Shown piece by piece: positions 1 to 64,000 of a stretch of DNA of 64,000 bases; position 1 is the first letter of the stretch, and the number at the start of each line of letters is the position of its first letter. The stretch covers positions 1 through 64,000 of the forward strand of contig JANQQU010000072.1 of assembly GCA_028284905.1 (NCBI GenBank). Reading direction: 5' to 3'. The translations under genes and the position numbers were made by a program. This DNA comes from Calditrichia bacterium. Its GTDB lineage: Bacteria > Calditrichota > Calditrichia > RBG-13-44-9 > J075. The notes below the pieces were generated by a model, which saw nothing but the letters and a program-made list of their open reading frames with translations, was not told the DNA's origin and did not search any database.

Positions 1-1321
1 AGCCGTTGCTTTTAGTCCCGATGGCAACACCGTTATCACTGCCAGCGATGATAAAACCGCGAGATTGTGGCGCGTAGCGGACGGCAAGCCCATTGAAATG
101 ACTATGAATCATAACCATGCCATTCAAACCGTCGCTTTTAGCCCCGACGGCAACACCGTTATCACCGCAGGTTCTGATAGCACCGCGAGATTGTGGCGTG
201 CGGCTGACGGCACGCCCATTGGACAGACGATGAATCATGAAGGTGCCGTTCGAGCCGTCGCTTTTAGCCCCGACGGCAGCACCGTCATCACCGCTAGTCT
301 TGATGGAACCGCGAGATTGTGGAGCGCGGCTGACGGCACCCCTATCGGACAGGTTATGAATCATAACTTTCAAGTTTTAGCCGCCGCTTTTAGTCCCGAC
401 GGTAAAACGATCATTACCATAAGCACTGGTTACACCGCGAAGTTGTGGAGTGCGACTGGCGGCACACCCATTGGACAAGCTATGAATCATAGGGCTACGA
501 TTCAAGCCGTTGCTTTTAGCCCCAACAGTAGCACGGTCATCACCGCAGGTTCTGATAGCACCGCGAGATTGTGGCGTGCGGCTGACGGCACACCCATTGG
601 ACAGACGATGAATCATAACGGTATAATTCGAGCCGTCACTTTTAGCCCCGACGGCAACACCATAATCACTACTAGCTCTGATAGAACCGCGAGATTGTGG
701 CGCGCAGTGGACGGAACTCCCATTGGACAGAATTTAAATCATAATTTTCGCGTTGAATCCGCCGTTTTTAGCTCCGATGGTAACACGGTCATCACCGCAA
801 GCTCTGATAACACCGCGAGATTGTGGCGCGCGGCTGACGGTACACCCATTGGACAAACAATTAATCATAACGGTGTTATTTTAGCCGTCACTTTTAGTCC
901 CGACGGAAAAAATACACTCAGCATAACTAATTCTTGGCTACACTACTCCAACATACCTTCGGATACATTGGCATTGCCATTGCAAATTAGCAGATGGAAA
1001 CCATTTTCAATTAACCAAGCGCGATACGCTATTTACGATTTTTTTTTCCTTGACGTTCAAGCCTATAAACCAACATTTCGCTTCATAGATGCCGAAGGGA
1101 AAAAAATACAAATGATCCGTTTCCGTTCCGACCGGGAATTTTTTGTCGATACGGTCGATTTCAGCCAGCCCGGCGCCCCTCCCATTACTGGGGAGCCAGC
1201 GGCATTGTTAGCGGAATGGGAACGGAAACTCGGCCTGAGACTGAATACAACCACTGGCGAGATTGCGCCGCGTTATCCTGTCCCTAAGGAAGAGCGAGAT
1301 TTCTTAAGACTTATCCGCTAA
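1..1321 (+). CDS. WD40 repeat protein, 5' end outside window
   Basis: The reading frame is open from base 2, so the gene starts before the window. Seven complete WD40-type repeats of 42 residues (126 bp) and part of an eighth are visible, each with a FSPDG, a TARLW and a NH element. Such repeats fold into a beta-propeller used as a protein-interaction scaffold. The last ~130 residues are a non-repeat tail with a hydrophobic stretch and a GEPAALLAEWERKLGL segment, a kind of tail I associate with large bacterial WD40 proteins that carry an upstream signalling or NTPase domain; such a domain could lie outside the window. The repeats are also very similar at DNA level (for example 169-230 against 547-608). 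The partner and function are unknown. It converges with the next gene, 21 bp away. Confidence 0.85.
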   Translation, partial: AVAFSPDGNTVITASDDKTARLWRVADGKPIEMTMNHNHAIQTVAFSPDGNTVITAGSDSTARLWRAADGTPIGQTMNHEGAVRAVAFSPDGSTVITASLDGTARLWSAADGTPIGQVMNHNFQVLAAAFSPDGKTIITISTGYTAKLWSATGGTPIGQAMNHRATIQAVAFSPNSSTVITAGSDSTARLWRAADGTPIGQTMNHNGIIRAVTFSPDGNTIITTSSDRTARLWRAVDGTPIGQNLNHNFRVESAVFSSDGNTVITASSDNTARLWRAADGTPIGQTINHNGVILAVTFSPDGKNTLSITNSWLHYSNIPSDTLALPLQISRWKPFSINQARYAIYDFFFLDVQAYKPTFRFIDAEGKKIQMIRFRSDREFFVDTVDFSQPGAPPITGEPAALLAEWERKLGLRLNTTTGEIAPRYPVPKEERDFLRLIR

Positions 1322-1342
1322 CGGTTATTATTTTTACAGATG

Positions 1343-1846
1343 CTATTCTGTAAGCCCCCGGCAAAGCTGATCCACCTGTTTAAGCAAATCCGGTAAGCGA
1401 TATTTCCCCTGCATTTTCGCAATCACCGCTTTTGCGAGAAAAAGTTCAATACCTTCACTGGTAACATACAACGGACTCTTACTGCTGCCCCGGTAAACGG
1501 CAAATTCCCGGGAAATCCCTTTGAAGGCTCGCTTCGCTACCCCAATTACCGCCACCTTTCCCCGTAAGGCATCAAAAAGATGTTTTCCCAGTCCGGGCTT
1601 GCCAGCGCCATCCAGGTAAACATAACCATCGACGATGATGATCTCCGGGGCTAAGCAATGTTCCGCAATTAACCGTATGATACAGGGCAATTCCCGGAGA
1701 AAAAACATCCCCGGGCGGTAATCCGCCACGCCGCTCATCTCACTAATGTATTCCCCGATTGGGACTTCATTTTCCCAACCGTCAATGGCGATGCCGGCAA
1801 TGCGGGCGGAATCGTTATGATAATGCACGTCTACGGCCAGAATCAT
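1343..1846 (-). CDS. nfi: Endonuclease V-like protein (short form)
   Basis: The 167-residue protein matches the endonuclease V family, which cleaves DNA or RNA next to deaminated purines (inosine). Conserved landmarks are Asp6 in AVDVHY, the FLRELP segment with Glu52, Asp73 in IIVDGY, and the GLGKHL and IGVAK stretches near residues 85-105. The three acidic residues correspond to the family's metal-binding triad. It is shorter than the usual ~220 residues, mainly at the N-terminus and in the middle, so it may be a divergent or minimal member. The start has a GGGGGC purine-rich stretch just upstream. It stands alone, convergent with the WD40 gene and divergent from the next gene across a repeat-rich spacer. 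Confidence 0.75.
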   Translation of the reverse strand: MILAVDVHYHNDSARIAGIAIDGWENEVPIGEYISEMSGVADYRPGMFFLRELPCIIRLIAEHCLAPEIIIVDGYVYLDGAGKPGLGKHLFDALRGKVAVIGVAKRAFKGISREFAVYRGSSKSPLYVTSEGIELFLAKAVIAKMQGKYRLPDLLKQVDQLCRGLTE

Positions 1847-1902
1847 GCCCCCTGTTGTCCCCTTTTCTTCATCTCATCAGTCATTACTACAGCAAATACT
1901 TT

Positions 1903-2083
1903 ACGACCAAAAATTCGATGGTGATATATGGTTAATGCTGTCTGAAAGTCATTACGGCATCTTTTTGCCGAAACAATCAATAGTATGAGTATCCACTAGG
2001 AGATCGCTTCGTCGCTGCACTCCTCGCGATGACAGCAAAAGAATATTCAGCATTAACGATGTAGCACGACCAAAAATTCAATG
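1903..2083. repeat. Repeat-rich spacer: direct repeats, inverted repeat, shared 38 bp core
   Basis: An 18 bp sequence at 1903-1920 (ACGACCAAAAATTCGATG) recurs at 2066-2083 with one mismatch. Between these copies, 1931-1940 (GTTAATGCTG) and 2048-2057 form a perfect 10 bp inverted pair. The interval contains a 38 bp core at 1999-2036 that recurs with two mismatches at 4563-4600 inside the MITE-like element. This looks like a non-coding mobile element, perhaps a decayed relative of the one at 4454-4626. The direct repeats are not immediately next to the inverted ends, so they are not a clean target duplication. Confidence 0.6.
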
Positions 2084-2094
2084 CCGGAGGAATT

Positions 2095-3201
2095 ATGCCG
2101 CACCTTTTAGCTTGCTTAAGCATTCTACTCTTTGCTTCCCTGCCACTCATCGCCCAGCCGGTAATCCTGATCGAATATCTCGATATTCCGGTTGCTCAAA
2201 TCGCCAGTCACGATGATTATGAAGCGACTGACTTGCAATCCTATTTTAGTGAAAAACTGGCGGAAAAGAAAGTGTATGCCTGGTATCATTACGGGGTGCG
2301 TTTTCCCGCTGGACAGCGAACATATAACCGGGTGAATGTAACTGTTTTTGCCTCGGATGAAGCTTTGGAGGAACGCCCGGCACCGCGCTATCAAGCCCAT
2401 ATTTGGGATAGGGAAATCGCCCGCCCGGATTACGAAATACGTTCCCCGGGATACGGCACTTTTCCCGCGCCCTATGTTAGTGTGGATTTTCTCGGGTTAG
2501 GCAATACTTCCGAAAATGGACTGAAGCGTTTTCTAAGTAATCAGGTAAAACCGCTTTTGGATAAGAAAGTATCTGCTGGTCAACTCCTTAATTATTCTAT
2601 GTTTAAGAACAGCAACAATGGCAAACAGCCGAAGGCTTATGACCGGGTGATCGTCACCCGATATTGGGATTATGGGGGCACGCAGGTGGCGCATCCGTTG
2701 GCAGCAGGGAATCCCGGTGTTTGGGTAAAATCGCAGGTCTGGCAATTGCTGACGATTGTTTATCCGGTGGATGGCCCCTCTCTGAGTCTCCCCACCGATA
2801 CCCTCGCCGCCCGGCAGACGGTGCTCAAATTCATTCAGGCAATCGACCAGCTTGATCCACAAAGGTTGGCTGAAATTTATGCTGCAAATGCCGAGGTGTT
2901 TTATCCTTTTGCTTTCTCGCCGCAACGGCTTTCCGGCCGGGAAAAAATTTTGGAGGAGCAAAAGAAAGGATTTTCCTGGGCACGCCAGCATCAGGCCGGA
3001 AAAGCAGATAGTGCCGATTTTACGCTGGGATTAACGCCTGTGCAGATGAAAACTACACTGCTAAGTTCCGGCAGCGCATTAGTCACCTGGCATTCTCCCC
3101 GTGCCACACATTTAGGGAGACGCACCGCTGTTTTGCGCCATATCGCCGGCCGTTGGTGGATCGTGCATCATCATGCTTCCAATATGGCGTCTTCCGAATA
3201 A
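2095..3201 (+). CDS. Secreted protein with C-terminal SnoaL/NTF2-like domain
   Basis: A signal peptide covers about residues 1-20 (hydrophobic LLACLSILLFASLPLIA, cleavage near AQ-PV). Residues ~25-200 contain two similar stretches, each with a YARY/YGTF-like and RVxVTxx pattern, that I do not recognise as a named domain. Residues ~240-368 look like a SnoaL/DUF4440-type cone (TVLKFIQAIDQLDPQRLAEIY near the start, then a GREKILEEQ helix and a C-terminal GRWWIVHHHASN strand). These folds host small ligands or act as isomerases, but no catalytic residue can be assigned. The start has a strong GGAGG Shine-Dalgarno site. It is a single gene with repeats on both sides. Function unknown; periplasmic or secreted. 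Confidence 0.7.
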   Translation: MPHLLACLSILLFASLPLIAQPVILIEYLDIPVAQIASHDDYEATDLQSYFSEKLAEKKVYAWYHYGVRFPAGQRTYNRVNVTVFASDEALEERPAPRYQAHIWDREIARPDYEIRSPGYGTFPAPYVSVDFLGLGNTSENGLKRFLSNQVKPLLDKKVSAGQLLNYSMFKNSNNGKQPKAYDRVIVTRYWDYGGTQVAHPLAAGNPGVWVKSQVWQLLTIVYPVDGPSLSLPTDTLAARQTVLKFIQAIDQLDPQRLAEIYAANAEVFYPFAFSPQRLSGREKILEEQKKGFSWARQHQAGKADSADFTLGLTPVQMKTTLLSSGSALVTWHSPRATHLGRRTAVLRHIAGRWWIVHHHASNMASSE

Positions 3202-3625
3202 GATTCTCGGCGATCACAGCTAAACCAACTTTGGTTTTTTGTGCAGAGCATTGATGTCTTCTATCCATTGTTTAATCTTTATCCTTAAATTCAGAATCGT
3301 CTGCACTTTATTTAAAGCCACTGATTTACACGGATAAACACTGATTTATAAAAAGTTTCAACGAAAAATAATCAAGAGCCTTTTTAAATCAGTGCTCATC
3401 CGAGTGATCCGTGGCGAATTTTTTAAAGTGCCTGAGCTAGCATCTACATATAACAATTTCCCCCCGCAGCGGCTACTTTTTACCATTCAAAGGCGATTTT
3501 TAACCTTTATCAACCTGCTTATTTCCGCTAAGTTTTTAGTAAAGATAAGTAAAGATCGCGGCGACTGTAAACGCTGATTCAGCCCGGGATCTGCCAATGT
3601 CAAAAATTGCAACAGGATAAATTCA
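3202..3625. other. Gene-free spacer with a long inverted repeat
   Basis: This 424 bp stretch has no credible gene. It holds the imperfect hairpin listed at 3317-3415; the rest is AT-rich and probably contains the pirin promoter. Short open frames here lack coding character. Confidence 0.6.
3317..3415. repeat. Intergenic hairpin built on a CACTGATTT/ACGGAT unit
   Basis: The left arm (3317-3355) and the right arm (3381-3415) are imperfect reverse complements. Within each arm short words such as CACTGATTT and CGGAT recur, so the arms themselves look like decayed tandem repeats. The loop is about 25 bp. It belongs to the class of tandem-unit hairpins found at several other spacers in this window. 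Confidence 0.6.
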
Positions 3626-4447
3626 ATGGAAGAATTACGCAATATAAAAAGAATACAGACACCGCGAAACGGCATTCAGTTTATTGTTTATCCGGAAGTT
3701 CAGGAAGAGTTAAAGCCCTTCGTTTTCTTCGATGCCGGCAAATTTGCCCGGGACGATGGCGGGTTAATCATCCACGCCCATCCGCATTCCGGAATCGGGA
3801 TAATTACCTATTTCCATGGCACAGATTTGCACCACAGCGATAGCGGTGACAATAACGGCATTATCTATGACGGCGGTGCGCAGTGGATTTTAGCTGGAGG
3901 AGGTGTTTGGCACGAAGAGGCCTATCGTCGCAAGCATAATGCCCCGGATGGCCCCTGGGAAGGCGCGATCCATCAAATGTGGATTCAGCTGCCCCCGGAA
4001 TTTGAAGAAAGCGAGGTTGTTTATCAAAACCTGCAAAAAGGGGATGTTCCTTTCCTCGGAAATACTCGTGTTTTGATTGGCGATTATAACGGCATCAAGG
4101 GAAAAATCTCACCTCCGCTCAAAATGACCTATCTCGATGTCGCCCTCAGCACCAATGAAGTTTGGGAATATGAAACCCCGCAGGGGCAAACCAATGGATT
4201 TCTTTTTCCGCGGGAAGGTGAGCTGCAAATCGAGGGCGCAACGATCCCAAATCAGCGGATGGGAATACTGGATAAGAATGAAGGTTTGATACGTGTGACG
4301 ACAGCTTCTCCACAAGCCCGGTTTATGGTAGCACTCGCAGAACCCAGCGAACATCGTGTAGTAAGCACCGGCAGCTCTATCCATACTAATGAAGCAGCTT
4401 TGGCAAGAAGTCTGAGGAGAATAAAAGAGCTCCGTTTACCCGTTTAA
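3626..4447 (+). CDS. Pirin family cupin protein
   Basis: The protein (273 residues) is a pirin-like bicupin. The N-terminal cupin has the metal-binding H-x-H at residues 52-54 (HAHPHSG, in the place of the usual HPHRG) and H-x-E at 96-98 (GGVWHEE), which in pirins bind Fe(II). The typical WILAGGG stretch precedes the second motif. The C-terminal half carries the degenerate second cupin (RVLIGDYNG near 150). Bacterial pirins are variously quercetin dioxygenases or redox-linked regulators; the substrate here is unknown. The stop codon overlaps the target duplication of the inserted element at 4454-4626, so that element may have shaped the 3' end of the transcript. Confidence 0.85.
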   Translation: MEELRNIKRIQTPRNGIQFIVYPEVQEELKPFVFFDAGKFARDDGGLIIHAHPHSGIGIITYFHGTDLHHSDSGDNNGIIYDGGAQWILAGGGVWHEEAYRRKHNAPDGPWEGAIHQMWIQLPPEFEESEVVYQNLQKGDVPFLGNTRVLIGDYNGIKGKISPPLKMTYLDVALSTNEVWEYETPQGQTNGFLFPREGELQIEGATIPNQRMGILDKNEGLIRVTTASPQARFMVALAEPSEHRVVSTGSSIHTNEAALARSLRRIKELRLPV

Positions 4448-4453
4448 TTATTT

Positions 4454-4626
4454 GGTAGTGTTAAAGAAGTATTGCTATTCAATCCAGTCATTGCCCCAAA
4501 GGGACTCCTTCGGAGCGATCCCGGATTGCCGGGAGAAGCAATCTCAAACGTGCATACAACATGGAGATCGCTTCGTCGCTTCACTCCTCACGATGACAGC
4601 TTTAACGTTACATGTTTAACACTACC
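4454..4626. mobile_element. MITE-like element with 12 bp TIRs and 8 bp target duplication
   Basis: The ends are perfect 12 bp inverted repeats: GGTAGTGTTAAA at 4454-4465 and its complement at 4615-4626. Both ends are flanked by the direct repeat AATTATTT (4446-4453 and 4627-4634), the signature of a cut-and-paste insertion with an 8 bp target duplication. The 173 bp interior has no open frame for a transposase and contains further palindromic segments and the 38 bp core shared with 1999-2036. It should depend on a transposase encoded elsewhere. The left target copy begins inside the TAA stop codon of the pirin gene. Confidence 0.8.
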
Positions 4627-4675
4627 AATTATTTACCCATAAAAAACAAGATGTTAAGACACCAAAAAAATTGAC

Positions 4676-5416
4676 ATGAAAAAATTCATACTGGTTTTCA
4701 CCCTCATCCAATTACTGACTTTGGATATTGCCTTGCCCAGCCCGAAAAACGCCTCGATGGCTCTGCAAGTAGGTATTCGTGGCCGCTGGCAAACCGGCAA
4801 TCTCAATCAGCTTGCTCTCAATCCCGCTGCGAATCTTACCATTTCTCAAGGAAAATTTGATCTCGATTTACGGGGCTATTATCAATTCTTGCGCGTCAAT
4901 GGTTTTACAGCAATCAGTGATCTTTGGACTAGTGCTGCTTACCGGCATCAACCAACCCGGCGATTTTTCCCGTTGATCGCTGCAAATTCCGGGTTTGCAA
5001 AATCTTATAAAATTGATCACTCTCTACTGCTCGGCGCAGGATTTGGCGTAAACCTATATAACCCCGCACCAACAAGTTTTTTTCGCCTGCATATCTTCGC
5101 AGGATATATGAATTTCCGGTTCGAGACCCGGGGGCCGCACACAACTCCTGCGCTTGGTAGCGCGGCAATACTCACTTTCCCCTTGCAGGAACGTATCAAT
5201 ATATCCTGGGAATTGCACACTTATCACTCCGGTAAAGACAGTCAATTTTGGGGCGCTAATAATCAACTGATGATTCATTTCAAAGTTTTGAAAAGCTTGT
5301 CTATAAACCTTAACCATAGCACCATTTTCAACAGGAAAACGGTGGAAAACATTAAAAACACCAACACACTTCTCTTATTTGGCATCCATTACAACTTCAT
5401 AAAAAACAATTTATAA
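4676..5416 (+). CDS. Outer-membrane beta-barrel, DUF481-like
   Basis: An N-terminal signal peptide (hydrophobic residues ~3-20) is followed by alternating amphipathic strands such as LDLRGYYQFLRV, SLLLGAGFGVNLY and FRLHIFAGYMNFRF, and the chain ends in a strand (TLLLFGIHYNF). This is the pattern of a small outer-membrane barrel. The RGRWQTGNLNQLAL opening resembles DUF481 ('salt-induced outer membrane protein') proteins. Function is unknown. The next gene starts 11 bp after its stop, so the two are probably co-transcribed. Its own Shine-Dalgarno site is weak. Confidence 0.55.
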   Translation: MKKFILVFTLIQLLTLDIALPSPKNASMALQVGIRGRWQTGNLNQLALNPAANLTISQGKFDLDLRGYYQFLRVNGFTAISDLWTSAAYRHQPTRRFFPLIAANSGFAKSYKIDHSLLLGAGFGVNLYNPAPTSFFRLHIFAGYMNFRFETRGPHTTPALGSAAILTFPLQERINISWELHTYHSGKDSQFWGANNQLMIHFKVLKSLSINLNHSTIFNRKTVENIKNTNTLLLFGIHYNFIKNNL

Positions 5417-5427
5417 AGGAGAAAATA

Positions 5428-6168
5428 ATGAAACAGGTAAAATTAATTGCAGTTTTAGTTTTATTGTTAACCGTTACATCGATGATTTTTACATATTCTG
5501 CACAGAGCGAGAATAATAACGGCAATAGTAATTTCATTCCGAAAGATCCGAAAACGGACAATCTGCTAACATCAGAAAACACTGTATTACTGGTTATCGA
5601 CTGGCAAGATGAAATGCTTGGCACCGTCAAGAATATCGACCAGGCGGTATTGCTCAATAATATCCAGGCTATCATCAAAACCGCCAATGTCTTCGATATA
5701 CCCGTGGTAGAATCAACTATCGGTGTAGATCTTGGTGCCAATCAGCCAACAGTGCCGGCAATCAAACAGTTTATTGCGGAAGATGTCGAAAATATCGACC
5801 GCATTTCTTTAAACGCCTGGCAGAATAAAGCATTGATCGATCGGGTGAAAGAGACTGGCCGGAAAAAAATTCTCATGACCGGCCTATGGACATCCGGCTG
5901 CCCCACTTACACCACTCTCGATGCTTTGCAAGATGGCTATGAAGTATACGTGCTTACCGATGTTATGGGAGACGCCACTACTGATGCCCATAATCGCGCT
6001 ATCGACAGAATGGTGCAAGCCGGCGCAATTCCTTTTACCTGGGAAGGCGCCGGTGCGGAAATTCTGCGCGCTTATACAAATCCCAAAGCGATGCAGGATG
6101 AGAAAGTGGAAGGTGGATTCGTAGGAATTATGAAAGAACATTTCTATCCATTTGCCGGGAAATACTAG
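5428..6168 (+). CDS. Exported isochorismatase-family hydrolase
   Basis: Residues 1-27 form a signal peptide, then a cysteine hydrolase domain of the isochorismatase superfamily follows. Asp58 lies in the first strand (VLLVIDWQD) and the nucleophile is Cys158 in GLWTSGC, 100 residues later as in YcaC-type members. The ISLNAW segment and the DALQDGYEVYVLTD strand also fit YcaC-like proteins. The basic third residue of the triad could not be placed with confidence. The substrate is unknown; members cleave amides or ethers. An exported form is uncommon. It has a good GGAG ribosome site and follows the barrel gene in a likely operon. Confidence 0.8.
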   Translation: MKQVKLIAVLVLLLTVTSMIFTYSAQSENNNGNSNFIPKDPKTDNLLTSENTVLLVIDWQDEMLGTVKNIDQAVLLNNIQAIIKTANVFDIPVVESTIGVDLGANQPTVPAIKQFIAEDVENIDRISLNAWQNKALIDRVKETGRKKILMTGLWTSGCPTYTTLDALQDGYEVYVLTDVMGDATTDAHNRAIDRMVQAGAIPFTWEGAGAEILRAYTNPKAMQDEKVEGGFVGIMKEHFYPFAGKY

Positions 6169-6208
6169 TCGAAATCAAATTAAATGTTTCAGCTTCTAAA
6201 TCCTTGCA

Positions 6209-6244
6209 ACAAAGCCAATCCTGTATTATCTGGATTGGCTTTGT
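6209..6244. terminator. Hairpin between convergent genes
   Basis: A perfect 13 bp stem (ACAAAGCCAATCC and its complement, 10 nt loop) lies between the stops of the isochorismatase-like gene and the convergent TPR gene. There is no long T run, but position and stem strength suggest a bidirectional transcription end. Confidence 0.55.
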
Positions 6245-6265
6245 CAAATCTCCGTTGAATTTCTG

Positions 6266-7195
6266 CTATAGCGTCGGGAATTTCATACGCTTGATAATAT
6301 CCCGGAAACGTGGTTCATCATGGAAAGGTTCGAGCCAGGGTTCGGTCCGCATAAAAATCAGCTCCCAGGAGCGTTCCTGGTAAGCGCGTTCGAGCATACG
6401 AACGGTATTTTCTACATCTCCCAGGCTGGCATAAACAAAAGCGATTTGCACCGGCGGCATGTGAGTATAGCGGTCATATTCATTCATTTCATCAAGAATT
6501 CGGCGTGTTTCTTTCTCATTGCCGGCCATACCGTAGGCGTGCCCCAGTCCTCCTAAAATTTCTCCTAAACGACCGGAAAGCGTGGCTGCTTTCTCATATA
6601 CTTCGATGGAATTATCAAAATCTTCCATCTGCACATAGGCCATACCCAGCCAATCGTAGGCCGGGGCATAATCAGGATGTTCCTCGATTAAATCGAGCAT
6701 TTCCCTTTTCAAACGCTGATTATCCTGCGCAAAATAGCTGACAGCAGCCAAACCGATACGATATCCGGGATCATCGGAAAATTCCACTGCTTTTTCCGCC
6801 ATCTTATACGCTTCCGCAATGCGGTTGGTGGCGTAGAGATAATTCGCATACCAGTTATAGGCGGCTGCATCTTCTGGCGCATATTCGATGCCTAATTGAT
6901 ATTCCCGCTCAAGTTCATCCCATTGCCAGTAAGATTCCTTTATTAACCCCAGATTGACATGAGCAAGCCCGGACTTTTCATCAATTTTCAGCGCTCTTTC
7001 AATGACATCTTGTGCCTTCGGTATCGCTTCCGCATGTGGAATAAACCCATAGCACCACAAAGTGATGTACATCTGGGCCAGACTATTTAACGCATCAATA
7101 TTCTCAGGGTTTTCACTCAACAGCTTTTCGCATCGGGTAATTTCCGCATCAAAGGGTTGCCGTAAAGTGGCGCCGGGGTAGATTCTCTCACTCAT
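6266..7195 (-). CDS. TPR-repeat protein
   Basis: The 309-residue protein has no signal peptide and is made of tetratricopeptide-type helix pairs across nearly its whole length (for example ALKIDEKSGLAHVNLGL near 80, AYNWYANYLYATNRIAEAYK near 130, and APAYDWLGMAYVQMEDF near 190). TPR arrays are protein-binding scaffolds. The end, LEPFHDEPRFRDIIKRM, matches a motif common at the C-terminus of TPR proteins linked to adenylate cyclases and signalling. No catalytic domain is present. The next upstream gene, also TPR-rich and on the same strand, is separated only by a tandem-repeat spacer. Partner unknown. Confidence 0.8.
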   Translation of the reverse strand: MSERIYPGATLRQPFDAEITRCEKLLSENPENIDALNSLAQMYITLWCYGFIPHAEAIPKAQDVIERALKIDEKSGLAHVNLGLIKESYWQWDELEREYQLGIEYAPEDAAAYNWYANYLYATNRIAEAYKMAEKAVEFSDDPGYRIGLAAVSYFAQDNQRLKREMLDLIEEHPDYAPAYDWLGMAYVQMEDFDNSIEVYEKAATLSGRLGEILGGLGHAYGMAGNEKETRRILDEMNEYDRYTHMPPVQIAFVYASLGDVENTVRMLERAYQERSWELIFMRTEPWLEPFHDEPRFRDIIKRMKFPTL

Positions 7196-7215
7196 AAGTA
7201 TGTCCGTTTTTTAGT

Positions 7216-7280
7216 CGTTGTTCGTTGTTCGTTGTTCGTTGTTCGTTAAATTTGCCCATTTGCCCATTTGCCCATTTGTC
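7216..7280. repeat. Two adjacent short tandem repeats
   Basis: Positions 7216-7247 repeat GTTGTTC with a 7 bp period, and 7250-7280 repeat ATTTGCCC with an 8 bp period. The two arrays abut in the spacer between two TPR genes. A related 7 bp unit forms a hairpin at 43269-43316. Confidence 0.8.
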
Positions 7281-7286
7281 TATTTA

Positions 7287-8909
7287 CTATTTTTTATTCC
7301 GCTTATCCTGCTGCATCTCCCGTTCAAATGCAATCGCATTTTCTACCTGCTCAAGATCTTCCTTTAGCTGTTGATCGGTACGGGCGATTCCCAATCCTTT
7401 TTTAATGATTCGCCGCGCTTCCCAAAGTCTGTTTTCCCGCACTTTCTGCATTCCCCAGTAATGATATACTCTCGGTAGCGCTTCCATAATTGTGAGATTA
7501 GCGGGATCTACATCAAGGGCACGGAGCAGCCATTCTTCAACCATCGGATAGTTGCTGCCAGCCATCATATCGTCGGCAATATGACGCATGATGATGTTAA
7601 TATAGGCCTCTTTCACAATTGGGAACGCGTCAAAATCTCCCCGTAAGGTATCCATAATGACCGCGGCTTCACTTATCTTCCCACGATCCGCGAGATAATA
7701 AGCGTATTTGATGCCGAGATCGAGCATACCATCGACCAGCCGTTCATCTTCCGGATAGGCGCTGTATAAGGGGCGCAATATGGCATATGATTCTTCATAC
7801 ATCCCCCGGCGATACAATTGCTGCACCCGGGAAGAAAGCACATATTTTTCCAGTTCGCTAATTTTTCTCCGGTTTAATGAATCGATCGGGACTTGCGCTT
7901 TTAGCGAGTTAAGCATATCGATGGCACCACTATAATCCCGATGGGTATCAATCGCATCGTGGGCAACTGCGTAGGCGAGTTCCCAAAGCGGTTCGACCAA
8001 TTCCTGTGATTCCCGAAAGAATGCCAGGCTTTTTACAATTTCTCCCCAAAAATTCGACGATCTTGATGCATTACTGCCAACGACTCCCAGCAAGGTCTTC
8101 TGGTAAGAATGCCGGTATTTATTTGATCCGGGATCGAGGAAAGCCGCTTTGCGGATGGCGCAAAAGCTACTGTCAAAATCATCTTTCTGCAGAGAGAAGG
8201 CAAATATGTTGTTGTAAGTGGTTGGCACCAGTAATTCCGGGGCAATTTTACGCCGTTCCTCGATGTATTCGTTGTAAATTTGGGCAGCACCTTTGGCAGC
8301 CAATTCTGCTTCACTAATCAGTTTATATTCCAGCAAGTAGCGAATGTATTCTTCCTGATCATCATCATGATCGAAACCTTTTTTCGGGGATGTCAACTCG
8401 ATAATGTATTTTCGATCGTCCGTTTCCAGCACCGAATATACATGGGTTGGCGTTAAATAGATATCGACCGGCAAGGAAAACTTTTCCGCCGTCATATAAA
8501 AGAGCGCGGTAGCGGTTAGACAATTGTATTTCCCGCTGCGGAAGACATCAGAAAATGCCGCATCCAGCTGGTATTTTTTCAACACCTGCTTATGCAAATA
8601 TTTGAAAATATTTTTTGCTTTTTTTTGTGGGGAATGATTCGGTTTTATTTTCCCGGAAAGCTTTTCAGTCATCAGATTAAATTGACCGTAAAATACCGCC
8701 CGTTGCATTGGGTCTTCCATCCCCTCGGCAATCAGCAGCATTTCTAGCAGGCTGGCAGGGCTAACACTATCCGGCGGCCAGGATTTTAACAATTGCATTT
8801 CGGCAGGACTGCTGCAATCGTTAAATAGTCGGTCGTCCCATACCTGTCCCTGGGCGGTGAAACAGAGGATTGTTAGTAAAAATAAAATATAGAAGTAGCA
8901 TCCCTTCAT
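7287..8909 (-). CDS. Exported transglutaminase-like and TPR protein
   Basis: A signal peptide covers about residues 1-21. Residues ~95-180 resemble the transglutaminase-like (SirB1-type) fold: Cys130 in GKYNCLTAT, His156 in LTPTHVYSV, and a following YIIELTSP strand, where Glu171 stands at or near the place of the usual Asp. The rest, to residue 540, is helical repeat resembling TPR (for example YEESYAILRPLYSAYPEDERL). Such proteins can be cysteine proteases or inactive binding modules; activity is uncertain. The C-terminus is rich in Lys and Gln. It is probably periplasmic and divergent from the S41-like gene across a 338 bp spacer. Confidence 0.7.
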   Translation of the reverse strand: MKGCYFYILFLLTILCFTAQGQVWDDRLFNDCSSPAEMQLLKSWPPDSVSPASLLEMLLIAEGMEDPMQRAVFYGQFNLMTEKLSGKIKPNHSPQKKAKNIFKYLHKQVLKKYQLDAAFSDVFRSGKYNCLTATALFYMTAEKFSLPVDIYLTPTHVYSVLETDDRKYIIELTSPKKGFDHDDDQEEYIRYLLEYKLISEAELAAKGAAQIYNEYIEERRKIAPELLVPTTYNNIFAFSLQKDDFDSSFCAIRKAAFLDPGSNKYRHSYQKTLLGVVGSNASRSSNFWGEIVKSLAFFRESQELVEPLWELAYAVAHDAIDTHRDYSGAIDMLNSLKAQVPIDSLNRRKISELEKYVLSSRVQQLYRRGMYEESYAILRPLYSAYPEDERLVDGMLDLGIKYAYYLADRGKISEAAVIMDTLRGDFDAFPIVKEAYINIIMRHIADDMMAGSNYPMVEEWLLRALDVDPANLTIMEALPRVYHYWGMQKVRENRLWEARRIIKKGLGIARTDQQLKEDLEQVENAIAFEREMQQDKRNKK

Positions 8910-9247
8910 CTTCTTCCCTTATCTGAATTGAACGGATTCAGATTATTTAAACCAATTTCCTAAATGAATCAACGGTTAAACTGTCATCCAAATCAGTACT
9001 TATTAAAATACGGAAATTTCCCTTTTAGAAACAACTACCGAATCGGCTATTTTGTTCAAATAAAATGATTTCTGCTCTGTCTTGCATAAGTTCGGAATAT
9101 TACTTAAATATTTCCTCTGAGGGAGATTATATTTATTTGTTAACACAGAACTTTGGAAATTTTCCGGCGAATATTCCGGAAGAGTATTCCCTTGTATTTC
9201 GGAAGTGGCTGCAGATAACGATTCGTTGAAATTGGCTGGAATGAGGA
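8910..9247. other. Divergent promoter region, no gene
   Basis: This AT-rich 338 bp spacer lies between two divergently transcribed genes and must hold both promoters. I see no convincing gene, RNA or operator; several short TTCGGAA/ATTCCGG words recur near 9090-9220. Confidence 0.5.
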
Positions 9248-11266
9248 ATGGAGAGATCTAAGAAAAAATTAATCCAATGGCTGTTGCTAATCGCAGTAAT
9301 ATCCGCAGCGACATTCAGCGGTTTGTATTACTGGCAGTTGGAACGTAATATCCAACGATCTCCATTTAGCGCGATTCGCTGGCGATCCTCAGTGCCGGAA
9401 GTTCGTCTGAACAATCAATGGTACATCCTCAAAACGATTAATAACATTCCCGCAGAGACTCTCATTCGTTTTGCACAAAAAACCTACAGCCTGCGTTGGC
9501 AACTGATGATCGAAGATAGTTTGACGGAGGTTATCAGCAGTATTTCGGCTTATCCCGGTCGCTCAATAGATCTGCAACTCCTTGGCATTCCCGACAGGAG
9601 CATTCAATCGCTTTCTGCCGTTCCGATGACGGTTACCAACCTGGACAGCATTCGCTTTTATCGCCTCACCCAGTCCAGCATTGCCGGTACTGTAACAGAT
9701 GACTTTTCCCGGCCGCCAATAAATGCGGCACAGCCGGATTCATTTCTGCAAAACGACAGTCTGTTTTACAAAAACCTGGTACGGAGAATTGATGGCTTTC
9801 GTCCGCCCGCGAACTGGCAACCATCGGCGCTTCAAAGATCTGCCCGTGCCATTCAGGAAAGAATCAGCAATCCTCCCCAGTGGCTGAGCGCCCGGGAAGC
9901 CAGCGCAGATATCGATCAGATTGAGTGGTATTTGAGCAATAAATTTGCCTATCTGGATGTTCTGAGTCCTCCTTATCAACCTGCGTTGGACAGTATCCGG
10001 CAACATCTCTCGCGGGGAATCAGCCGGCGGGATTTCGCCTGCCAGTTGCAAAAGGTCATGGTGCTTTTTGCAGATCGCCACTCCGGGATCGATTTCCCGG
10101 AGAATCAAATTGATTTTCCAAGCCAACAATCCCCCTTTCGCCTTTTCGCCAGTGAGAAACGTATTCTCCCTTTACTGCTGGAAAACGATGAATTTTTTAA
10201 AGCAGAATATCCTTTTCTGAGCCATGTTAATAATCACCCGATGCGCAGCTGGCTGAAGACATCGGAACGATATTGCGTTTCCGTAGAAAATCTGCCGGTT
10301 TCCCCCCAACAGATGGTTTGGCTGCATCATTTCGGTTTTCTTTCCCGAGAGATGAATTCACGTTTACCGGGTGTTTTTAATATTTCTCTGGAATCTGCAG
10401 ATGCAGCGAAAAGCTTTATCGCACGCCAAACGAGTTTGCCTGAAACTAAAATCCCTACAGCTTATCAATATGGCAAACACTCGATAGAGATTCCGGACAG
10501 TCTTTCCGTTCTGGCGCCCGAATCGCTGATTAAAAACGGAGAAAAAATTACCGGATACATGGCCAATATACGCTCCCAAAAAGGACTGGTATTGGATCTC
10601 CGAGGAAATGCAGTGAAGGAGTCAAGCTGGTTTTTCCCGCTCCTCCCCTATCTCCTTCCGCCGGATGATTATGGTAAAGTACTGGAAGTGGCAACGCTGC
10701 GGCTGAATGCAGAAGAAAATCCTAAAACACCGGCAGGTTACCTCGCGAATCAGCAGTTACATCCACGCCAGGCTCCACTATGGGGAACAACAGAAGCACA
10801 ATATTTACAGTCATTTGAAGAAAATTTCAAACCAGACTTTTCTATCGACCAAAACCGCTTCAGCGATTGGCATTACTTATCTGTGGTCAAGAAAAACCAG
10901 ACAGCTAATTTGTATCACTTTTCCCGCCAGGTGGTTATTCTGACAGATGCTTACAGCCCGGTATCTGCCGAGCGCCTGTGCAGTATTCTGCAAGGAAAGG
11001 ATAATATTACGATTTTAGGCACACCATCCGGTATATCCGGGAGGCATACTAAAAAATTCCATCTCAACTATAGCGGATTAGCCATTAAACTCTCTGAAAC
11101 CGCATATTTTCGGCCGGATGGTTACAGCTATCGCTTACAGGGAATTCAGCCGGATATTCTGCATCACCCGGCCCCGGCTGACATAGTTGGCACTTCGGAT
11201 ACAATGCTGGCCAGTGCTTTGGTATTACTTTCCCGCCAGCACTTGTTGCAAATAACCCGTCGCTAG
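9248..11266 (+). CDS. Membrane-anchored S41-like peptidase
   Basis: One N-terminal membrane segment (residues ~9-27) anchors an exported 672-residue protein. The C-terminal half carries peptidase family S41 features: LVLDLRGN (447-454), the nucleophile-like SPVSAE with Ser573, and the GIQPDI closing strand (632-637). Upstream, ADRHSG (275-280) resembles the D-x-H-t region of S41 members that use His rather than the CtpA Lys; no TxGKG lysine motif is present. No PDZ domain was recognised. It probably degrades peptides or processes proteins in the periplasm. Sequence divergence is high, so activity is not certain. The start is supported by position rather than a strong ribosome site. Confidence 0.65.
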   Translation: MERSKKKLIQWLLLIAVISAATFSGLYYWQLERNIQRSPFSAIRWRSSVPEVRLNNQWYILKTINNIPAETLIRFAQKTYSLRWQLMIEDSLTEVISSISAYPGRSIDLQLLGIPDRSIQSLSAVPMTVTNLDSIRFYRLTQSSIAGTVTDDFSRPPINAAQPDSFLQNDSLFYKNLVRRIDGFRPPANWQPSALQRSARAIQERISNPPQWLSAREASADIDQIEWYLSNKFAYLDVLSPPYQPALDSIRQHLSRGISRRDFACQLQKVMVLFADRHSGIDFPENQIDFPSQQSPFRLFASEKRILPLLLENDEFFKAEYPFLSHVNNHPMRSWLKTSERYCVSVENLPVSPQQMVWLHHFGFLSREMNSRLPGVFNISLESADAAKSFIARQTSLPETKIPTAYQYGKHSIEIPDSLSVLAPESLIKNGEKITGYMANIRSQKGLVLDLRGNAVKESSWFFPLLPYLLPPDDYGKVLEVATLRLNAEENPKTPAGYLANQQLHPRQAPLWGTTEAQYLQSFEENFKPDFSIDQNRFSDWHYLSVVKKNQTANLYHFSRQVVILTDAYSPVSAERLCSILQGKDNITILGTPSGISGRHTKKFHLNYSGLAIKLSETAYFRPDGYSYRLQGIQPDILHHPAPADIVGTSDTMLASALVLLSRQHLLQITRR

Positions 11267-11308
11267 TATCACTGAAACTACTATTAACCAAAGGAAAAAC
11301 TGTTTTAA

Positions 11309-12028
11309 ATGGCGAATTTTAATACTCATCTTGCAGTTGGTGCGACAGTAAGCGGCATTGCCGCGACAGCCAGTCTGGGGGCGAATCTCGCTCAACCCGG
11401 TGAAGCACTGGTGCTTTTTTCAGTAGGAACGCTGGGTGGTGTTCTTCCCGATCTCGATTCCGACAATTCGGTATTACTACAAATTATCTTCAATATCCTA
11501 TCGGTATTTTTTGCGTTTATGGTGATGTTCAAATATGCAGCAATTTATTCTCTTGCGGAATTGGCAATCATTTGGCTGATTTGTTACCTGGCAGTGCAGT
11601 ATGGGGTATTTTCTATTTTTCGCAACTTTACCCGCCATCGCGGTATTTTTCATTCTATTCCCGCCGGCGTGTTCGTTTGGTTAATTGTAACTTTCATTTG
11701 CTACAAATTTCTTAATTTTCCGGAATTACGATCATGGATTACCGGCTTCTTTGTTTTCCTCGGTTACATCACCCATCTCGTTCTTGATGAAATCTACAGC
11801 GTTGATTTATCAAATAAAAAGATCAAGCGCTCGCTGGGTACAGCAATGAAATTGGTCGATCTTTCCAATATTCCCGGCTCAATCGCCATTTACCTTGCCA
11901 TTCTCGGAATGCTTTTATTGGCACCGGGTCCCCGGCAGTTTGTTGATACAGTATTCACCCAAAATACCTATAATACGCTGAAAAGGAATGCCGTTCCCAA
12001 AAACGGAAAATGGTTTTTTATGCCCTGA
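11309..12028 (+). CDS. YdjM-like inner-membrane metal-dependent hydrolase
   Basis: The 239-residue protein has several membrane segments and the DUF457/YdjM pattern: His7 in NFNTHLAVG, LPDLDSDNS (46-54), a RHRGIFHS motif near residue 115 and ITHLVLDE near 156. These His and Asp residues probably bind metal at the membrane surface. In Escherichia coli ydjM belongs to the LexA regulon, but no LexA-type box was sought or seen here. The biochemical role of the family is unknown. It follows the S41-like gene by 42 bp and may share its transcript. Confidence 0.8.
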   Translation: MANFNTHLAVGATVSGIAATASLGANLAQPGEALVLFSVGTLGGVLPDLDSDNSVLLQIIFNILSVFFAFMVMFKYAAIYSLAELAIIWLICYLAVQYGVFSIFRNFTRHRGIFHSIPAGVFVWLIVTFICYKFLNFPELRSWITGFFVFLGYITHLVLDEIYSVDLSNKKIKRSLGTAMKLVDLSNIPGSIAIYLAILGMLLLAPGPRQFVDTVFTQNTYNTLKRNAVPKNGKWFFMP

Positions 12029-12254
12029 TTTATCCTGATTCACCCAATCCTGTGCAAAAAACAATTGCTCCGCGATATGCGATTTTCATTTCATTTCCTA
12101 AGCCTTCATTAGCAAAAGGGAATACTTGATAAAAATGTGATTTGGGCATCACGAACTGCTAAAAAATTAGTTAAGCATATATATTCGGCTTTATTTTACA
12201 ACCAGTCATAAACAAAACTGTATTAATAGAACAAAACTAGCAGGAGAGTAAATT

Positions 12255-13334
12255 ATGAACTTGTATGGCGTATTAATGGCGGGAGGGGTTGGTAGCCGTT
12301 TTTGGCCCCGCAGCCGGGCCGCTTCCCCCAAGCAGGTATTGAATATCGTCGGGGAAAATACTATGATCCAGGATACTTACAACCGCCTCGAAGGTATGAT
12401 CAATGATGATCAATTGATGGTCGTTACCAACGACGTTCAGGCAAAGTTGATTAGCGAGCAACTGCCGCAACTTTCCGGACCGAGCTTTATTATCGAGCCT
12501 TTTGGTCGAAATACTGCGCCGGCAATTGGACTGGCGGCGATTCACGTGCTTAAACAAAATCCGGATGGCGTAATGGTGGTATTACCAGCCGATCATGTTA
12601 TTTCCAAACCGGAAGAGTTTCAGCATGTCATTCAGCTGGCGGCGACACATGCATTGGAGAATAACAGCATTGTAACGCTTGGCATTACCCCCTATGAGCC
12701 GGCCACAGGATATGGTTACATTCGTACCGGCGAACGGGTTTCCGGTTCCGAGTCGCATAATATTCATAAAGTTTTATCATTCGCCGAAAAACCCGATCTC
12801 GATACTGCCAATCAATTTCTGGCGAGCGGAGATTATTACTGGAATAGCGGTATGTTTATCTGGAAAGCGTCGACAATCCTCCAGGAAATTCGCGACAAAA
12901 TGCCGGCAATGTATGATCTCCTGATGGAAATTAGTGAAGCGATCGGCAGCGATAATTACAATGCGACATTACTGGAAGCGTATGAGAAGATCGAAAACAT
13001 CTCCATCGATTATGGCGTTATGCAGCAAGCGGAAAGCGTCTTTGTCGTCCCGGCCGATATGGGCTGGAATGATGTTGGCAGTTGGGAGACCGTTCATGAT
13101 ATCTCCGATCAGGACGACAACAGCCATGCCAGTGACTGCGAAGATTTAATCAGCGTTAAAGCGAAGGGCAGTTATGTCTACGCGCCAGAGAAAGTCGTCG
13201 CCCTGGTTGGTGTCGAAGACCTCATAGTTGTTGATACCGGTGATGCATTACTGGTTTGCCATAAATCCCATGCCCAGGATGTCAAGACAGTCGTCGATAC
13301 TTTAAAAAACAATGGACGCAAGGACTTGTTGTAG
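12255..13334 (+). CDS. manC: Mannose-1-phosphate guanylyltransferase
   Basis: It makes GDP-mannose from mannose 1-phosphate and GTP. The nucleotidyltransferase signature G-G-x-G-x-R-x-W-P-x-S-R...P-K-Q spans residues 10-27. PADHVI (near 115), GYGYIRTGE (near 153), FAEKPD (near 176) and YWNSGMFIWK (near 195) complete the family. At 359 residues it lacks the C-terminal phosphomannose isomerase domain found in bifunctional enzymes. It stands apart from the polysaccharide locus, but its product feeds gmd, the 3,5-epimerase and glycosyltransferases there. It has a GGAG ribosome site. Confidence 0.93.
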   Translation: MNLYGVLMAGGVGSRFWPRSRAASPKQVLNIVGENTMIQDTYNRLEGMINDDQLMVVTNDVQAKLISEQLPQLSGPSFIIEPFGRNTAPAIGLAAIHVLKQNPDGVMVVLPADHVISKPEEFQHVIQLAATHALENNSIVTLGITPYEPATGYGYIRTGERVSGSESHNIHKVLSFAEKPDLDTANQFLASGDYYWNSGMFIWKASTILQEIRDKMPAMYDLLMEISEAIGSDNYNATLLEAYEKIENISIDYGVMQQAESVFVVPADMGWNDVGSWETVHDISDQDDNSHASDCEDLISVKAKGSYVYAPEKVVALVGVEDLIVVDTGDALLVCHKSHAQDVKTVVDTLKNNGRKDLL

Positions 13335-13390
13335 TTCTAAACAAATTCAAGCTTACTATACCTGTAGCCTAAATTTTCTTACTCTTTTTT

Positions 13391-13457
13391 AGTGACAGTT
13401 GCAGTAGCAGTTGGCAGTGAAAACAATGCCTGCTTGCTGCTACTGCTAACTGCCACT
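13391..13457. repeat. Hairpin with GCAGTAGCAGT-type repeats, possible terminator
   Basis: The arms 13391-13410 and 13437-13457 pair over about 20 bp with one-base bulges. The sequence is made of recurring GCAGT words. It lies between the convergent manC and NamZ genes and T runs flank it on both sides, so it could also terminate both transcripts. It resembles in layout the other tandem-unit hairpins of the window. Confidence 0.6.
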
Positions 13458-13460
13458 TTT

Positions 13461-14642
13461 CTATTCATAAATCAAGAATTCAGTTCTTTCTCTCTCAAAC
13501 TGCGCTGATTCTTCCTGCCATTTATCGGAAATTTCCTTTAGTGGCGCCCCACCTTCAATCATTTTACGAACCCAATCGTTGCCAACCAGTATATCAAATG
13601 GCAATTTATCATATTCATATTCGTAAGGGGGCGATTTCCAGGCAAAGCCATCCGGATAGGTTCGGGCAGCTTCGAGAATTACTGCAATGCCGGCTTCAAA
13701 GGGGCGAAAGGTTTTCCGATCTGTGACGTGCATAAAACAGCCGCCGCAAACCTTTTTAGCATCTTTATGAAAAGTCGGCTCGAATTCCAGTGGGCGAAAA
13801 ATTACGCCGGGTAAATCGTGTGCTGTTAATTTATCGGCATACTCCCAGGCATTAATCCAGCTAGCACCAAAGAGTTCGAAAGGACGTGTCGTGCCGCGGC
13901 CTTCGGAAAGATTTGTTGCTTCCAAAAGGCACATTCCCGGGTAAACAACCGCAGTATCGGGTGTTGGTATATTGGGTGAGGGCATCGCCCAGGGAACCTC
14001 ACAATCTTCGTAGAAGAATTCCCGCTGCCAGTTTATCATTTTTACCACATCCAATTGGCAATTCGAATAATAAAATTTTTGCAAATGAAGGGCAACTTCG
14101 CCCACGGTTAATCCATGGCGGATTCCCATGGGGTATAACCCGACAAAGCTCCGGAAGCCATCATTAACAGCTGGTCCTTCAACGGAAGTACCATTAATCG
14201 GATTCGGTCGATCCAGCACAACAACCGCAATACCTAACGCCTCGCAAGCTTCCATGCAAAGTGCCAGTGTCCAGATAAAAGTATAGTACTTTGCGCCGAC
14301 GTCCTGCAAATCGACCACCAGCACATCGAGCCCTGCGAGCATTTCCGGGGTGGGCTTGCGGTGTTTACCGTAGAGCGAGTAAACCGGCACAGAGAGGCGC
14401 TTATCCTCATAGCCTTCCCATTCGATCATATTGTCCTGAGTGTGCCCCCACAGGCCATGCTGAGGGCCTATCAAGCATTTTAAATCGATGACACCTTCCG
14501 AATGGGCCTGTTGAAAACAGTCGACAGCATGGCGATAATCCGAAGCGATTGATGCCTGATTACATACCAGCCCGACCGACTTTCCCCGCAACATTTCAAA
14601 CTTTTTTGTTAATAGTATATCCAATCCAAATTGTACCGCCAT
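13461..14642 (-). CDS. namZ: NamZ-family exo-beta-N-acetylmuramidase (DUF1343)
   Basis: The 393-residue protein matches DUF1343, whose characterised member NamZ removes terminal N-acetylmuramic acid from peptidoglycan fragments. Recognisable landmarks are GLDILL at the start, GLVCNQAS (24-31), GPQHGLWG (near 59), VPVYSLYG, VLVVDLQDVGAKYYTF, VLDRPNPI and an EGRGTTRPFE segment. No signal peptide is visible, unlike some secreted members, so it may act on recycled muropeptides in the cytoplasm. The ribosome site AAAGGAG is strong. It is divergent from the SDR gene. Confidence 0.88.
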   Translation of the reverse strand: MAVQFGLDILLTKKFEMLRGKSVGLVCNQASIASDYRHAVDCFQQAHSEGVIDLKCLIGPQHGLWGHTQDNMIEWEGYEDKRLSVPVYSLYGKHRKPTPEMLAGLDVLVVDLQDVGAKYYTFIWTLALCMEACEALGIAVVVLDRPNPINGTSVEGPAVNDGFRSFVGLYPMGIRHGLTVGEVALHLQKFYYSNCQLDVVKMINWQREFFYEDCEVPWAMPSPNIPTPDTAVVYPGMCLLEATNLSEGRGTTRPFELFGASWINAWEYADKLTAHDLPGVIFRPLEFEPTFHKDAKKVCGGCFMHVTDRKTFRPFEAGIAVILEAARTYPDGFAWKSPPYEYEYDKLPFDILVGNDWVRKMIEGGAPLKEISDKWQEESAQFERERTEFLIYE

Positions 14643-14780
14643 AAACTACTCCTTTTCTCAAAATAATTTTGATCTTTTCGTCAGTCGTATATATTTATCG
14701 TGAAAAACACAGTTCTCTTTGCTGTCCATTCACGTTTGATAACGGCATCTTTTAAAAAATTAACATCGGAGTATAAACTT

Positions 14781-15551
14781 ATGAATATTACCTTTGAAAA
14801 GAAAGTAGCGATTATTACCGGTGCAACCAGCGGAATAGGTGAGGCAACCGCGGGCAAAATGCTTAAAGCCGGCGCATCGATAATAATTACCGGCCGAAAT
14901 ACAAAAAAACTAACGGCATTGGCAAACACACTGTCGCCATCCGAAAGAGTTCTGGCATTAGCCGGCGACTTAAGTGATGCGGAATTTCGCACTTCCCTGG
15001 TAAACACAGCGGTGGAAACATTTGGCCGGTTAGACGTTCTCGTCAACGCTGCAGGCATCATCGCCAGCGACAGTGCTACCGCCGGCAATATGGCATTGTA
15101 TGATCAGGTAATGGATGTTAATGTCCGCTCAATTTTTCACTTGAGCAGCTTGGCAATCCCCCACTTAGAGGAGAGTAAGGGAAATATCGTTAACGTATCC
15201 TCCGTTGCCGGCACACGCGCTTTTCCGGGCATTGTCAGCTATTGTGTCAGCAAAGCAGCCCTGGATCAACTCACTCGCTGCAGCGCCCTGGAGCTAGCCC
15301 CGAAAGGTATACGGGTAAACGCAGTAAATCCCGGCGTTGTGGAAACCAAACTACATTTAAACAGTGGCATGAGTGCAGAAGCTTATCAGCAGTTTCTGGA
15401 ACGCAGCAAAGAAACACATCCTATTGGCAGAGTGGGGCAGGCCGAGGAGATCGCTGACCTGATCATATTTCTCGCCTCTTCTGCTGCAGGCTGGATTACC
15501 GGCGCTTGTTATGCTATTGATGGAGGCCGGGCAGAAACTTGCGCCCGTTAG
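14781..15551 (+). CDS. Short-chain dehydrogenase/reductase
   Basis: A classical SDR of 256 residues. The NAD(P)-binding T-G-x-x-x-G-I-G is at 13-20, N-A-A-G at 89-92, and the catalytic Ser141, Tyr154 and Lys158 are in place. The C-terminal DLIIFLASSAAGWITGACYAIDGG pattern is usual for 3-oxoacyl reductase or sugar/alcohol dehydrogenase types; substrate unknown. The frame is open upstream to 14700, but the ATG at 14781 is preferred because it begins the first strand correctly and has a CGGAG site upstream. It is a single gene followed by a 912 bp gene-free stretch. Confidence 0.88.
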   Translation: MNITFEKKVAIITGATSGIGEATAGKMLKAGASIIITGRNTKKLTALANTLSPSERVLALAGDLSDAEFRTSLVNTAVETFGRLDVLVNAAGIIASDSATAGNMALYDQVMDVNVRSIFHLSSLAIPHLEESKGNIVNVSSVAGTRAFPGIVSYCVSKAALDQLTRCSALELAPKGIRVNAVNPGVVETKLHLNSGMSAEAYQQFLERSKETHPIGRVGQAEEIADLIIFLASSAAGWITGACYAIDGGRAETCAR

Positions 15552-15661
15552 CAAAAAGAATCGTTTATTAAAATTTTCTCAGCTTTTCAGAATTATCACA
15601 AACAGACTACGAAAACTTTCATTTATTACGATATAGTCATTAAAATATGCTTTTTGGTTAC

Positions 15662-15744
15662 TATGCTGGAAAATTCTTAAGGTCATTTTACCCGAATATT
15701 TGGGTAATATTTTTTTCACAAAAATCCCCAATTTTTCCAGCATA
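15662..15744. repeat. 12 bp inverted repeat enclosing a terminator-like hairpin
   Basis: TATGCTGGAAAA at 15662-15673 pairs perfectly with 15733-15744. Inside it a short TTACCC/GGGTAA hairpin (15688-15707) is followed by a T-rich tract, which would work as a plus-strand terminator for the SDR gene. No target duplication is visible around the outer repeat. Confidence 0.5.
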
Positions 15745-16058
15745 AGTTCCCAAATTCTAAAAACCTTTCAAATCCGTTTTTTTTCATTGTTTTAGAGTTG
15801 AATAATGTTTATTATTCGTTAACTATTGTCCGTGTTTAGTAGTTCTGACCCATTATATCTGTTACTCTCTTTTTATTATTCATTTCGATTGCACTTTACA
15901 TTCTTGTCTCAGGTTGGGTTATTTTATTATTTATCCATTAAGCGGTGTTTCGTATAGAAAACTGCTTGCTCCACCACCTTCATCTGAAGAACATCGGATT
16001 ATAACTTTATATAGAATAAACTGTTTTGCTTAGCATTGGCTGATTTGTGCTGTCCTAC

Positions 16059-16140
16059 AGAAACTTTCTAAGTATATATTTTTTATAAGTTTTAAATTTC
16101 AGAACTATTGAGAAGTTTATAAAAAATATATTTAGTTTCT
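16059..16140. repeat. AT-rich long inverted repeat
   Basis: The arms starting AGAAACT at 16059 and ending AGTTTCT at 16140 are imperfect reverse complements over about 28 bp, with a ~20 bp loop. It could be a transcribed hairpin or the remnant of a small element. Confidence 0.45.
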
Positions 16141-16463
16141 CATCAGACAAATTACTGCTTATATTCTGGGCTTGTTTAGTTTTTCACAAGTCCTGTCTTA
16201 ACGTATTATAACCGATTTAAAGCAGCGCTATCAGGATATATTCCAGTGGTTCTGAAAAGCGACGTCGCCCTCGGTTGCAGGGAACAAATCATTACCAGAC
16301 GCCGTTCACATTCTATTCAAAGCCGGTAATACATTACTCCTAGTTGAATAAAATTTTGCGCCTGTAAAAAGTGTTGGTGGGAACCACACACTAAAGCACT
16401 ACATAGACATATACCATTACAATCAGATAGAATATCTGTAAACAGTAAAATCAGGAGATCGAA

Positions 16464-17954
16464 ATGTCTTCAATCGACATGAGTCTGCTTGCCATTGACA
16501 TTCGAAAATGGGACCTGGAGACACAGAAAATAACCATGATGAGTTATTATCTCTTATCCGGTGAAGAAAAAAGCATCATATTTGAGATCAGCATTCTCCA
16601 GCCGCCGGAAATGGTTGAAGAGTTTTTAGGTAAACTAAAATATGAAGTTGGTGAATTAGTAAATGCTGGCAAGCAACAGGAAGCAATTGAGATTAATTTC
16701 GATAATGAAACCTTCCTCAGACAAAAAACTTACAATTACTTTAAAAGAATTACCTCCGAATTAAATTCCCCTCGCCGCAAAAAAGGCCAAACCAAAATGA
16801 TCCGCACTGTCCATATGGACGTCTATAACGAAAATCAGGATATATCATTTTTACCGAAAAATATTCAATTTTACGTTGTATTAAATTGGGCAAGGCGCTA
16901 TTACAGCCGGGAAAAGTTTAAAGAAGCCGTTGAGCCGCTCCGCCAGTTGATAAAAATTGACCCGAATCAGGGTATCGCATATAAGTGGCTGGCACGTTCC
17001 CTCAAGAAATTGCGTAAGTATGAGGAAGCCACCAAACTTTATGAAAAACGCACGGAGATTGATCCAAGTGCAGAAGCATGGCTAGATCTGGCTAAATCCT
17101 ACCGTAAAGGGAAAATGTTCAATGAATCGGAGAAAATTTATTTGACGCTTTTGAAACAGGAAAGCGGCAATAAAGAAGCCCGGATCGGATTGGCCCAAAT
17201 TTATTATGCGAATAAGAACAATAAATATATGGAAGTTCTTGAGGAGCTGTCCAAAGAGGATCTTCCCTGGTTAAATGAATGGCTGACAGAAGAATTTAAT
17301 TTCCGTATTTATGTCAATGAAAAAACCCTCTTAACCCCCGCACAAACAGCTCGCTTTATGGGTTATCCGGAAATAATGGAATTAACCCAGCGTGCTTTCA
17401 AAAATGAATTTCCTTCCCACTTTCATGCCTCTCGTGCAAAGCTGACCTTTTTCCGCGAAGAGCTGGAAAATTGGGCAACAGTAATGAACAAATTCAATAG
17501 CTTAGGGAGAAAAGTAGTACTTTATCCTGAAAAGATTCATCAAAGTAATGAAGTTGAACAATCTGCAAAAGGAACCGGTAAAGCCAAAACTGCCGGTGGA
17601 GATGGCAAAGCACCGAAGTCCAATTTTGAAATGATTATGGCACAGATTAAGGCGCGCAAAGCGGCAAGAGAAGCCGGGCAGCAAATAGCGGCCTCCGCTA
17701 AAAAACCCTCTCCCCCACCGCAACAGAAAAAATCGAATCGTAATTCCAGGAAATCAATGCCGGTTAACGATGATCAATTAAATCTCCTTTCACAGCTGGA
17801 TGATAATACTTCCTCAAAACCGACCAAAAGAAATCCGAAACCGGGGCGAAAAAAGGGTCCGGGAAAAACAACGAAAAACGGATCCCGGAAGACAGCAGCT
17901 TCGAACAAACCGAAGTCGCCAAAAACAAAAACACCGGTAGAGGAAAAAAGCTAG
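16464..17954 (+). CDS. TPR protein with excisionase-like HTH and basic tail
   Basis: Residues ~135-265 form TPR-like repeats (YYSREKFKEAVEPLRQLIKI, AYKWLARSLKKLRKYEEATK). Residues ~288-338 resemble a MerR/excisionase-type HTH (HTH_17): LLTPAQTARFMGYP, then an extended helix, then FPSHFHASRAKLTFFREELENW, where that family has the P-x-h-x-h-g-x-x-x-x-F-x-x-x-D/E-L-x-x-W pattern. Residues ~365-496 are a low-complexity Lys/Pro/Ser-rich tail that would bind nucleic acid or polyanions. No signal peptide. This combination suggests a cytoplasmic DNA-associated scaffold or regulator, but no known family fits the whole. Good GGAG ribosome site. Confidence 0.65.
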   Translation: MSSIDMSLLAIDIRKWDLETQKITMMSYYLLSGEEKSIIFEISILQPPEMVEEFLGKLKYEVGELVNAGKQQEAIEINFDNETFLRQKTYNYFKRITSELNSPRRKKGQTKMIRTVHMDVYNENQDISFLPKNIQFYVVLNWARRYYSREKFKEAVEPLRQLIKIDPNQGIAYKWLARSLKKLRKYEEATKLYEKRTEIDPSAEAWLDLAKSYRKGKMFNESEKIYLTLLKQESGNKEARIGLAQIYYANKNNKYMEVLEELSKEDLPWLNEWLTEEFNFRIYVNEKTLLTPAQTARFMGYPEIMELTQRAFKNEFPSHFHASRAKLTFFREELENWATVMNKFNSLGRKVVLYPEKIHQSNEVEQSAKGTGKAKTAGGDGKAPKSNFEMIMAQIKARKAAREAGQQIAASAKKPSPPPQQKKSNRNSRKSMPVNDDQLNLLSQLDDNTSSKPTKRNPKPGRKKGPGKTTKNGSRKTAASNKPKSPKTKTPVEEKS

Positions 17955-17982
17955 TCTTCCTCCCCAATTTTATATATACCGC

Positions 17983-18023
17983 AAACAAAAAAGCCGGATC
18001 TTAAAGACCTGGCTTTTTTGTTT
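17983..18023. terminator. Bidirectional rho-independent terminator
   Basis: A 13 bp stem (AAACAAAAAAGCC and its complement) with A and T runs on both sides lies between the convergent TPR-HTH gene and the last gene of the polysaccharide locus. It would end both transcripts. Confidence 0.8.
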
Positions 18024-18058
18024 ATAATGCTTCGAAATTTTCTGGATTAACGCGCTTT

Positions 18059-19483
18059 TTAGTAAGCGCCTTTACCGAGGAAAGCGACAGGAATTGTTTC
18101 GAACATTATTTCGACATCAAAAAAGATCGATTGATTTTCAATATAATAAAGATCCAGTAAGCACATTTCCTCGAAAGAAAGATTGCTTCTGCCGGAAATT
18201 TGCCAAAGTCCGGTAATCCCTGGCTTGGTATCCCCACGCTTGATGTACCAATCGTAGTTCACCTTGCCATTCTTGATCATATCAAAGTCACCGATCGGCA
18301 ATGGCCGGGGGCCAACAATGCTCATATCCCCTTTCAGGACATTGATAAACTGCGGTAATTCATCCAAACTGTATTTGCGCAGAAAGCGACCAATCGGTGT
18401 CACCCGCGGATCTTTTTTCATTTTAAACAAGGCACCGTTCGATTCGTTGTGCTGCCAGAATTTTTCTTTGATACGATCGGCATCTTCATACATGGTGCGG
18501 AATTTAAAGAACCAGAATTCCGGTCCCCCTTTATACAAGGCACGTTTTTGCTTGAAGAATACCGGTCCTTTGGAAGTGAGCTTAATAAATGCACCGATAA
18601 TTAATCCCAGCGGCAAGAGAATAAATCCTGCGGCAGAAACAATCAACAGATCAGAGACTCTTTTAATGCGTCGCTGCCAGGCCAAAACCCGTTTCCGCCG
18701 GGTTTCCGTTGTTAATGGCACACCGGTAACATCTTTAACTTTAATTTGAGACATCAGGTTTTTGATTCCCGGTGAAACCATCTTAACCGTAACACCATGG
18801 TGCTCACAAGCTTTGCGGATAGGATCATATTTTTTCTCCAGCATAGAATCGCTGACAATAAAAACCTGATCTATATTGTGATGAGGGATCAAATCCTGAA
18901 CGTCATCATATTTACCGACGATTCGGGGTATAATACCCGGGTCATGCCGATGAGGGGTCCCATTAGCAATAAAACCTTTTACGCGATAATATTCACCATA
19001 CAATTCGCCAATGTGCTCAGAGAATTTCAGGGCTGAACTATCTGTCCCGACTATTAACACATGCTTATTGCCAAAGCCTTTGTGAAATAGTACCCGGTTA
19101 ATACGACTCATAATCGAATGGGCGATTTCCAAAGTGAAATATTGCACCATAATGAAAATGATTACAACACCGCGAGAATACTGATGCCCTTTAATCAAAA
19201 AGAGATAGGACATCACGAACAAAGCGAGATAATAAGTAAACTTCTTTAAGTGTTGTTTCTGATTCTCCAGAGTGCTTTTAAAAATTCCCCGGTAAACCCC
19301 CAATCCCAAAGCCAGTGGAAAAAATAACAGATTGATAAAAAGCCAGGGTTGCCAATAAACGAAGGGATCTTCAAATTCGGGGAAGCGGAGTCTTAACGCA
19401 ATCAGGAAGGAAATGTTAATCAGAACAAAGTCGACAAAGACAATTAGTAAGGTATAAATGTATCGCCAATTTTTTTTAATCAT
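18059..19483 (-). CDS. Undecaprenyl-phosphate sugar phosphotransferase
   Basis: It starts repeat-unit synthesis by moving a sugar 1-phosphate onto undecaprenyl phosphate. The N-terminal ~130 residues have four to five membrane segments, followed by a Rossmann-like CoA-binding domain (HVLIVGTDSSALKF near 141), one more membrane helix, and the catalytic bacterial sugar transferase domain (FKFRTMYEDAD near 330, LDELPQFINVLKGDMSIVGP near 375). The WbaP/WcaJ-type layout (474 residues) suggests glucose, galactose or a related hexose phosphate; specificity cannot be read. It is the last gene of the minus-strand locus. Confidence 0.9.
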   Translation of the reverse strand: MIKKNWRYIYTLLIVFVDFVLINISFLIALRLRFPEFEDPFVYWQPWLFINLLFFPLALGLGVYRGIFKSTLENQKQHLKKFTYYLALFVMSYLFLIKGHQYSRGVVIIFIMVQYFTLEIAHSIMSRINRVLFHKGFGNKHVLIVGTDSSALKFSEHIGELYGEYYRVKGFIANGTPHRHDPGIIPRIVGKYDDVQDLIPHHNIDQVFIVSDSMLEKKYDPIRKACEHHGVTVKMVSPGIKNLMSQIKVKDVTGVPLTTETRRKRVLAWQRRIKRVSDLLIVSAAGFILLPLGLIIGAFIKLTSKGPVFFKQKRALYKGGPEFWFFKFRTMYEDADRIKEKFWQHNESNGALFKMKKDPRVTPIGRFLRKYSLDELPQFINVLKGDMSIVGPRPLPIGDFDMIKNGKVNYDWYIKRGDTKPGITGLWQISGRSNLSFEEMCLLDLYYIENQSIFFDVEIMFETIPVAFLGKGAY

Positions 19484-19655
19484 TGTCAGATATCCTTGAA
19501 TCTACCAGAGCTACCTTTTTCCACATACCAGTGTTTAATCATCAATATCGGCCAGCATCATATTTTCTTGATGATAAATAACAAGAAATTTATTTTCGAA
19601 AAAATAATATCCTTAGGAGAAGAAATATACCGTTAATTGAACTGTAATCATAATT

Positions 19656-20600
19656 TTACAACACAGATACTGGTTTTAGTTGCCCAAGGTACCACTCGTA
19701 AGTAGCTGATATTCCTTCTCTTAAACCAATTTTAGCTTGCCAACCAATTTCTGTTAACTTGCTCACATCGAGAAGCTTACGCGGCGTGCCGTCCGGTTTA
19801 CTGATATCAAAGACCAGTTCCCCTCGGAAGTCAACAATATCCCGGATTAACAGGGCGAGGTCTTTAATTGAAATATCTTTTCCGACCCCTACATTAAAAA
19901 AGTCATTTCCATTATAATTTTCCATCATAAACAAGGACGCATCGGCCAGGTCATCAACGTGGAGAAACTCCCTGAGTGGGCTACCAGTTCCCCAGATTTC
20001 TACTGTCTCCGCGCCATTTTCCCTGGCTTCATGAAATTTACGAATCAATGCCGGAAGCACATGAGATTTCTGTAAGTCAAAATTATCATTGGGGCCATAA
20101 AGATTAGTAGGCATTAAAGAAATATATTGAGTGCCATACTGCCGGTTGTATGCCTGGCAAAGCTTAATCCCGGCAATTTTAGCAATTGCGTATGGTTCGT
20201 TCGTAGATTCCAGAAGATCGGTTAAAAGATAATCTTCCCGGATCGGCTGCGGAGCCAGCTTGGGATAAATACAGGAACTGCCTAAAAACAGCAATTTTTT
20301 AACGCCATTCAAATAGCTTTGGTGGATAACATTATTCTGAATTGCCAGGTTATCATAAAGAAAATCTGCCGGATAAGTATTATTCGCCATGATACCACCA
20401 ACTTTTGCAGCGGCGAGAAATACGAAATCAGGTTTTTCGATGGAGAAGAAATCCCGCACAGCATTCTGATCTCTTAAATCCAATTCAGCTGAGGTACGGG
20501 TAACTAAATTGCTGAATCCGGCTTGATCGAGATGGCGCACGATTGCCGATCCAACCAGGCCACGATGACCGGCAACATATATTTTCGATTGCTTGTTCAT
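19656..20600 (-). CDS. fcl: GDP-L-fucose synthase
   Basis: It converts GDP-4-keto-6-deoxy-mannose to GDP-L-fucose by 3,5-epimerisation and reduction. The Rossmann glycine motif is GHRGLVG (11-17). The catalytic region has SSCIYP (108-113), with Cys110, and Tyr137 and Lys141. The [12 protein letters not shown] stretch is typical for the family. At 314 residues it has the normal length. It follows gmd after a short repeat-flanked gene, so the two consecutive pathway steps are neighbours. Confidence 0.93.
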
Positions 20601-20639
20601 TTCAAGTCCTTATTTAAGTCAGCGTCCAAATTATTAAAA

Positions 20640-21155
20640 CAGGTACTTAGGGGCTTAGGTTATTAGGGGTTTAGGAAAACCAGGATTTTTCTTATCATAC
20701 CGTATTTAATGATCTTATTAATGCTGCCAACACCTTTTCGGTTTCAATAATTTTTGCTTCGTAATTATTTGTTTGATTATTTTTTAGATAACCAATTCTT
20801 TTTGCGATACTATACTGATAGTGCAATTCTTTCAGGGATGCAAAAGCGATTTTCAGAAAGCGAAGGTATTCTTTATGACCATCCCGAGCACATCCCTCGA
20901 CGATATTTGAAGGCACTGAGATTGCCGCTCTTCTCATCTGAGCAGTAATACCGTACATCTCCTCTCTCGGAAAAACTCTGGTTAATTGATACGTCATAAT
21001 CACTAATTCATCGGCTAAAACAAAGGCCCTTAGCTTTGTATGATCACGCATAATTTCCCCCGAATATGCATTAATATTTTCCTAACCTAATCCCCTAAAA
21101 CCCTAATCCCCTAAATCTCTAAGGCCTTAGGCCTAATCCCTAAATCCCTAACTCT
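20640..21155. repeat. Inverted TTAGGGG-type repeats flanking a small gene
   Basis: TTAGGGG-like words cluster at about 20647-20675, and their complement (CCCCTAA) clusters at about 21085-21150. The two clusters therefore form inverted flanks around the four-helix-bundle gene, which sits between fcl and gmd. A hairpin of the same unit occurs at 56363-56462. Confidence 0.65.
20695..21051 (-). CDS. Four-helix-bundle (S23/23S IVS-type) protein
   Basis: The 118-residue protein belongs to the four-helix-bundle family related to proteins encoded in 23S rRNA intervening sequences. Diagnostic features are the LRAFVLADELVIMTYQLTRVFP opening, then MRRAAISVPSNIVEG (near 43-57), and the EYLRFLKIAFASLKELHYQ helix. 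Stand-alone copies are common and their role is unknown. No rRNA sequence surrounds this copy. It interrupts the gmd-fcl pair and is bounded by inverted TTAGGGG-type repeats, which suggests it was inserted as a unit. Confidence 0.85.
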   Translation of the reverse strand: MRDHTKLRAFVLADELVIMTYQLTRVFPREEMYGITAQMRRAAISVPSNIVEGCARDGHKEYLRFLKIAFASLKELHYQYSIAKRIGYLKNNQTNNYEAKIIETEKVLAALIRSLNTV

Positions 21156-22242
21156 ACTCAACGGTCAACATTTCCCGGCGGGTTAGTTGCCAATCTGCTT
21201 CAATCATTATCCGTACGAGATCTTCAAACGTTGTTTGCGGGCGCCAGTCCAGCTTCTCAGCGGCTTTAGAGGCATCCCCCAGTAGTTCTTCTACCTCCGT
21301 CGGCCGGTAGTAACGTGGGTCAATTTTCACAACAACATCACCCGGTTTCAAATTAGATGTAATCTCGAATCGGGAATCAGCGATGTTACTAATGACGCCT
21401 TGTTCTTTTTCATCGCCGCCTTCCCAGCCGATGGATACACCAAAATTCTCGAACGAGCGTTCTACGAATTCCCGTACTGTATGCATTTCTCCGGTAGCAA
21501 TAACGAAATCTTCCGGCGCATCTAATTGCAGCATCCGCCACATTGCATCGACATATTCCGGTGCATATCCCCAGTCACGTTGTGCGTCCAGGTTACCAAG
21601 ATATAGGGTGTTCTGATTGCCGGCAGCAATTCGGGACACCGCGCGGGTAATTTTCCGGGTAACAAAAGTTTCTCCCCGGCGGGGTGATTCGTGATTGAAG
21701 AGAATACCATTGCAGGCGAAAAGATTGTATGCTTCACGATAATTTACTGTAATCCAGTAAGCATACAATTTTGCGGCAGCATAGGGACTGCGCGGATAAA
21801 AAGGCGTCGTCTCACTTTGCGGCACTTCCTGAACTTTCCCGTACAGCTCAGAAGTTGAGGCCTGATAAAAACGAGCAGGCACACCGGTCTCTTTAATCGC
21901 ATCAAGAAAGCGCAATGTGCCAACAGCATCGACCTCCGCGGTATATTCCGGCACCTCAAAGGAAACACCAACGTGACTTTGTGCGGCCAGATTATAAATT
22001 TCGTCCGGCTGAACTTTCTCCAGAATCCGGTTGAGGTTAGAGGAATCCGTTAAATCTCCGTAATGCAGCACCATTTTCCGGCGGGCTTCATGGGGGTCCT
22101 GGTAAATATGATCGATGCGATCGGTATTAAAGGAACTGGCCCGGCGGATGATGCCGTGCACCTGATAGCCTTTGGAAATTAATAATTCTGTCAGATAACT
22201 ACCATCCTGACCCGTGATACCGGTAATGAGCGCTTTTTTCAT
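21154..22242 (-). CDS. gmd: GDP-mannose 4,6-dehydratase
   Basis: It turns GDP-mannose into GDP-4-keto-6-deoxy-mannose, the precursor of GDP-L-fucose and GDP-rhamnose. The NADP-binding glycine motif GITGQDG is at 8-14. Catalytic residues Thr130, Glu132, Tyr154 and Lys158 are in STSELYG and [10 protein letters not shown]. The [17 protein letters not shown] segment is a hallmark. At 362 residues it is full length. The substrate comes from ManC and ManB encoded elsewhere in the window. Confidence 0.95.
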
Positions 22243-22384
22243 TCGATTACTCCATCGAAAAATTTTTCAATCTGCCGGATAAATGGATCATTGTATTGAT
22301 GCTTTTTTCGGCAGGCATTTCTATCATAGTTTATTTTATTTTCATCTGTTTTTTATATTCGCAACTTGTTAAATCGTGCCCGCT

Positions 22385-23356
22385 TTAATTTTTGGCTTTT
22401 TTGGTCACTTCTTCCGCTATCCATTTATATGTTTTCTCAAGCCCTTCCCGAAGCGGTTTCGTCGGCCGCCAGTTAATTTTTTCGGCAATCAGGCGATTAT
22501 CGGAGCAGCGTCCGCGCACGCCTTCCGGCCCGGGAATATGGCGAATCTTTAGTTGTTTATTTGCGATTTCCATCACCATCCTGGCAAGCTGATTGATGCT
22601 GACCATTTCTTCCGAGCCAATGTTTACCGGGCCGCTAAATTGAGAATCCATTAAACGGCGTACTCCATCCAGGCACTCATCGATATAAAGAAATGAGCGG
22701 GTTTGATTACCATCCCCCCACATTTCGATTTCTCCGCCATCCGCTGCTTCCGCGACTTTACGGCACATTGCCGCCGGCACTTTTTCCCGTCCGCCCGTCC
22801 AGGTACCTTCCGGTCCGAAAATATTATGGAAACGAGCAATGCACACTGCCATTCCGAAGTTACGCTGATAAGATAGATACAACCGTTCGCTAAAAAGCTT
22901 CTCCCAACCATATTCACTATCGGGATTCGCCGGATAGGCAGTGCTTTCGGTGCAAACAGGATTTGACGGATCCATTTGATTATGTTCGGGATAGACACAG
23001 GCGGATGACGAATAGAAGGTTTTTTTGATATTGCGTTTATAGCAGGCATCCAGGATGTTCAAATTAATAGCTGCCGAATTATGCATGATGTTCGCATCGT
23101 TGGCGCCAGTGAAAATATAGCCGGCGCCTCCCATATCGGCAGCCAGTTGATACACCTCGTCAAACGGCTGATCGACAATCATTCTGCAAAACCTCTGATC
23201 GCGCAGATCACCGATAATAAAATCATCCGCGGTTGTTGCAGAAAATTCCGGATATTTTAAATCGACACCGCGAACCCAGTGTCCTTCTTCCTTCATTCTT
23301 TTTACCAGGTGACTACCGATAAAACCGCCAGCACCACAAATCAAAACTTTTTTCAT
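22385..23356 (-). CDS. GDP-mannose 3,5-epimerase-like enzyme
   Basis: An extended SDR of 323 residues. Beyond the G-x-x-G-x-x-G motif (8-14, CGAGGFIG), it shares the catalytic layout of plant GDP-mannose 3,5-epimerase: Cys120 in SSSACVYPE, Tyr149 and Lys153 in SEYGWEKL, and Lys192 in GGREKVPAA. The spacings (29, 33 and 72 residues after the Cys) equal those I recall for the Arabidopsis enzyme (Cys145, Tyr174, Lys178, Lys217). The C-terminal IPGPEGVRGRCSDN motif also matches. It should make GDP-L-galactose and/or GDP-L-gulose from GDP-mannose, which would be an unusual sugar in a bacterial polysaccharide. Confidence 0.85.
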   Translation of the reverse strand: MKKVLICGAGGFIGSHLVKRMKEEGHWVRGVDLKYPEFSATTADDFIIGDLRDQRFCRMIVDQPFDEVYQLAADMGGAGYIFTGANDANIMHNSAAINLNILDACYKRNIKKTFYSSSACVYPEHNQMDPSNPVCTESTAYPANPDSEYGWEKLFSERLYLSYQRNFGMAVCIARFHNIFGPEGTWTGGREKVPAAMCRKVAEAADGGEIEMWGDGNQTRSFLYIDECLDGVRRLMDSQFSGPVNIGSEEMVSINQLARMVMEIANKQLKIRHIPGPEGVRGRCSDNRLIAEKINWRPTKPLREGLEKTYKWIAEEVTKKAKN

Positions 23357-23381
23357 CTATATTGAACCAAAAACTTCAAAA

Positions 23382-24140
23382 TCATTCAAATTTCTTTAAA
23401 CCCAGTCGCTCCATGGCGGTAAATAATATAAACAGGGAATTGGTCACGAGGTAGCGTTTCCATAATCTTCCCGGTTCCTGGATTAGGCGGTAGAGCCATT
23501 CCAGGGCATATCGTTTCATCCATTCCGGGGCATGCGTAGTATTGCCGGCGATGTAATCAAAACCAGCACCGATCCCGATCATGACTCCCCGTTCAAGGCC
23601 CCGAAAATTTTCAGCCATCCATATTTCCTGCTTTGGTGCACCGAAGGCGACCCAGATAATATCTGCCCCGCTCTCGTTCATTTCTTTCACAAAATGGACA
23701 TTTTCTTCGTCTGTTAATGGTCGGAATGGCGGAGAGATTTGCCCGACAATTTCCGCACCAGGGAAACGCTTTCGGCAGGCGGCGACCAATTTCCCAAGCG
23801 TTTCTTCACTACTGCCAAAGAAGAAATGTTTCAAGCCATCTTTTCTGCCCCATTCCAAAGTTTTCTCAAAAAAGGTGGGACCAAAAATCCGTTCCACATC
23901 TTTGACACCTTTCCAGCCCATCACCACGGAAAGCGGCTTCCCGTCCGGAAACGCCATCCAGGCATTGTTGATAATCGATTTGTAGCGCGGCTTCAGAGTG
24001 CCTTCTACCACTGTATGCACATTGTTGACGGTTATATAGGCAGGTAAAGCACTTTCTCTTAGAAACGCTTTCACTTTCTGATAGGTAATTTTATATGAGG
24101 GGGTCGCATCGATTCGGCACCCCAATACCGACACTTTCAT
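23382..24140 (-). CDS. WecG/TagA/CpsF-family glycosyltransferase (GT26)
   Basis: The 252-residue protein has the GT26 pattern: an N-terminal YITVNNVHTVVEG strand, PDGKPLSVVM (near 67), KHFFFGSSEETL, and the conserved IIWVAFGAPKQEIWM (near 160). The family transfers ManNAc, ManNAcA or a related sugar to a lipid-linked acceptor, often as the second step after the initiating transferase. The sugar here is unknown. The start overlaps the preceding stop by 4 bp, so translation is probably coupled. Confidence 0.9.
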   Translation of the reverse strand: MKVSVLGCRIDATPSYKITYQKVKAFLRESALPAYITVNNVHTVVEGTLKPRYKSIINNAWMAFPDGKPLSVVMGWKGVKDVERIFGPTFFEKTLEWGRKDGLKHFFFGSSEETLGKLVAACRKRFPGAEIVGQISPPFRPLTDEENVHFVKEMNESGADIIWVAFGAPKQEIWMAENFRGLERGVMIGIGAGFDYIAGNTTHAPEWMKRYALEWLYRLIQEPGRLWKRYLVTNSLFILFTAMERLGLKKFE

Positions 24141-25333
24141 GCTGTCACTTCCTCTTTTGCTGCTATTGCATCCTGATATATTTTTATTAACATGCGATAA
24201 TTGCTTGCCGCAGAATACTTCTCTTCATAGACTTTGCGGGCGTTTATGCCCATTTCCCGAAACTTCTCAGGGTTCTCCCAATTCGACAAAACCTGCTGAT
24301 ATAATTCTTCGGTATTCCCCGGAGAAAAATATTCACCAGTAACGCCTTCTTCGATCAATTCCTGAACGGCACCAATTCGCGAAGCGATAACAGGTACGCC
24401 ACAAGCATATGCTTCAGCCACAGTTAAACCAAAAGTTTCATAACACTCCGAAGGAAATATCAGACTTCTCGCTCCCTTAATCCCCGACATCATTATTTTT
24501 CCATCAACTCTTCCCAGGTATTCCAAGTTTCCGGATTGTTGTTTAGTAACTGCTGATTCTACCATATTCGATAATGGACCATCACCGATAATTTTTAACT
24601 TAATATCTTCAGGCATTCGCTGCCAGGCTTTCAGGAGAGTTTCAATACCTTTCTCTTTAGACAAACGGCCCACATAGATATAATAATCCCCGTTTCGACC
24701 TCTTTTGCCAGGATCGCTGACAACAAAGTTCGGTTTTACAACAAATTTTTCAGCGGGATAACCGGCTTGTAAAAATTTGGATCGTACGAATGCAGATATC
24801 GCAATAAATCTGTCGATATCCTTTTTCCATGTTTCTTGCCATTGATGGAATGCCAGCATACCGGCAACTGCCAAGGATTGTATTTTAGAATCGCGATAAC
24901 AAGCATTCTTTACCGCTGCAAACGGGATTTTTTTCTTAAAGCAGTCTTCACAGACACCGCCATCGCGATAGAACAATCCATTTGGGCAAAAGAACCGGAA
25001 ATTATGAAGGGTCTGAATCAGTGGAATGTTACACGCTTTTCCAACTGACAGCACTGCCGGAGAGATTAACGGGAAAGTATTATGACAATGGATAATATCA
25101 GGCGCTTCCAAACGGAGGAAATTTTGAAAATCTTTAATAATTGCACGGTTATGGGTCGTCCGGTAGAGCATGGCTGCCTTCTGCAAACCCGAATAAGATT
25201 TTATTTCATCATTGTGCCGGGTAAACTCAACGACTTCATGCCCATTCCGGAGTAATAATTCTTTCTCGTTTTTATAAACGCTATCTTCCCCACCAGAGAT
25301 TTGATAATAGTTATGTACCAAGCAGATCTTCAA
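24137..25333 (-). CDS. Glycosyltransferase family 4 (GT-B)
   Basis: A 398-residue retaining GT-B enzyme. The N-terminal domain begins with CLVHNYYQISGGEDSVYKNE, and the C-terminal domain has YIYVGRLSKEKGIETLL (near 219), then FPSECYETFGLTVAEAYACGVPVIAS (near 312), which carries the E-x7-E nucleotide-sugar motif. A cysteine cluster (CPNGLFYRDGGVCEDC near 115-132) matches a subset of GT4 proteins. Donor and acceptor are unknown. It overlaps both neighbours by 4 bp, showing a tightly packed operon. Confidence 0.9.
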   Translation of the reverse strand: MKICLVHNYYQISGGEDSVYKNEKELLLRNGHEVVEFTRHNDEIKSYSGLQKAAMLYRTTHNRAIIKDFQNFLRLEAPDIIHCHNTFPLISPAVLSVGKACNIPLIQTLHNFRFFCPNGLFYRDGGVCEDCFKKKIPFAAVKNACYRDSKIQSLAVAGMLAFHQWQETWKKDIDRFIAISAFVRSKFLQAGYPAEKFVVKPNFVVSDPGKRGRNGDYYIYVGRLSKEKGIETLLKAWQRMPEDIKLKIIGDGPLSNMVESAVTKQQSGNLEYLGRVDGKIMMSGIKGARSLIFPSECYETFGLTVAEAYACGVPVIASRIGAVQELIEEGVTGEYFSPGNTEELYQQVLSNWENPEKFREMGINARKVYEEKYSAASNYRMLIKIYQDAIAAKEEVTA

Positions 25334-26571
25334 TTTGTTTCCATAACCTCATTATAAAGTGTATTAATAAAATCTCCTTTGCTCTCCCAGCTAAAATGAG
25401 AACGAACTCTTTCCTGAGCTGCTTTTCCCATATCCTTCAGCAGTTTTTTCTCTCGTGAAAGATGTAATAAGGCATCCGAAAGCCCTTCAATAACTTGCGC
25501 CTGGGAAATCGCTTCAATTGCGAAACCAGATTCCGGTGTGACCTGCATTGCCGGCCCGCCAAGATTGAGACAAATAAGCGGCAGCCCAGCCCCCATTGCT
25601 TCCGCGCAAGCGACACCGCCGGAATCATGCAGACTGGGATAAAGCAATACGGTACTTTCTCCTAGCCTTGTTAACACTTTTTGCCGAGGCAATTTCCCCC
25701 AAAATTTAACTTTATCTTCTATACCATTTGCCAGAGCGATTTTTTCCAGATTCTTTTTTTCCGGGCCATCACCAATTAGCCAATATTCTCCATCACCGCC
25801 GGCTGCTAAATATTTGGCAAACGCAGCCATCCCCAAATGAAACCCCTTCAGGTGTAGTAAATTTCCAATGCTTACCACTCGGAAAGGATGCACATGACCA
25901 TTTTTAACTTGCCGGAGGATACTAATTTCTTGAGAAGATAAACCTACCTGGGACAGTAGTTTTACTCTGGACGCACCGATTTTCCCAAGCCGTTCAGCAG
26001 TTTTCGGGGTAACTGCCAAACAAACCGCAGCTTTGTGCGCTGCCAAACGAACAAAAGGATCGAATTCAAAGAGACGTGTAACGACGTTCCGGGTTCTTTC
26101 ATAAATGCGCCCTCTCAGACTAAGAGACTTTAGAAAAGCTTTTGGTGTACCATCTCCTCCTCCAACGGGACCCCAGATAAACTTTAACGGTAATAGCGCA
26201 AGAAAACTGGGCATCCAATAATTCACAAAAGTAACATGCTGGGCAATATCGAATGATTCTCGCCGATTTAACTGCCGAGCCAGGCGATATATCCCAATTT
26301 GCCAAAAATAGTAATACCAATGGACGCCCCGATTCCCTTTTTTAAACCATTTCAACCAGGCGGGTAAATCGTAGTAAATAAAGTGAGCATTTGGCAGCGG
26401 GTTTACGGCGAGCTCTTTTTCAATCACTTGCCGGTTATTTGCCCGGGTGATTACCCATACTTCATGAAAACGAGCGATTTGCATCACCCAATTCCAGCCG
26501 ACGCCCGGTTCTGATCCCCGATTCGGTTCACAGGCATAAGCAGATAAGAGAACTTTATATTTCTTTTTCAT
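25330..26571 (-). CDS. Glycosyltransferase family 4 (GT-B)
   Basis: This 413-residue GT-B enzyme has SAYACEPNRGSEPGVGWNW near the N-terminus, typical of a GT4 subfamily, GPVGGGDGTPKAF (near 155), and a C-terminal domain with FRVVSIGNLLHLKGFHLGM and LLYPSLHDSGGVACAEAMGAGLP. Its linkage is unknown. It starts 35 bp after the phosphotransferase-like gene and overlaps the following glycosyltransferase gene by 4 bp. Confidence 0.9.
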   Translation of the reverse strand: MKKKYKVLLSAYACEPNRGSEPGVGWNWVMQIARFHEVWVITRANNRQVIEKELAVNPLPNAHFIYYDLPAWLKWFKKGNRGVHWYYYFWQIGIYRLARQLNRRESFDIAQHVTFVNYWMPSFLALLPLKFIWGPVGGGDGTPKAFLKSLSLRGRIYERTRNVVTRLFEFDPFVRLAAHKAAVCLAVTPKTAERLGKIGASRVKLLSQVGLSSQEISILRQVKNGHVHPFRVVSIGNLLHLKGFHLGMAAFAKYLAAGGDGEYWLIGDGPEKKNLEKIALANGIEDKVKFWGKLPRQKVLTRLGESTVLLYPSLHDSGGVACAEAMGAGLPLICLNLGGPAMQVTPESGFAIEAISQAQVIEGLSDALLHLSREKKLLKDMGKAAQERVRSHFSWESKGDFINTLYNEVMETN

Positions 26572-26606
26572 AATTTCTATTGCCGGCTATCTAACACTCC
26601 GTCAGG

Positions 26607-27752
26607 CTAATCTCGATAAAGCATTAAGTTTATTATATTTGCCAGATATTCTTGAGTAGGTAAATTGCTGGCATCCTCGGCTGCATAAAATGTGAGTCGG
26701 TCTACCAGATATAACATCAGATATTCCCGAAAAGCATTACGCAAGTTCGGATATAAATCATTAAACATTTTGGTTAATTGCTGATCACTAATGAGCGCCC
26801 GGAAGAGCGCCCCGGCCGATTGTTTTTGTAACAACCAGTGGGTCTGCAGAAAGAAATGAAACAAATCCCAGCCTGCGGATGCTTCCGGAGAGGCATATTC
26901 CCAATCGTAAACGTAGTATATCTCATTTAAAACTAAAATGTTCCAGGGGGCGAAATCCCCATGCCGAAAATGCAAGTGTAACTTATTTTTACTTAGTTTT
27001 TCATTAATAGCGGCAATCGCATTGTCTAAAACATGATGAAAATACGGATGTTCTACTTTTTTCGTTTGAAGAAGGAGCCTTTGCCAATATTGGCTCTTAT
27101 TCGCTTCACATTCCTGAGATGCGATTTGTGATAAATTTTCTAAAATTCTTTTATATAAGGAATTTATTACCGCCGGGGCTGATTCCGTTTTTACTAACGG
27201 CGCTGATTGAATACAGATGTATTTATCTTGCCATTCACCGCTATACAGCACTGATGGCACAACAATACTTTCCAAAGATTCTTCAGAGAGCTGTTTTAAT
27301 GTTTCAGCTTCATTCCGGATTAGCGGTAGGGTTAACTGATTCCAACCAATTTTTGCATAGCCAAGAATCCTATTTTGCTTCATAATTTGAATAACGGGTT
27401 TTCTATGTGCGGAAGGTGTGCCCAAAGAAACGGCGAATGTTAATTCATCATCGGATAAAGTAGTTTTCAAGAAATCGAAAAGGCCTTCGTCCAATAATCC
27501 ATCACTATTGACCTCCTCAATAGCTTTTCCTGAGATTAATCGGGAGAGAATACCACTGGCAAAACCGGCAGACAAGCAATGTTTTAAGAAACGCGCTTTG
27601 CCACTTTGCGGGTTGTAGATATTTAGTCCCTTACGAGCACTATGGGAAGAATCTAACGGGATCAGATATCCACGCCCATCACCGAGCATCAACTGCCAAA
27701 AAATATATTTATTTTTCAATGCTATTGCCATCAATGATTCCAAAAGAAACAA
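26607..27752 (-). CDS. APH/choline-kinase-like phosphotransferase
   Basis: The 381-residue protein has the catalytic loop of the aminoglycoside phosphotransferase/choline kinase fold: HGDFAPWN (264-271, catalytic Asp266 and metal-binding Asn271) followed by the second metal site Asp283 in VYDWEYA. An N-lobe with ILGYAKIG (Lys134) and a conserved Glu148 precedes it. Residues 1-110 are an extra region I do not recognise. It may phosphorylate a sugar or another small alcohol of the polysaccharide rather than an antibiotic. It lies 5 bp from the acyltransferase gene in the operon. Confidence 0.75.
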   Translation of the reverse strand: MFLLESLMAIALKNKYIFWQLMLGDGRGYLIPLDSSHSARKGLNIYNPQSGKARFLKHCLSAGFASGILSRLISGKAIEEVNSDGLLDEGLFDFLKTTLSDDELTFAVSLGTPSAHRKPVIQIMKQNRILGYAKIGWNQLTLPLIRNEAETLKQLSEESLESIVVPSVLYSGEWQDKYICIQSAPLVKTESAPAVINSLYKRILENLSQIASQECEANKSQYWQRLLLQTKKVEHPYFHHVLDNAIAAINEKLSKNKLHLHFRHGDFAPWNILVLNEIYYVYDWEYASPEASAGWDLFHFFLQTHWLLQKQSAGALFRALISDQQLTKMFNDLYPNLRNAFREYLMLYLVDRLTFYAAEDASNLPTQEYLANIINLMLYRD

Positions 27753-27757
27753 TGCAC

Positions 27758-28900
27758 CTATTTCTTAGATATAGATTTCCGACTGATAATGATATCATTT
27801 CTTTTCAAAGAAAAATTTGCATAAGCATTTCTCATCCACCTACGTCCATTTTCTTCGATTAAATTGTACGTAAGAACTGCTGCAATCATAATTACGATCA
27901 AATACACTCCAATAATCCCTACTCTAATGACAATTGAGTTTTCAGCGTAACTAGTAACTGGCAGTAATTTTCTAAGAACAAAAATACAAATACCATGAGT
28001 CATATATAACGAATAAGAGACTTTTCCCCAATACAACATTGGCTGAGTACTAAATAAATTTGCGAGTGTCCCATTTTCGTAAGAAAGTGCATAAATCAAT
28101 ATTGCAAAAAAAGGTACTAACCAAAAACCGAGAATATCGAAAGAGTGTAAAGCAGGTGTAATAAGCCAAATAGTTAAGATAGAAAGAAATGAAATAAATC
28201 CCCAGTTTGCTTTTGCTCCCCAGTCTGAATGGTAAAGTTTATATAATAGACATCCTGCAAGAAATTCCGCTGATATTCTGAATACAGCATATGATGCCGT
28301 TCCAGCATAATTTAAAGTAGAGCATAGAGCGGCCATAATAAACAGAACTGTTAATATGGAAAAAATTATAGTGGATGTTTTTCGAATATTACGAATCAGG
28401 ATAATGAGGAATGGAAAACAAAGATATGCCAACCACTCACTGCTAATCGACCAGGCGGGCGAATTCCATGAACCGCTTTGAGGTATTTCCCATGCATGAA
28501 CAAGGAATATGTTTTTAAGAAAATCTTTAGTAGTGAATAATTCAGGCATTGTTAACTGATAGCCTAAAAAAGAAGCAGCTCCCAGTAATGGTAGCAGAAG
28601 AAAAAGGGTAAATAGATGTACGGGATAAATTCGAGCAAGACGCATCCATAGGAATTTGCTATATTCAGTTAGCGAAAACGTCTGAAATAATTCTGCGTAG
28701 TTATAAGAAATAATAAAGCCGCTTAAAATAAAAAATAAATCAACCCCTAAATAGCCACCGGCAACTACAAGATTCATATACTCATATGAATCTGGAAATA
28801 GAGTTGCACTCTCCTTAACTAAATGATACAGAACAACCCACCAAGCGGCATAAGCTCTTATACCCGTTAATGGTTTTATTTCCCGTCGTTTAGACCGCAA
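27758..28900 (-). CDS. Acyltransferase family 3 (OafA-like)
   Basis: An integral membrane protein of 380 residues with about ten hydrophobic helices. It opens with ITPLTGIRAYAAWWVVLYHL-like sequence (GIRAYAAWWVVLYH, 13-26), where the conserved His lies in the first helix, and has LGVDLFFILSGFIISY (near 52) with the usual FFxxSGF. These enzymes O-acetylate or O-succinylate surface sugars using acyl-CoA. It has no C-terminal SGNH domain. It probably decorates the locus polysaccharide. Confidence 0.9.
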   Translation of the reverse strand: MRSKRREIKPLTGIRAYAAWWVVLYHLVKESATLFPDSYEYMNLVVAGGYLGVDLFFILSGFIISYNYAELFQTFSLTEYSKFLWMRLARIYPVHLFTLFLLLPLLGAASFLGYQLTMPELFTTKDFLKNIFLVHAWEIPQSGSWNSPAWSISSEWLAYLCFPFLIILIRNIRKTSTIIFSILTVLFIMAALCSTLNYAGTASYAVFRISAEFLAGCLLYKLYHSDWGAKANWGFISFLSILTIWLITPALHSFDILGFWLVPFFAILIYALSYENGTLANLFSTQPMLYWGKVSYSLYMTHGICIFVLRKLLPVTSYAENSIVIRVGIIGVYLIVIMIAAVLTYNLIEENGRRWMRNAYANFSLKRNDIIISRKSISKK

Positions 28901-29110
28901 ACTATCACCTTTAAGCTATCACCTCTGCTTAAGAATCAACAATTACTAAGCAAAGGAAAGAATTTCAACATTACTTCCTAGTAAATTGGGTTAAAAATAG
29001 ATAAAATAATCATGTGAAGTGTGCTATAAAACCAAATCCGGAAAGAAAGAATCTAACAAGATGAAGCTTCAAGATATTAGACTTAAAAAAGGGAAATATT
29101 CCAAAGGGAA

Positions 29111-30460
29111 TCACATTGGCAGTTTAGTATTGTTTATACGAAAAGTCGTATCAATGATCAGCCTTTCAATGCGCGTCGAAACAATTTCCGGTTTATCATC
29201 CACTCGGACAACAGCGGTTACCGCTCCCGCTTCATAAAGCGCCATCCAGCGATGTAACTGTTGAGCAATTTCCTCTTGGGTTAATTCCGGTTTTCGGGCA
29301 AATATGCGTGTTGGTTCATCGTAGAGTAATATAACAGCGTCCGGATGAGGGCTTCGTTTCCAGAGCCAGGTTACTCCTTTTCCGGAAGAAAGGCCGAACC
29401 GAACTGGATCAATTGCCATATCGAGCGCACATCGGTCGTATAGGATTAATTGAAGCGTTGCTTGCTTCGGTTTATCCTTAATATGCCAACCCAGCCAAAA
29501 ATCGAGGAAATAGTAGAGCAAACGTGCGGTACGAAATCTTCCAGCTTCCCGGCGGGGCATCACAGCTTTACCATCATGCTTAGGGGTTTTCAGCTTACCC
29601 TTCAAAAGCAATTTCAAAGGCGGTAATAGCCCGGGGCGCCAATGTTTGATATGTATTTTAGTAAACGGAAATTGTTGTGAAAGGCGTTGTCTAACAATAT
29701 CTAAAACGGTAGATTTCCCCACACCATCGGGCCCAACCAGGGCAATTGACGGAATTGCCGGTTTTTTACCGAATGGCGAAAGCGCCAGTTCATTGCGTGC
29801 CCAGGTAAATATCATGCCCACACTTTTTAATGGACGGCGTAGGAACGTTCGCCTTGTTAATTTTATGCGTAGTCCCCTCCAAGCGACTTCTATAGCTTCG
29901 TAATCCTTATTTTCGACCCATTTAATCAAATCAACAGCATCAGCTTCACCGAAGAACCTTACCAAACCTTCTTGTACCGCTTCTTTTTCTTCCGGATGAA
30001 TACAGAGTTCATCTTTTTTCTTCTTCCGGAATTTTTCGATACTTCCCCCTAGAATCTGCATTAACACTCGCTTAACAAATGCTGCCCAGGGATCCACTGC
30101 AAATGGACCAATTGAATAACCAGGACGCGGCTTATTAATCAACATCGCCGGTCCCCAATTCATATATGCAACCAAATCGATTTCAATTGACCAGGGCACA
30201 CCCCCAGTTGTGTTAACGCCAATTATCCACCAGGCCCAATCTTTACGGTCCATAACGACAAAACATCCGTGTTCTCGTAATATACGACTGGCAATATTAC
30301 TAGCTTCCTGCATTTGTCTTCTATCGACAAAAATATCAAGATCACGGCCAATATCTGCGGGGTAAGCTTCCAAACCATGAGCCACAGCAAAATTGATTTT
30401 CTTCGCTGCCCAGGATATTGCGATAGTTTCCAGGATGGCAATTTTTTCAGGAGTGCGCAT
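29111..30460 (-). CDS. Fusion of nucleotidyltransferase-like and thymidylate-kinase-like domains
   Basis: The N-terminal ~200 residues resemble a Pol-beta-type nucleotidyltransferase: D-x-D at Asp40/Asp42 in GRDLDIFVD, and a third carboxylate at Asp95 in IEIDLVAY. The C-terminal part is a P-loop kinase of the thymidylate kinase type, with Walker A GPDGVGKST at 243-251 and a YDRCALDM segment near 360 where the family has a DR motif. Similar fusions turn up in polysaccharide loci, but their reaction is not established as far as I know. It may phosphorylate or activate a sugar or a lipid. No signal peptide. Confidence 0.7.
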   Translation of the reverse strand: MRTPEKIAILETIAISWAAKKINFAVAHGLEAYPADIGRDLDIFVDRRQMQEASNIASRILREHGCFVVMDRKDWAWWIIGVNTTGGVPWSIEIDLVAYMNWGPAMLINKPRPGYSIGPFAVDPWAAFVKRVLMQILGGSIEKFRKKKKDELCIHPEEKEAVQEGLVRFFGEADAVDLIKWVENKDYEAIEVAWRGLRIKLTRRTFLRRPLKSVGMIFTWARNELALSPFGKKPAIPSIALVGPDGVGKSTVLDIVRQRLSQQFPFTKIHIKHWRPGLLPPLKLLLKGKLKTPKHDGKAVMPRREAGRFRTARLLYYFLDFWLGWHIKDKPKQATLQLILYDRCALDMAIDPVRFGLSSGKGVTWLWKRSPHPDAVILLYDEPTRIFARKPELTQEEIAQQLHRWMALYEAGAVTAVVRVDDKPEIVSTRIERLIIDTTFRINNTKLPM

Positions 30461-30489
30461 TACTTTTCTATTTTAATCGGTTCAAAAAG

Positions 30490-31443
30490 TTATAATAAAT
30501 TGCGGGATTGCCGCGAAAACATTTGTTGCCAAATTCGGCTGGTGGAATATACCGGGTTCAGGAAAACTGATATCCCGAAAAGCCAGGCAGCTTTTATTTT
30601 TCGGCCTTCACCAAAATTGAGCCCTGATGAACGATAATAAAACTGACTCATATCATCAAGGCTACGGCGAAGGCGTGTAAAAATTGGGGCTTTTGCATAC
30701 TGTTTCAGAAATTCTTCAAAAGAGGGAATCCTCTCTTTATTGAGGCGGGAACGCTGGCGGGAACGGACGTAGCGAGTAAATTTCCGCATCAGAAAAAATC
30801 GATTCATACTGATACTGCTGGCGTGAATCCGATACAGTAGTAATGGTTCCGGTATAGTTTGTACTGCACCATATTCAGCCATTCGGTCGAATAGTTCCAA
30901 ATCTTCGGAACCATCGAAAGAGGAATTATACCCTCCGGCTTTAATAAAAATTTCCCGATTAATCATTGCCGATGGATGTATAACCATCACTGCTTTGCCA
31001 GCATTTCGAAGTTTTTGAAATTCCGTTTCGCTTGTTGGTCCAGCTTTGGACAAACTTAGTACCTCGTCATGAATATTTATATGCTTTGCAAAGCTTCCCC
31101 AAACCACAACATCAGGAAATTTTTGAGCATAAGCGAGTTGGGTTTCCAAACGGTTTGGGAGTGCGATATCATCCGCATGCATGATTACGACCCATTTGGT
31201 ATCAGCAGCCTCTATTCCTCGGTTTAAAGCACTGCTCACTCCTCCATTTTCTTTACGGATAACTGTTAGGCGATCGTCTTCAGAGGCCAGTTCTTCTAGA
31301 ATCTTTACAGTATCATCTTTCGATCCATCGTCAACGACATAGAAGTCGAAGTCCCGATAAGATTGAGCCAAGATACTCCGTACGGATGACTCAATAAATT
31401 GCGCGGCATTATATGCCGGCATTACAACACTGACTTTTTTCAT
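30490..31443 (-). CDS. Glycosyltransferase family 2 (GT-A)
   Basis: A 317-residue inverting GT-A enzyme. It opens with VSVVMPAYNAAQFIESSVRSI, has DDGSKDDT near 37 for nucleotide binding and MHADDIALPNRLE near 93, containing the metal-binding D-x-D-like site. SEDLELFDRM near 180 holds the likely catalytic Glu-Asp. The 4 bp overlap with the upstream GT2 gene indicates translational coupling. The sugar is unknown. Confidence 0.9.
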   Translation of the reverse strand: MKKVSVVMPAYNAAQFIESSVRSILAQSYRDFDFYVVDDGSKDDTVKILEELASEDDRLTVIRKENGGVSSALNRGIEAADTKWVVIMHADDIALPNRLETQLAYAQKFPDVVVWGSFAKHINIHDEVLSLSKAGPTSETEFQKLRNAGKAVMVIHPSAMINREIFIKAGGYNSSFDGSEDLELFDRMAEYGAVQTIPEPLLLYRIHASSISMNRFFLMRKFTRYVRSRQRSRLNKERIPSFEEFLKQYAKAPIFTRLRRSLDDMSQFYYRSSGLNFGEGRKIKAAWLFGISVFLNPVYSTSRIWQQMFSRQSRNLL

Positions 31444-32312
31444 ATATTTACTTCTATTTTTCTTTTAGCTGAATACGATGCCAAGCTATTCGGCTCTCCC
31501 TTGAAAATGTGGTATGCTTTTTTTCCGACGACAACTCCGTAAAATATCCACCATAGTAAACGATAACTAATATCTTCCCAGATATTACCATTGCCATTTT
31601 TCCCCCAACTATGTCCATAACACCTTTTGATGGCATATCCTTCAGCCAGCTGACGAGCGCGGGTAAAATACTTATCCATGTCAGACATATTGCGAAACTT
31701 CAAGCTCATATTATCGCCATGAATTCGAAAATTCGCGAAGTTCTGATTGACGAATCGAAATTTTTTTCCCAGACTACCAAGACGGGCATACCATTCCCAA
31801 TCCATTGCAAATTTGAATCTTTCATCAATCAGGATTCCTTCTTCGACAATTTCTTTACGAAAGAACAAGGCCGTAGAACCTAAATAGGGACCATAATAGA
31901 TAATAGCAGATAGATTAAAAGGAACAGTTTGAAATTTTTTGATGACTTCACCATTTTCATTCACAAAACTCCAATTACCGTAGATAATATCTGCATCGGG
32001 ATTTTTCTCGAATGCCTCTATCACCGTGGAGAATACATTGGGCCGGTAATAATCATCTGCGTTTAACCAACCGAGAATTTCTCCCTTAGCCATTTTAAAA
32101 CCTTTATTCAGTGCATCACTTTGTCCTTTATCTGGCTCAGAAATCCAGGTAAGGTGATCGTGATTTTTCAAAATATCTAATGTATTATCTGTAGAACATC
32201 CATCAATTACCAAATGCTCCACATCGGAATGATTCTGATTCATTACACTTTTAATACACTCATCAATATAATCCCCGCAATTATACGCTGGTGTTATAAT
32301 GGATAATTTCAT
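31440..32312 (-). CDS. Glycosyltransferase family 2 (GT-A)
   Basis: A 290-residue GT-A enzyme with LSIITPAYNCGDYIDECIKSV at the N-terminus, VIDGCSTDNTLDIL near 35, and ILGWLNADDYYRPN near 80 with the metal-binding acidic pair. A C-terminal helix region near 240 may associate with the membrane. The pattern fits the WcaA-like/PGL-type subset, but specificity cannot be read. It overlaps both neighbours by 4 bp. Confidence 0.9.
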   Translation of the reverse strand: MKLSIITPAYNCGDYIDECIKSVMNQNHSDVEHLVIDGCSTDNTLDILKNHDHLTWISEPDKGQSDALNKGFKMAKGEILGWLNADDYYRPNVFSTVIEAFEKNPDADIIYGNWSFVNENGEVIKKFQTVPFNLSAIIYYGPYLGSTALFFRKEIVEEGILIDERFKFAMDWEWYARLGSLGKKFRFVNQNFANFRIHGDNMSLKFRNMSDMDKYFTRARQLAEGYAIKRCYGHSWGKNGNGNIWEDISYRLLWWIFYGVVVGKKAYHIFKGEPNSLASYSAKRKIEVNI

Positions 32313-33583
32313 CTTAATTCTCTTTCATAGGCTTGCTGTCTTCTTTTTATGATTCCATAAGCGACAATATGGATCATAAGAAAGAAAACATAACCAGGGG
32401 TTGCAATATGACTGGAGATAAATGCTGTTAGAATCAACCAAACAAATAAAAAGAATACCTGTAACTCTAGTACTGAGAGGCTAATTGTTGGTAATTTTTT
32501 CAGAAAATATGAGGTTGTACTTAACAGTGGGACGATGAAAAAAGTAAACCCGACAAGACCTGTTCCAACCAGTATTTCAATGTAAGAATTATGACTCGAC
32601 CCCTGACCAAACATTTCAATCAGCTGACCTGCATTAAGATATCCGATACCTAAAAAAGGAGCATCTTTAAATGATTCGTATAAATCATACCACCAAACAG
32701 TTCTGCTACTTAAAGTATAGATTGACACTTCATCCCGAATTAAAAACAGAAAAATTTTGTACTGTAAATCAAGATAAAGAGCAACGCCAAACCCTAATAT
32801 GACTGCAAAGATTAAAGATAAGCTGACTCTTTTTCTGATCATTGGCAGCATTGCTAAAAAAAGGAATAGGAAAAAAATGTTGCTTCTTGTTCTTGATAAA
32901 AAGACGTAAATGAGTGAGACACACATAATCAGGAGCACCCATTTTCTTCGATCCTTATTTTGGAACATGATGTAAGTTAGTATAAATAATACAACTCCGG
33001 AGCTACCGTAGTCGGGCACAAATGATCTTCCAAAGAGTCTCAGCCCCCAGCTACTACTTCTTATACTGACAAGCTCTGGTGCAATAAAAAATGTGACGAT
33101 AATTAGTGTTGTATTCAGTAATGCAATTAGGATAAATATCTTAAAAATTTTTTGCCAATTTTCACTGTTCTGCCATACAAGCAGGCCAATTGTGAGGACA
33201 TAGAGAACAATTTGGCTGGCACGATAAAATGAATATACCTGGGTAAGTGAATAGGTCGCTGTAAAGAGCGCTACTAATCCAAAAACAAAATAAAAATTCA
33301 AAGGATAACGAAGGCTGAAAACACGATTCCTTTTAAGTAGAATATTTCCTGCCAGGCTTTTTAGAACAAACAGTCCGAGAATTCCCCATGCTGTAAGCTC
33401 GATAATTCTAATATAATTGAATGTATAGGTATCGGAAGCAAGTTCACTTAAGCTACGGCTGGTACCAAACCGTGGTGGCCCCCATATACAAATAAAAAGT
33501 GCCGCAAATAAGATAAAATTTGATGGCTCTCTTTTTTTAGGCCTATTAATTATTTTTGGTTCCAAGCTAAGCGTATCTAACAT
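32309..33583 (-). CDS. Wzy/O-antigen ligase-like membrane protein
   Basis: A 424-residue protein with about ten to twelve membrane segments and a large loop near residues 300-350 that includes TVWWYDLYESFKDAPFLGIG, GSSHNSYIEILVGTGLVG. The H-N-x-Y-x-E pattern (near 340) is typical of the O-antigen ligase/polymerase superfamily. It most likely polymerises repeat units in the periplasm, pairing with the flippase encoded in the same operon. A ligase role is possible but less likely given the setting. Confidence 0.85.
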   Translation of the reverse strand: MLDTLSLEPKIINRPKKREPSNFILFAALFICIWGPPRFGTSRSLSELASDTYTFNYIRIIELTAWGILGLFVLKSLAGNILLKRNRVFSLRYPLNFYFVFGLVALFTATYSLTQVYSFYRASQIVLYVLTIGLLVWQNSENWQKIFKIFILIALLNTTLIIVTFFIAPELVSIRSSSWGLRLFGRSFVPDYGSSGVVLFILTYIMFQNKDRRKWVLLIMCVSLIYVFLSRTRSNIFFLFLFLAMLPMIRKRVSLSLIFAVILGFGVALYLDLQYKIFLFLIRDEVSIYTLSSRTVWWYDLYESFKDAPFLGIGYLNAGQLIEMFGQGSSHNSYIEILVGTGLVGFTFFIVPLLSTTSYFLKKLPTISLSVLELQVFFLFVWLILTAFISSHIATPGYVFFLMIHIVAYGIIKRRQQAYERELR

Positions 33584-33615
33584 TGTATCGTCTATTAGGT
33601 ATTAAAAACAGCGGC

Positions 33616-34206
33616 TTATATTTTTTTAATAAATTTAGCAGGATTCCCACCCCAAATTTCATCAGCCGGTATGTTTCCAGAAACAACACTACCTGCGCCA
33701 ATAATGCTTCGACTTCCAATATGAGAACCCTTCAGAATGATTGAGTTCGTTCCAATAAAAACATCGTTTTCTATTATCACTGGTTTTGAACGAATATTTC
33801 CTGAATTCTTAAAACGTTCAACAGCGTCCAATTCATGGAAATCATGATCAAAAATTCGCACATTACCTCCCAACAATACACGTTTTCCGATTCGAACTGA
33901 GTTCCTGGCATTAATAACAACACCTGAAAGTCCACTGTCATCATCAATAATTATTTCAGCATCTTTTCCATTACATGCTAAAATACACCGATTGGTCAAA
34001 CCAACTAAATTTGCTCTTGGTTTCGAAGTCAATTTAACTCTATCACCAAGGTAAATTTTCGCTTGTCGGTTTTTTTGGATAACCGGTAGACCAACAATAC
34101 CCAGCTTTTTACCATAATCTACCTTCCAGAGAAAAAACAGAAGATAAGCCGGGAAACTTAAAACCTTATTATAAAATCGATATAATAGAACAATAACTTT
34201 TTTCAT
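33616..34206 (-). CDS. Left-handed beta-helix acyltransferase (WbbJ-like)
   Basis: A 196-residue hexapeptide-repeat enzyme. Repeats such as VRIGKRVLLGGNVRIFDHDFH (near 95) and DVFIGTNSIILKGSHIGSRSIIGAGSVV (near 145) form the beta-helix, and HDFH includes the probable catalytic His. It ends with WGGNPAKFI, typical of sugar O-acetyltransferases. An N-terminal hydrophobic stretch (residues ~5-25) may dock it to the membrane. It likely acetylates a sugar of the repeat unit. Confidence 0.9.
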   Translation of the reverse strand: MKKVIVLLYRFYNKVLSFPAYLLFFLWKVDYGKKLGIVGLPVIQKNRQAKIYLGDRVKLTSKPRANLVGLTNRCILACNGKDAEIIIDDDSGLSGVVINARNSVRIGKRVLLGGNVRIFDHDFHELDAVERFKNSGNIRSKPVIIENDVFIGTNSIILKGSHIGSRSIIGAGSVVSGNIPADEIWGGNPAKFIKKI

Positions 34207-34209
34207 CTA

Positions 34210-35136
34210 TCAAGAGACTTGAAGGACTTCATTTTTTTTTAAAGGTCTTTTAAGCACATCCGAAAGTAAGTTCGGCAAAGGAATTTTGTTATGATCGTTA
34301 TATATGAACTTTATTAAATTTTTGTCTTTTATAACGGTTCTTTTAGTGCCTTTAATTTTCTTGAATGCTCCACGCCATATTGAAAAGAATGGAAATCCAT
34401 CGTAATTAAAAGACTTGACAAAAGTCTTGATGAAAATAAATGACAAATGATTAATCGATTTACTAACCGGAAAATATTTATATAGTAAATAAATATCATT
34501 CATATTCACATACAAAAAAGTTCTTTTGTTTAAATATCTGTTTATAGGCGCCTTATGATATGCTAAAATATCCTGACAATGATATACTTTATATCCATTA
34601 ACTAATGTGCGAATGCCCATTTCAAGTTCATTTCGATAAAGAAATAGTTTCGGATCATAACCGCCAATTTTGTTAATCAATTCTTTCTTAATGGCAGCAC
34701 CACATCCCCAGAAATTCATTACATAATCCGGCCAGCCTAAAGTAGTGGAGTGTCCGTCAACGGTATAAATTACCTGGTAATTCAAAATACCGACATCCTC
34801 CGGTAGCTCCCTGAATTTTTCAACTGTCTTCTTAATAGCATCTTTCTCAATATAAGAGTCATCATCAACCACAATGACATATTCACCCTGTGCCTGCTCA
34901 AAGCCATTATTGTAGCCGGTAATGCCAATATTTTCGTCCAACACCGTCAGTTTAACCGAAGGGAATTTTTTACGCACTTCTTCAGATGTACCATCAGCAG
35001 AAGCATTATCGATCAAAATTATTTCATAATTATCATAGTTACATTTAGATAGGTGTTCAAGGCTATCCAATACTTCATCTTTACGATTGAATGCTAGCAT
35101 AACAATGCTAACAAGCGGTGAATTACTCTTTTTCAT
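34210..35136 (-). CDS. Glycosyltransferase family 2, rhamnosyltransferase/galactofuranosyltransferase-like
   Basis: A 308-residue GT-A enzyme opening with VSIVMLAFNRKDEVLDSL and carrying IDNASADGTSEEV near 41 and VIVVDDDSYIEKDA near 87 with the D-D-D metal site. The ELEMGIRTLVNGYKVYHC segment (near 170) matches the WcaE/RfbF-like subset that often transfers rhamnose or galactofuranose. It overlaps the glf gene by 14 bp, which makes galactofuranose transfer an attractive guess. Confidence 0.85.
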   Translation of the reverse strand: MKKSNSPLVSIVMLAFNRKDEVLDSLEHLSKCNYDNYEIILIDNASADGTSEEVRKKFPSVKLTVLDENIGITGYNNGFEQAQGEYVIVVDDDSYIEKDAIKKTVEKFRELPEDVGILNYQVIYTVDGHSTTLGWPDYVMNFWGCGAAIKKELINKIGGYDPKLFLYRNELEMGIRTLVNGYKVYHCQDILAYHKAPINRYLNKRTFLYVNMNDIYLLYKYFPVSKSINHLSFIFIKTFVKSFNYDGFPFFSIWRGAFKKIKGTKRTVIKDKNLIKFIYNDHNKIPLPNLLSDVLKRPLKKNEVLQVS

Positions 35137-36256
35137 TAGCGACCTCCTTTTCGAAAACCATTAATGCCCTGGCACAAATTTGATCCATATTATAATATTT
35201 GTAATCTGCCAATCTTCCAACAAACGTCACACTCTTTAACTTTTCAGCTTCATTAGCATATTTTTGAAAGAGTTCAGTGTTTTCCTTCTTTGGAACAGGA
35301 TAGTACGGATCATTAATCCCATATTCATAAGATTGGGGATACTCATATGCAACCGTTGTCCGCGGAACATCTTGACCACTTAGATGCTTAAACTCTGTAA
35401 TCCGTGTGTACTCGTAGTTATTGGGATAATTTACCTGTGCAACTTCCTGGAAATAATCCTGCTCAAAAGTGTGTTGTTCGAAGCGCAAACTTCGGTAAGG
35501 TAGATTACCAAAAGCGCTATCGAAAAATAAATCGATAGGCCCCGTATATATCATTTTATCAAAAGGTATGGTATCTACAATATCTCTGTAATCTGTATTC
35601 AGAAGGACATGAATGTTTTTATGATTTAGCATATTTTGAAACATATTCGTATATCCCTGCAATGGAATTCCCTGATATACATCCGTAAAGTAACGATCAT
35701 CACGTGAAGTATAAATCGGCACTCGGGAAGCCACGGATTTATCCAGTTCTTCCGGCTTAAGTCCCCATTGTTTCAAATTATAATTCAGAAAAACATTTTT
35801 ATAAATATAATCTGCCAGAAATTTTAGATCGGGATCCTCAGATTTTAACAATTCGAAGATTGTAACTTTTTTATTGAAACCAAATTTATCAAGCAATTTC
35901 TGATCTAACTTTTCGGCCAATTTTTTTGAAAAGCACATCTCCATCGAATTGAAATTAAATGGAATGGGCACTTTTTGACCATCTATCATCGCCAGTACGC
36001 GATGAAAATAAGGGCGCCAATCCGTAAATTGTGACAAATAATCCCAGACATGTTTCGCATTCGTATGGAAAATGTGCGGCCCGTATTTATGAACCAAGAC
36101 GCCATTTTCGTTATAATAATCATACGCATTGCCAGCAATATGATTACGCTTATCTACAATAAGCACTCTTTTATCCAGCTGCGATGCTATACGTTCCGCT
36201 ATTACTGATCCAGCATAGCCGCAACCGACTACTAAATAATCAAAAGTTTTATTCAT
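35123..36256 (-). CDS. glf: UDP-galactopyranose mutase
   Basis: It interconverts UDP-galactopyranose and UDP-galactofuranose using reduced FAD. The FAD-binding G-x-G-x-x-G (VGCGYAGSVIAERI) is near residue 11-24, followed by IAGNAYDYYNENG and HKYGPHIFHTN, the strongly conserved family motif with the His near residue 60. W-x-P-Y-FHRV and the R-x-x-R-FEQHTFEQ region also fit. At 377 residues it is full length. Its presence indicates galactofuranose in the polysaccharide. Confidence 0.95.
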   Translation of the reverse strand: MNKTFDYLVVGCGYAGSVIAERIASQLDKRVLIVDKRNHIAGNAYDYYNENGVLVHKYGPHIFHTNAKHVWDYLSQFTDWRPYFHRVLAMIDGQKVPIPFNFNSMEMCFSKKLAEKLDQKLLDKFGFNKKVTIFELLKSEDPDLKFLADYIYKNVFLNYNLKQWGLKPEELDKSVASRVPIYTSRDDRYFTDVYQGIPLQGYTNMFQNMLNHKNIHVLLNTDYRDIVDTIPFDKMIYTGPIDLFFDSAFGNLPYRSLRFEQHTFEQDYFQEVAQVNYPNNYEYTRITEFKHLSGQDVPRTTVAYEYPQSYEYGINDPYYPVPKKENTELFQKYANEAEKLKSVTFVGRLADYKYYNMDQICARALMVFEKEVANEKE

Positions 36257-36257
36257 T

Positions 36258-37670
36258 TTAATTTGATCGAAAAATAAGTTGAAGTTCTTGTTTGGTTATT
36301 CCTTTCAAAGCAATTAAAAAAGTAAAATAAACAATTACGATTGTCAGAATCAGGAATAAAATATGAGTTAAATATGGCTTTAAAAATATTATTGCCAAGG
36401 ACATCATCAGCGAGGCAATAAGTGGTTTGATAGATAATTTCAAAATGGTTGAAGGTATTTTTTTTTGGAATTCATTAAAAACTCCAACAAATACTGCAAA
36501 CTCAGCTAAAAAGGTAGCAAAAGCAGCTCCTTCGATCCCCCAACGCGGTATAAGGATTAAATTAGCTATCAGATTAGTAACAGCACCAACAGTTACTATT
36601 TTCATATACTTTACTTGCTTGCCCCATGCTAACAAGGGATTTCCCAGTGAAATATTTAAAGCAACAATAACCTTTGTCCACGCTAGAATTATAAAAGCGA
36701 CACTAGCAGAGACATAAGCTTCTCCGAAAAGAAAAGAGAGAATAGGTTCAGCCAGCAACGTACTTCCAAAACCAACAGGCAATGCCAGTAAAATCATAGA
36801 TTTATGATAATAATGAACAATATTTTTCAGTTTCTCTAAATTGTCCCCAAATTTAGAAAAGTTCGGATAGAACACTTGTAATACAACCCCAAAGAACAAG
36901 TTTACAATCATCATTACTTTTACAGCACTATTATACAAACCGACCTCATTAAAAGGTTTTAAGAAACCCAGAATTACAAGGTCAAGGTTTAAATAAACTG
37001 CTATCATAATACTTGAAAATCCCATTGGAAAACTTTCTAAAAGGATCTCGCGCCACCTGCTAAAATTCAAGTTCAGTTTAGGAAAGCCATACTTTTTTAC
37101 GAATATTCCTCCGATTATTCCCATGGCTAAATAGGCAGCTCCGATATGACTAACCGAAACCATGAAAATATCTTCTTGCCCCTTAACGAAAAGAAAGATA
37201 AACACTAAATAAAATAGGCGGTTAAATGATTGCCCGATAGAAATCCAATGCATGTCCTGGGTGCCCTGGAATAACCAGTACAATGTTGTTGGCATTGCGA
37301 AAAGCCCAAGTCCATAGATTGCAATTAGGAGCTTGATATTTAGAGGTTTATCGATAAAAATAAAGACTATTAGTAAAACGGTATAACAGATTATAGCTAA
37401 GAAGAATTTGATTGAGATAATATCACTAACCACGCCGGAAAGATTTTTTTCACACCGAGCAATTTCATTGGTTCCATACAAGTTTAGACCAGGATTTACC
37501 AACAATTCAAAATATGAAATAAATGCTACTGCGAAACCAATAATCCCAAACCCTTCTTCTCCTAAAACCCTCGCTAAATAAGCAATTACCAGAAAGTTAA
37601 TGACATTTAAAACAACACGCGCCCCTGAGAGAGAGAGGAAATTATTTACCAGTTTTCTTGAAAGGTTCAT
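36258..37670 (-). CDS. Wzx-type polysaccharide flippase
   Basis: A 470-residue protein with about twelve to fourteen hydrophobic helices and the MOP-superfamily pattern, opening with FLSLSGARVVLNVINFLVIAYLARVLGEEGFG, as usual for polysaccharide exporters of the RfbX/Wzx type. It would flip lipid-linked repeat units across the inner membrane for the polymerase encoded downstream. It lies 2 bp from glf and 6 bp from the sulfotransferase gene. Confidence 0.92.
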   Translation of the reverse strand: MNLSRKLVNNFLSLSGARVVLNVINFLVIAYLARVLGEEGFGIIGFAVAFISYFELLVNPGLNLYGTNEIARCEKNLSGVVSDIISIKFFLAIICYTVLLIVFIFIDKPLNIKLLIAIYGLGLFAMPTTLYWLFQGTQDMHWISIGQSFNRLFYLVFIFLFVKGQEDIFMVSVSHIGAAYLAMGIIGGIFVKKYGFPKLNLNFSRWREILLESFPMGFSSIMIAVYLNLDLVILGFLKPFNEVGLYNSAVKVMMIVNLFFGVVLQVFYPNFSKFGDNLEKLKNIVHYYHKSMILLALPVGFGSTLLAEPILSFLFGEAYVSASVAFIILAWTKVIVALNISLGNPLLAWGKQVKYMKIVTVGAVTNLIANLILIPRWGIEGAAFATFLAEFAVFVGVFNEFQKKIPSTILKLSIKPLIASLMMSLAIIFLKPYLTHILFLILTIVIVYFTFLIALKGITKQELQLIFRSN

Positions 37671-37675
37671 TAGAT

Positions 37676-38578
37676 TTACTTAAGCCAATTGGAAAGGTCG
37701 CGGTTAATTAAATTCTGTAATTGGGAGATATCATTTTCAAATTCAGTTTTTAATCTTTCTCTGGCCGAATTTGACATAGGTTTTTTAGACATATTCTTGT
37801 TATGTAAAAATGTAAAAACTTTATGGCGTATTTTTTCAGGGAATAATGTTCGAATAATCTTTTTGATGTTAGGATTGCCAAGATTTTTGAGCAGTAAATC
37901 AATCGATTTAAATTTTGGTAAACCTGATGCACCAAATTTCATGGCAATATCAGGCTGAAAAGAATCAGATACGTTAATGAATTGATAAATATCTTTCATT
38001 AATTCATTAGGTTTTTCACATAAATCCTCGTAAAGGAATACTTTTATTTGCTCTTTTGGAAATAGGCTATAATAGCGGCTCAATTGCTCTGAATATAGCC
38101 CCATATTTTTATAATGCCATAAATGGTCCCAATGATCTATAATCCGGCTTTCCTCAGCATCTAAAGCCTTGAGAAAATCTGTCGTAGTCTCACGTTTTAA
38201 TCTATGCATAAATGTCGCATATGCTCTATCGATTGGGTTTCTTAAAATCGCAACAATCTTAACATCAGGTATATAGTGTTTTATTTTTTCAGGGGCTTCG
38301 GAGCTATACAAATACAGAGGGCAAACTTCCCCTAAAGCTTTGGCGCCGTTAGCTGTTTTAAATTGCGCAATATATTCTTCATATTTAGTTATCGACAATT
38401 GGTTAGTAACAGCATCATCACCTGGCCCTTTGAAGTCAGCTTTTTTTCCCTCAAGTGCAAAAAAGTTGGTTTCTTTTACTGGAGTTACAAAGACTTCCGG
38501 ATGTTGTTTCAGATAATGATATACTGATGTTGTACCAGCCTTTGCTGCACCAACAACCAAAAAAGTAGGTAATTTCAA
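37676..38578 (-). CDS. PAPS-dependent sulfotransferase
   Basis: The 300-residue protein has the 5'-phosphosulfate binding loop KAGTTS (13-18) and the 3'-phosphate motif RNPIDRAYA (113-121). It would transfer sulfate from PAPS to a sugar hydroxyl. No membrane segment is visible, so it probably acts in the cytoplasm on lipid-linked precursors or nucleotide sugars. Its donor can be made by the sat and cysC products encoded ~8-10 kb upstream in the same locus, which makes a sulfated polysaccharide likely. Confidence 0.92.
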   Translation of the reverse strand: MKLPTFLVVGAAKAGTTSVYHYLKQHPEVFVTPVKETNFFALEGKKADFKGPGDDAVTNQLSITKYEEYIAQFKTANGAKALGEVCPLYLYSSEAPEKIKHYIPDVKIVAILRNPIDRAYATFMHRLKRETTTDFLKALDAEESRIIDHWDHLWHYKNMGLYSEQLSRYYSLFPKEQIKVFLYEDLCEKPNELMKDIYQFINVSDSFQPDIAMKFGASGLPKFKSIDLLLKNLGNPNIKKIIRTLFPEKIRHKVFTFLHNKNMSKKPMSNSARERLKTEFENDISQLQNLINRDLSNWLK

Positions 38579-38610
38579 GTTTAACTCTTAAGTTTCTGTT
38601 TTACAAAAGC

Positions 38611-40002
38611 TTATTGAATCCCAATATTCAGTGGGGGACTTGTTAAAAAATTCGTAAAATCAACTAATCTTGTTAATGTATCGCCAGGTATACCATCATT
38701 AACATGAATAACTCTGGATTCAATTTCAAGTAAAGACGTTGTATTCCACCAATTTCCATTGGCATCAACTTCTCTCGCATTGAAACTATTATCTAAAGCT
38801 ATATTATTACCATTAAACGAATTATTTCTAATAGAAAATTCGCTATTTTGTTTATTTTTTATTCCAAAGTTTACAGGAGTAAGAATATTGTCGGTAATCT
38901 CTCCGACCGACCCCCTCAACCAAATGTCAACTTCGCTATTGTTCTCAAATTCACAGTTTTTGATAAATAAATTTTCCGCAATTACAGTTACTAAACCTCT
39001 CAAATTTTCCAGAAAATAATTATTATTAATTTCGATACTGGATTGAGCAATATTAATGCCTTCATCATCAAGTTTAAAAAAAACACTTCGATCAATCTTT
39101 AGATTATTTGTCGTTCCAAATTGTATACCGATTCGACCTTTATAAAAATTTATATTTTCAAGAACAAACTGATTGGAGGTTGAGATATTACTTGTAATAA
39201 TTCCAATGTCATTATTTTTAAAATGCAAATTTCGTAAATCACGATTCAAACTACCAGTCAATAGAAGACCAGTATTAGCATAATCCAGTATTAACTTGTC
39301 CAGATTCCCCGGTGAAACGCCAAATTCTATTCCCCGCCATTCTCCCCTTTGGGTAGTTGCTGCCGTAAAACGAGAAAAGCGATTGCTGCCAACGCGCTCA
39401 AATTCTCCACTAACAATAATTCGTGCATTCTGTTCAGCAATGACAGTAACTTCATCTTCTATGGTCAAGCGGCTATCTGCCAGAACAAAATAATCCCCTT
39501 CCAAAATATAGGTGCGTCCACTTTGCAAGGTTTTATTGCCATCGAGGAATTGGCGGAGAGTGTCTATGGGGAAAAGGGTAATGTCGGAGAGATTTCGAGA
39601 AGTTGTTACATCTACGTCATGTATATAGCGCGCACCAAAGCCATCTTTTTCGAAAACGATGTTAAACGGTCCACCACTCACCTTCCCTAAGTTCCACTCT
39701 CCCGCCTCGTTGGTCGTAACGGAGAACAAGGAGCTGGTGAGACGATGATCGAATTCTGTTTCCTGTGAAATTTGAATACCAATATTCGGGTATTCCTGAT
39801 TGATTCGAACCAAAGCGGTATCCAATGAAACCAGGCTGTAAAGACTTACCCGTACTCCTGAACCTGAAGCTTGACCATCAAGCAGCACTTTTCCAGTTAA
39901 GTTTTGATCATTCCCGGAGCCGGTCGTGCTGGAACAAGACAGCCAGACAGGCAGTATTAAAACAGCCAGTATACAATAAATTATTCTTTTGACATTGACC
40001 AT
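38611..40002 (-). CDS. Lipoprotein with regulatory-like and right-handed beta-helix domains
   Basis: A lipoprotein signal peptide ends in the lipobox WLSC (Cys23). Residues ~35-130 form a carboxypeptidase-regulatory-like beta-sandwich (LTGKVLLDGQ... TTNEAGEWNLGKVSGGPFNI). The remainder, to 463, has recurrent short strands rich in Asn (FKNNDIGIITSN, IEINNNYFLENLRG, IKNCEFENNSEVDIW), as in right-handed parallel beta-helices that bind or cut polysaccharides. No lyase or hydrolase residues can be named. It may retain or modify the polysaccharide at the outer membrane. A terminator separates it from the upstream DegT gene, so it may start a second transcript. Confidence 0.75.
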   Translation of the reverse strand: MVNVKRIIYCILAVLILPVWLSCSSTTGSGNDQNLTGKVLLDGQASGSGVRVSLYSLVSLDTALVRINQEYPNIGIQISQETEFDHRLTSSLFSVTTNEAGEWNLGKVSGGPFNIVFEKDGFGARYIHDVDVTTSRNLSDITLFPIDTLRQFLDGNKTLQSGRTYILEGDYFVLADSRLTIEDEVTVIAEQNARIIVSGEFERVGSNRFSRFTAATTQRGEWRGIEFGVSPGNLDKLILDYANTGLLLTGSLNRDLRNLHFKNNDIGIITSNISTSNQFVLENINFYKGRIGIQFGTTNNLKIDRSVFFKLDDEGINIAQSSIEINNNYFLENLRGLVTVIAENLFIKNCEFENNSEVDIWLRGSVGEITDNILTPVNFGIKNKQNSEFSIRNNSFNGNNIALDNSFNAREVDANGNWWNTTSLLEIESRVIHVNDGIPGDTLTRLVDFTNFLTSPPLNIGIQ

Positions 40003-40225
40003 AATTAACTCTCAGGTTATTGGTGGTGACACCGCCTGTCATTTCACTGAACTAACCTTTTTAACTTCAGGTTGCGACCAATGATAAGCGGTTAAGATTG
40101 AAAAAATGTGTCTTATCTCAACTTTAATAAAACAAAACAATTTGCCCGCATACTCTTCATCGAGAAAATGAATATTACTCCGCAGGAAGACATCTACCTA
40201 AGCCTATATAGAAAAGACACTTAAA

Positions 40226-40262
40226 CAAAAAAAGAACTGCTAATAACAAATTAGCAGTTCTT
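40226..40262 (-). terminator. Rho-independent terminator after the DegT gene
   Basis: Reading the minus strand, a 12 bp stem (AAGAACTGCTAA and its complement, 7 nt loop) is followed by a run of seven T. It lies 26 bp past the aminotransferase stop and splits the locus into at least two transcription units unless it is read through. Confidence 0.85.
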
Positions 40263-40287
40263 CATAATTATACAATTTTGCGATATA

Positions 40288-41418
40288 TCACCCAAACGCA
40301 GCAACAATATAATCCTGAGTTTCCTCGTCCAGGTAAGGATGCATCGGCAAGCTGAAGATATGATCGGCGGCATATTCACAATTGGGGAAATCGCCTTTCT
40401 GATAACCAAGGTAACGATAAGCCGTTTGCAAATGTAAGGGCAATGGGTAGTAAATCGCCGTCGGCACACCATGCTCTTTTAATCGGGATATTGTTCCCTC
40501 GCGATCATCGCTCAAAATACAATATTGCGCCCAGACGCTGGTGCGATCATCTTTCACCACCGGTGTTTTCACTTTATCCGCTAAAAGCTGATTGTAACGG
40601 GCTGCAACACGATCCCGCAAGGGAATTTCATCATCGAATATTTCCATTTTGGCAAGAATTACCGCTGCCTGCATGGTATCAAAACGCCCGTTGATGCCAA
40701 TGCGAATATTGTCATATTTGTGGTGACCTTTCCCGTGAACGCGAATGGAAACCAGCTTCTCGGCCAGTTCGTCATCATCCGTAAAAATGGCGCCACCGTC
40801 TCCGTAACAACCGAGGGGCTTCGCCGGAAAAAAAGAAGTCGTGGCAACATCACCAAAGCTGCAAAGCTTCCGTCCCTGGTATTCCGCACCGAAGGATTGC
40901 GCCGCATCTTCCATCACAAACAAATTGTGCGCTTTCGCAAATGCTTCGATCTCTGTGTAGTCTGCAGACTGCCCAAAGAGGTCAACCGGGATAATTCCCC
41001 GCACATTCAATCCTTCTTCCCGCACTTTTGGAGAATTCAGTGCTTTTTCCAGGCCAGCCGGATCGATGTTATAAGTTACCGGGTCGATATCGCAAAAAAT
41101 CGGTGTGGCGCCGAGCAAACTGATCATCTCTGCTGTCGAGAAGAAAGTAAAAGGTGTAGTGATCACCGCATCACCGGGACCAACGCCATAGGCCATCAAT
41201 GGCATCAGGAGTGCGTCTGTGCCGCTGGCGCAGGTAATACAATGTTTTGTACCGGTATAATCTGCCAGGAGCGCTTCAACCTCTTTGATCTCCGGTCCCA
41301 TAATATAGCGACCATGGTCTAATACTTTTTGGATACGTGCTTCAACACTTTCCCGAATACGGGCTTGTTGTGTTTTGAGATCGATAAACTGGATATTACG
41401 GACGTCTGTTGTACTCAT
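40288..41418 (-). CDS. DegT/DnrJ/EryC1/StrS sugar aminotransferase
   Basis: A PLP-dependent sugar aminotransferase of 376 residues. The cofactor lysine is Lys200 in FFPAKPLGCYGDGGA, and EDAAQSFGA (170-178) holds the PLP-pairing Asp171 and Gln174. The opening IQFIDLKTQQARIRESVEARI resembles WbpE-type enzymes, which aminate a 3-keto UDP-sugar. Placed next to a dehydrogenase-acyltransferase fusion, it is likely to act second in a 3-acetamido sugar pathway. It has a GAGG ribosome site. Confidence 0.93.
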   Translation of the reverse strand: MSTTDVRNIQFIDLKTQQARIRESVEARIQKVLDHGRYIMGPEIKEVEALLADYTGTKHCITCASGTDALLMPLMAYGVGPGDAVITTPFTFFSTAEMISLLGATPIFCDIDPVTYNIDPAGLEKALNSPKVREEGLNVRGIIPVDLFGQSADYTEIEAFAKAHNLFVMEDAAQSFGAEYQGRKLCSFGDVATTSFFPAKPLGCYGDGGAIFTDDDELAEKLVSIRVHGKGHHKYDNIRIGINGRFDTMQAAVILAKMEIFDDEIPLRDRVAARYNQLLADKVKTPVVKDDRTSVWAQYCILSDDREGTISRLKEHGVPTAIYYPLPLHLQTAYRYLGYQKGDFPNCEYAADHIFSLPMHPYLDEETQDYIVAAFG

Positions 41419-41465
41419 TGGGACCTCGGTTCGTTTTAAATTTTATCATTCATAAACAGAATAGA

Positions 41466-41510
41466 AATTCGGAGTTTTAAATTCGGAATTCGGAATTCGG
41501 AATTCGGAAC
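41466..41510. repeat. AATTCGG tandem repeat
   Basis: A 7 bp unit (AATTCGG) is repeated in tandem four times with a nearby diverged copy, in the spacer between the aminotransferase gene and the fused dehydrogenase gene. A related unit (ATGCGGA) is seen at 52814-52869. Confidence 0.75.
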
Positions 41511-41512
41511 TT

Positions 41513-43111
41513 CTATTTTTCGTTAATACAGGTGATTTTTTCTGCTTCTTCCTGGACGTATTCTCTTTTACATCTGCTGCAAGTTGTTTCTTTCTGTTGA
41601 AATCTGAGTCGATTGCCGCAACGGCACATCCAGCCGATTCGTCGGGCCGGATTCCCAACCATCAAGGCATATTCCGGCACATCTTTGGTGACCACACTTC
41701 CCGCGCCGACAAAGGCAAAACGTCCCAGCGTAACGCCGCAAACGATCGTTGCATTGGCACCTATTGATGCACCGTATTTAATTAGGGTTTTATGATAGTG
41801 CTCGCTACCGCGCTGCGAGAATTCCGAACGCGGATTGATAACATTGGTAAATACCATCGAAGGGCCGCAGAAGACGTAGTCTTCCAACTCAACACCTTCA
41901 TATACGGAAACGTTATTCTGGATCTTGACATAGTTCCCGATGCTAACATTGTTGCCAATATTAACATTTTGCCCCAAAGAACACTTTTCCCCAATCGTCG
42001 TTCCACTTTGCACGTGGCTGTAATGCCAAACTTTTGTGCCGTCCCCGATATTACATCCATCGTCCACAACAGCAGTTTCATGAACAAAATAATTCATTTG
42101 CGGCGGTTTTACAGTGACTTTTTCTCCCACCTCCAAGGCATTTTCCAGACGTTGTTGGGCCTGTTCCAGAATTTCCAATACGCTGATACCGTTGCGGCCA
42201 TCTGTAATTGGCGTTTTCTGTTCAACAACACAGTCATGGAAATGCGCCAGTTCCGAATCTAACGGGGGCACATGTTCATAGTCGATAACTTCGAAACCTT
42301 CATCGCGCTTGATCGGTTCCCCGTTAACCCATTCAATTCCCTTCGGATAAAGGATGAGCTTGTCATCACTGCGGCTATCTTCAAAGACAAGCATGTTTTT
42401 ATCGCCGATAACGACCAGACGGTGTTCTTTAAATGGATGGAGCCAGCTAACATGAATATGCGCATGGATATTATTAGGAAACTCCATGCTGGTAAGTGTA
42501 ACATCATGAATGCCCGGCTGGAGAAAAACGCCTCCTTTAGCATCTACTTTGACAGGATCTGAGCCAACCAGATACTGCAAAACAGAAATATCATGGGGGG
42601 CAAAAGACCAGAGAATGTTCTCTTCTTTACGGACTGTGCCAAGGTTAAGTCGATTGCTATAGATGTATTGCAACTTGCCGAGCGTGCCTTCTTCAATAAG
42701 TGATTTGATTTTACGAATGGCATTGTGATAGAGAAGAATATGGCCAACCATAAGAATTCGTTTTTCTTTTTTGGCCAGCGCTTCCAGCTCCCGCGCCTGA
42801 TCGGAAAAAAGTGCAATTGGTTTTTCTACCAGTACATTTTTTCCTTTTTCCAGGGCCATTTTGGCAAGTCGGTAATGGGTTTCCGCAGGAGTGGCGATGA
42901 CCACTGCGTTTATCTCGGTATCATTAAAAACATCTTCAAACTTCGAAGTAAAGGTAACATCCGGGGCGATTTCCAATACTTTATCTCGCCGGGCTTCATC
43001 TAAGTCACAGGCATATTTCAACTGATTTCCAAAGCGTTTCGCTGCCGTTCGAATATGGTTCATTCCCCATCTGCCGCATCCAATTATGCCCAGCTTAAAA
43101 TCCGTCGCCAT
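41513..43111 (-). CDS. Fused Gfo/Idh/MocA dehydrogenase and LbH N-acyltransferase (WbpB-WbpD type)
   Basis: Residues 1-330 are a Gfo/Idh/MocA dehydrogenase: GCGRWG (11-16), then EKP (96-98), and HDISVL (173-178). Residues ~340-493 form a left-handed beta-helix acyltransferase ([44 protein letters not shown]). A short C-terminal zinc ribbon follows (C496-x-C498, C511-x-x-C514). WbpB and WbpD are usually separate proteins in the route to UDP-2,3-diacetamido-uronic acids; here they are one. The frame extends 67 codons upstream, but the ATG at 43111 has a GGAGA site and begins at the natural first strand. Confidence 0.88.
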
Positions 43112-43268
43112 TACATTCTCCATTGGTTGAGTGATTACCAACTCTGCCCGGCCCGCAAGTTTATAATTGGGGCGAAGCAGAATGGCCGTTATAAGTAACA
43201 GGTGAGGAATGTAGCAATGTAGGTCTGTGGACTCAACTATAATTTTAGATTGAGACTTGGGTTGGTTG

Positions 43269-43316
43269 ATCGTTGCTCGTTGTTCGTTGTTCGAAGAACG
43301 AGCAACGAGCAACGAT
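43269..43316. repeat. Hairpin of GTTGTTC/GTTGCTC units
   Basis: Two 24 bp arms pair with two mismatches and almost no loop. Each arm is made of 6-7 bp units such as GTTGCTC and GTTGTTC, like the tandem array at 7216-7247. It lies just past the stop of the SLC13-type transporter gene. Confidence 0.8.
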
Positions 43317-43327
43317 TAACGATTTTC

Positions 43328-45103
43328 CTACAAATAAAACCAGTAGATCATCACCAGGGCAAGAATACCGATCATTGCCTGGAGCGGAATGCCAATTTTC
43401 ATGAAATTTTTGAAGGTGTATCCGCCGGCACCGTAAACCATGAGGTTTGTGGGAGAACTAATCGGCGTGGCAAAGCTGGCAGCAGCGGCAATCGCAACTG
43501 CCACGGCAAATGCCCGTTCATCTGCGCCGATCTCATTTGCTGCTGCGATAGCGATCGGAAACATCACTGCTGCGGCAGCGTTACGAGTGATCAATAAATT
43601 ACAGGCGCTGGTAAAGATATAAACACCGGTGAGTACGCCTACAGCTCCGAATCCGCTGCTAAAATCGACAATCTGCCCGGCCAACGCTGCTGCTACACCG
43701 GATTTTCGGGCAGCGACAGCAATACCGAGGGAAATACCAATAACCGCCAGCACGCGCAGGTCGATCATTTCCCGCATTTCGGCACCACCGACAATTCGTA
43801 ATCCAACCAACGCTATTACTCCCAACCCTGCTGCAGATACCAGAGGAAGCACTTTCAGAGCAGCGAGGAGCACCATTATTACATAGACGGCAATCGTGGA
43901 ATACATCTGCCAGCGCGGTTTGGAAGGTATTTCATCGCCGCCGGCAATGAGATAAAAATCTTTCGAGTGATACCATTTCTGCCGGAAATTCTTTTTCGCC
44001 AGTAACAGCAGTGTGTCCCCTGCTTTCAAAACGATGTCACCGATTTTTTCCTCAACCCTTTCACCATGGCGATGAATGGCAATAATTACCGCAGAATAAG
44101 TATTCCGGAAATCACTATCCCGCACAGTCCTGCCGACTAATGGGGAGCCGGGGGATATCGTGCATTCAAAGGTTTTGATATTCGATGAATTATACTGCTT
44201 CAGATCAAAATGCGAATCGCGGGTAAGCTCCAAGCCCGGCGTACGTTGCAGATCAAGGATTGTTTTCGGCAATCCGGTAAAAAAGAGCCGGTCACCCAAT
44301 TGAATTCGGGCATCCGGAGGGGCCGGGGCAATAAACTGATTCTTTCTTTCAATTTGAAAAAGGAATAAGCCTTCCAAATGACGCAGCCCGGCGTCTTCAA
44401 TGGTTTTCCCGATGCCCTGGTATCCCCGATGCACTTTCAATTCGATCACAAATTCCCGGGTGTTTTCTCCTAATTCAACCAGATGTTCTTTGTTATCCGG
44501 CAGCAGGTGATGTCCAAAAACAATAATGAAAAATATGCCAGCCAGGGCCAGGGGCAGTCCAATTACACCGATTTCGAAAAAGCCCATCCCTTCCAGACCT
44601 TCTTCAATCATTAACCCGTGAATAATCAGATTCGTGCTGGTTCCAATCAGTGTACACATCCCACCCATAATCGCCGCGAATGAGATCGGTATCAGGTATT
44701 TTGAAGCGGCAAGATTGTATTTCGTTGCCCAGTTACGGGTTGCCGGGGTGAGAACCGCGACAATCGGCGTGTTATTCATAAAAGCGGAAAGCGCTGAAAC
44801 CGGCGGGAGAAGGCGCAGTAGTTTCCGACCAACGCTTTCTCTGCCATCGCCATAAAGTGCCGTACCAAGGGTATTCATAACACCGGCATTATTCAACGCA
44901 CCAGCAATGATAAATAACAATGCGATTGACAATGTCCCTTCGTTGGAAAAACCATCAAAAGCTTCTTTTAGGGTAATAACTTCGCCAATGACCAGGAGCA
45001 TCAGAATACCAAAAACGGTAATTTCAATCGAAAACCATTCCCGCACTAAAAGCACGACCATGAGTAGTAATAATCCGGCAGTATAGTAAAAATGGAAATC
45101 CAA
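43328..45103 (-). CDS. SLC13/DASS-type anion transporter with two RCK_C domains
   Basis: An inner-membrane protein of 591 residues. Two clusters of hydrophobic helices (about 5-205 and 385-590) carry SLC13 signatures such as MNNTPIVAVLTP (near 108), GTSTNLIIHG (near 153), and SPTNLMVYGAGGY near the end. The middle holds two TrkA-C/RCK_C modules (~213-292 and ~300-380), each starting with an ELKVHRG or FECTISPGSPLVG strand. Such proteins carry sulfate or dicarboxylates with Na+. Location beside sat and cysC favours sulfate uptake for PAPS synthesis. Confidence 0.88.
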   Translation of the reverse strand: MDFHFYYTAGLLLLMVVLLVREWFSIEITVFGILMLLVIGEVITLKEAFDGFSNEGTLSIALLFIIAGALNNAGVMNTLGTALYGDGRESVGRKLLRLLPPVSALSAFMNNTPIVAVLTPATRNWATKYNLAASKYLIPISFAAIMGGMCTLIGTSTNLIIHGLMIEEGLEGMGFFEIGVIGLPLALAGIFFIIVFGHHLLPDNKEHLVELGENTREFVIELKVHRGYQGIGKTIEDAGLRHLEGLFLFQIERKNQFIAPAPPDARIQLGDRLFFTGLPKTILDLQRTPGLELTRDSHFDLKQYNSSNIKTFECTISPGSPLVGRTVRDSDFRNTYSAVIIAIHRHGERVEEKIGDIVLKAGDTLLLLAKKNFRQKWYHSKDFYLIAGGDEIPSKPRWQMYSTIAVYVIMVLLAALKVLPLVSAAGLGVIALVGLRIVGGAEMREMIDLRVLAVIGISLGIAVAARKSGVAAALAGQIVDFSSGFGAVGVLTGVYIFTSACNLLITRNAAAAVMFPIAIAAANEIGADERAFAVAVAIAAAASFATPISSPTNLMVYGAGGYTFKNFMKIGIPLQAMIGILALVMIYWFYL

Positions 45104-45193
45104 TCGACGAAATCCTGAAACGATAAGAAGTGAATGAGTTTGCTACGCTTTGTTGAAAACCAGTTTAAAATTGAATCTTTTTGCAACTTTTTG

Positions 45194-45232
45194 AAAAAAA
45201 AGAAGGAGATACATTAATACATTGTATCTCCT
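45194..45232 (-). terminator. Rho-independent terminator after sat
   Basis: On the minus strand a 10 bp stem (AGGAGATACA and its complement) is followed by eight T residues. It sits ~40 bp past the sat stop and before the transporter gene. Confidence 0.85.
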
Positions 45233-45270
45233 CCGAATGTGAAAGACATCAAGAAAATGTTATCAGATTA

Positions 45271-46470
45271 TCAAGCGTTGGCTTGCTCCTGATAATATTT
45301 CATCAGAATTTCCGCAACTTCCGGGCGGGAGAACTCTTTCGGCAAAGGCTGACCAGCGGAAAGCATTTCGCGCACTTTTGTTCCGGAAAGGAAAATATAA
45401 TCGTCCGGGGTGTGGTCCGGGTGATCTTTCATCATCACCACTTTATGGAGCTTTTTCGACCAGAGGGTGAAGTCGCCGCGGAAGATATCAATTTCCAGGC
45501 TGCCTTCGGGAAGATCATCAAAAATTTCCTGAGCGTCAAAAGCGCCATAATATTTGCCTACGCCGGCATGGTCGCGGCCAACAATCAGGTGGCTACAGCC
45601 GCAGTTCTGGCGGAATACCGCATGAAGCAATGCTTCGCGGGGACCGGCATAAAGCATATCAAAACCATAACCGGAGATCAGCACGGTATTTTCCGGGAAG
45701 TATACTTCCACCATTTTCCGAATAGCAGCATCACGAACATCTGCCGGGATATCGCCGGGCTTCAGTTTCCCAAGCAGCATGTGGATGAGAATGCCATCTG
45801 CATCAACTGCCTTCTGAGCGATTCGGCAAAGCTCTTCATGCGCCAGGTGCATGGGATTACGGGTCTGGAAAGCTACGACTTTATCCCAGCCCATTTTTTC
45901 AATCGACGCGCGGATTTCCATCGCTGTCTGGAAGGTATCCGGAAAATCTACCGGGAAATAAGAATAATTGAGCACTTCGATGGGACCAGCAATGACCCGA
46001 TCGCCGAGAGCGGCAAAATTGGCAACACCGGGATGTTCGGTATCACTGGTGCGGAAGACGTTATTGATAATTGTGTCCCGTTGGCTATCACTTAAGGACT
46101 CGATACTTTCCACAGTTTGAATGGCGATAACCGGATTGCCTTCAACATTTGGATCGCGCAAGGCAATTTTGCCGGCCTGATGCACTGCTTCGCTAATGCT
46201 GTCGGAAGGCACAATATTTACAACAGGCACCGGCCAGAAAAGTCCATTACCGGTTTTCATGTCTTTTGCAACGCTGATTGCATCGGCAACATTCATATAA
46301 CCGGTCAGCGGGGTAAAGTAACCGGCACCGAGCATAACTGCGGACGCTGCTGCTGCGGAAGAGATCAGCACAGAGGGCAGGCCCTCAGCTTCCGCAACCA
46401 GTTTGGCGCGGCGATCATCATCTGCAACATATAATGGTGTAAGGGTATCAGAACCATGAGGCTTAATCAC
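45271..46470 (-). CDS. sat: Sulfate adenylyltransferase (ATP sulfurylase)
   Basis: It forms adenosine 5'-phosphosulfate from ATP and sulfate. The Q-x-R-N-P-x-H-x-x-H-E nucleotide motif lies at 202-212 and GRDHAG at 298-303. It is the single-chain type (399 residues) without a fused kinase domain. Translation starts with GTG, 7 bp after a strong AAAGGAG site. With cysC it makes PAPS for the sulfotransferase; an assimilatory or dissimilatory role is also possible, but no APS reductase gene is nearby. Confidence 0.94.
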   Translation of the reverse strand: MIKPHGSDTLTPLYVADDDRRAKLVAEAEGLPSVLISSAAAASAVMLGAGYFTPLTGYMNVADAISVAKDMKTGNGLFWPVPVVNIVPSDSISEAVHQAGKIALRDPNVEGNPVIAIQTVESIESLSDSQRDTIINNVFRTSDTEHPGVANFAALGDRVIAGPIEVLNYSYFPVDFPDTFQTAMEIRASIEKMGWDKVVAFQTRNPMHLAHEELCRIAQKAVDADGILIHMLLGKLKPGDIPADVRDAAIRKMVEVYFPENTVLISGYGFDMLYAGPREALLHAVFRQNCGCSHLIVGRDHAGVGKYYGAFDAQEIFDDLPEGSLEIDIFRGDFTLWSKKLHKVVMMKDHPDHTPDDYIFLSGTKVREMLSAGQPLPKEFSRPEVAEILMKYYQEQANA

Positions 46471-46571
46471 TATAAAACTCCTTTCTTTCCAGCCGATACT
46501 GCATGGCCAATTTGCATACTATTTCAGATAATTTCTTTTTCAATATTTTAGTTTTTCATTTCAGGCAAAGC

Positions 46572-47438
46572 CTAGCATAAATGTCTTTCAGCTTTTCGCT
46601 GCTTTAATGCTTCCAAAATTTCCAGCGGGATATTTAAATCATTGTCACGACCACTCCCGAGGGAAATACCCGGTTTATTTTCCCCGTGGAAATCGCTGCC
46701 GCCGGAAACGACTAAGTTCTCCTCTATCGCCAGTGATTGCAATGCTTTTTGAAAATCGTTGGGCATACCGGAATAGAACACTTCAACCCCATCCAATCCG
46801 AGCATTTTTAACTGAAGGATTTTCTCGCGGGTTTCGGCGAAAGTCGCAAAGTTCATGTATTGGGGATGGGCAAGGATTGCCAGTCCGCCGGCGTTATGAA
46901 TCAGGCGAATAGCATCCGCTTCATTGAGTTTTTTCTTGTCCACGTAACCGGGACAACCTTTTCCCAAAAAGCGATCAAAGGCATCCTGAATATCGCGCAC
47001 ATACCCTTTTCGCAGAAGAATGCGGGCAATATGCGGCCGGCCAATAGCGCCCTCCCCCGCCTCTTCCTGAAGCTCCTGTCGGGAAACATCCATACCCAGC
47101 CGTTGTAAGCTTTCGACGATTCGATCCCCGCGCAGTGCGCGTTCCCGCGACAGGAATGTCAATGTTTCTTTTAACTCTGCATGGGAGGGGTCTATCAACA
47201 ATCCCAGAATATGCATGTGGCCCTTGTTTCGCAGTTTAACATCAACACTGATTTCCACACCGGGGATAACTTCTACACCACTATTTTCTGCTGCAGCTTG
47301 TAAGACCGGAATGCCTTCGATGGTATCATGGTCAGTAAGTGCGATAGCGCGAAGCCTAATTGCCTGAGCGGAAGAAATTAGTTGTGCCGGGGTAAAAGTC
47401 CCATCGGAAAAAGTGCTGTGGGTATGGAGATCGATCAT
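46572..47438 (-). CDS. PHP-family phosphoesterase (YciV/TrpH-like)
   Basis: The 288-residue protein has all PHP metal motifs: HTH at 5-7 with Asp12, ALTDHDT near 34, HPQYMNF near 196 and GGSDFHGENKPG near 250. Characterised relatives act on 3',5'-nucleoside bisphosphates (pAp) and on short 5'-phosphorylated RNA. Its position between sat and cysC suggests it clears pAp left over from sulfotransfer, but a general RNA-processing role is equally possible for this family. Confidence 0.88.
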   Translation of the reverse strand: MIDLHTHSTFSDGTFTPAQLISSAQAIRLRAIALTDHDTIEGIPVLQAAAENSGVEVIPGVEISVDVKLRNKGHMHILGLLIDPSHAELKETLTFLSRERALRGDRIVESLQRLGMDVSRQELQEEAGEGAIGRPHIARILLRKGYVRDIQDAFDRFLGKGCPGYVDKKKLNEADAIRLIHNAGGLAILAHPQYMNFATFAETREKILQLKMLGLDGVEVFYSGMPNDFQKALQSLAIEENLVVSGGSDFHGENKPGISLGSGRDNDLNIPLEILEALKQRKAERHLC

Positions 47439-47483
47439 ATCAAAGATCCGCAGCGATACGCTACGTGTCGGTTAATCATTATG

Positions 47484-47531
47484 AAAAAATTTCCCGTTCA
47501 CAATTGAATTCTCCGCAATTGTGAACGGGAA
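47484..47531 (-). terminator. Rho-independent terminator after cysC
   Basis: On the minus strand a 16 bp stem (TTCCCGTTCACAATTG and its complement) is followed by a T run. It begins ~13 bp past the cysC stop and lies before the PHP gene. Confidence 0.85.
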
Positions 47532-47543
47532 GAAAGCGCAAAA

Positions 47544-48158
47544 TTATTTATTAATATTCAGGAAACCCTTGCTTTCCAGATGCGCGATCACCTGGTCCAC
47601 ACATTCATCCAGAGAAGCGCTGCTAGTATTGATAACCATCTCTGCATTTTCCGGTGCTTCGTACGGTGCGGAAATACCGGTAAACTGGGGAATTTCGCCA
47701 GCGCGTGCTTTTTTGTAAAGTCCTTTGGGATCGCGCTCTTCACAAACAGCCAGGTCGCAATCAACAAAAACTTCGACAAAATCGCCGTCGTTCATCAACG
47801 CCCGAACTTTATTGCGATCTTCGCGATACGGAGAGATAAAAGCGGTCATCACCAGGACACCTGCATCAACAAATAATCCGGCGACTTCACCAATCCGGCG
47901 AATGTTCTCAGTGCGATCTTCCGGGGAAAATCCCAAATCTTTATTCAATCCATGACGCACATTATCGCCATCGAGAATGTAAGTTTTCACACCTCTTTCA
48001 AACAGTTTATTTTGAACTGCAACGGAAAGCGTCGACTTGCCGGAGCCGGAGAGGCCGGTAAACCACAGACAAGCGCCGCGATGATTATTCTGGCGTTCAC
48101 GATCCGCTTTTTTAATATCACCTTCATGCCAATAAATATTGGTTGCCTTCTGTTCCAT
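47544..48158 (-). CDS. cysC: Adenylylsulfate kinase
   Basis: It phosphorylates APS at the 3' position to make PAPS. The Walker [10 protein letters not shown] is near residue 35, then [10 protein letters not shown] (near 64), a FISPYREDR segment and the [14 protein letters not shown] lid (near 145) follow. The frame allows six more N-terminal residues, but the ATG at 48158 has an AAAGGAGG site 7 bp upstream and is chosen (204 residues). It is part of the sulfation set with sat and the transporter. Confidence 0.94.
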
Positions 48159-48590
48159 CAGGTAACCTCCTTTCAAAATTCGTTTTCATCTTTGTACTAT
48201 TTATTATTCAGTTTTTTTACACACAATTGCTGTTGAGAAAATTCTTTTCTGAAACCGGTATTGCTAGAAAACATATTTCTTGTTCGGATTTCGATCCGCA
48301 TTTTCGCTGAAAAAATAAGCGATGCCCCTGGAACCATACTCGGCGCAGGCGCTAAATATATGCAGAAAGCCCATCGTTCTCAATTTGTTTTTAGATTGCT
48401 GGATTGCCAACAAACTAACATATTATTAATGAGGGATTTAGATCATACAACATCTTTGCAGAATGATAAAGATGCGATGAAAATTTCTTCTCAGGAATTT
48501 AAAAAGAGTGGTTAGATTTCAAAAAAGAACGGCAGGAAAAAATTCCTGCCGTCCAAAAGCTATTAAATGAGATTATTTTGATAGCGAAGG
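48159..48590. other. Gene-free spacer upstream of cysC
   Basis: About 430 bp separate cysC from the epimerase gene. A terminator (48521-48552) lies at one end, and the rest probably contains the cysC promoter. An 84-codon plus-strand frame (48261-48515) lacks a convincing ribosome site or known motif and is not called. Confidence 0.5.
48521..48552 (-). terminator. Rho-independent terminator after the epimerase gene
   Basis: On the minus strand a perfect 10 bp stem (ACGGCAGGAA and its complement, 4 nt loop) is followed by TCTTTTTT. It lies ~40 bp past the epimerase stop. Confidence 0.9.
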
Positions 48591-49550
48591 TTATTTGACT
48601 GCGTCAGCCAAATCTTTTTCGAATGCTTGCTTATACCAGTCGACGGTACGACGCAGGCCTTCATCGAAGAGTACGGAGGGCTTATACTTCAAGTTTTCCT
48701 CCAGGCGGCTAATGTCGGCAAAAGAATGTTTGATATCGCCGGCACGGGGCTCGGAGTAAATAGGCGTAATATTTTTGCCGAGAATTTCGTTCAACTTGCC
48801 AACCAGTTCATTAAGGGTGGTCCGCTGATGAACAGCACAGTTCATAACCAGGCCGGGAGGGCAGTCTGCTTCCGTAGCGAGAATATTCACTTCAACGGTG
48901 TTCTGGATATAAGTAAAATCGCGGCTTTGCTCGCCATCGCCGTAGATCGTCGGGGCCTCATCATTCATCATTGCTTTAATAAACTTCGGAATCACAGCAG
49001 AATACTGAGAATCGGGGTTTTGGCGGGGGCCAAACACATTAAAATAGCGCAATGCCACGGTATGTAAACCATAAATATTAGCAAATACCTGAAAATATTT
49101 CTCACCGGCCAGCTTCGATACCGCATAAGGAGAAAGCGGCTTTAATTCCATTCCTTCATGCTTCGGCAGGGACGGACTGTCGCCGTAAACAGATGAAGAG
49201 GAAGCCATTACCAATCTTTGAACCTTGGCATCGTTCGCTGCATGGAGCAAATTGAGAGTGCCGGTAATATTTACATCATTGGAAGAAATCGGATCTCTCA
49301 CAGAGCGGGGAACGGAAGGTAATGCCCCCTGGTGAAGAACAAAGTCTACACCGTCAACGGCTTCGCGAACGGTATGATAATTTCTTAAGTCGCCTTCTAT
49401 CAGCTCTATCCGGTCTAAAAATTCAGTCAGGTTATCTCTGCTGCCGGTAGCAAAATTATCCAGTACTCTAACTTCGTGTCCTCTTTTCAACAATTCATCT
49501 GTCAAGTTCGATCCTATAAAACCGGCACCGCCGGTTACCAAATATTTCAT
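48591..49550 (-). CDS. NAD-dependent UDP-sugar epimerase (WbpP/VipB-like)
   Basis: An extended SDR of 319 residues with TGGAGFIGSNL (6-16), then a catalytic SSSSVYG near 122 and Y-x-x-x-K in SPYAVSKLAGEKY near 145. The RYFNVFGPRQNPDSQYSAVIPKF stretch is typical for UDP-GlcNAc or UDP-GlcNAcA 4-epimerases such as WbpP. It likely provides a UDP-HexNAc or uronic-acid donor. It follows the NusG-like gene by 38 bp and probably forms the first operon of the locus with it. Confidence 0.9.
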   Translation of the reverse strand: MKYLVTGGAGFIGSNLTDELLKRGHEVRVLDNFATGSRDNLTEFLDRIELIEGDLRNYHTVREAVDGVDFVLHQGALPSVPRSVRDPISSNDVNITGTLNLLHAANDAKVQRLVMASSSSVYGDSPSLPKHEGMELKPLSPYAVSKLAGEKYFQVFANIYGLHTVALRYFNVFGPRQNPDSQYSAVIPKFIKAMMNDEAPTIYGDGEQSRDFTYIQNTVEVNILATEADCPPGLVMNCAVHQRTTLNELVGKLNEILGKNITPIYSEPRAGDIKHSFADISRLEENLKYKPSVLFDEGLRRTVDWYKQAFEKDLADAVK

Positions 49551-49588
49551 CTCAGTATCCCTTTGATTTTTAAATAATTAATTCCTTC

Positions 49589-50101
49589 TCAGACCATCTT
49601 TTCCATTTCTTTTTCATCTATTTTCCGAACCAGGTGTTTTTCTACGACAAAGCTGGTCGATTGATAAATACCATCGATCATAATGGCAATACGGGATTCT
49701 CCACGTGTCTCTCGCAAATATCCCCGTACGCCACTTAATGGTCCCTGGGTAATCTCGACATAGTCGCCGGTTTTCAGATATGTTTCCGGTCGAATAAATT
49801 CGCTATTCTCAATAACCTGTTTTAGCTGGTTAATTTGCCATTCCGGGATTGATGCCGGTTCTCCACCAAATCCTACCAGGCGAACAACACCATGCGTTTG
49901 CAAGGCATAAACCCTATTTCGCAAATCGATATTGATAAAAACATATCCACTAAACACCGGAATCTCTACCCAACGACGACGGTCTTTCCATTGTCGTAAC
50001 TCTTTCGTCATTGGTAAGAAGCTCTCAACACCTTTCTCTTCCAACTGCTCATAAACTTTCTTCTCGTGTCTTGGTCTTGTATACAATGCGTACCAGGCCA
50101 T
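49589..50101 (-). CDS. Specialised NusG paralogue (UpxY/RfaH-like antiterminator)
   Basis: The 170-residue protein has an N-terminal NGN domain beginning MAWYALYTRPRHEKKVYEQL, with the IPVFSGYVFINID strand near 47-59, and a C-terminal KOW motif (TGDYVEITQGPLSGVRGYL near 111-130). It is shorter than housekeeping NusG and belongs to the type placed first in polysaccharide loci, where it travels with RNA polymerase to prevent early termination. This fits the intrinsic terminators found between genes downstream. Which DNA element recruits it is unknown; see the leader. Confidence 0.88.
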   Translation of the reverse strand: MAWYALYTRPRHEKKVYEQLEEKGVESFLPMTKELRQWKDRRRWVEIPVFSGYVFINIDLRNRVYALQTHGVVRLVGFGGEPASIPEWQINQLKQVIENSEFIRPETYLKTGDYVEITQGPLSGVRGYLRETRGESRIAIMIDGIYQSTSFVVEKHLVRKIDEKEMEKMV

Positions 50102-50478
50102 CTATACCTCTTTTTCTGCATTTAGCGTCATTATCGGCAATAATAAGTTTACAATGCTTTTTAGCTAATACAATAGTGATATTGAAAATTTCCGGATTTA
50201 ACTGGAATACGGCGAGTCAACAAACTTGTTTTAACCGGATCCGAGTGTTCCCTGGTTAACTTTAGCAGAAAAACCGGGGAATCTGGATCATAATACTATT
50301 TCCGGTATAAGCATCTGTTCTTAGAAGGTGTGTTTCAAAAACCAGGCTCAAATATAATTCCGGTCGTAAGACAATAAGTGACCGCCGCCATTATTTACCT
50401 GGCTTACTTTTTACCTTTCAGTAAACAGCGCAATTTTATAAAACAAATTTTACCGCAATGGATAAACCGACTTCAACA
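50102..50478 (-). promoter_or_regulatory. Leader region upstream of the NusG-like gene
   Basis: This 377 bp spacer precedes the polysaccharide locus. Reading the minus strand, 50407-50378 reads AAGCCAGG, eight other bases, then GGCGGCGG, which loosely recalls the JUMPStart/ops element found upstream of RfaH-dependent operons (AAGCCAGGGGCGGTAGC). The match is partial and may be chance. A CCGGT-type short hairpin followed by TTTTT lies near 50270-50310. No gene is visible. Confidence 0.35.
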
Positions 50479-51198
50479 CTAAACAATAGAGACATTAAAG
50501 ACAATATCTGCCTCAATATCAAATTGTTTTTCCATCGTTTTATCCAATTCAATGCCATTGATCTTATCAATAATGATCTGAAACTTCTTGCTGCCGGCAA
50601 ATTTAAATCCGAGTCGTCCTTCGACGTTGACCATTCCTTTGTGCACCCGGTCAAAATAAGCCACGAGAATCCGATCATCAATATCCAGGGTAGAGATGAC
50701 ATCCTGCAAACCGCCAATATTGCGGGATTCATTCATTTCATCGATATCTTTACTGAGAATGACATCTTTTACATCACCATCATCAAACCGGAATTCGATA
50801 ATACCGCCGCCGCGCCGGGCATACACCTGGTTGCCGGAGGTTTGCTCAATAATTTCCCGTTCGACATTGATGATCTTTCCGGTAAAAGTTTCATCATAAA
50901 TACCGAGAATCTGAACTATGATGGGAATATCATCAATTTTACCGTCGTAGCCGATACGAATCAACTCAACAATTTTTCCCACACCGATGTTCTGAATCTC
51001 CTTTTTAAGAACATCAGGGAATAACGCTCCTGGTCGCAAGATTGGTGCTTCTACGGTATTTTTGCGAAGTTTTTTAAAGAAATACCGTTTAACCTTGAGA
51101 CCAAACAGATGGTTGTGCGCACGCCCAGACTGCTTAGAAGAGTAATACATCGCTCTTTTCTCCATTTGATTAACTTTCCTGTCAGTGGTGATTTCCAT
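50479..51198 (-). CDS. Conserved-looking hypothetical cytoplasmic protein
   Basis: The 239-residue product is not recognised. It has no signal peptide or membrane segment, a basic N-terminus, and alternating strands and turns such as IGVGKIVELIRIGYDGKIDDI, GGGIIEFRFDDGDVKDVIL and DRILVAYFDRVHKGMVNVEG that suggest a beta-rich fold. The pattern slightly recalls PilZ- or SAM-like beta barrels, but no motif supports it. The first ATG has no ribosome site; the ATG at 51165 follows AGGAAAG and may be the real start. It is the gene just upstream of the locus leader. Confidence 0.6.
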   Translation of the reverse strand: MEITTDRKVNQMEKRAMYYSSKQSGRAHNHLFGLKVKRYFFKKLRKNTVEAPILRPGALFPDVLKKEIQNIGVGKIVELIRIGYDGKIDDIPIIVQILGIYDETFTGKIINVEREIIEQTSGNQVYARRGGGIIEFRFDDGDVKDVILSKDIDEMNESRNIGGLQDVISTLDIDDRILVAYFDRVHKGMVNVEGRLGFKFAGSKKFQIIIDKINGIELDKTMEKQFDIEADIVFNVSIV

Positions 51199-51680
51199 AT
51201 ATTAAAAAATGTTTTACACCATATACCTCTCACGATAACTGCCAAAGGAATATATACTTACGGTGAAAATATGCAACAGATCGCCTCATTTCTCTACTCA
51301 ATATGTTGCTAATATTAACAGATTTTTTTTCTTCGCATTTTATTTAAAGCACAAAATAGAAATATGTTTTGAAAGGAAACGGAAAGAGGGTAAATTTTCT
51401 GGCTGTGGAGAAAAGGCTGAAGACCATTAGGTATTAGGCTGATGGTTTTTAATTCAAACTGTAAAAAATAATTACCCGGCGATTCACGAACGTTTTTCTA
51501 TCGGCCTATCGCCTAAACACCTAAACCCCTAATTTTAAATGGATAAAAGGCTGAGACCGTTAGGCATTAGGCTGATGGTTTTTAATTCAAACTGTAAAAA
51601 ATAATTACCCGGCGATTCACTGACGTTTTTTAATTTTCCTAACAGTCTATCGCCTAAACACCTAAAACCCTGATTTTAAA
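51199..51680. other. Spacer with tandem-duplicated block before tgt
   Basis: This 482 bp divergent spacer contains the promoters of the hypothetical gene and of tgt. The half next to tgt is occupied by the duplicated block listed at 51411-51680. Confidence 0.6.
51411..51680. repeat. ~130 bp tandem duplication ending at the tgt start
   Basis: The segments 51411-51540 and 51545-51680 are near-identical copies in the middle (for example GCTGATGGTTTTTAATTCAA in both) and diverge slightly at the ends. Each copy starts with an AGG(T/C)ATTAGGCTGA-like sequence and ends with CCTAAACACCTAAA, which are roughly inverted, so each copy could fold back. The second copy abuts the tgt start codon. Confidence 0.75.
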
Positions 51681-52811
51681 ATGATTTATACTGCACAACA
51701 TCAAGATACCAGTTGTTCTGCCCGTTATGGCATTGTTACTACTGCTCACGGCACTTTTGAAACGCCGGCGTTTATGCCGGTCGGCACTATCGGTACCGTC
51801 AAAACATTGACGCCACAAGATTTGCTGGATTGCAATGTGCAGATTATGCTTTCCAATACATACCACCTTTATTTGCGACCTGGACTGGAAATTTTACAGC
51901 ATTTTGGTGGTCTGCATCGCTTAAACGGCTGGCGTGGACCGATATTAACCGACAGCGGCGGTTTCCAGGTTTACAGCCTCGATGAGTTGAAAAAGATCGA
52001 TGAAAACGGGGTCACCTTCAAATCTCACTGGGACGGTTCGAAGCATCTGTTCACACCGGAAAATGTGGTAGATACGCAACGGGCGATCGGATCGGACATT
52101 ATGATGGTGTTGGATTATCTTACTGGAAATCCCTCGGAATTTAGCCTTGCTGATGAAGCGCATCAACAAACCCTTCGTTGGGCTGAACGCGCCCGCGAAC
52201 AGTTTTTGAACACGCCTCCGTTATATGATTATCCGCAATACCAGTTCGGTATTGTGCAGGGCGGTGTGTATGACGAACTGCGTGCAGCGAGCATCGAGGG
52301 ACTTCTGAAAATTGGCTTCGATGGTTATGCTATCGGCGGACTGGCAGTTGGGGAAAGCGCCGATGTGCGCCGCAAGGTAACAGCTTTCTGTACCGAACGT
52401 CTGCCGAAGGACTATCCCCGCTACCTGATGGGTGTTGGAAAGCCGGAAGATATACTGGATGCGATTGAGCTCGGGGTTGATATGTTCGACTGCGTGATTC
52501 CCTCCCGAAATGGGCGTAATGGCAGCGTTTTTACCCGCGATGGCCGTCTCAACTTGCGTAACAACAAGCATAAACAGGCGAAACTCCCCATCGAGGAAGG
52601 GTGTGGATGCTTCAGCTGTCAACACTTTTCACTGGGATATATTCATCATATGCTACGGGTGAACGAAATGCTCGGTATGCGGCTAACCACTCTGCATAAC
52701 ATCTTTTTTTACCAGCAGCTTGTCCGGGAAGCCCGGGAAGCCATCCGGGAAAATCGCTTTGCAACGCATAAGCGGGAATTTCTTAGTCGTTATTTTAAAG
52801 AAACTGGGTAA
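51681..52811 (+). CDS. tgt: tRNA-guanine transglycosylase
   Basis: It exchanges the wobble guanine of certain tRNAs for a queuine precursor. The catalytic Asp91 lies in LTDSGGFQVYS; the second Asp is in DCVIPSRNGRNGS near 267; a C-x-C-x-x-C zinc site with a later His is in GCGCFSCQHFSLGYIHH near 311. At 376 residues it is full length. It has no clear ribosome site; the repeat block touches its start. queG, a later step of the same pathway, lies downstream in the same direction. Confidence 0.96.
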   Translation: MIYTAQHQDTSCSARYGIVTTAHGTFETPAFMPVGTIGTVKTLTPQDLLDCNVQIMLSNTYHLYLRPGLEILQHFGGLHRLNGWRGPILTDSGGFQVYSLDELKKIDENGVTFKSHWDGSKHLFTPENVVDTQRAIGSDIMMVLDYLTGNPSEFSLADEAHQQTLRWAERAREQFLNTPPLYDYPQYQFGIVQGGVYDELRAASIEGLLKIGFDGYAIGGLAVGESADVRRKVTAFCTERLPKDYPRYLMGVGKPEDILDAIELGVDMFDCVIPSRNGRNGSVFTRDGRLNLRNNKHKQAKLPIEEGCGCFSCQHFSLGYIHHMLRVNEMLGMRLTTLHNIFFYQQLVREAREAIRENRFATHKREFLSRYFKETG

Positions 52812-52813
52812 AA

Positions 52814-52981
52814 ATTCGGAATGCGGAATGCGGAATGCGGAATGCGGAATGCGGAATGCGGAATGCGGAATTTAGGCTTTTATTTTCTCACATAAATTAA
52901 TATTTGAAAATTTTAATTCCGCATTCGAAATTCCGAATTCCCAAATCAAAATTCCGCATTCCCCATTCCCAATTCCGCATT
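52814..52981. repeat. ATGCGGA tandem array and inverted counterpart
   Basis: Seven exact copies of ATGCGGA (52821-52869) follow a variant copy ATTCGGA. From 52915 to 52981 the complementary unit (ATTCCGC and variants) recurs less regularly, so the two halves can pair in an imperfect hairpin with a ~45 bp loop. It fills the spacer between tgt and yajC. Confidence 0.85.
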
Positions 52982-53085
52982 TATTTTTTCCTTGTTCCCG
53001 CAGTCGTTAAACCTTCATCTTGGAAATTGAGCAATTAATCATTATATTCTGCGCCGTCATATATTACAAATAAAGGAGATGTATC

Positions 53086-53376
53086 GTGGATCAGTTTAGT
53101 GGTGGTATTCTATATCTCGTGGCAATTTTTGCAATTTTTTATTTTTTCATTATTCGCCCGCAAAGTAAACGTCAGAAAGAACGCCAGAAAATGCTGGACG
53201 CCTTAAAAAAAGGTGAAGACGTTGTTACCATCGGCGGCGTTCATGGCAAGGTAATGGGCTTCAAAAATAACGAGAAAGTAGTTGTTCTGAAAGTAAACGA
53301 TAGCGTCAATTTGGATGTGGATCGCACCGCGATATCCCATTTCAAAGGTAAAGGCGAAGAAAGCAAAGCGAATTGA
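53086..53376 (+). CDS. yajC: YajC, SecDF-associated subunit
   Basis: A 96-residue membrane protein with one N-terminal helix (residues ~5-24, ending FFIIRPQSKRQKER) and a small cytoplasmic domain with GEDVVTIGGVHGKV. YajC associates with SecDF in protein export. Translation starts with GTG after an AAAGGAG site. The tgt-yajC order is common in bacteria, but secD and secF do not follow here. Confidence 0.95.
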   Translation: MDQFSGGILYLVAIFAIFYFFIIRPQSKRQKERQKMLDALKKGEDVVTIGGVHGKVMGFKNNEKVVVLKVNDSVNLDVDRTAISHFKGKGEESKAN

Positions 53377-53383
53377 GTTAATT

Positions 53384-53899
53384 ATGGCAGTTTTACCAAT
53401 TATCAAACTGGGGCACCCAACGCTGCGTAAACGGGCGGAGGAGATTACTGAATTTACCGACGACCTCTACGATCTGGCCGATAACATGGTCGACACAATG
53501 ATCGAAAACGAAGGGATTGGTCTGGCAGGTCCGCAGGTGAATATCGCCCGCCGTATCTTTGTTATTGATTTATCTTTAATTGATGAAGAGAAAGATCCGC
53601 AGGCGTATATCAACCCGAAAATTATTTCCACTGAAAATCTGGAGACAATGGAAGAGGGCTGCCTGAGCATTCCGGATGTACGTTCTGATGTTAGCCGGCC
53701 ATTTGCCCTGGAAGTTGAATATCAGACGCTCGACGGAGAAACTGTTCGGGAAAAAATGGACGGCTTGCTGGCAAGGGTTTTCCAGCACGAAAATGATCAC
53801 CTGGACGGGGTGCTTTTTATCGATAAAATTCCCCCAATTGAGCGTAAGCTTCTCGAACCACAATTAAATAAAATCCGGAGGTCAACTTCGCTCACGTAA
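53384..53899 (+). CDS. def: Peptide deformylase
   Basis: It removes the formyl group from new N-terminal methionines. The three family motifs are GIGLAGPQ (44-51, with Gly in place of the usual second Ala), EEGCLSIP (90-97, metal ligand Cys93) and HENDHLDG (135-142, the H-E-x-x-H site). The frame is open upstream into yajC, but ATG 53384 begins the natural N-terminus (MAVLPIIKLG) and lies 7 bp after the yajC stop. The protein has 171 residues. Confidence 0.95.
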   Translation: MAVLPIIKLGHPTLRKRAEEITEFTDDLYDLADNMVDTMIENEGIGLAGPQVNIARRIFVIDLSLIDEEKDPQAYINPKIISTENLETMEEGCLSIPDVRSDVSRPFALEVEYQTLDGETVREKMDGLLARVFQHENDHLDGVLFIDKIPPIERKLLEPQLNKIRRSTSLT

Positions 53900-53919
53900 A
53901 AAGTCTTAAAGTAGTTTTT

Positions 53920-54834
53920 ATGGGAACGCCGCAATTTGCAGTTCCCACCCTGGAAGCAATTCTAAACTCCCACCACCAGGTTGTCGGTGTAGTCACTCAA
54001 CCTGACCGCCAACGCGGACGCGGCAAAAAATTGCTGCCGACACCAGTAAAGCAATTCGCGCTGGATAATCACCTCTCCCCTATTCTTCAACCGGAAAAAA
54101 TGAAAGATCCGGCTTTTGTCACCGCTTTGCAGGCGCTTGATGCGGATGTTTTTGTTGTCGTGGCATTCCGGATTTTGCCGGAAATTGTATTTGCAATGCC
54201 TTCCCATGGCACGATCAACTTGCATCCTTCCTTGCTACCCAAATTTAGAGGCGCAGCGCCACTGAACTGGACGATTATTCAGGGTGAAGAGAGTACCGGG
54301 ATCACCACAATTTATATCAAGAAAGAAATTGATGCCGGCAACATTATCATTCAGCAGCCATTCCCATTGGTTCCGAATGAAACTGTGGGAGAATTACACG
54401 ACCGTATTGCCCCGGTTGGTGCGCAAGTCGTTTTAGACAGTCTGGCGCAAATTGCCGCTGGCACTGTCGCTGTTAGCATTCAGGATAATGACCTGGCAAC
54501 ACCGGCGCCCAAACTCACCAAAGAGACCTGCCATTTGGACTTTAATCAGCCGGCGGAGTCTGTCAAAAACTGGATACATGGTCTCTCGCCAGTGCCCGGT
54601 GCGTTTACCTATTACGACGGCCAATTGCTAAAACTATTTCGGGCGTCTGTTATCGAATCAACAAAGAATGTTACTCCGGGTACGATTTTAAAAGCAGCGG
54701 ATGGGGAGATACACATCGCCTGCCGGGATAGTGCCATTTCGGTTCATGAATTACAGTTGCAGGGAAAAAAGCGGCTCACCACCGATGTTTTCCTGCGTGG
54801 CAATCAGTTGCAGGAAGGCATTGTTTGTCTTTAG
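53920..54834 (+). CDS. fmt: Methionyl-tRNA formyltransferase
   Basis: It formylates initiator Met-tRNA. NLHPSLLPKFRGAAPLNW (near 94-111) holds the formyl-transfer His region, and the C-terminal SPVPGAFTYYDGQLLKLF domain fits. The start is uncertain: the family normally begins with a strand like LRIVFAGTP, and codons for LKVVF directly precede this ATG in frame, but no ATG, GTG, TTG or CTG occurs between the upstream in-frame stop (53869-53871) and 53920. A GGAGG site lies at 53877-53881. A non-standard start is possible. Confidence 0.93.
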   Translation: MGTPQFAVPTLEAILNSHHQVVGVVTQPDRQRGRGKKLLPTPVKQFALDNHLSPILQPEKMKDPAFVTALQALDADVFVVVAFRILPEIVFAMPSHGTINLHPSLLPKFRGAAPLNWTIIQGEESTGITTIYIKKEIDAGNIIIQQPFPLVPNETVGELHDRIAPVGAQVVLDSLAQIAAGTVAVSIQDNDLATPAPKLTKETCHLDFNQPAESVKNWIHGLSPVPGAFTYYDGQLLKLFRASVIESTKNVTPGTILKAADGEIHIACRDSAISVHELQLQGKKRLTTDVFLRGNQLQEGIVCL

Positions 54835-54875
54835 ATCCAACATTTGATTAATCTTACAAGCATATGGAGAGAATT

Positions 54876-55295
54876 ATGGCTCGTCAAAACATCTCTTCCG
54901 GCGCTAAATGGGAACCGATCATCGGTTATTCCCGGGCAGTCCGGGTTGGTAATGTGATTAATGTTTCCGGTAGTACCGCTTTGGATGAAAACGGTGAACT
55001 GATCGGCATCGGTGATCCTTACGCCCAGACGATCCAAACCCTGGAAAATATTCGCAAAGCGCTGCTAAAAGCCGGTGCAGCCCTGCATCACGTCGTTCGG
55101 ACACGCATCTATGTCACCGATATTGAACAATGGGAGGCGGTCGGTCGCGCTCATGGAGAATATTTTCGGGACATTCGCCCGGCCACATCAATGGTGGAAG
55201 TCAGCAAGCTAATCGACCCACGAATGCTGGTGGAAATCGAAGCGCAGGCAATTCTCGAAGACAGTGACGGACAATCACCGGCTGACGCCCGATAA
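54876..55295 (+). CDS. RidA/YjgF family protein
   Basis: A 139-residue member of the RidA (YjgF/YER057c/UK114) superfamily, which includes imine/enamine deaminases. It has [16 protein letters not shown] near 28 and [15 protein letters not shown] near 77, then the conserved [21 protein letters not shown] with the family Arg and Glu near 112-119. The ATG at 54876 is preferred over the one at 54864 because GGAGAG lies 4 bp upstream. Substrate unknown. Confidence 0.92.
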
Positions 55296-56286
55296 CAGTT
55301 CCACGCGAATGGATAAAGATTTCCCGACATTGAACACCGCCGGCCTACCGTTAACAGAAAAGATTCGCAATGCCGGTTACGCGCTGGGTTTCAGCGAAGT
55401 ACGCTTTTGCGACGCGGCACCACTAACCGATGCCGGAAAGCTTTTGGAAAGCTGGTTGGGCAATCGTTTTCACGGCACTATGGAATGGATGGCGCGCACC
55501 CGCCGGGAACGCCGCGATCCGAAAAGTTATTACCCCGAAGCGAAAACGATTATTGTTACTGCCTATAATTATTACCGGGAAAATGAAACGATCGAACGTC
55601 CGCCCACTGATGGCAACATCTCTATCTATGCCCGGGGGCGGGATTATCACAAAGTCATCCGCAAGAAGCTAAAATTACTCCTGAAAGATATTCAGCAGTT
55701 CCTCCCCGCAGCGCAGGGGCGGGTCTGCGTCGATTCCTTTCCGCTGATGGAAAAACCGCTGGCGGTAAAGGCCGGTATCGGCTGGATTGGTAAACACACC
55801 AACCTGATCATCAAGCAAAAGGGATCGTATTATTTTCTTGGCGAACTCCTCCTTACGGAAGAACTTCCGCCAGACCCGGCAATGCAGACGGATCATTGTG
55901 GCACCTGCAATCGTTGCCAGGTCGCCTGCCCCACGGATGCCCTTTCTACTCCCTATGTTCTCGAAGCGCAAAAATGTATCTCATACTTGACCATCGAACA
56001 TGATGGCGATATTGATCCGCAATTAGAAAAGGGGATGGAGAACTGGATCTTTGGTTGCGATATCTGCCAGGCAGTTTGCCCCTGGAACCGTTTTAGCACG
56101 CATACTGAAGAGCGCGATTTTGATAATCGATTACCGGATCATCTCTTCAACCTGCAGCAACTTGCCGCAATGAGTGAAACAGAATTCAACGATCGTTTTG
56201 CCGGTACGCCGGTACGCCGCAGCGGTTACGAAAATTTTATGCGGAATATTTCTATTGCCCGCCGAAATTCAGCGTCCGAGACATAA
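55264..56286 (+). CDS. queG: Epoxyqueuosine reductase
   Basis: It reduces epoxyqueuosine to queuosine in tRNA using cobalamin and two 4Fe-4S clusters. The cluster-binding cysteines are in [16 protein letters not shown] (near 211-226) and [13 protein letters not shown] (near 263-275). The [11 protein letters not shown] segment (near 171) and the earlier TAYNYYRE are characteristic. The GTG start at 55264 overlaps ridA by 32 bp; ATG 55309 is an alternative, and neither has a strong ribosome site. It complements tgt in the same gene string. Confidence 0.93.
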
Positions 56287-56362
56287 AAATTTTCCCATCC
56301 AAATATGTTTGATCTTTGTCCTTGAGTTCCCCCCTCCCATTTTCTACATTTGAATCTTTGTA

Positions 56363-56462
56363 AGATTAGGGGATTAGGGGTTTAGGGAGTTAGGTGATTA
56401 GGTAAGGATATACACTATCTTTTCCTATCCCCTAATATTCTAATCCCCTAAATCCCTAATAT
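56363..56462. repeat. TTAGGGG-type hairpin
   Basis: The left arm (56363-56405) repeats an 8 bp TTAGGGGA-like unit about five times with drift; the right arm (56421-56462) carries the complement. It lies between queG and manB. The same unit flanks the four-helix-bundle gene near 20.7-21.1 kb. Confidence 0.8.
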
Positions 56463-56496
56463 TTCACGCGCAACCGTCAAAGCAATGGAGATGACT

Positions 56497-57867
56497 ATGG
56501 CAACCGTAAATCCTTTTATTTTTCGAGAGTATGACATCCGCGGCGTTGTCGCAACGGACCTGACAGATGATGTTGTTACCCTTTTGGGGAAAGGGCTTGG
56601 CACTTATTTCATTCGTAAGGGCACTTGTAAGATCAGCGTTGGTGGGGATGTCCGCTTACATACCAATCAATTGAAATCCGCACTGTTGAAGGGACTGCTT
56701 TCTACCGGCATCCATGTCGTAGACCTTGGCCAGGTGCCAACAGGCATGCAGTATTTTTCTCTTTATGAACTGGAAGATGTTCATGGTGGCGTCATGATCA
56801 CCGGTAGTCATAATCCTCCGGAGTTCAATGGCTTCAAAATTTCCCTGGGCACTGGCCCGGTTTACGGGGAAGAAATTCAGCATATTCGTCAACTAATGGA
56901 AAGCGGCGATTTCGAAACCGGCGAAGGTGCTGCCGAAACGAAGGATCTCTACGAAACCTATTATGAGGACATGACCAGCAGAATTAAGTTGGAACGCCCG
57001 GTAAAAGTAGTCATCGACTGCGGTAATGGCGCAGCTTCCCTCGTGGCCCGGGAATTATTCAAGCGACTGGGCGCAGATGCAACTATGCTGTTTGACGAAC
57101 CGGATGGCAACTTTCCCAATCATCATCCCGATCCGACTGTCGTGGATTATATCCAGGATCTGATTAAAAAAGTGCGGGAAACCGGCGCAGAGCTTGGCAT
57201 CGGTTATGATGGTGATGCCGATCGTATTGGCGTTGTTGACGAAAATGGCGAAGTCATTTTTGGAGATAAGCTGGTGCTTATTTTCGCGCGGGAAATTCTT
57301 AAAAACCATCCCGGCGAACAAGTTATTTTTGACGTTAAATGCTCCCAGGCACTGGATGAAGAAATTACCAAGTCCGGCGGCAAGCCTTTAATGTGGAAAA
57401 CCGGTCATTCCCTCCTGAAGAAAAAAATAAAAGAATTGGGTGCACCGCTCGGCGGCGAAATGAGCGGGCACATCTTTATTGCCGATAAATTTCATGGATA
57501 TGACGATGCGGTATACGTTTCCGCCCGTTTGCTGGAAATCGTTTCGCAAAGCAATAAAAAGATGAGCGATTATCTCGAAGGCGTTACCCCGTATTTTTCA
57601 ACTCCGGAAATTCGCGTGGAATGCAACAGCGACGAAGAAAAATTTCAGATTACCGAAAAGGCCGTAAAGTATTTTAAAGAGAATTATGATGTTATCGATG
57701 TTGATGGTGTTAGAATTCTCTTCGGTGATGGTTGGGGACTGGTACGTGCTTCCAACACTCAGCCGGTAATTGTCATTCGCTTCGAGGCCCAAACCCAGGA
57801 ACGTCTGGATGAGATTCAGGAGATTGTCGTTAGCAAGCTCAAATCTTTTGGTGATGTAAAGATCTGA
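56497..57867 (+). CDS. manB: Phosphomannomutase/phosphoglucomutase
   Basis: It interconverts mannose (or glucose) 6- and 1-phosphates. The phosphoserine loop TGSHNPPEFNGFK has Ser104; the metal-binding DGDADR lies near 239-244; GEMSGHIF near 320 recognises sugar; the C-terminal phosphate loop RASNTQPVI is near 430. The ATG at 56497 is chosen because GGAG lies 6 bp upstream (456 residues). It supplies mannose 1-phosphate for ManC and so for the GDP-sugar enzymes. Confidence 0.94.
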   Translation: MATVNPFIFREYDIRGVVATDLTDDVVTLLGKGLGTYFIRKGTCKISVGGDVRLHTNQLKSALLKGLLSTGIHVVDLGQVPTGMQYFSLYELEDVHGGVMITGSHNPPEFNGFKISLGTGPVYGEEIQHIRQLMESGDFETGEGAAETKDLYETYYEDMTSRIKLERPVKVVIDCGNGAASLVARELFKRLGADATMLFDEPDGNFPNHHPDPTVVDYIQDLIKKVRETGAELGIGYDGDADRIGVVDENGEVIFGDKLVLIFAREILKNHPGEQVIFDVKCSQALDEEITKSGGKPLMWKTGHSLLKKKIKELGAPLGGEMSGHIFIADKFHGYDDAVYVSARLLEIVSQSNKKMSDYLEGVTPYFSTPEIRVECNSDEEKFQITEKAVKYFKENYDVIDVDGVRILFGDGWGLVRASNTQPVIVIRFEAQTQERLDEIQEIVVSKLKSFGDVKI

Positions 57868-57897
57868 TAAAGCCACCCGGCACTCTGAAAAAAATTG

Positions 57898-57933
57898 AAA
57901 ATTCCTCTGAATCTTATTCGGAGGAATTTTTTT
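57898..57933 (+). terminator. Rho-independent terminator after manB
   Basis: A 13 bp stem (AAATTCCTCTGAA with its near-complement) is followed by a run of T. It lies ~30 bp past the manB stop. Confidence 0.85.
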
Positions 57934-58053
57934 ATGCTATGTCTTTGCTTTATATTTTTCCTTAATTCATTTTCCATTTTCTTCCCTCAGCAAAAATTAT
58001 TTCTGTTTTTAAGTCTCGGACATCTTTCGTAACATTAGTCGCAAGTTATAAAA

Positions 58054-58890
58054 GTGAAATGTATTGCTACTAGAGCCATGTCCGCAGATGCCCAGCATAT
58101 ACTAGATACTGCAAAAGCAGCGGCCCGCAAAGCCGGGGAAATTATTCAGGATCGCCTTGGTCAGCTGGATGCTTCCGCGATTGATGAAAAAACAACGAAT
58201 GATTTTGTTACCAGTGTGGATTTAGCTGCAGAATCGGCCATCATCCGATATATTCACGAGCACTATCCGGATCATCGTATTCTGGGAGAAGAAAGCGGAC
58301 AGAGTCAATCCGGCAGCGATTATGAGTGGATTATCGATCCCCTGGATGGCACAACCAACTTCGTCAAAAATATTCCATTTTATGCTGTTTCTATTGGCGT
58401 CCGGTATCGGGCGCAGATGATTGCCGGCGTCGTATATAATCCCCCAGCTGACGAGCTTTTTTCCGCGCGCTTTCAACATGGCGCTTACCTGAATGATATA
58501 CCAATCAACATCGGCAATACGGATGATTTTTCCCGGGCGTTCCTCGCCACCGGATTTCCACATCACGCCAAGCATTACCTATCCCCTTTCATGTCTGCAT
58601 TTACGCAAATATTTGATGATGCAGCCGGCGTTCGTCGACTTGGTGCAGCCGCACTGGATTTATGTTATACTGCCTGTGGCCGCTTCGACGGCTTCTGGGA
58701 ACTGGGCTTACACGCCTGGGATATGGCTGCCGGCAGCTTGATTATAGAAGAAGCAGGTGGTGTAATTACCGACTTTCAGGGTAAAGCCAATCATCTTGAA
58801 AACGGATTTGTTATTGCCGGAAATTCGCTGATTCATCAGCATCTAATCAATACCCTTTCCACTTATTTTGAGGAGATCGAAAATGAATGA
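58054..58890 (+). CDS. suhB: Inositol monophosphatase family protein
   Basis: A 278-residue metal-dependent sugar phosphatase. LGEESGQS near 77-84 and WIIDPLDGTTNFVKNIPFYAVSIG near 93-116 carry the metal-binding Glu, Asp and Asp residues, and HAWDMAAGSLIIEEAGG near 225 the last Asp. Members hydrolyse inositol phosphates, fructose bisphosphate or related sugars; SuhB proteins also aid rRNA synthesis. GTG 58054 and ATG 58078 are both possible starts. Its stop codon overlaps the prs start region, so the two are coupled. Confidence 0.9.
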   Translation: MKCIATRAMSADAQHILDTAKAAARKAGEIIQDRLGQLDASAIDEKTTNDFVTSVDLAAESAIIRYIHEHYPDHRILGEESGQSQSGSDYEWIIDPLDGTTNFVKNIPFYAVSIGVRYRAQMIAGVVYNPPADELFSARFQHGAYLNDIPINIGNTDDFSRAFLATGFPHHAKHYLSPFMSAFTQIFDDAAGVRRLGAAALDLCYTACGRFDGFWELGLHAWDMAAGSLIIEEAGGVITDFQGKANHLENGFVIAGNSLIHQHLINTLSTYFEEIENE

Positions 58891-59926
58891 ATTGAAAGCA
58901 ACCCCGGTTAACCGCGGTGCGATGTCGTTCATTTCATGTGATTCCGGACGTCCTTTTGCGAAAAGGATAATCGTCGAGCTGAACAAAATTATTCAGAAAC
59001 AGGGTGGTGACACCAAGTACCGCTTAAAGCAGAGTGGTGATATCGTTTTTCCTAATGGCGAAGTTAAAGTTGTCGTAGAGGAAAATGTTCGCGGGGATGA
59101 TATTTACATCGTCCAGGCGATTGACGACCCGCTCTCGAAAAGCTCAGTCAATGACAATTTGATGGCAGTTCTCGCAGCTGTGCATGCTTGTTATCAGTCC
59201 GACGCGGATAATATAACCGTTGTTCTGCCCCAGTTTCCCTATTCGAGGCAGGAACGGCGAAAAACCAGGGAAGCAATTTCCGCCAAACTGGTTGCCGGTA
59301 TGCTGGAGAATGCCGGTGCGCGCCGAGTGATAACCCTGGACATTCATGCTGAAGCGATCCAGGGTTTTTTCAATCTGGCTAAACTGGAAGATTTACACGC
59401 CTCTCGGGTGTTCATCGATTACCTGCAACATATACTCCGTGTAGATCCGACACGCATGGCAGTCACCAGCCCCGATGTTGGCAGTGCGGAAAGAGCGCGC
59501 CATTATTCGAAGCAGTTGGGTATCGATTTGGCAATTGTGGATAAAGCTCGCGATTATTCTCAGGTGAGCACTATCGAAAGTATGCGTCTGGTGGGTGATG
59601 TTCGCGGAAAAGAAGTACTGTTGGTTGATGACATTATCGCGACCGGGGGCACACTGGTAAATGCGCTCCGTTTATTGAAAGAGAAAGGCGCTGATAAAAT
59701 TACCGTCTTAGCCAGCCTCCCCTTTTTCACCGGGAATTGTACCGAACGGTTGGATAAAGCGTATCAGGAAGGATTGTTGGACCTGGTTATCGGCACCGAT
59801 GCTGTCTATCACGGAAAACAATTTGTTGAATCCACACCGTGGTATATCGAAGTCAGTGTAGCAGCATTATTTGCCCGGGTAATATACAATATTAACAACA
59901 AGTTATCCGTAAGTGAGTTGCTGTAA
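58883..59926 (+). CDS. prs: Ribose-phosphate pyrophosphokinase
   Basis: It makes PRPP from ribose 5-phosphate and ATP. The LPQFPYSRQERRKTREAISAK stretch (near 116), ITLDIHAEAIQGFF (near 151) and the PRPP loop VLLVDDIIATGGT (near 252) identify it. Residues 1-18 before the first strand are an unusual extension. At 347 residues it is somewhat longer than the usual ~315. ATG 58883 has an AGGAGATCG ribosome site and overlaps the upstream stop by 8 bp. Confidence 0.92.
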   Translation: MNELKATPVNRGAMSFISCDSGRPFAKRIIVELNKIIQKQGGDTKYRLKQSGDIVFPNGEVKVVVEENVRGDDIYIVQAIDDPLSKSSVNDNLMAVLAAVHACYQSDADNITVVLPQFPYSRQERRKTREAISAKLVAGMLENAGARRVITLDIHAEAIQGFFNLAKLEDLHASRVFIDYLQHILRVDPTRMAVTSPDVGSAERARHYSKQLGIDLAIVDKARDYSQVSTIESMRLVGDVRGKEVLLVDDIIATGGTLVNALRLLKEKGADKITVLASLPFFTGNCTERLDKAYQEGLLDLVIGTDAVYHGKQFVESTPWYIEVSVAALFARVIYNINNKLSVSELL

Positions 59927-59945
59927 TTTAGGCACCTGATCGTAT

Positions 59946-61853
59946 TTATTTTACTGGTTTTCGGGAAAGATAGGTATCCATTTTTCCCGAAGCCACCCAA
60001 CCTTGCCAGCCTTGTTCCGTTTTTACCCGGTACCAGCGAATATTTTGGGAGAGATCTACAACTTTCTCTTCCAGAATCCACAGCTTTGTGCCGCGGACTA
60101 ACGATTGAAGCACTTTCGTCTCTTTAACCCCCGGTGCATTTCTTAAATTCAATGATATTCGGGTGTTCACGTATCTTTCCTGTAATAACTGATATTCAGT
60201 AGCTGTGTCTTGCGCTTGCCAATGTGCTAAAATCGCATTGCCTACATTGCCGGCACCGATAACAGCAAAAAAGAACAGCGTTAAAACCAGCGTAAGCACC
60301 GCGCTATAGGCAATATGCGAATATCGCCAGGCGCCCTCCTTTTGCTTTGAGAGAAAATTTTTCCGCTTTTTTTTCAGCAACCATTTTAACGGTTCGAGAA
60401 TTGCTTCCGGCTGTAGCGCATAATTTCCTCTTTCCGCTTTTCGTAAATGGCAGGAATAATATCGGACATTATCGAAATCATTAGCGATTAATCTTAAGAG
60501 CTTTTCCTGCCCGTTTGCCAGCAACCACTGGCGAATCGCATATGAAGTTGCCGCGTTATCCCGCTGGCGACTACTGCCCTGCATATCCGGAAAAGATTTA
60601 TCAGTCAAAGTGTGATTGGTAATAATTACCGCGAGTGGATTCTTAAATGCACCATCGAAATGCGACTTCACCTGGCGTAGACGCCGAATAAAGCGATTAT
60701 ACGACTGCCGGGGTGTTTCGCTGTTTAACAATTTCATTTGGCGAACAATCTTTTGGGCATCGATTAAAAAGAAAATACCGCCATTGTCGGTGGGAAGATC
60801 GTAAAAGTCCTCTGCATCTAAACGATTGGAATTATCATCATAGAACCGCAGTAATTGATCCTGCTGGCGTTTTTCCATTCGCTGAATAACCAGCTCGGCC
60901 GGGAAAGCAACGGGCTTCTCATAAGCCTTTTCTAAATAGTTGTTTTGTTTACGAAATCTGATTCTGTGCCCCACCTTGCGACTGCGTTGCTTTAACGCTG
61001 TAACTAAAATATCGAGGTAGCTGGCTTTATCCGTAGCGGATTCCCCGATTATTATCAAGTTCGTGCGGTTTCCCGCCTGGGCTTTTCCACCGTTTAAAAC
61101 ACTCTTACAATGCGGGCAAGAGGCACTTAATGCTTCTCTGCCCAGAAAAGACAGTACCGGCAATTGTTGCCGGCGACATTGGCAACGCCGAAAAAAAATA
61201 CCATAAGGTCCCGGCAATAATCGCCGATGAAGCACACCACATTCCGGGCAATGATAGTGGAGAAAACTGATATTCTTTTTACAGGAATTATTGGAACAGC
61301 GCAGAGAGAAATGACGCCAAAACGAAACGCCCTCCTCCATTGCTCGCAAGAGGATAAAGAGAATGAACTGCACAAAAAAAAGCGCGGAAACTACCAGCAG
61401 ATGCAGCATTCCAGCCAGATGCAGCGTCAATAATACAATCGGCACCGCTAAGGCTAGGAGCGCAAAGACAACTACCCCAAACGGCCAGGAAACAAACCAG
61501 AATGGTGTATCAACCAGCCGAATATTCCAGCGAATAATATTACGGTAATCCTCGATGCAATACTGCAGTGATTTACGAAAGACATCCCGTAAATCCAGAA
61601 ACGCCCGGTAATAAAAATAATTTTTAAATGCCGGCTCATCTCCCTGCGGTTTTACCTGTTGGGCTGCGGGTAATAAATTCAACCAGGCCTTGCGGATCGC
61701 CCGGCAATAATTAAAAAGTGTTCTTAGCAGTGCCGCCAGTCCCCCGCCACAGGCAAGATATAGCAGCACGTTTTCTACAAACCAATTGAGCGCAAATATA
61801 TATACCAATGAAACAATAATAGCGCCAATGGCGGTTCTTATTATCGCAATCAT
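59946..61853 (-). CDS. Double-GTPase-like membrane protein with degenerate G motifs and SH3b domain
   Basis: Residues 1-45 and ~118-172 are membrane segments. Residues ~186-252 hold zinc-ribbon-like pairs (CPEC at 202-205, CQC at 224-226, CPHC at 246-249) around GPYGIF and LPVLSFLGR, as in the Double-GTPase 2 family. The P-loop-like domain (~264-495) has GESATDKAS at 270 where G-x-x-x-x-G-K-[ST] is expected; DDNSN (339-343) instead of D-x-x-G-E; and TNHT (412-415) instead of [NT]-K-x-D. A last membrane helix (~513-536) leads to an SH3b domain (~560-626, LNLRNAPG and GWQGWVASG). It is probably a pseudo-GTPase. It converges with prs. Confidence 0.65.
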   Translation of the reverse strand: MIAIIRTAIGAIIVSLVYIFALNWFVENVLLYLACGGGLAALLRTLFNYCRAIRKAWLNLLPAAQQVKPQGDEPAFKNYFYYRAFLDLRDVFRKSLQYCIEDYRNIIRWNIRLVDTPFWFVSWPFGVVVFALLALAVPIVLLTLHLAGMLHLLVVSALFFVQFILFILLRAMEEGVSFWRHFSLRCSNNSCKKNISFLHYHCPECGVLHRRLLPGPYGIFFRRCQCRRQQLPVLSFLGREALSASCPHCKSVLNGGKAQAGNRTNLIIIGESATDKASYLDILVTALKQRSRKVGHRIRFRKQNNYLEKAYEKPVAFPAELVIQRMEKRQQDQLLRFYDDNSNRLDAEDFYDLPTDNGGIFFLIDAQKIVRQMKLLNSETPRQSYNRFIRRLRQVKSHFDGAFKNPLAVIITNHTLTDKSFPDMQGSSRQRDNAATSYAIRQWLLANGQEKLLRLIANDFDNVRYYSCHLRKAERGNYALQPEAILEPLKWLLKKKRKNFLSKQKEGAWRYSHIAYSAVLTLVLTLFFFAVIGAGNVGNAILAHWQAQDTATEYQLLQERYVNTRISLNLRNAPGVKETKVLQSLVRGTKLWILEEKVVDLSQNIRWYRVKTEQGWQGWVASGKMDTYLSRKPVK

Positions 61854-61963
61854 GTTGTTATAAACCTTTATCGATGGTTTCCCATCGCCCTCGCCAACTG
61901 TATCCCTACTACCAACTAACCTTCCTGATAAATCAAAACGCTCCCCAAGGTATCCCCGTGCAG

Positions 61964-64000
61964 CTATTGCTGGGGATTAAAAAACCGCAATGAAAACTGA
62001 TCAGTATGTTTTATCTCCTTTTTCCAATCTTTCCATAAATCTTTTAATTCCGCATCGGATTGGATCATCCGATTTATTGTCTCTTTCCCGGAAATACTGA
62101 TATCATTATAAATTTGCTGTAATTTCTCCGCATATATGTAAGTCAGGTTTTCATCCTTGTTTTCTGCTACGTTGTATTTCCGCGCGACAACTTTAAAAAG
62201 AGATGGCCAGGCTGCTGCGGAAAAATTCCCACTTCTGAGCAGCGCATCCAGCACATCTGCGAGCAGCTGCCAATAAAGCGGCGCATCGGCCATTTCACTT
62301 AGATCGAGTAAAAAATTCAATCCGTCCTTTTGGCCATCATGTAAGGAGAGAAATTTCAGGAATGCTTTTTCCAGTATTGCAGAAATGGCCAGGCGATTTC
62401 CTTTGGGCAATATCTCCAGTGCCGATCCAACCAAAGCCAGGCGATCTTTGGTATTCGGTGACTGTCCATAGCGGAAATGCCAGTCGCTCAACGATAAAAC
62501 CTGATGCATCCGCTGAAATTCCGGGACCAGCGATAGGTTTGCAATATCCAGGTCAACATTAATTGCCTGATTAAACTCCGATTCAATTCGGGTGAATATT
62601 GACACTAATTCCTGCATGGCACCCTTGGGAAAGAGAATATGCCGGGAAAGCGCCACTCCTTCTACTGCCAGTTTCAGAAAAGATTTTCGCCGCAGGACAT
62701 TCCCGCCAAACTCATGGATTAAGGGCAAAGCAGTTGCCGGTGCCATATGCCCTTCCGGCCATCCCAATTGAAAAAACATTTCGTAATCTTCATCGGTAAG
62801 TATCAATAAATCATATTGTTTATATTCTCGTAGAGTTTCCAATGTCAGCATTTCTTTTTGGGGATTGTTCGCAATTTCGGCCCCTTTCAGCCGTAGCAAT
62901 AATCCATAATCATTGGTGCGTTTCGCTCGCTCACAGATTTTCTGATAAGTGATCTTCCTCCCCAGGAAAGGGCGAATATGCTGCATCATTTTTTCACTGC
63001 GGGAACAGGCACTAACAATGCGATAAATGACGAGTTCCAGTTCAAAGAAGAGATCCTTCTCGTAAAAAACAGCCAACAATTGCTGTACCGCCGGTTGGTG
63101 AAAAGATTTTACCAGGTGTTTGCGAATAACGTGAATAATCGCCGATTCCAGCTGATTGAGCACTTTGATAACTGCAGCAAAATTCAGAATAGCAGCAATA
63201 TGCCGGGTCTTTTTACTGGCCAATAGCATTTTACGTAACGTCTCGACAGATTTACGGCGAATCCTGAGATCCGTAAAATTTTTCTGGATGAGCGCTGTTG
63301 CTTCCCGGATCTCGGAAATTTTACCATTGGCTAACAGCGTATAAATCACCCAATCGATGAGAAAGCCGAGTACATCCTTCCGGGATAGTGTATCATCAGC
63401 CAGCAGCGTTTTGAAGAATTTTTGTGTGGCTTTCCGAATATCTTCATCGGCGGCAACCGGTTGTTTTAATAATTCCATTAAACCAGTGAGCACTTCCCGG
63501 GATTTGTATAGTTTCTTATTTTCTGTGAATGCCAATCCGGCCAGAATATCATTTTTATCAAAGGCGGCTTGTTGCAGGGAAAGATACAATTGCATCAGCT
63601 CATCCATCTCCCGGGGTGTAAATGATTGCTCCAGGCGGGAGAGGAAATTCTTGAAGTTTAGCACCGTGGTAAATTGATCGTTAGCGTACCAATTACTCAG
63701 CGTATTTGCAAAAGCATTTTCCCGGGGCAATTCGGAAAATTTTTCATTGATGAAATCAAAAACATGATAATCCTGGAAGAATTCGGATTCTGTTATAAAA
63801 TGCACCGTATCGGGATTACTGCCGCAAATCCGGGTATTATTATGGGAGGGATTCGCGGTAGAAATGGTAAAGGACAGTTTTTCCTGGAGATTTAAAGGTA
63901 AGGCCAGGGCTACAGCCCCAATCATGATGGCAATATATTCTGCCTGATCGGCAATTACCAAATGCCCGTCTTTATTTAAGGCATGCTGTACGGCGCTCGC
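61964..64000 (-). CDS. GAP1-like (GTPase-associated) protein, 5' end outside window
   Basis: The frame remains open to the window end. Residues encoded near 63960-64000 read VQHALNKDGHLVIADQ, close to the N-terminal Q-A-L-x-x-x-x-G-H pattern of GTPase-associated protein 1, and LSFTISTANPS with a G-S-N-P stretch follows at the place of the next conserved strand. The remaining ~600 residues are helix-rich, resembling the GAP1 middle and C-terminal parts, with no catalytic residue known. GAP1 proteins partner Double-GTPases in predicted conflict systems. The gene lies 110 bp upstream of the GTPase-like gene on the same strand. The true start lies outside the window. Confidence 0.6.
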   Translation of the reverse strand, partial: ASAVQHALNKDGHLVIADQAEYIAIMIGAVALALPLNLQEKLSFTISTANPSHNNTRICGSNPDTVHFITESEFFQDYHVFDFINEKFSELPRENAFANTLSNWYANDQFTTVLNFKNFLSRLEQSFTPREMDELMQLYLSLQQAAFDKNDILAGLAFTENKKLYKSREVLTGLMELLKQPVAADEDIRKATQKFFKTLLADDTLSRKDVLGFLIDWVIYTLLANGKISEIREATALIQKNFTDLRIRRKSVETLRKMLLASKKTRHIAAILNFAAVIKVLNQLESAIIHVIRKHLVKSFHQPAVQQLLAVFYEKDLFFELELVIYRIVSACSRSEKMMQHIRPFLGRKITYQKICERAKRTNDYGLLLRLKGAEIANNPQKEMLTLETLREYKQYDLLILTDEDYEMFFQLGWPEGHMAPATALPLIHEFGGNVLRRKSFLKLAVEGVALSRHILFPKGAMQELVSIFTRIESEFNQAINVDLDIANLSLVPEFQRMHQVLSLSDWHFRYGQSPNTKDRLALVGSALEILPKGNRLAISAILEKAFLKFLSLHDGQKDGLNFLLDLSEMADAPLYWQLLADVLDALLRSGNFSAAAWPSLFKVVARKYNVAENKDENLTYIYAEKLQQIYNDISISGKETINRMIQSDAELKDLWKDWKKEIKHTDQFSLRFFNPQQ

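What the first reader, a model, noticed from the sequence alone, without database searches (positions are those of the whole stretch)
60609..61046. Three GTPase motifs degenerate together: a likely pseudo-GTPase
Walker A reads GESATDKAS (Gly to Asp, Ser/Thr to Ala), the G3 site reads DDNSN and the G4 site reads TNHT. Loss of all three while the zinc ribbons and surrounding fold stay intact suggests selection for a non-hydrolysing scaffold or a shift to another ligand.
Basis: partly seen in the sequence, partly recalled or inferred. Interest (0 to 1): 0.72.

Follow-up and report, generated by a model that had tools for sequence, protein, structure and literature searches.

The report
Membrane pseudo-GTPase of bacterial conflict system
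A membrane-anchored protein that in its relatives is a GTP-driven switch of a suspected bacterial defence system has lost all its GTP-handling residues while keeping its anchors and zinc ribbons, and its operon has lost the other energy-using parts too, so the system probably runs as a fixed scaffold instead of a switch.

Summary
The 635-aa ORF at 59946-61853 (-) has N-terminal TM helices, two zinc ribbons, a degenerate G domain, a TM helix and an SH3 domain. It lies beside GAP1-N2, FNIII-like and GrpE genes: a GAP1-N2 'double-GTPase' (DO-GTPase2) system of Kaur et al. 2020. Its syntenic ortholog in a Calditrichota genome of the same family keeps G1 (GGGYSGKT), G4 (TKSD) and G5 (SALG). Every DO-GTPase homologue recovered keeps GxxxxGK[S/T]; this protein alone lacks it. 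G5 is lost too.

One correction: the fold is not evenly intact. Against a profile of Bacillota homologues, the zinc ribbons (57 bits) and C-terminal half of the G domain (42) score like the ortholog (63 and 45), but the half with P-loop and switches falls to shuffle level (2.2 against 16.2). G3 was already altered in the ortholog (DPGSD), so loss was probably stepwise.

The genome has no second DO-GTPase; the operon also lacks Hsp70 and part of the FNIII protein. All frames are open with coding-type codon usage. Best reading: a real pseudo-GTPase kept as a nucleotide-independent membrane anchor for GAP1, or less likely slow decay. AlphaFold models were too poor to test the pocket.

The parts
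59946..61853 (-). pseudo-GTPase gene, 635 aa: N-terminal TM helices, two zinc ribbons, degenerate DO-GTPase2-like G domain, TM helix, C-terminal SH3
61713..61853 (-). N-terminal hydrophobic segment, residues 1-47 (likely two TM helices)
   Evidence: hydropathy
61320..61517 (-). second hydrophobic segment, residues 113-178 (likely two TM helices)
   Evidence: hydropathy
61107..61298 (-). two zinc ribbons, residues 186-249 (C186 C191 C202 C205; C224 C226 C246 C249), all Cys invariant in five homologues
60720..61067 (-). N-terminal half of G domain (residues 263-378; P-loop and switches), eroded
   Evidence: 2.2 bits, 9 of 287 shuffles as good; ortholog 16.2 bits
61020..61046 (-). G1 site GESATDKAS, degenerate Walker A
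60822..60845 (-). G3 site FYDDNSNR (register plausible, not certain)
60369..60719 (-). C-terminal half of G domain (residues 379-495), conserved apart from G4 and G5
   Evidence: 42.4 bits, as ortholog (45.5)
60603..60626 (-). G4 site IITNHTLT
60432..60464 (-). G5 site RYYSCHLRKAE, SAxG lost
60222..60323 (-). C-terminal TM helix, residues 511-544
59985..60155 (-). SH3_3 domain, residues 567-623, predicted beyond the membrane
   Evidence: Pfam 27.4 bits, cut-off 27
61964..64000 (-). GAP1 gene (GAP1-N2 and GAP1-M, 853 aa), running past the window end to contig position 64525; followed outside the window by an FNIII-like gene (64677-65624) and a GrpE gene (65569-66309)

Best explanation
It is a true pseudo-GTPase: the membrane-anchored DO-GTPase of a GAP1-N2 conflict system that has lost canonical GTP binding and hydrolysis and is kept as a nucleotide-independent membrane scaffold. 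Shown: loss of G1, G4 and G5 (G3 site altered), intact zinc ribbons, conserved C-terminal half of the G domain, TM and SH3 parts, open reading frame, GAP1/FNIII/GrpE neighbours, no other DO-GTPase found in the genome. Inferred: zinc ribbons and G domain lie in the cytoplasm, the SH3 domain outside the inner membrane; the conserved C-terminal half holds the interface to GAP1; so GAP1 is tethered constitutively and signalling, if any, comes from the SH3/TM or FNIII side rather than from GTP. Any nucleotide-driven step left would be lent by the housekeeping DnaK through the dedicated GrpE.
For: Syntenic ortholog with intact P-loop, TKSD and SALG. Every confirmed DO-GTPase homologue keeps the P-loop. 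Region-specific erosion: TM+ZnR 78 against 86 bits, G C-half 42 against 45, G N-half 2.2 against 16.2. ZnR invariants kept 18/20, G-domain invariants 12/26, with losses on G1, G4 and G5. Four open genes with coding-type codon usage. GAP1-N2 and GrpE neighbours; this GrpE matches the system GrpE of a Bacillota relative at 48 bits, against 14.8 bits for this genome's canonical GrpE. No other DO-GTPase in the genome.
Against: No relative close enough to measure selection, so conservation of the degenerate state is untested (one genome only). GAP1-N2 scores lower here than in the relative (33.2 against 73.9 bits) and the FNIII protein is shortened, which also fits decay. K276 and D339 remain, so residual phosphate or other ligand binding is not excluded. 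AlphaFold models had mean pLDDT 36 and 38, so no pocket test.
Confidence: 0.6

Rival explanations
1. A relic in slow decay: the system lost its soluble GTPase and Hsp70, and the membrane GTPase then drifted without selection on its pocket, with no present function.
For: Soluble DO-GTPase and Hsp70 absent from the locus, FNIII protein lacking the N-terminal ~400 residues, lower GAP1 score.
Against: 635, 853, 315 and 246 codons all open with coding-type codon usage. Zinc ribbon and C-half conservation nearly equals that of the intact ortholog; general decay would have hit these too. GrpE and FNIII frames overlap, as in a translationally coupled operon.
Confidence: 0.2
2. The domain has shifted to another ligand: K276 and the first glycine still hold a phosphate or another small molecule.
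For: G270, K276 and D339 are kept although their neighbours changed.
Against: No recognisable new binding motif; the whole N-half is at shuffle level.
Confidence: 0.12
3. It still binds or hydrolyses GTP through migrated motifs or with a partner GTPase in trans.
For: Pseudoenzymes with migrated residues are known (PMC10211241).
Against: No P-loop or KxD elsewhere in the protein; no partner DO-GTPase found in the genome, although the profile does find the soluble one in the relative.
Confidence: 0.05
4. Sequencing or assembly error made the motifs look degenerate.
For: None found.
Against: Several separate sites carry substitutions in frame between conserved flanks; the other frames hold stops and no motif.
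Confidence: 0.01

Closest known systems
Membrane-type DO-GTPase2 (PF19993) of GAP1-N2 systems (Kaur et al. 2020, PMC7159879)
   Same: N-terminal TM segments, two zinc ribbons, TRAFAC-type G domain, C-terminal TM helix, SH3 fusion, GAP1-N2 and GrpE neighbours
   Different: G1, G4 and G5 lost, G3 altered, N-half eroded; no PF19993 match; sole DO-GTPase-like protein of its genome
Syntenic ortholog in Calditrichota HKST-UBA06 (JAGRBF010000320.1, L009/L043 494-2809)
   Same: same domain order, same convergent PRPP synthetase, IMPase and PMM genes next door
   Different: P-loop, TKSD and SALG intact; G3 site DPGSD; the genome also holds a soluble DO-GTPase2 and Hsp70 beside its GAP1-N2 gene
Eukaryotic pseudoGTPases (septins, p190RhoGAP, CENP-M, dynein LIC)
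   Same: G fold kept as an interaction module after loss of nucleotide hydrolysis or binding (PMC10731463, PMC10211241, PMC5593906, PMC4359372)
   Different: unrelated family, eukaryotic

Membership tests
DO-GTPase2 (PF19993) | match over the curated Pfam cut-off | tested here: not met
   no hit for this protein; its homologues L071, L070 and L072 pass (44.4, 37.1, 37.6 bits)
DO-GTPase2 (PF19993) | common descent with family members | tested here: met
   27-31% identical to a syntenic ortholog, which groups with PF19993-positive proteins
DO-GTPase2 (PF19993) | GTP-binding motifs G1 and G4 and Walker B D-x-A-G-E | tested here: not met
   GESATDKAS, DDNSN, TNHT
GAP1-N2 GTPase-centric conflict system | GAP1 with an N2 domain next to the GTPase gene | tested here: met
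   GAP1-N2 28.7 bits and GAP1-M 32.4 bits, cut-offs 24
GAP1-N2 GTPase-centric conflict system | FNIII-repeat protein in the operon | tested here: inconclusive
   no Pfam hit over cut-off, but 28% identical over 251 aa to the protein at the same place in the relative's operon; the FNIII fold is judged by eye
GAP1-N2 GTPase-centric conflict system | Hsp70/GrpE theme | tested here: inconclusive
   GrpE present; Hsp70 absent from the locus, only distant Hsp70s elsewhere
GAP1-N2 GTPase-centric conflict system | an active GTPase component | tested here: not met
   no other DO-GTPase found in the genome
pseudo-GTPase | no nucleotide binding or hydrolysis in vitro | not testable with these tools
   needs a binding assay

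The most novel reading that the evidence does not exclude
A DO-GTPase conflict system that has become nucleotide-free: soluble GTPase gone, dedicated Hsp70 gone, membrane GTPase erased, yet GAP1, FNIII-like, GrpE and the membrane scaffold are kept under selection as a working system.
Probability: 0.4. Interest if true: 0.62.

Novelty: new variant of a known kind. Interest (0 to 1): 0.48.

Why it matters
DO-GTPase systems are thought to use GTP as the threshold switch of a defence response. A lineage that keeps the scaffold while losing every DO-GTPase active site is a natural test of which parts do the sensing and docking. The ortholog pair gives a before-and-after comparison with a likely halfway step (G3 altered first). 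The sections of Kaur et al. 2020 on these systems mention no inactive DO-GTPase, and a search for bacterial pseudo-GTPases gave no evident bacterial case among its four papers (titles and abstracts only).

Tried and rejected
Structure prediction of this protein and the ortholog from two-row alignments gave mean pLDDT 35.7 and 38.0; not used, and no fold search was run. PDB sequence searches gave nothing for the protein alone and only weak matches to the profile. Viral contigs and plasmids gave no homologue. The single genome-contig scan returned only the known ortholog. PADLOC and NCBIfam gave no system match. DO-GTPase1 was not found, but that search had no positive control. The last genome search hit a class of only four genomes. 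The first ORF on HKST contig C68 was tested as the missing GAP1 C-terminus: not significant against shuffles, so joining contigs C220 and C68 of that genome into one operon is inference from gene order. A P-loop-like string in another frame lies amid stops and was dismissed. Most weak PF19993 hits look like unrelated P-loop proteins and were left out of the motif count; the two weakest hits (L079, L080) also keep a P-loop but are not confirmed DO-GTPases.

Full report
What it is. The ORF at 59946-61853 (-) encodes 635 aa. Pfam finds only an SH3_3 domain over its cut-off, at the C-terminus. Hydropathy gives hydrophobic segments at residues 1-47, 113-178 and 511-544. Cysteines C186, C191, C202, C205, C224, C226, C246 and C249 form two zinc ribbons. 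The upstream gene (61964 to contig position 64525) is GAP1 with GAP1-N2 and GAP1-M domains over their cut-offs, and beyond it lie an FNIII-like gene and a GrpE gene whose frames overlap. This is the architecture that Kaur et al. 2020 (PMC7159879) describe for GAP1-N2 systems: a DO-GTPase with N-terminal TM helices, zinc ribbons and one C-terminal TM helix, some with SH3 beyond it, and a subset with Hsp70/GrpE.

The ortholog. Of 40 genomes searched in the phylum, only one other has a homologue. It is a genome of the same family; the matching contig is that of Calditrichaeota HKST-UBA06. Its protein is 771 aa with the same layout and is followed by the same convergent genes for PRPP synthetase, inositol monophosphatase and phosphomannomutase, so the locus is syntenic. 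It keeps GGGYSGKT, TKSD and SALG. Another contig of that genome carries Hsp70, an FNIII-type protein, a soluble zinc-ribbon DO-GTPase2 (GARNAGKS, SKID) and GAP1-N2, which runs off the contig end. That the two contigs join is inferred, not shown.

The motifs. Membrane-type homologues in four further genomes (L070, L071, L072, L083), taken here as Bacillota without a named record to confirm it, and the soluble ones all keep GxxxxGK[S/T]. Among positions invariant in the other four membrane-type proteins of alignment A2, the window keeps 18 of 20 in the zinc ribbons but 12 of 26 in the G domain; the losses include G271, G275 and T277 (G1), K413 and D415 (G4), and S469, A470 and G472 (G5). At G3 those proteins read DIAGE, the ortholog DPGSD and the window DDNSN. 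The serine at the +3 position is shared by the two Calditrichota proteins, which suggests that G3 changed before G1, G4 and G5. K276 and D339 remain.

Where the erosion lies. Against profiles built without window or ortholog, the two score 77.9 and 86.5 bits over TM+ZnR, 57.1 and 63.0 over the zinc ribbons, 42.4 and 45.5 over residues 379-495, but 2.2 and 16.2 over residues 263-378, where 9 of 287 shuffles did as well as the window. Maximum-likelihood branch lengths agree: window and ortholog 0.92 and 1.10 in the zinc ribbons, 1.89 and 1.39 in the G domain. The damage is therefore concentrated in the nucleotide-binding part.

Not an error or a dead gene. The other frames at the P-loop hold stops and no motif. 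All four genes of the operon are open, and their codon usage favours the annotated frame over the other frames.

The rest of the system. In this genome the profile search finds no other DO-GTPase, although the same profile finds the soluble one in the relative; two further searches agree. There is no Hsp70 gene at the locus; Hsp70s elsewhere are distant, the nearest lying beside the canonical grpE. The FNIII-like protein matches only residues 409-659 of the relative's protein. The GrpE is of the system type: it matches the GrpE of the other full system (L071) at 48 bits, whereas that one matches this genome's canonical GrpE at 14.8 bits. So the locus has lost, or never had, each nucleotide-using part.

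Mechanism. The best reading is a constitutive membrane anchor for GAP1: zinc ribbons and the C-terminal half of the G domain keep the protein contacts, and the SH3 domain faces outward. Contact with GAP1, topology and constitutive action are inferred. Septin pseudoGTPases (PMC10731463) give a precedent: loss of nucleotide at a dimer interface with the interface retained. Decay is the main rival. Structure prediction could not test the pocket.

Noticed in passing
L043:494-2809 (HKST-UBA06 ortholog), C-terminal ~110 aa: The ortholog carries an extra C-terminal region after SH3 that the window protein lacks; by eye it could be an NTF2-like domain, a fusion type reported for these systems.
   Followed up: no
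L043:494-2809, G3 site: DPGSD instead of DxAGE although P-loop, G4 and G5 are intact: this ortholog may bind GTP but hydrolyse it poorly.
   Followed up: partly
L071:8356-20000: A genome (probably Bacillota) with the full Hsp70-theme system in one run: membrane DO-GTPase, GrpE, two Hsp70s, a 776-aa protein at the FNIII position, soluble DO-GTPase, GAP1.
   Followed up: partly
L084-L111 (genus g551): One genus of the family of G654 carries a soluble-type DO-GTPase (about 384 aa, GVxGAGKS, YDGAGE) in most of the genomes that matched; neighbours not examined.
   Followed up: no
window 65-1321: WD40 beta-propeller protein of 418 aa at the window start.
   Followed up: no
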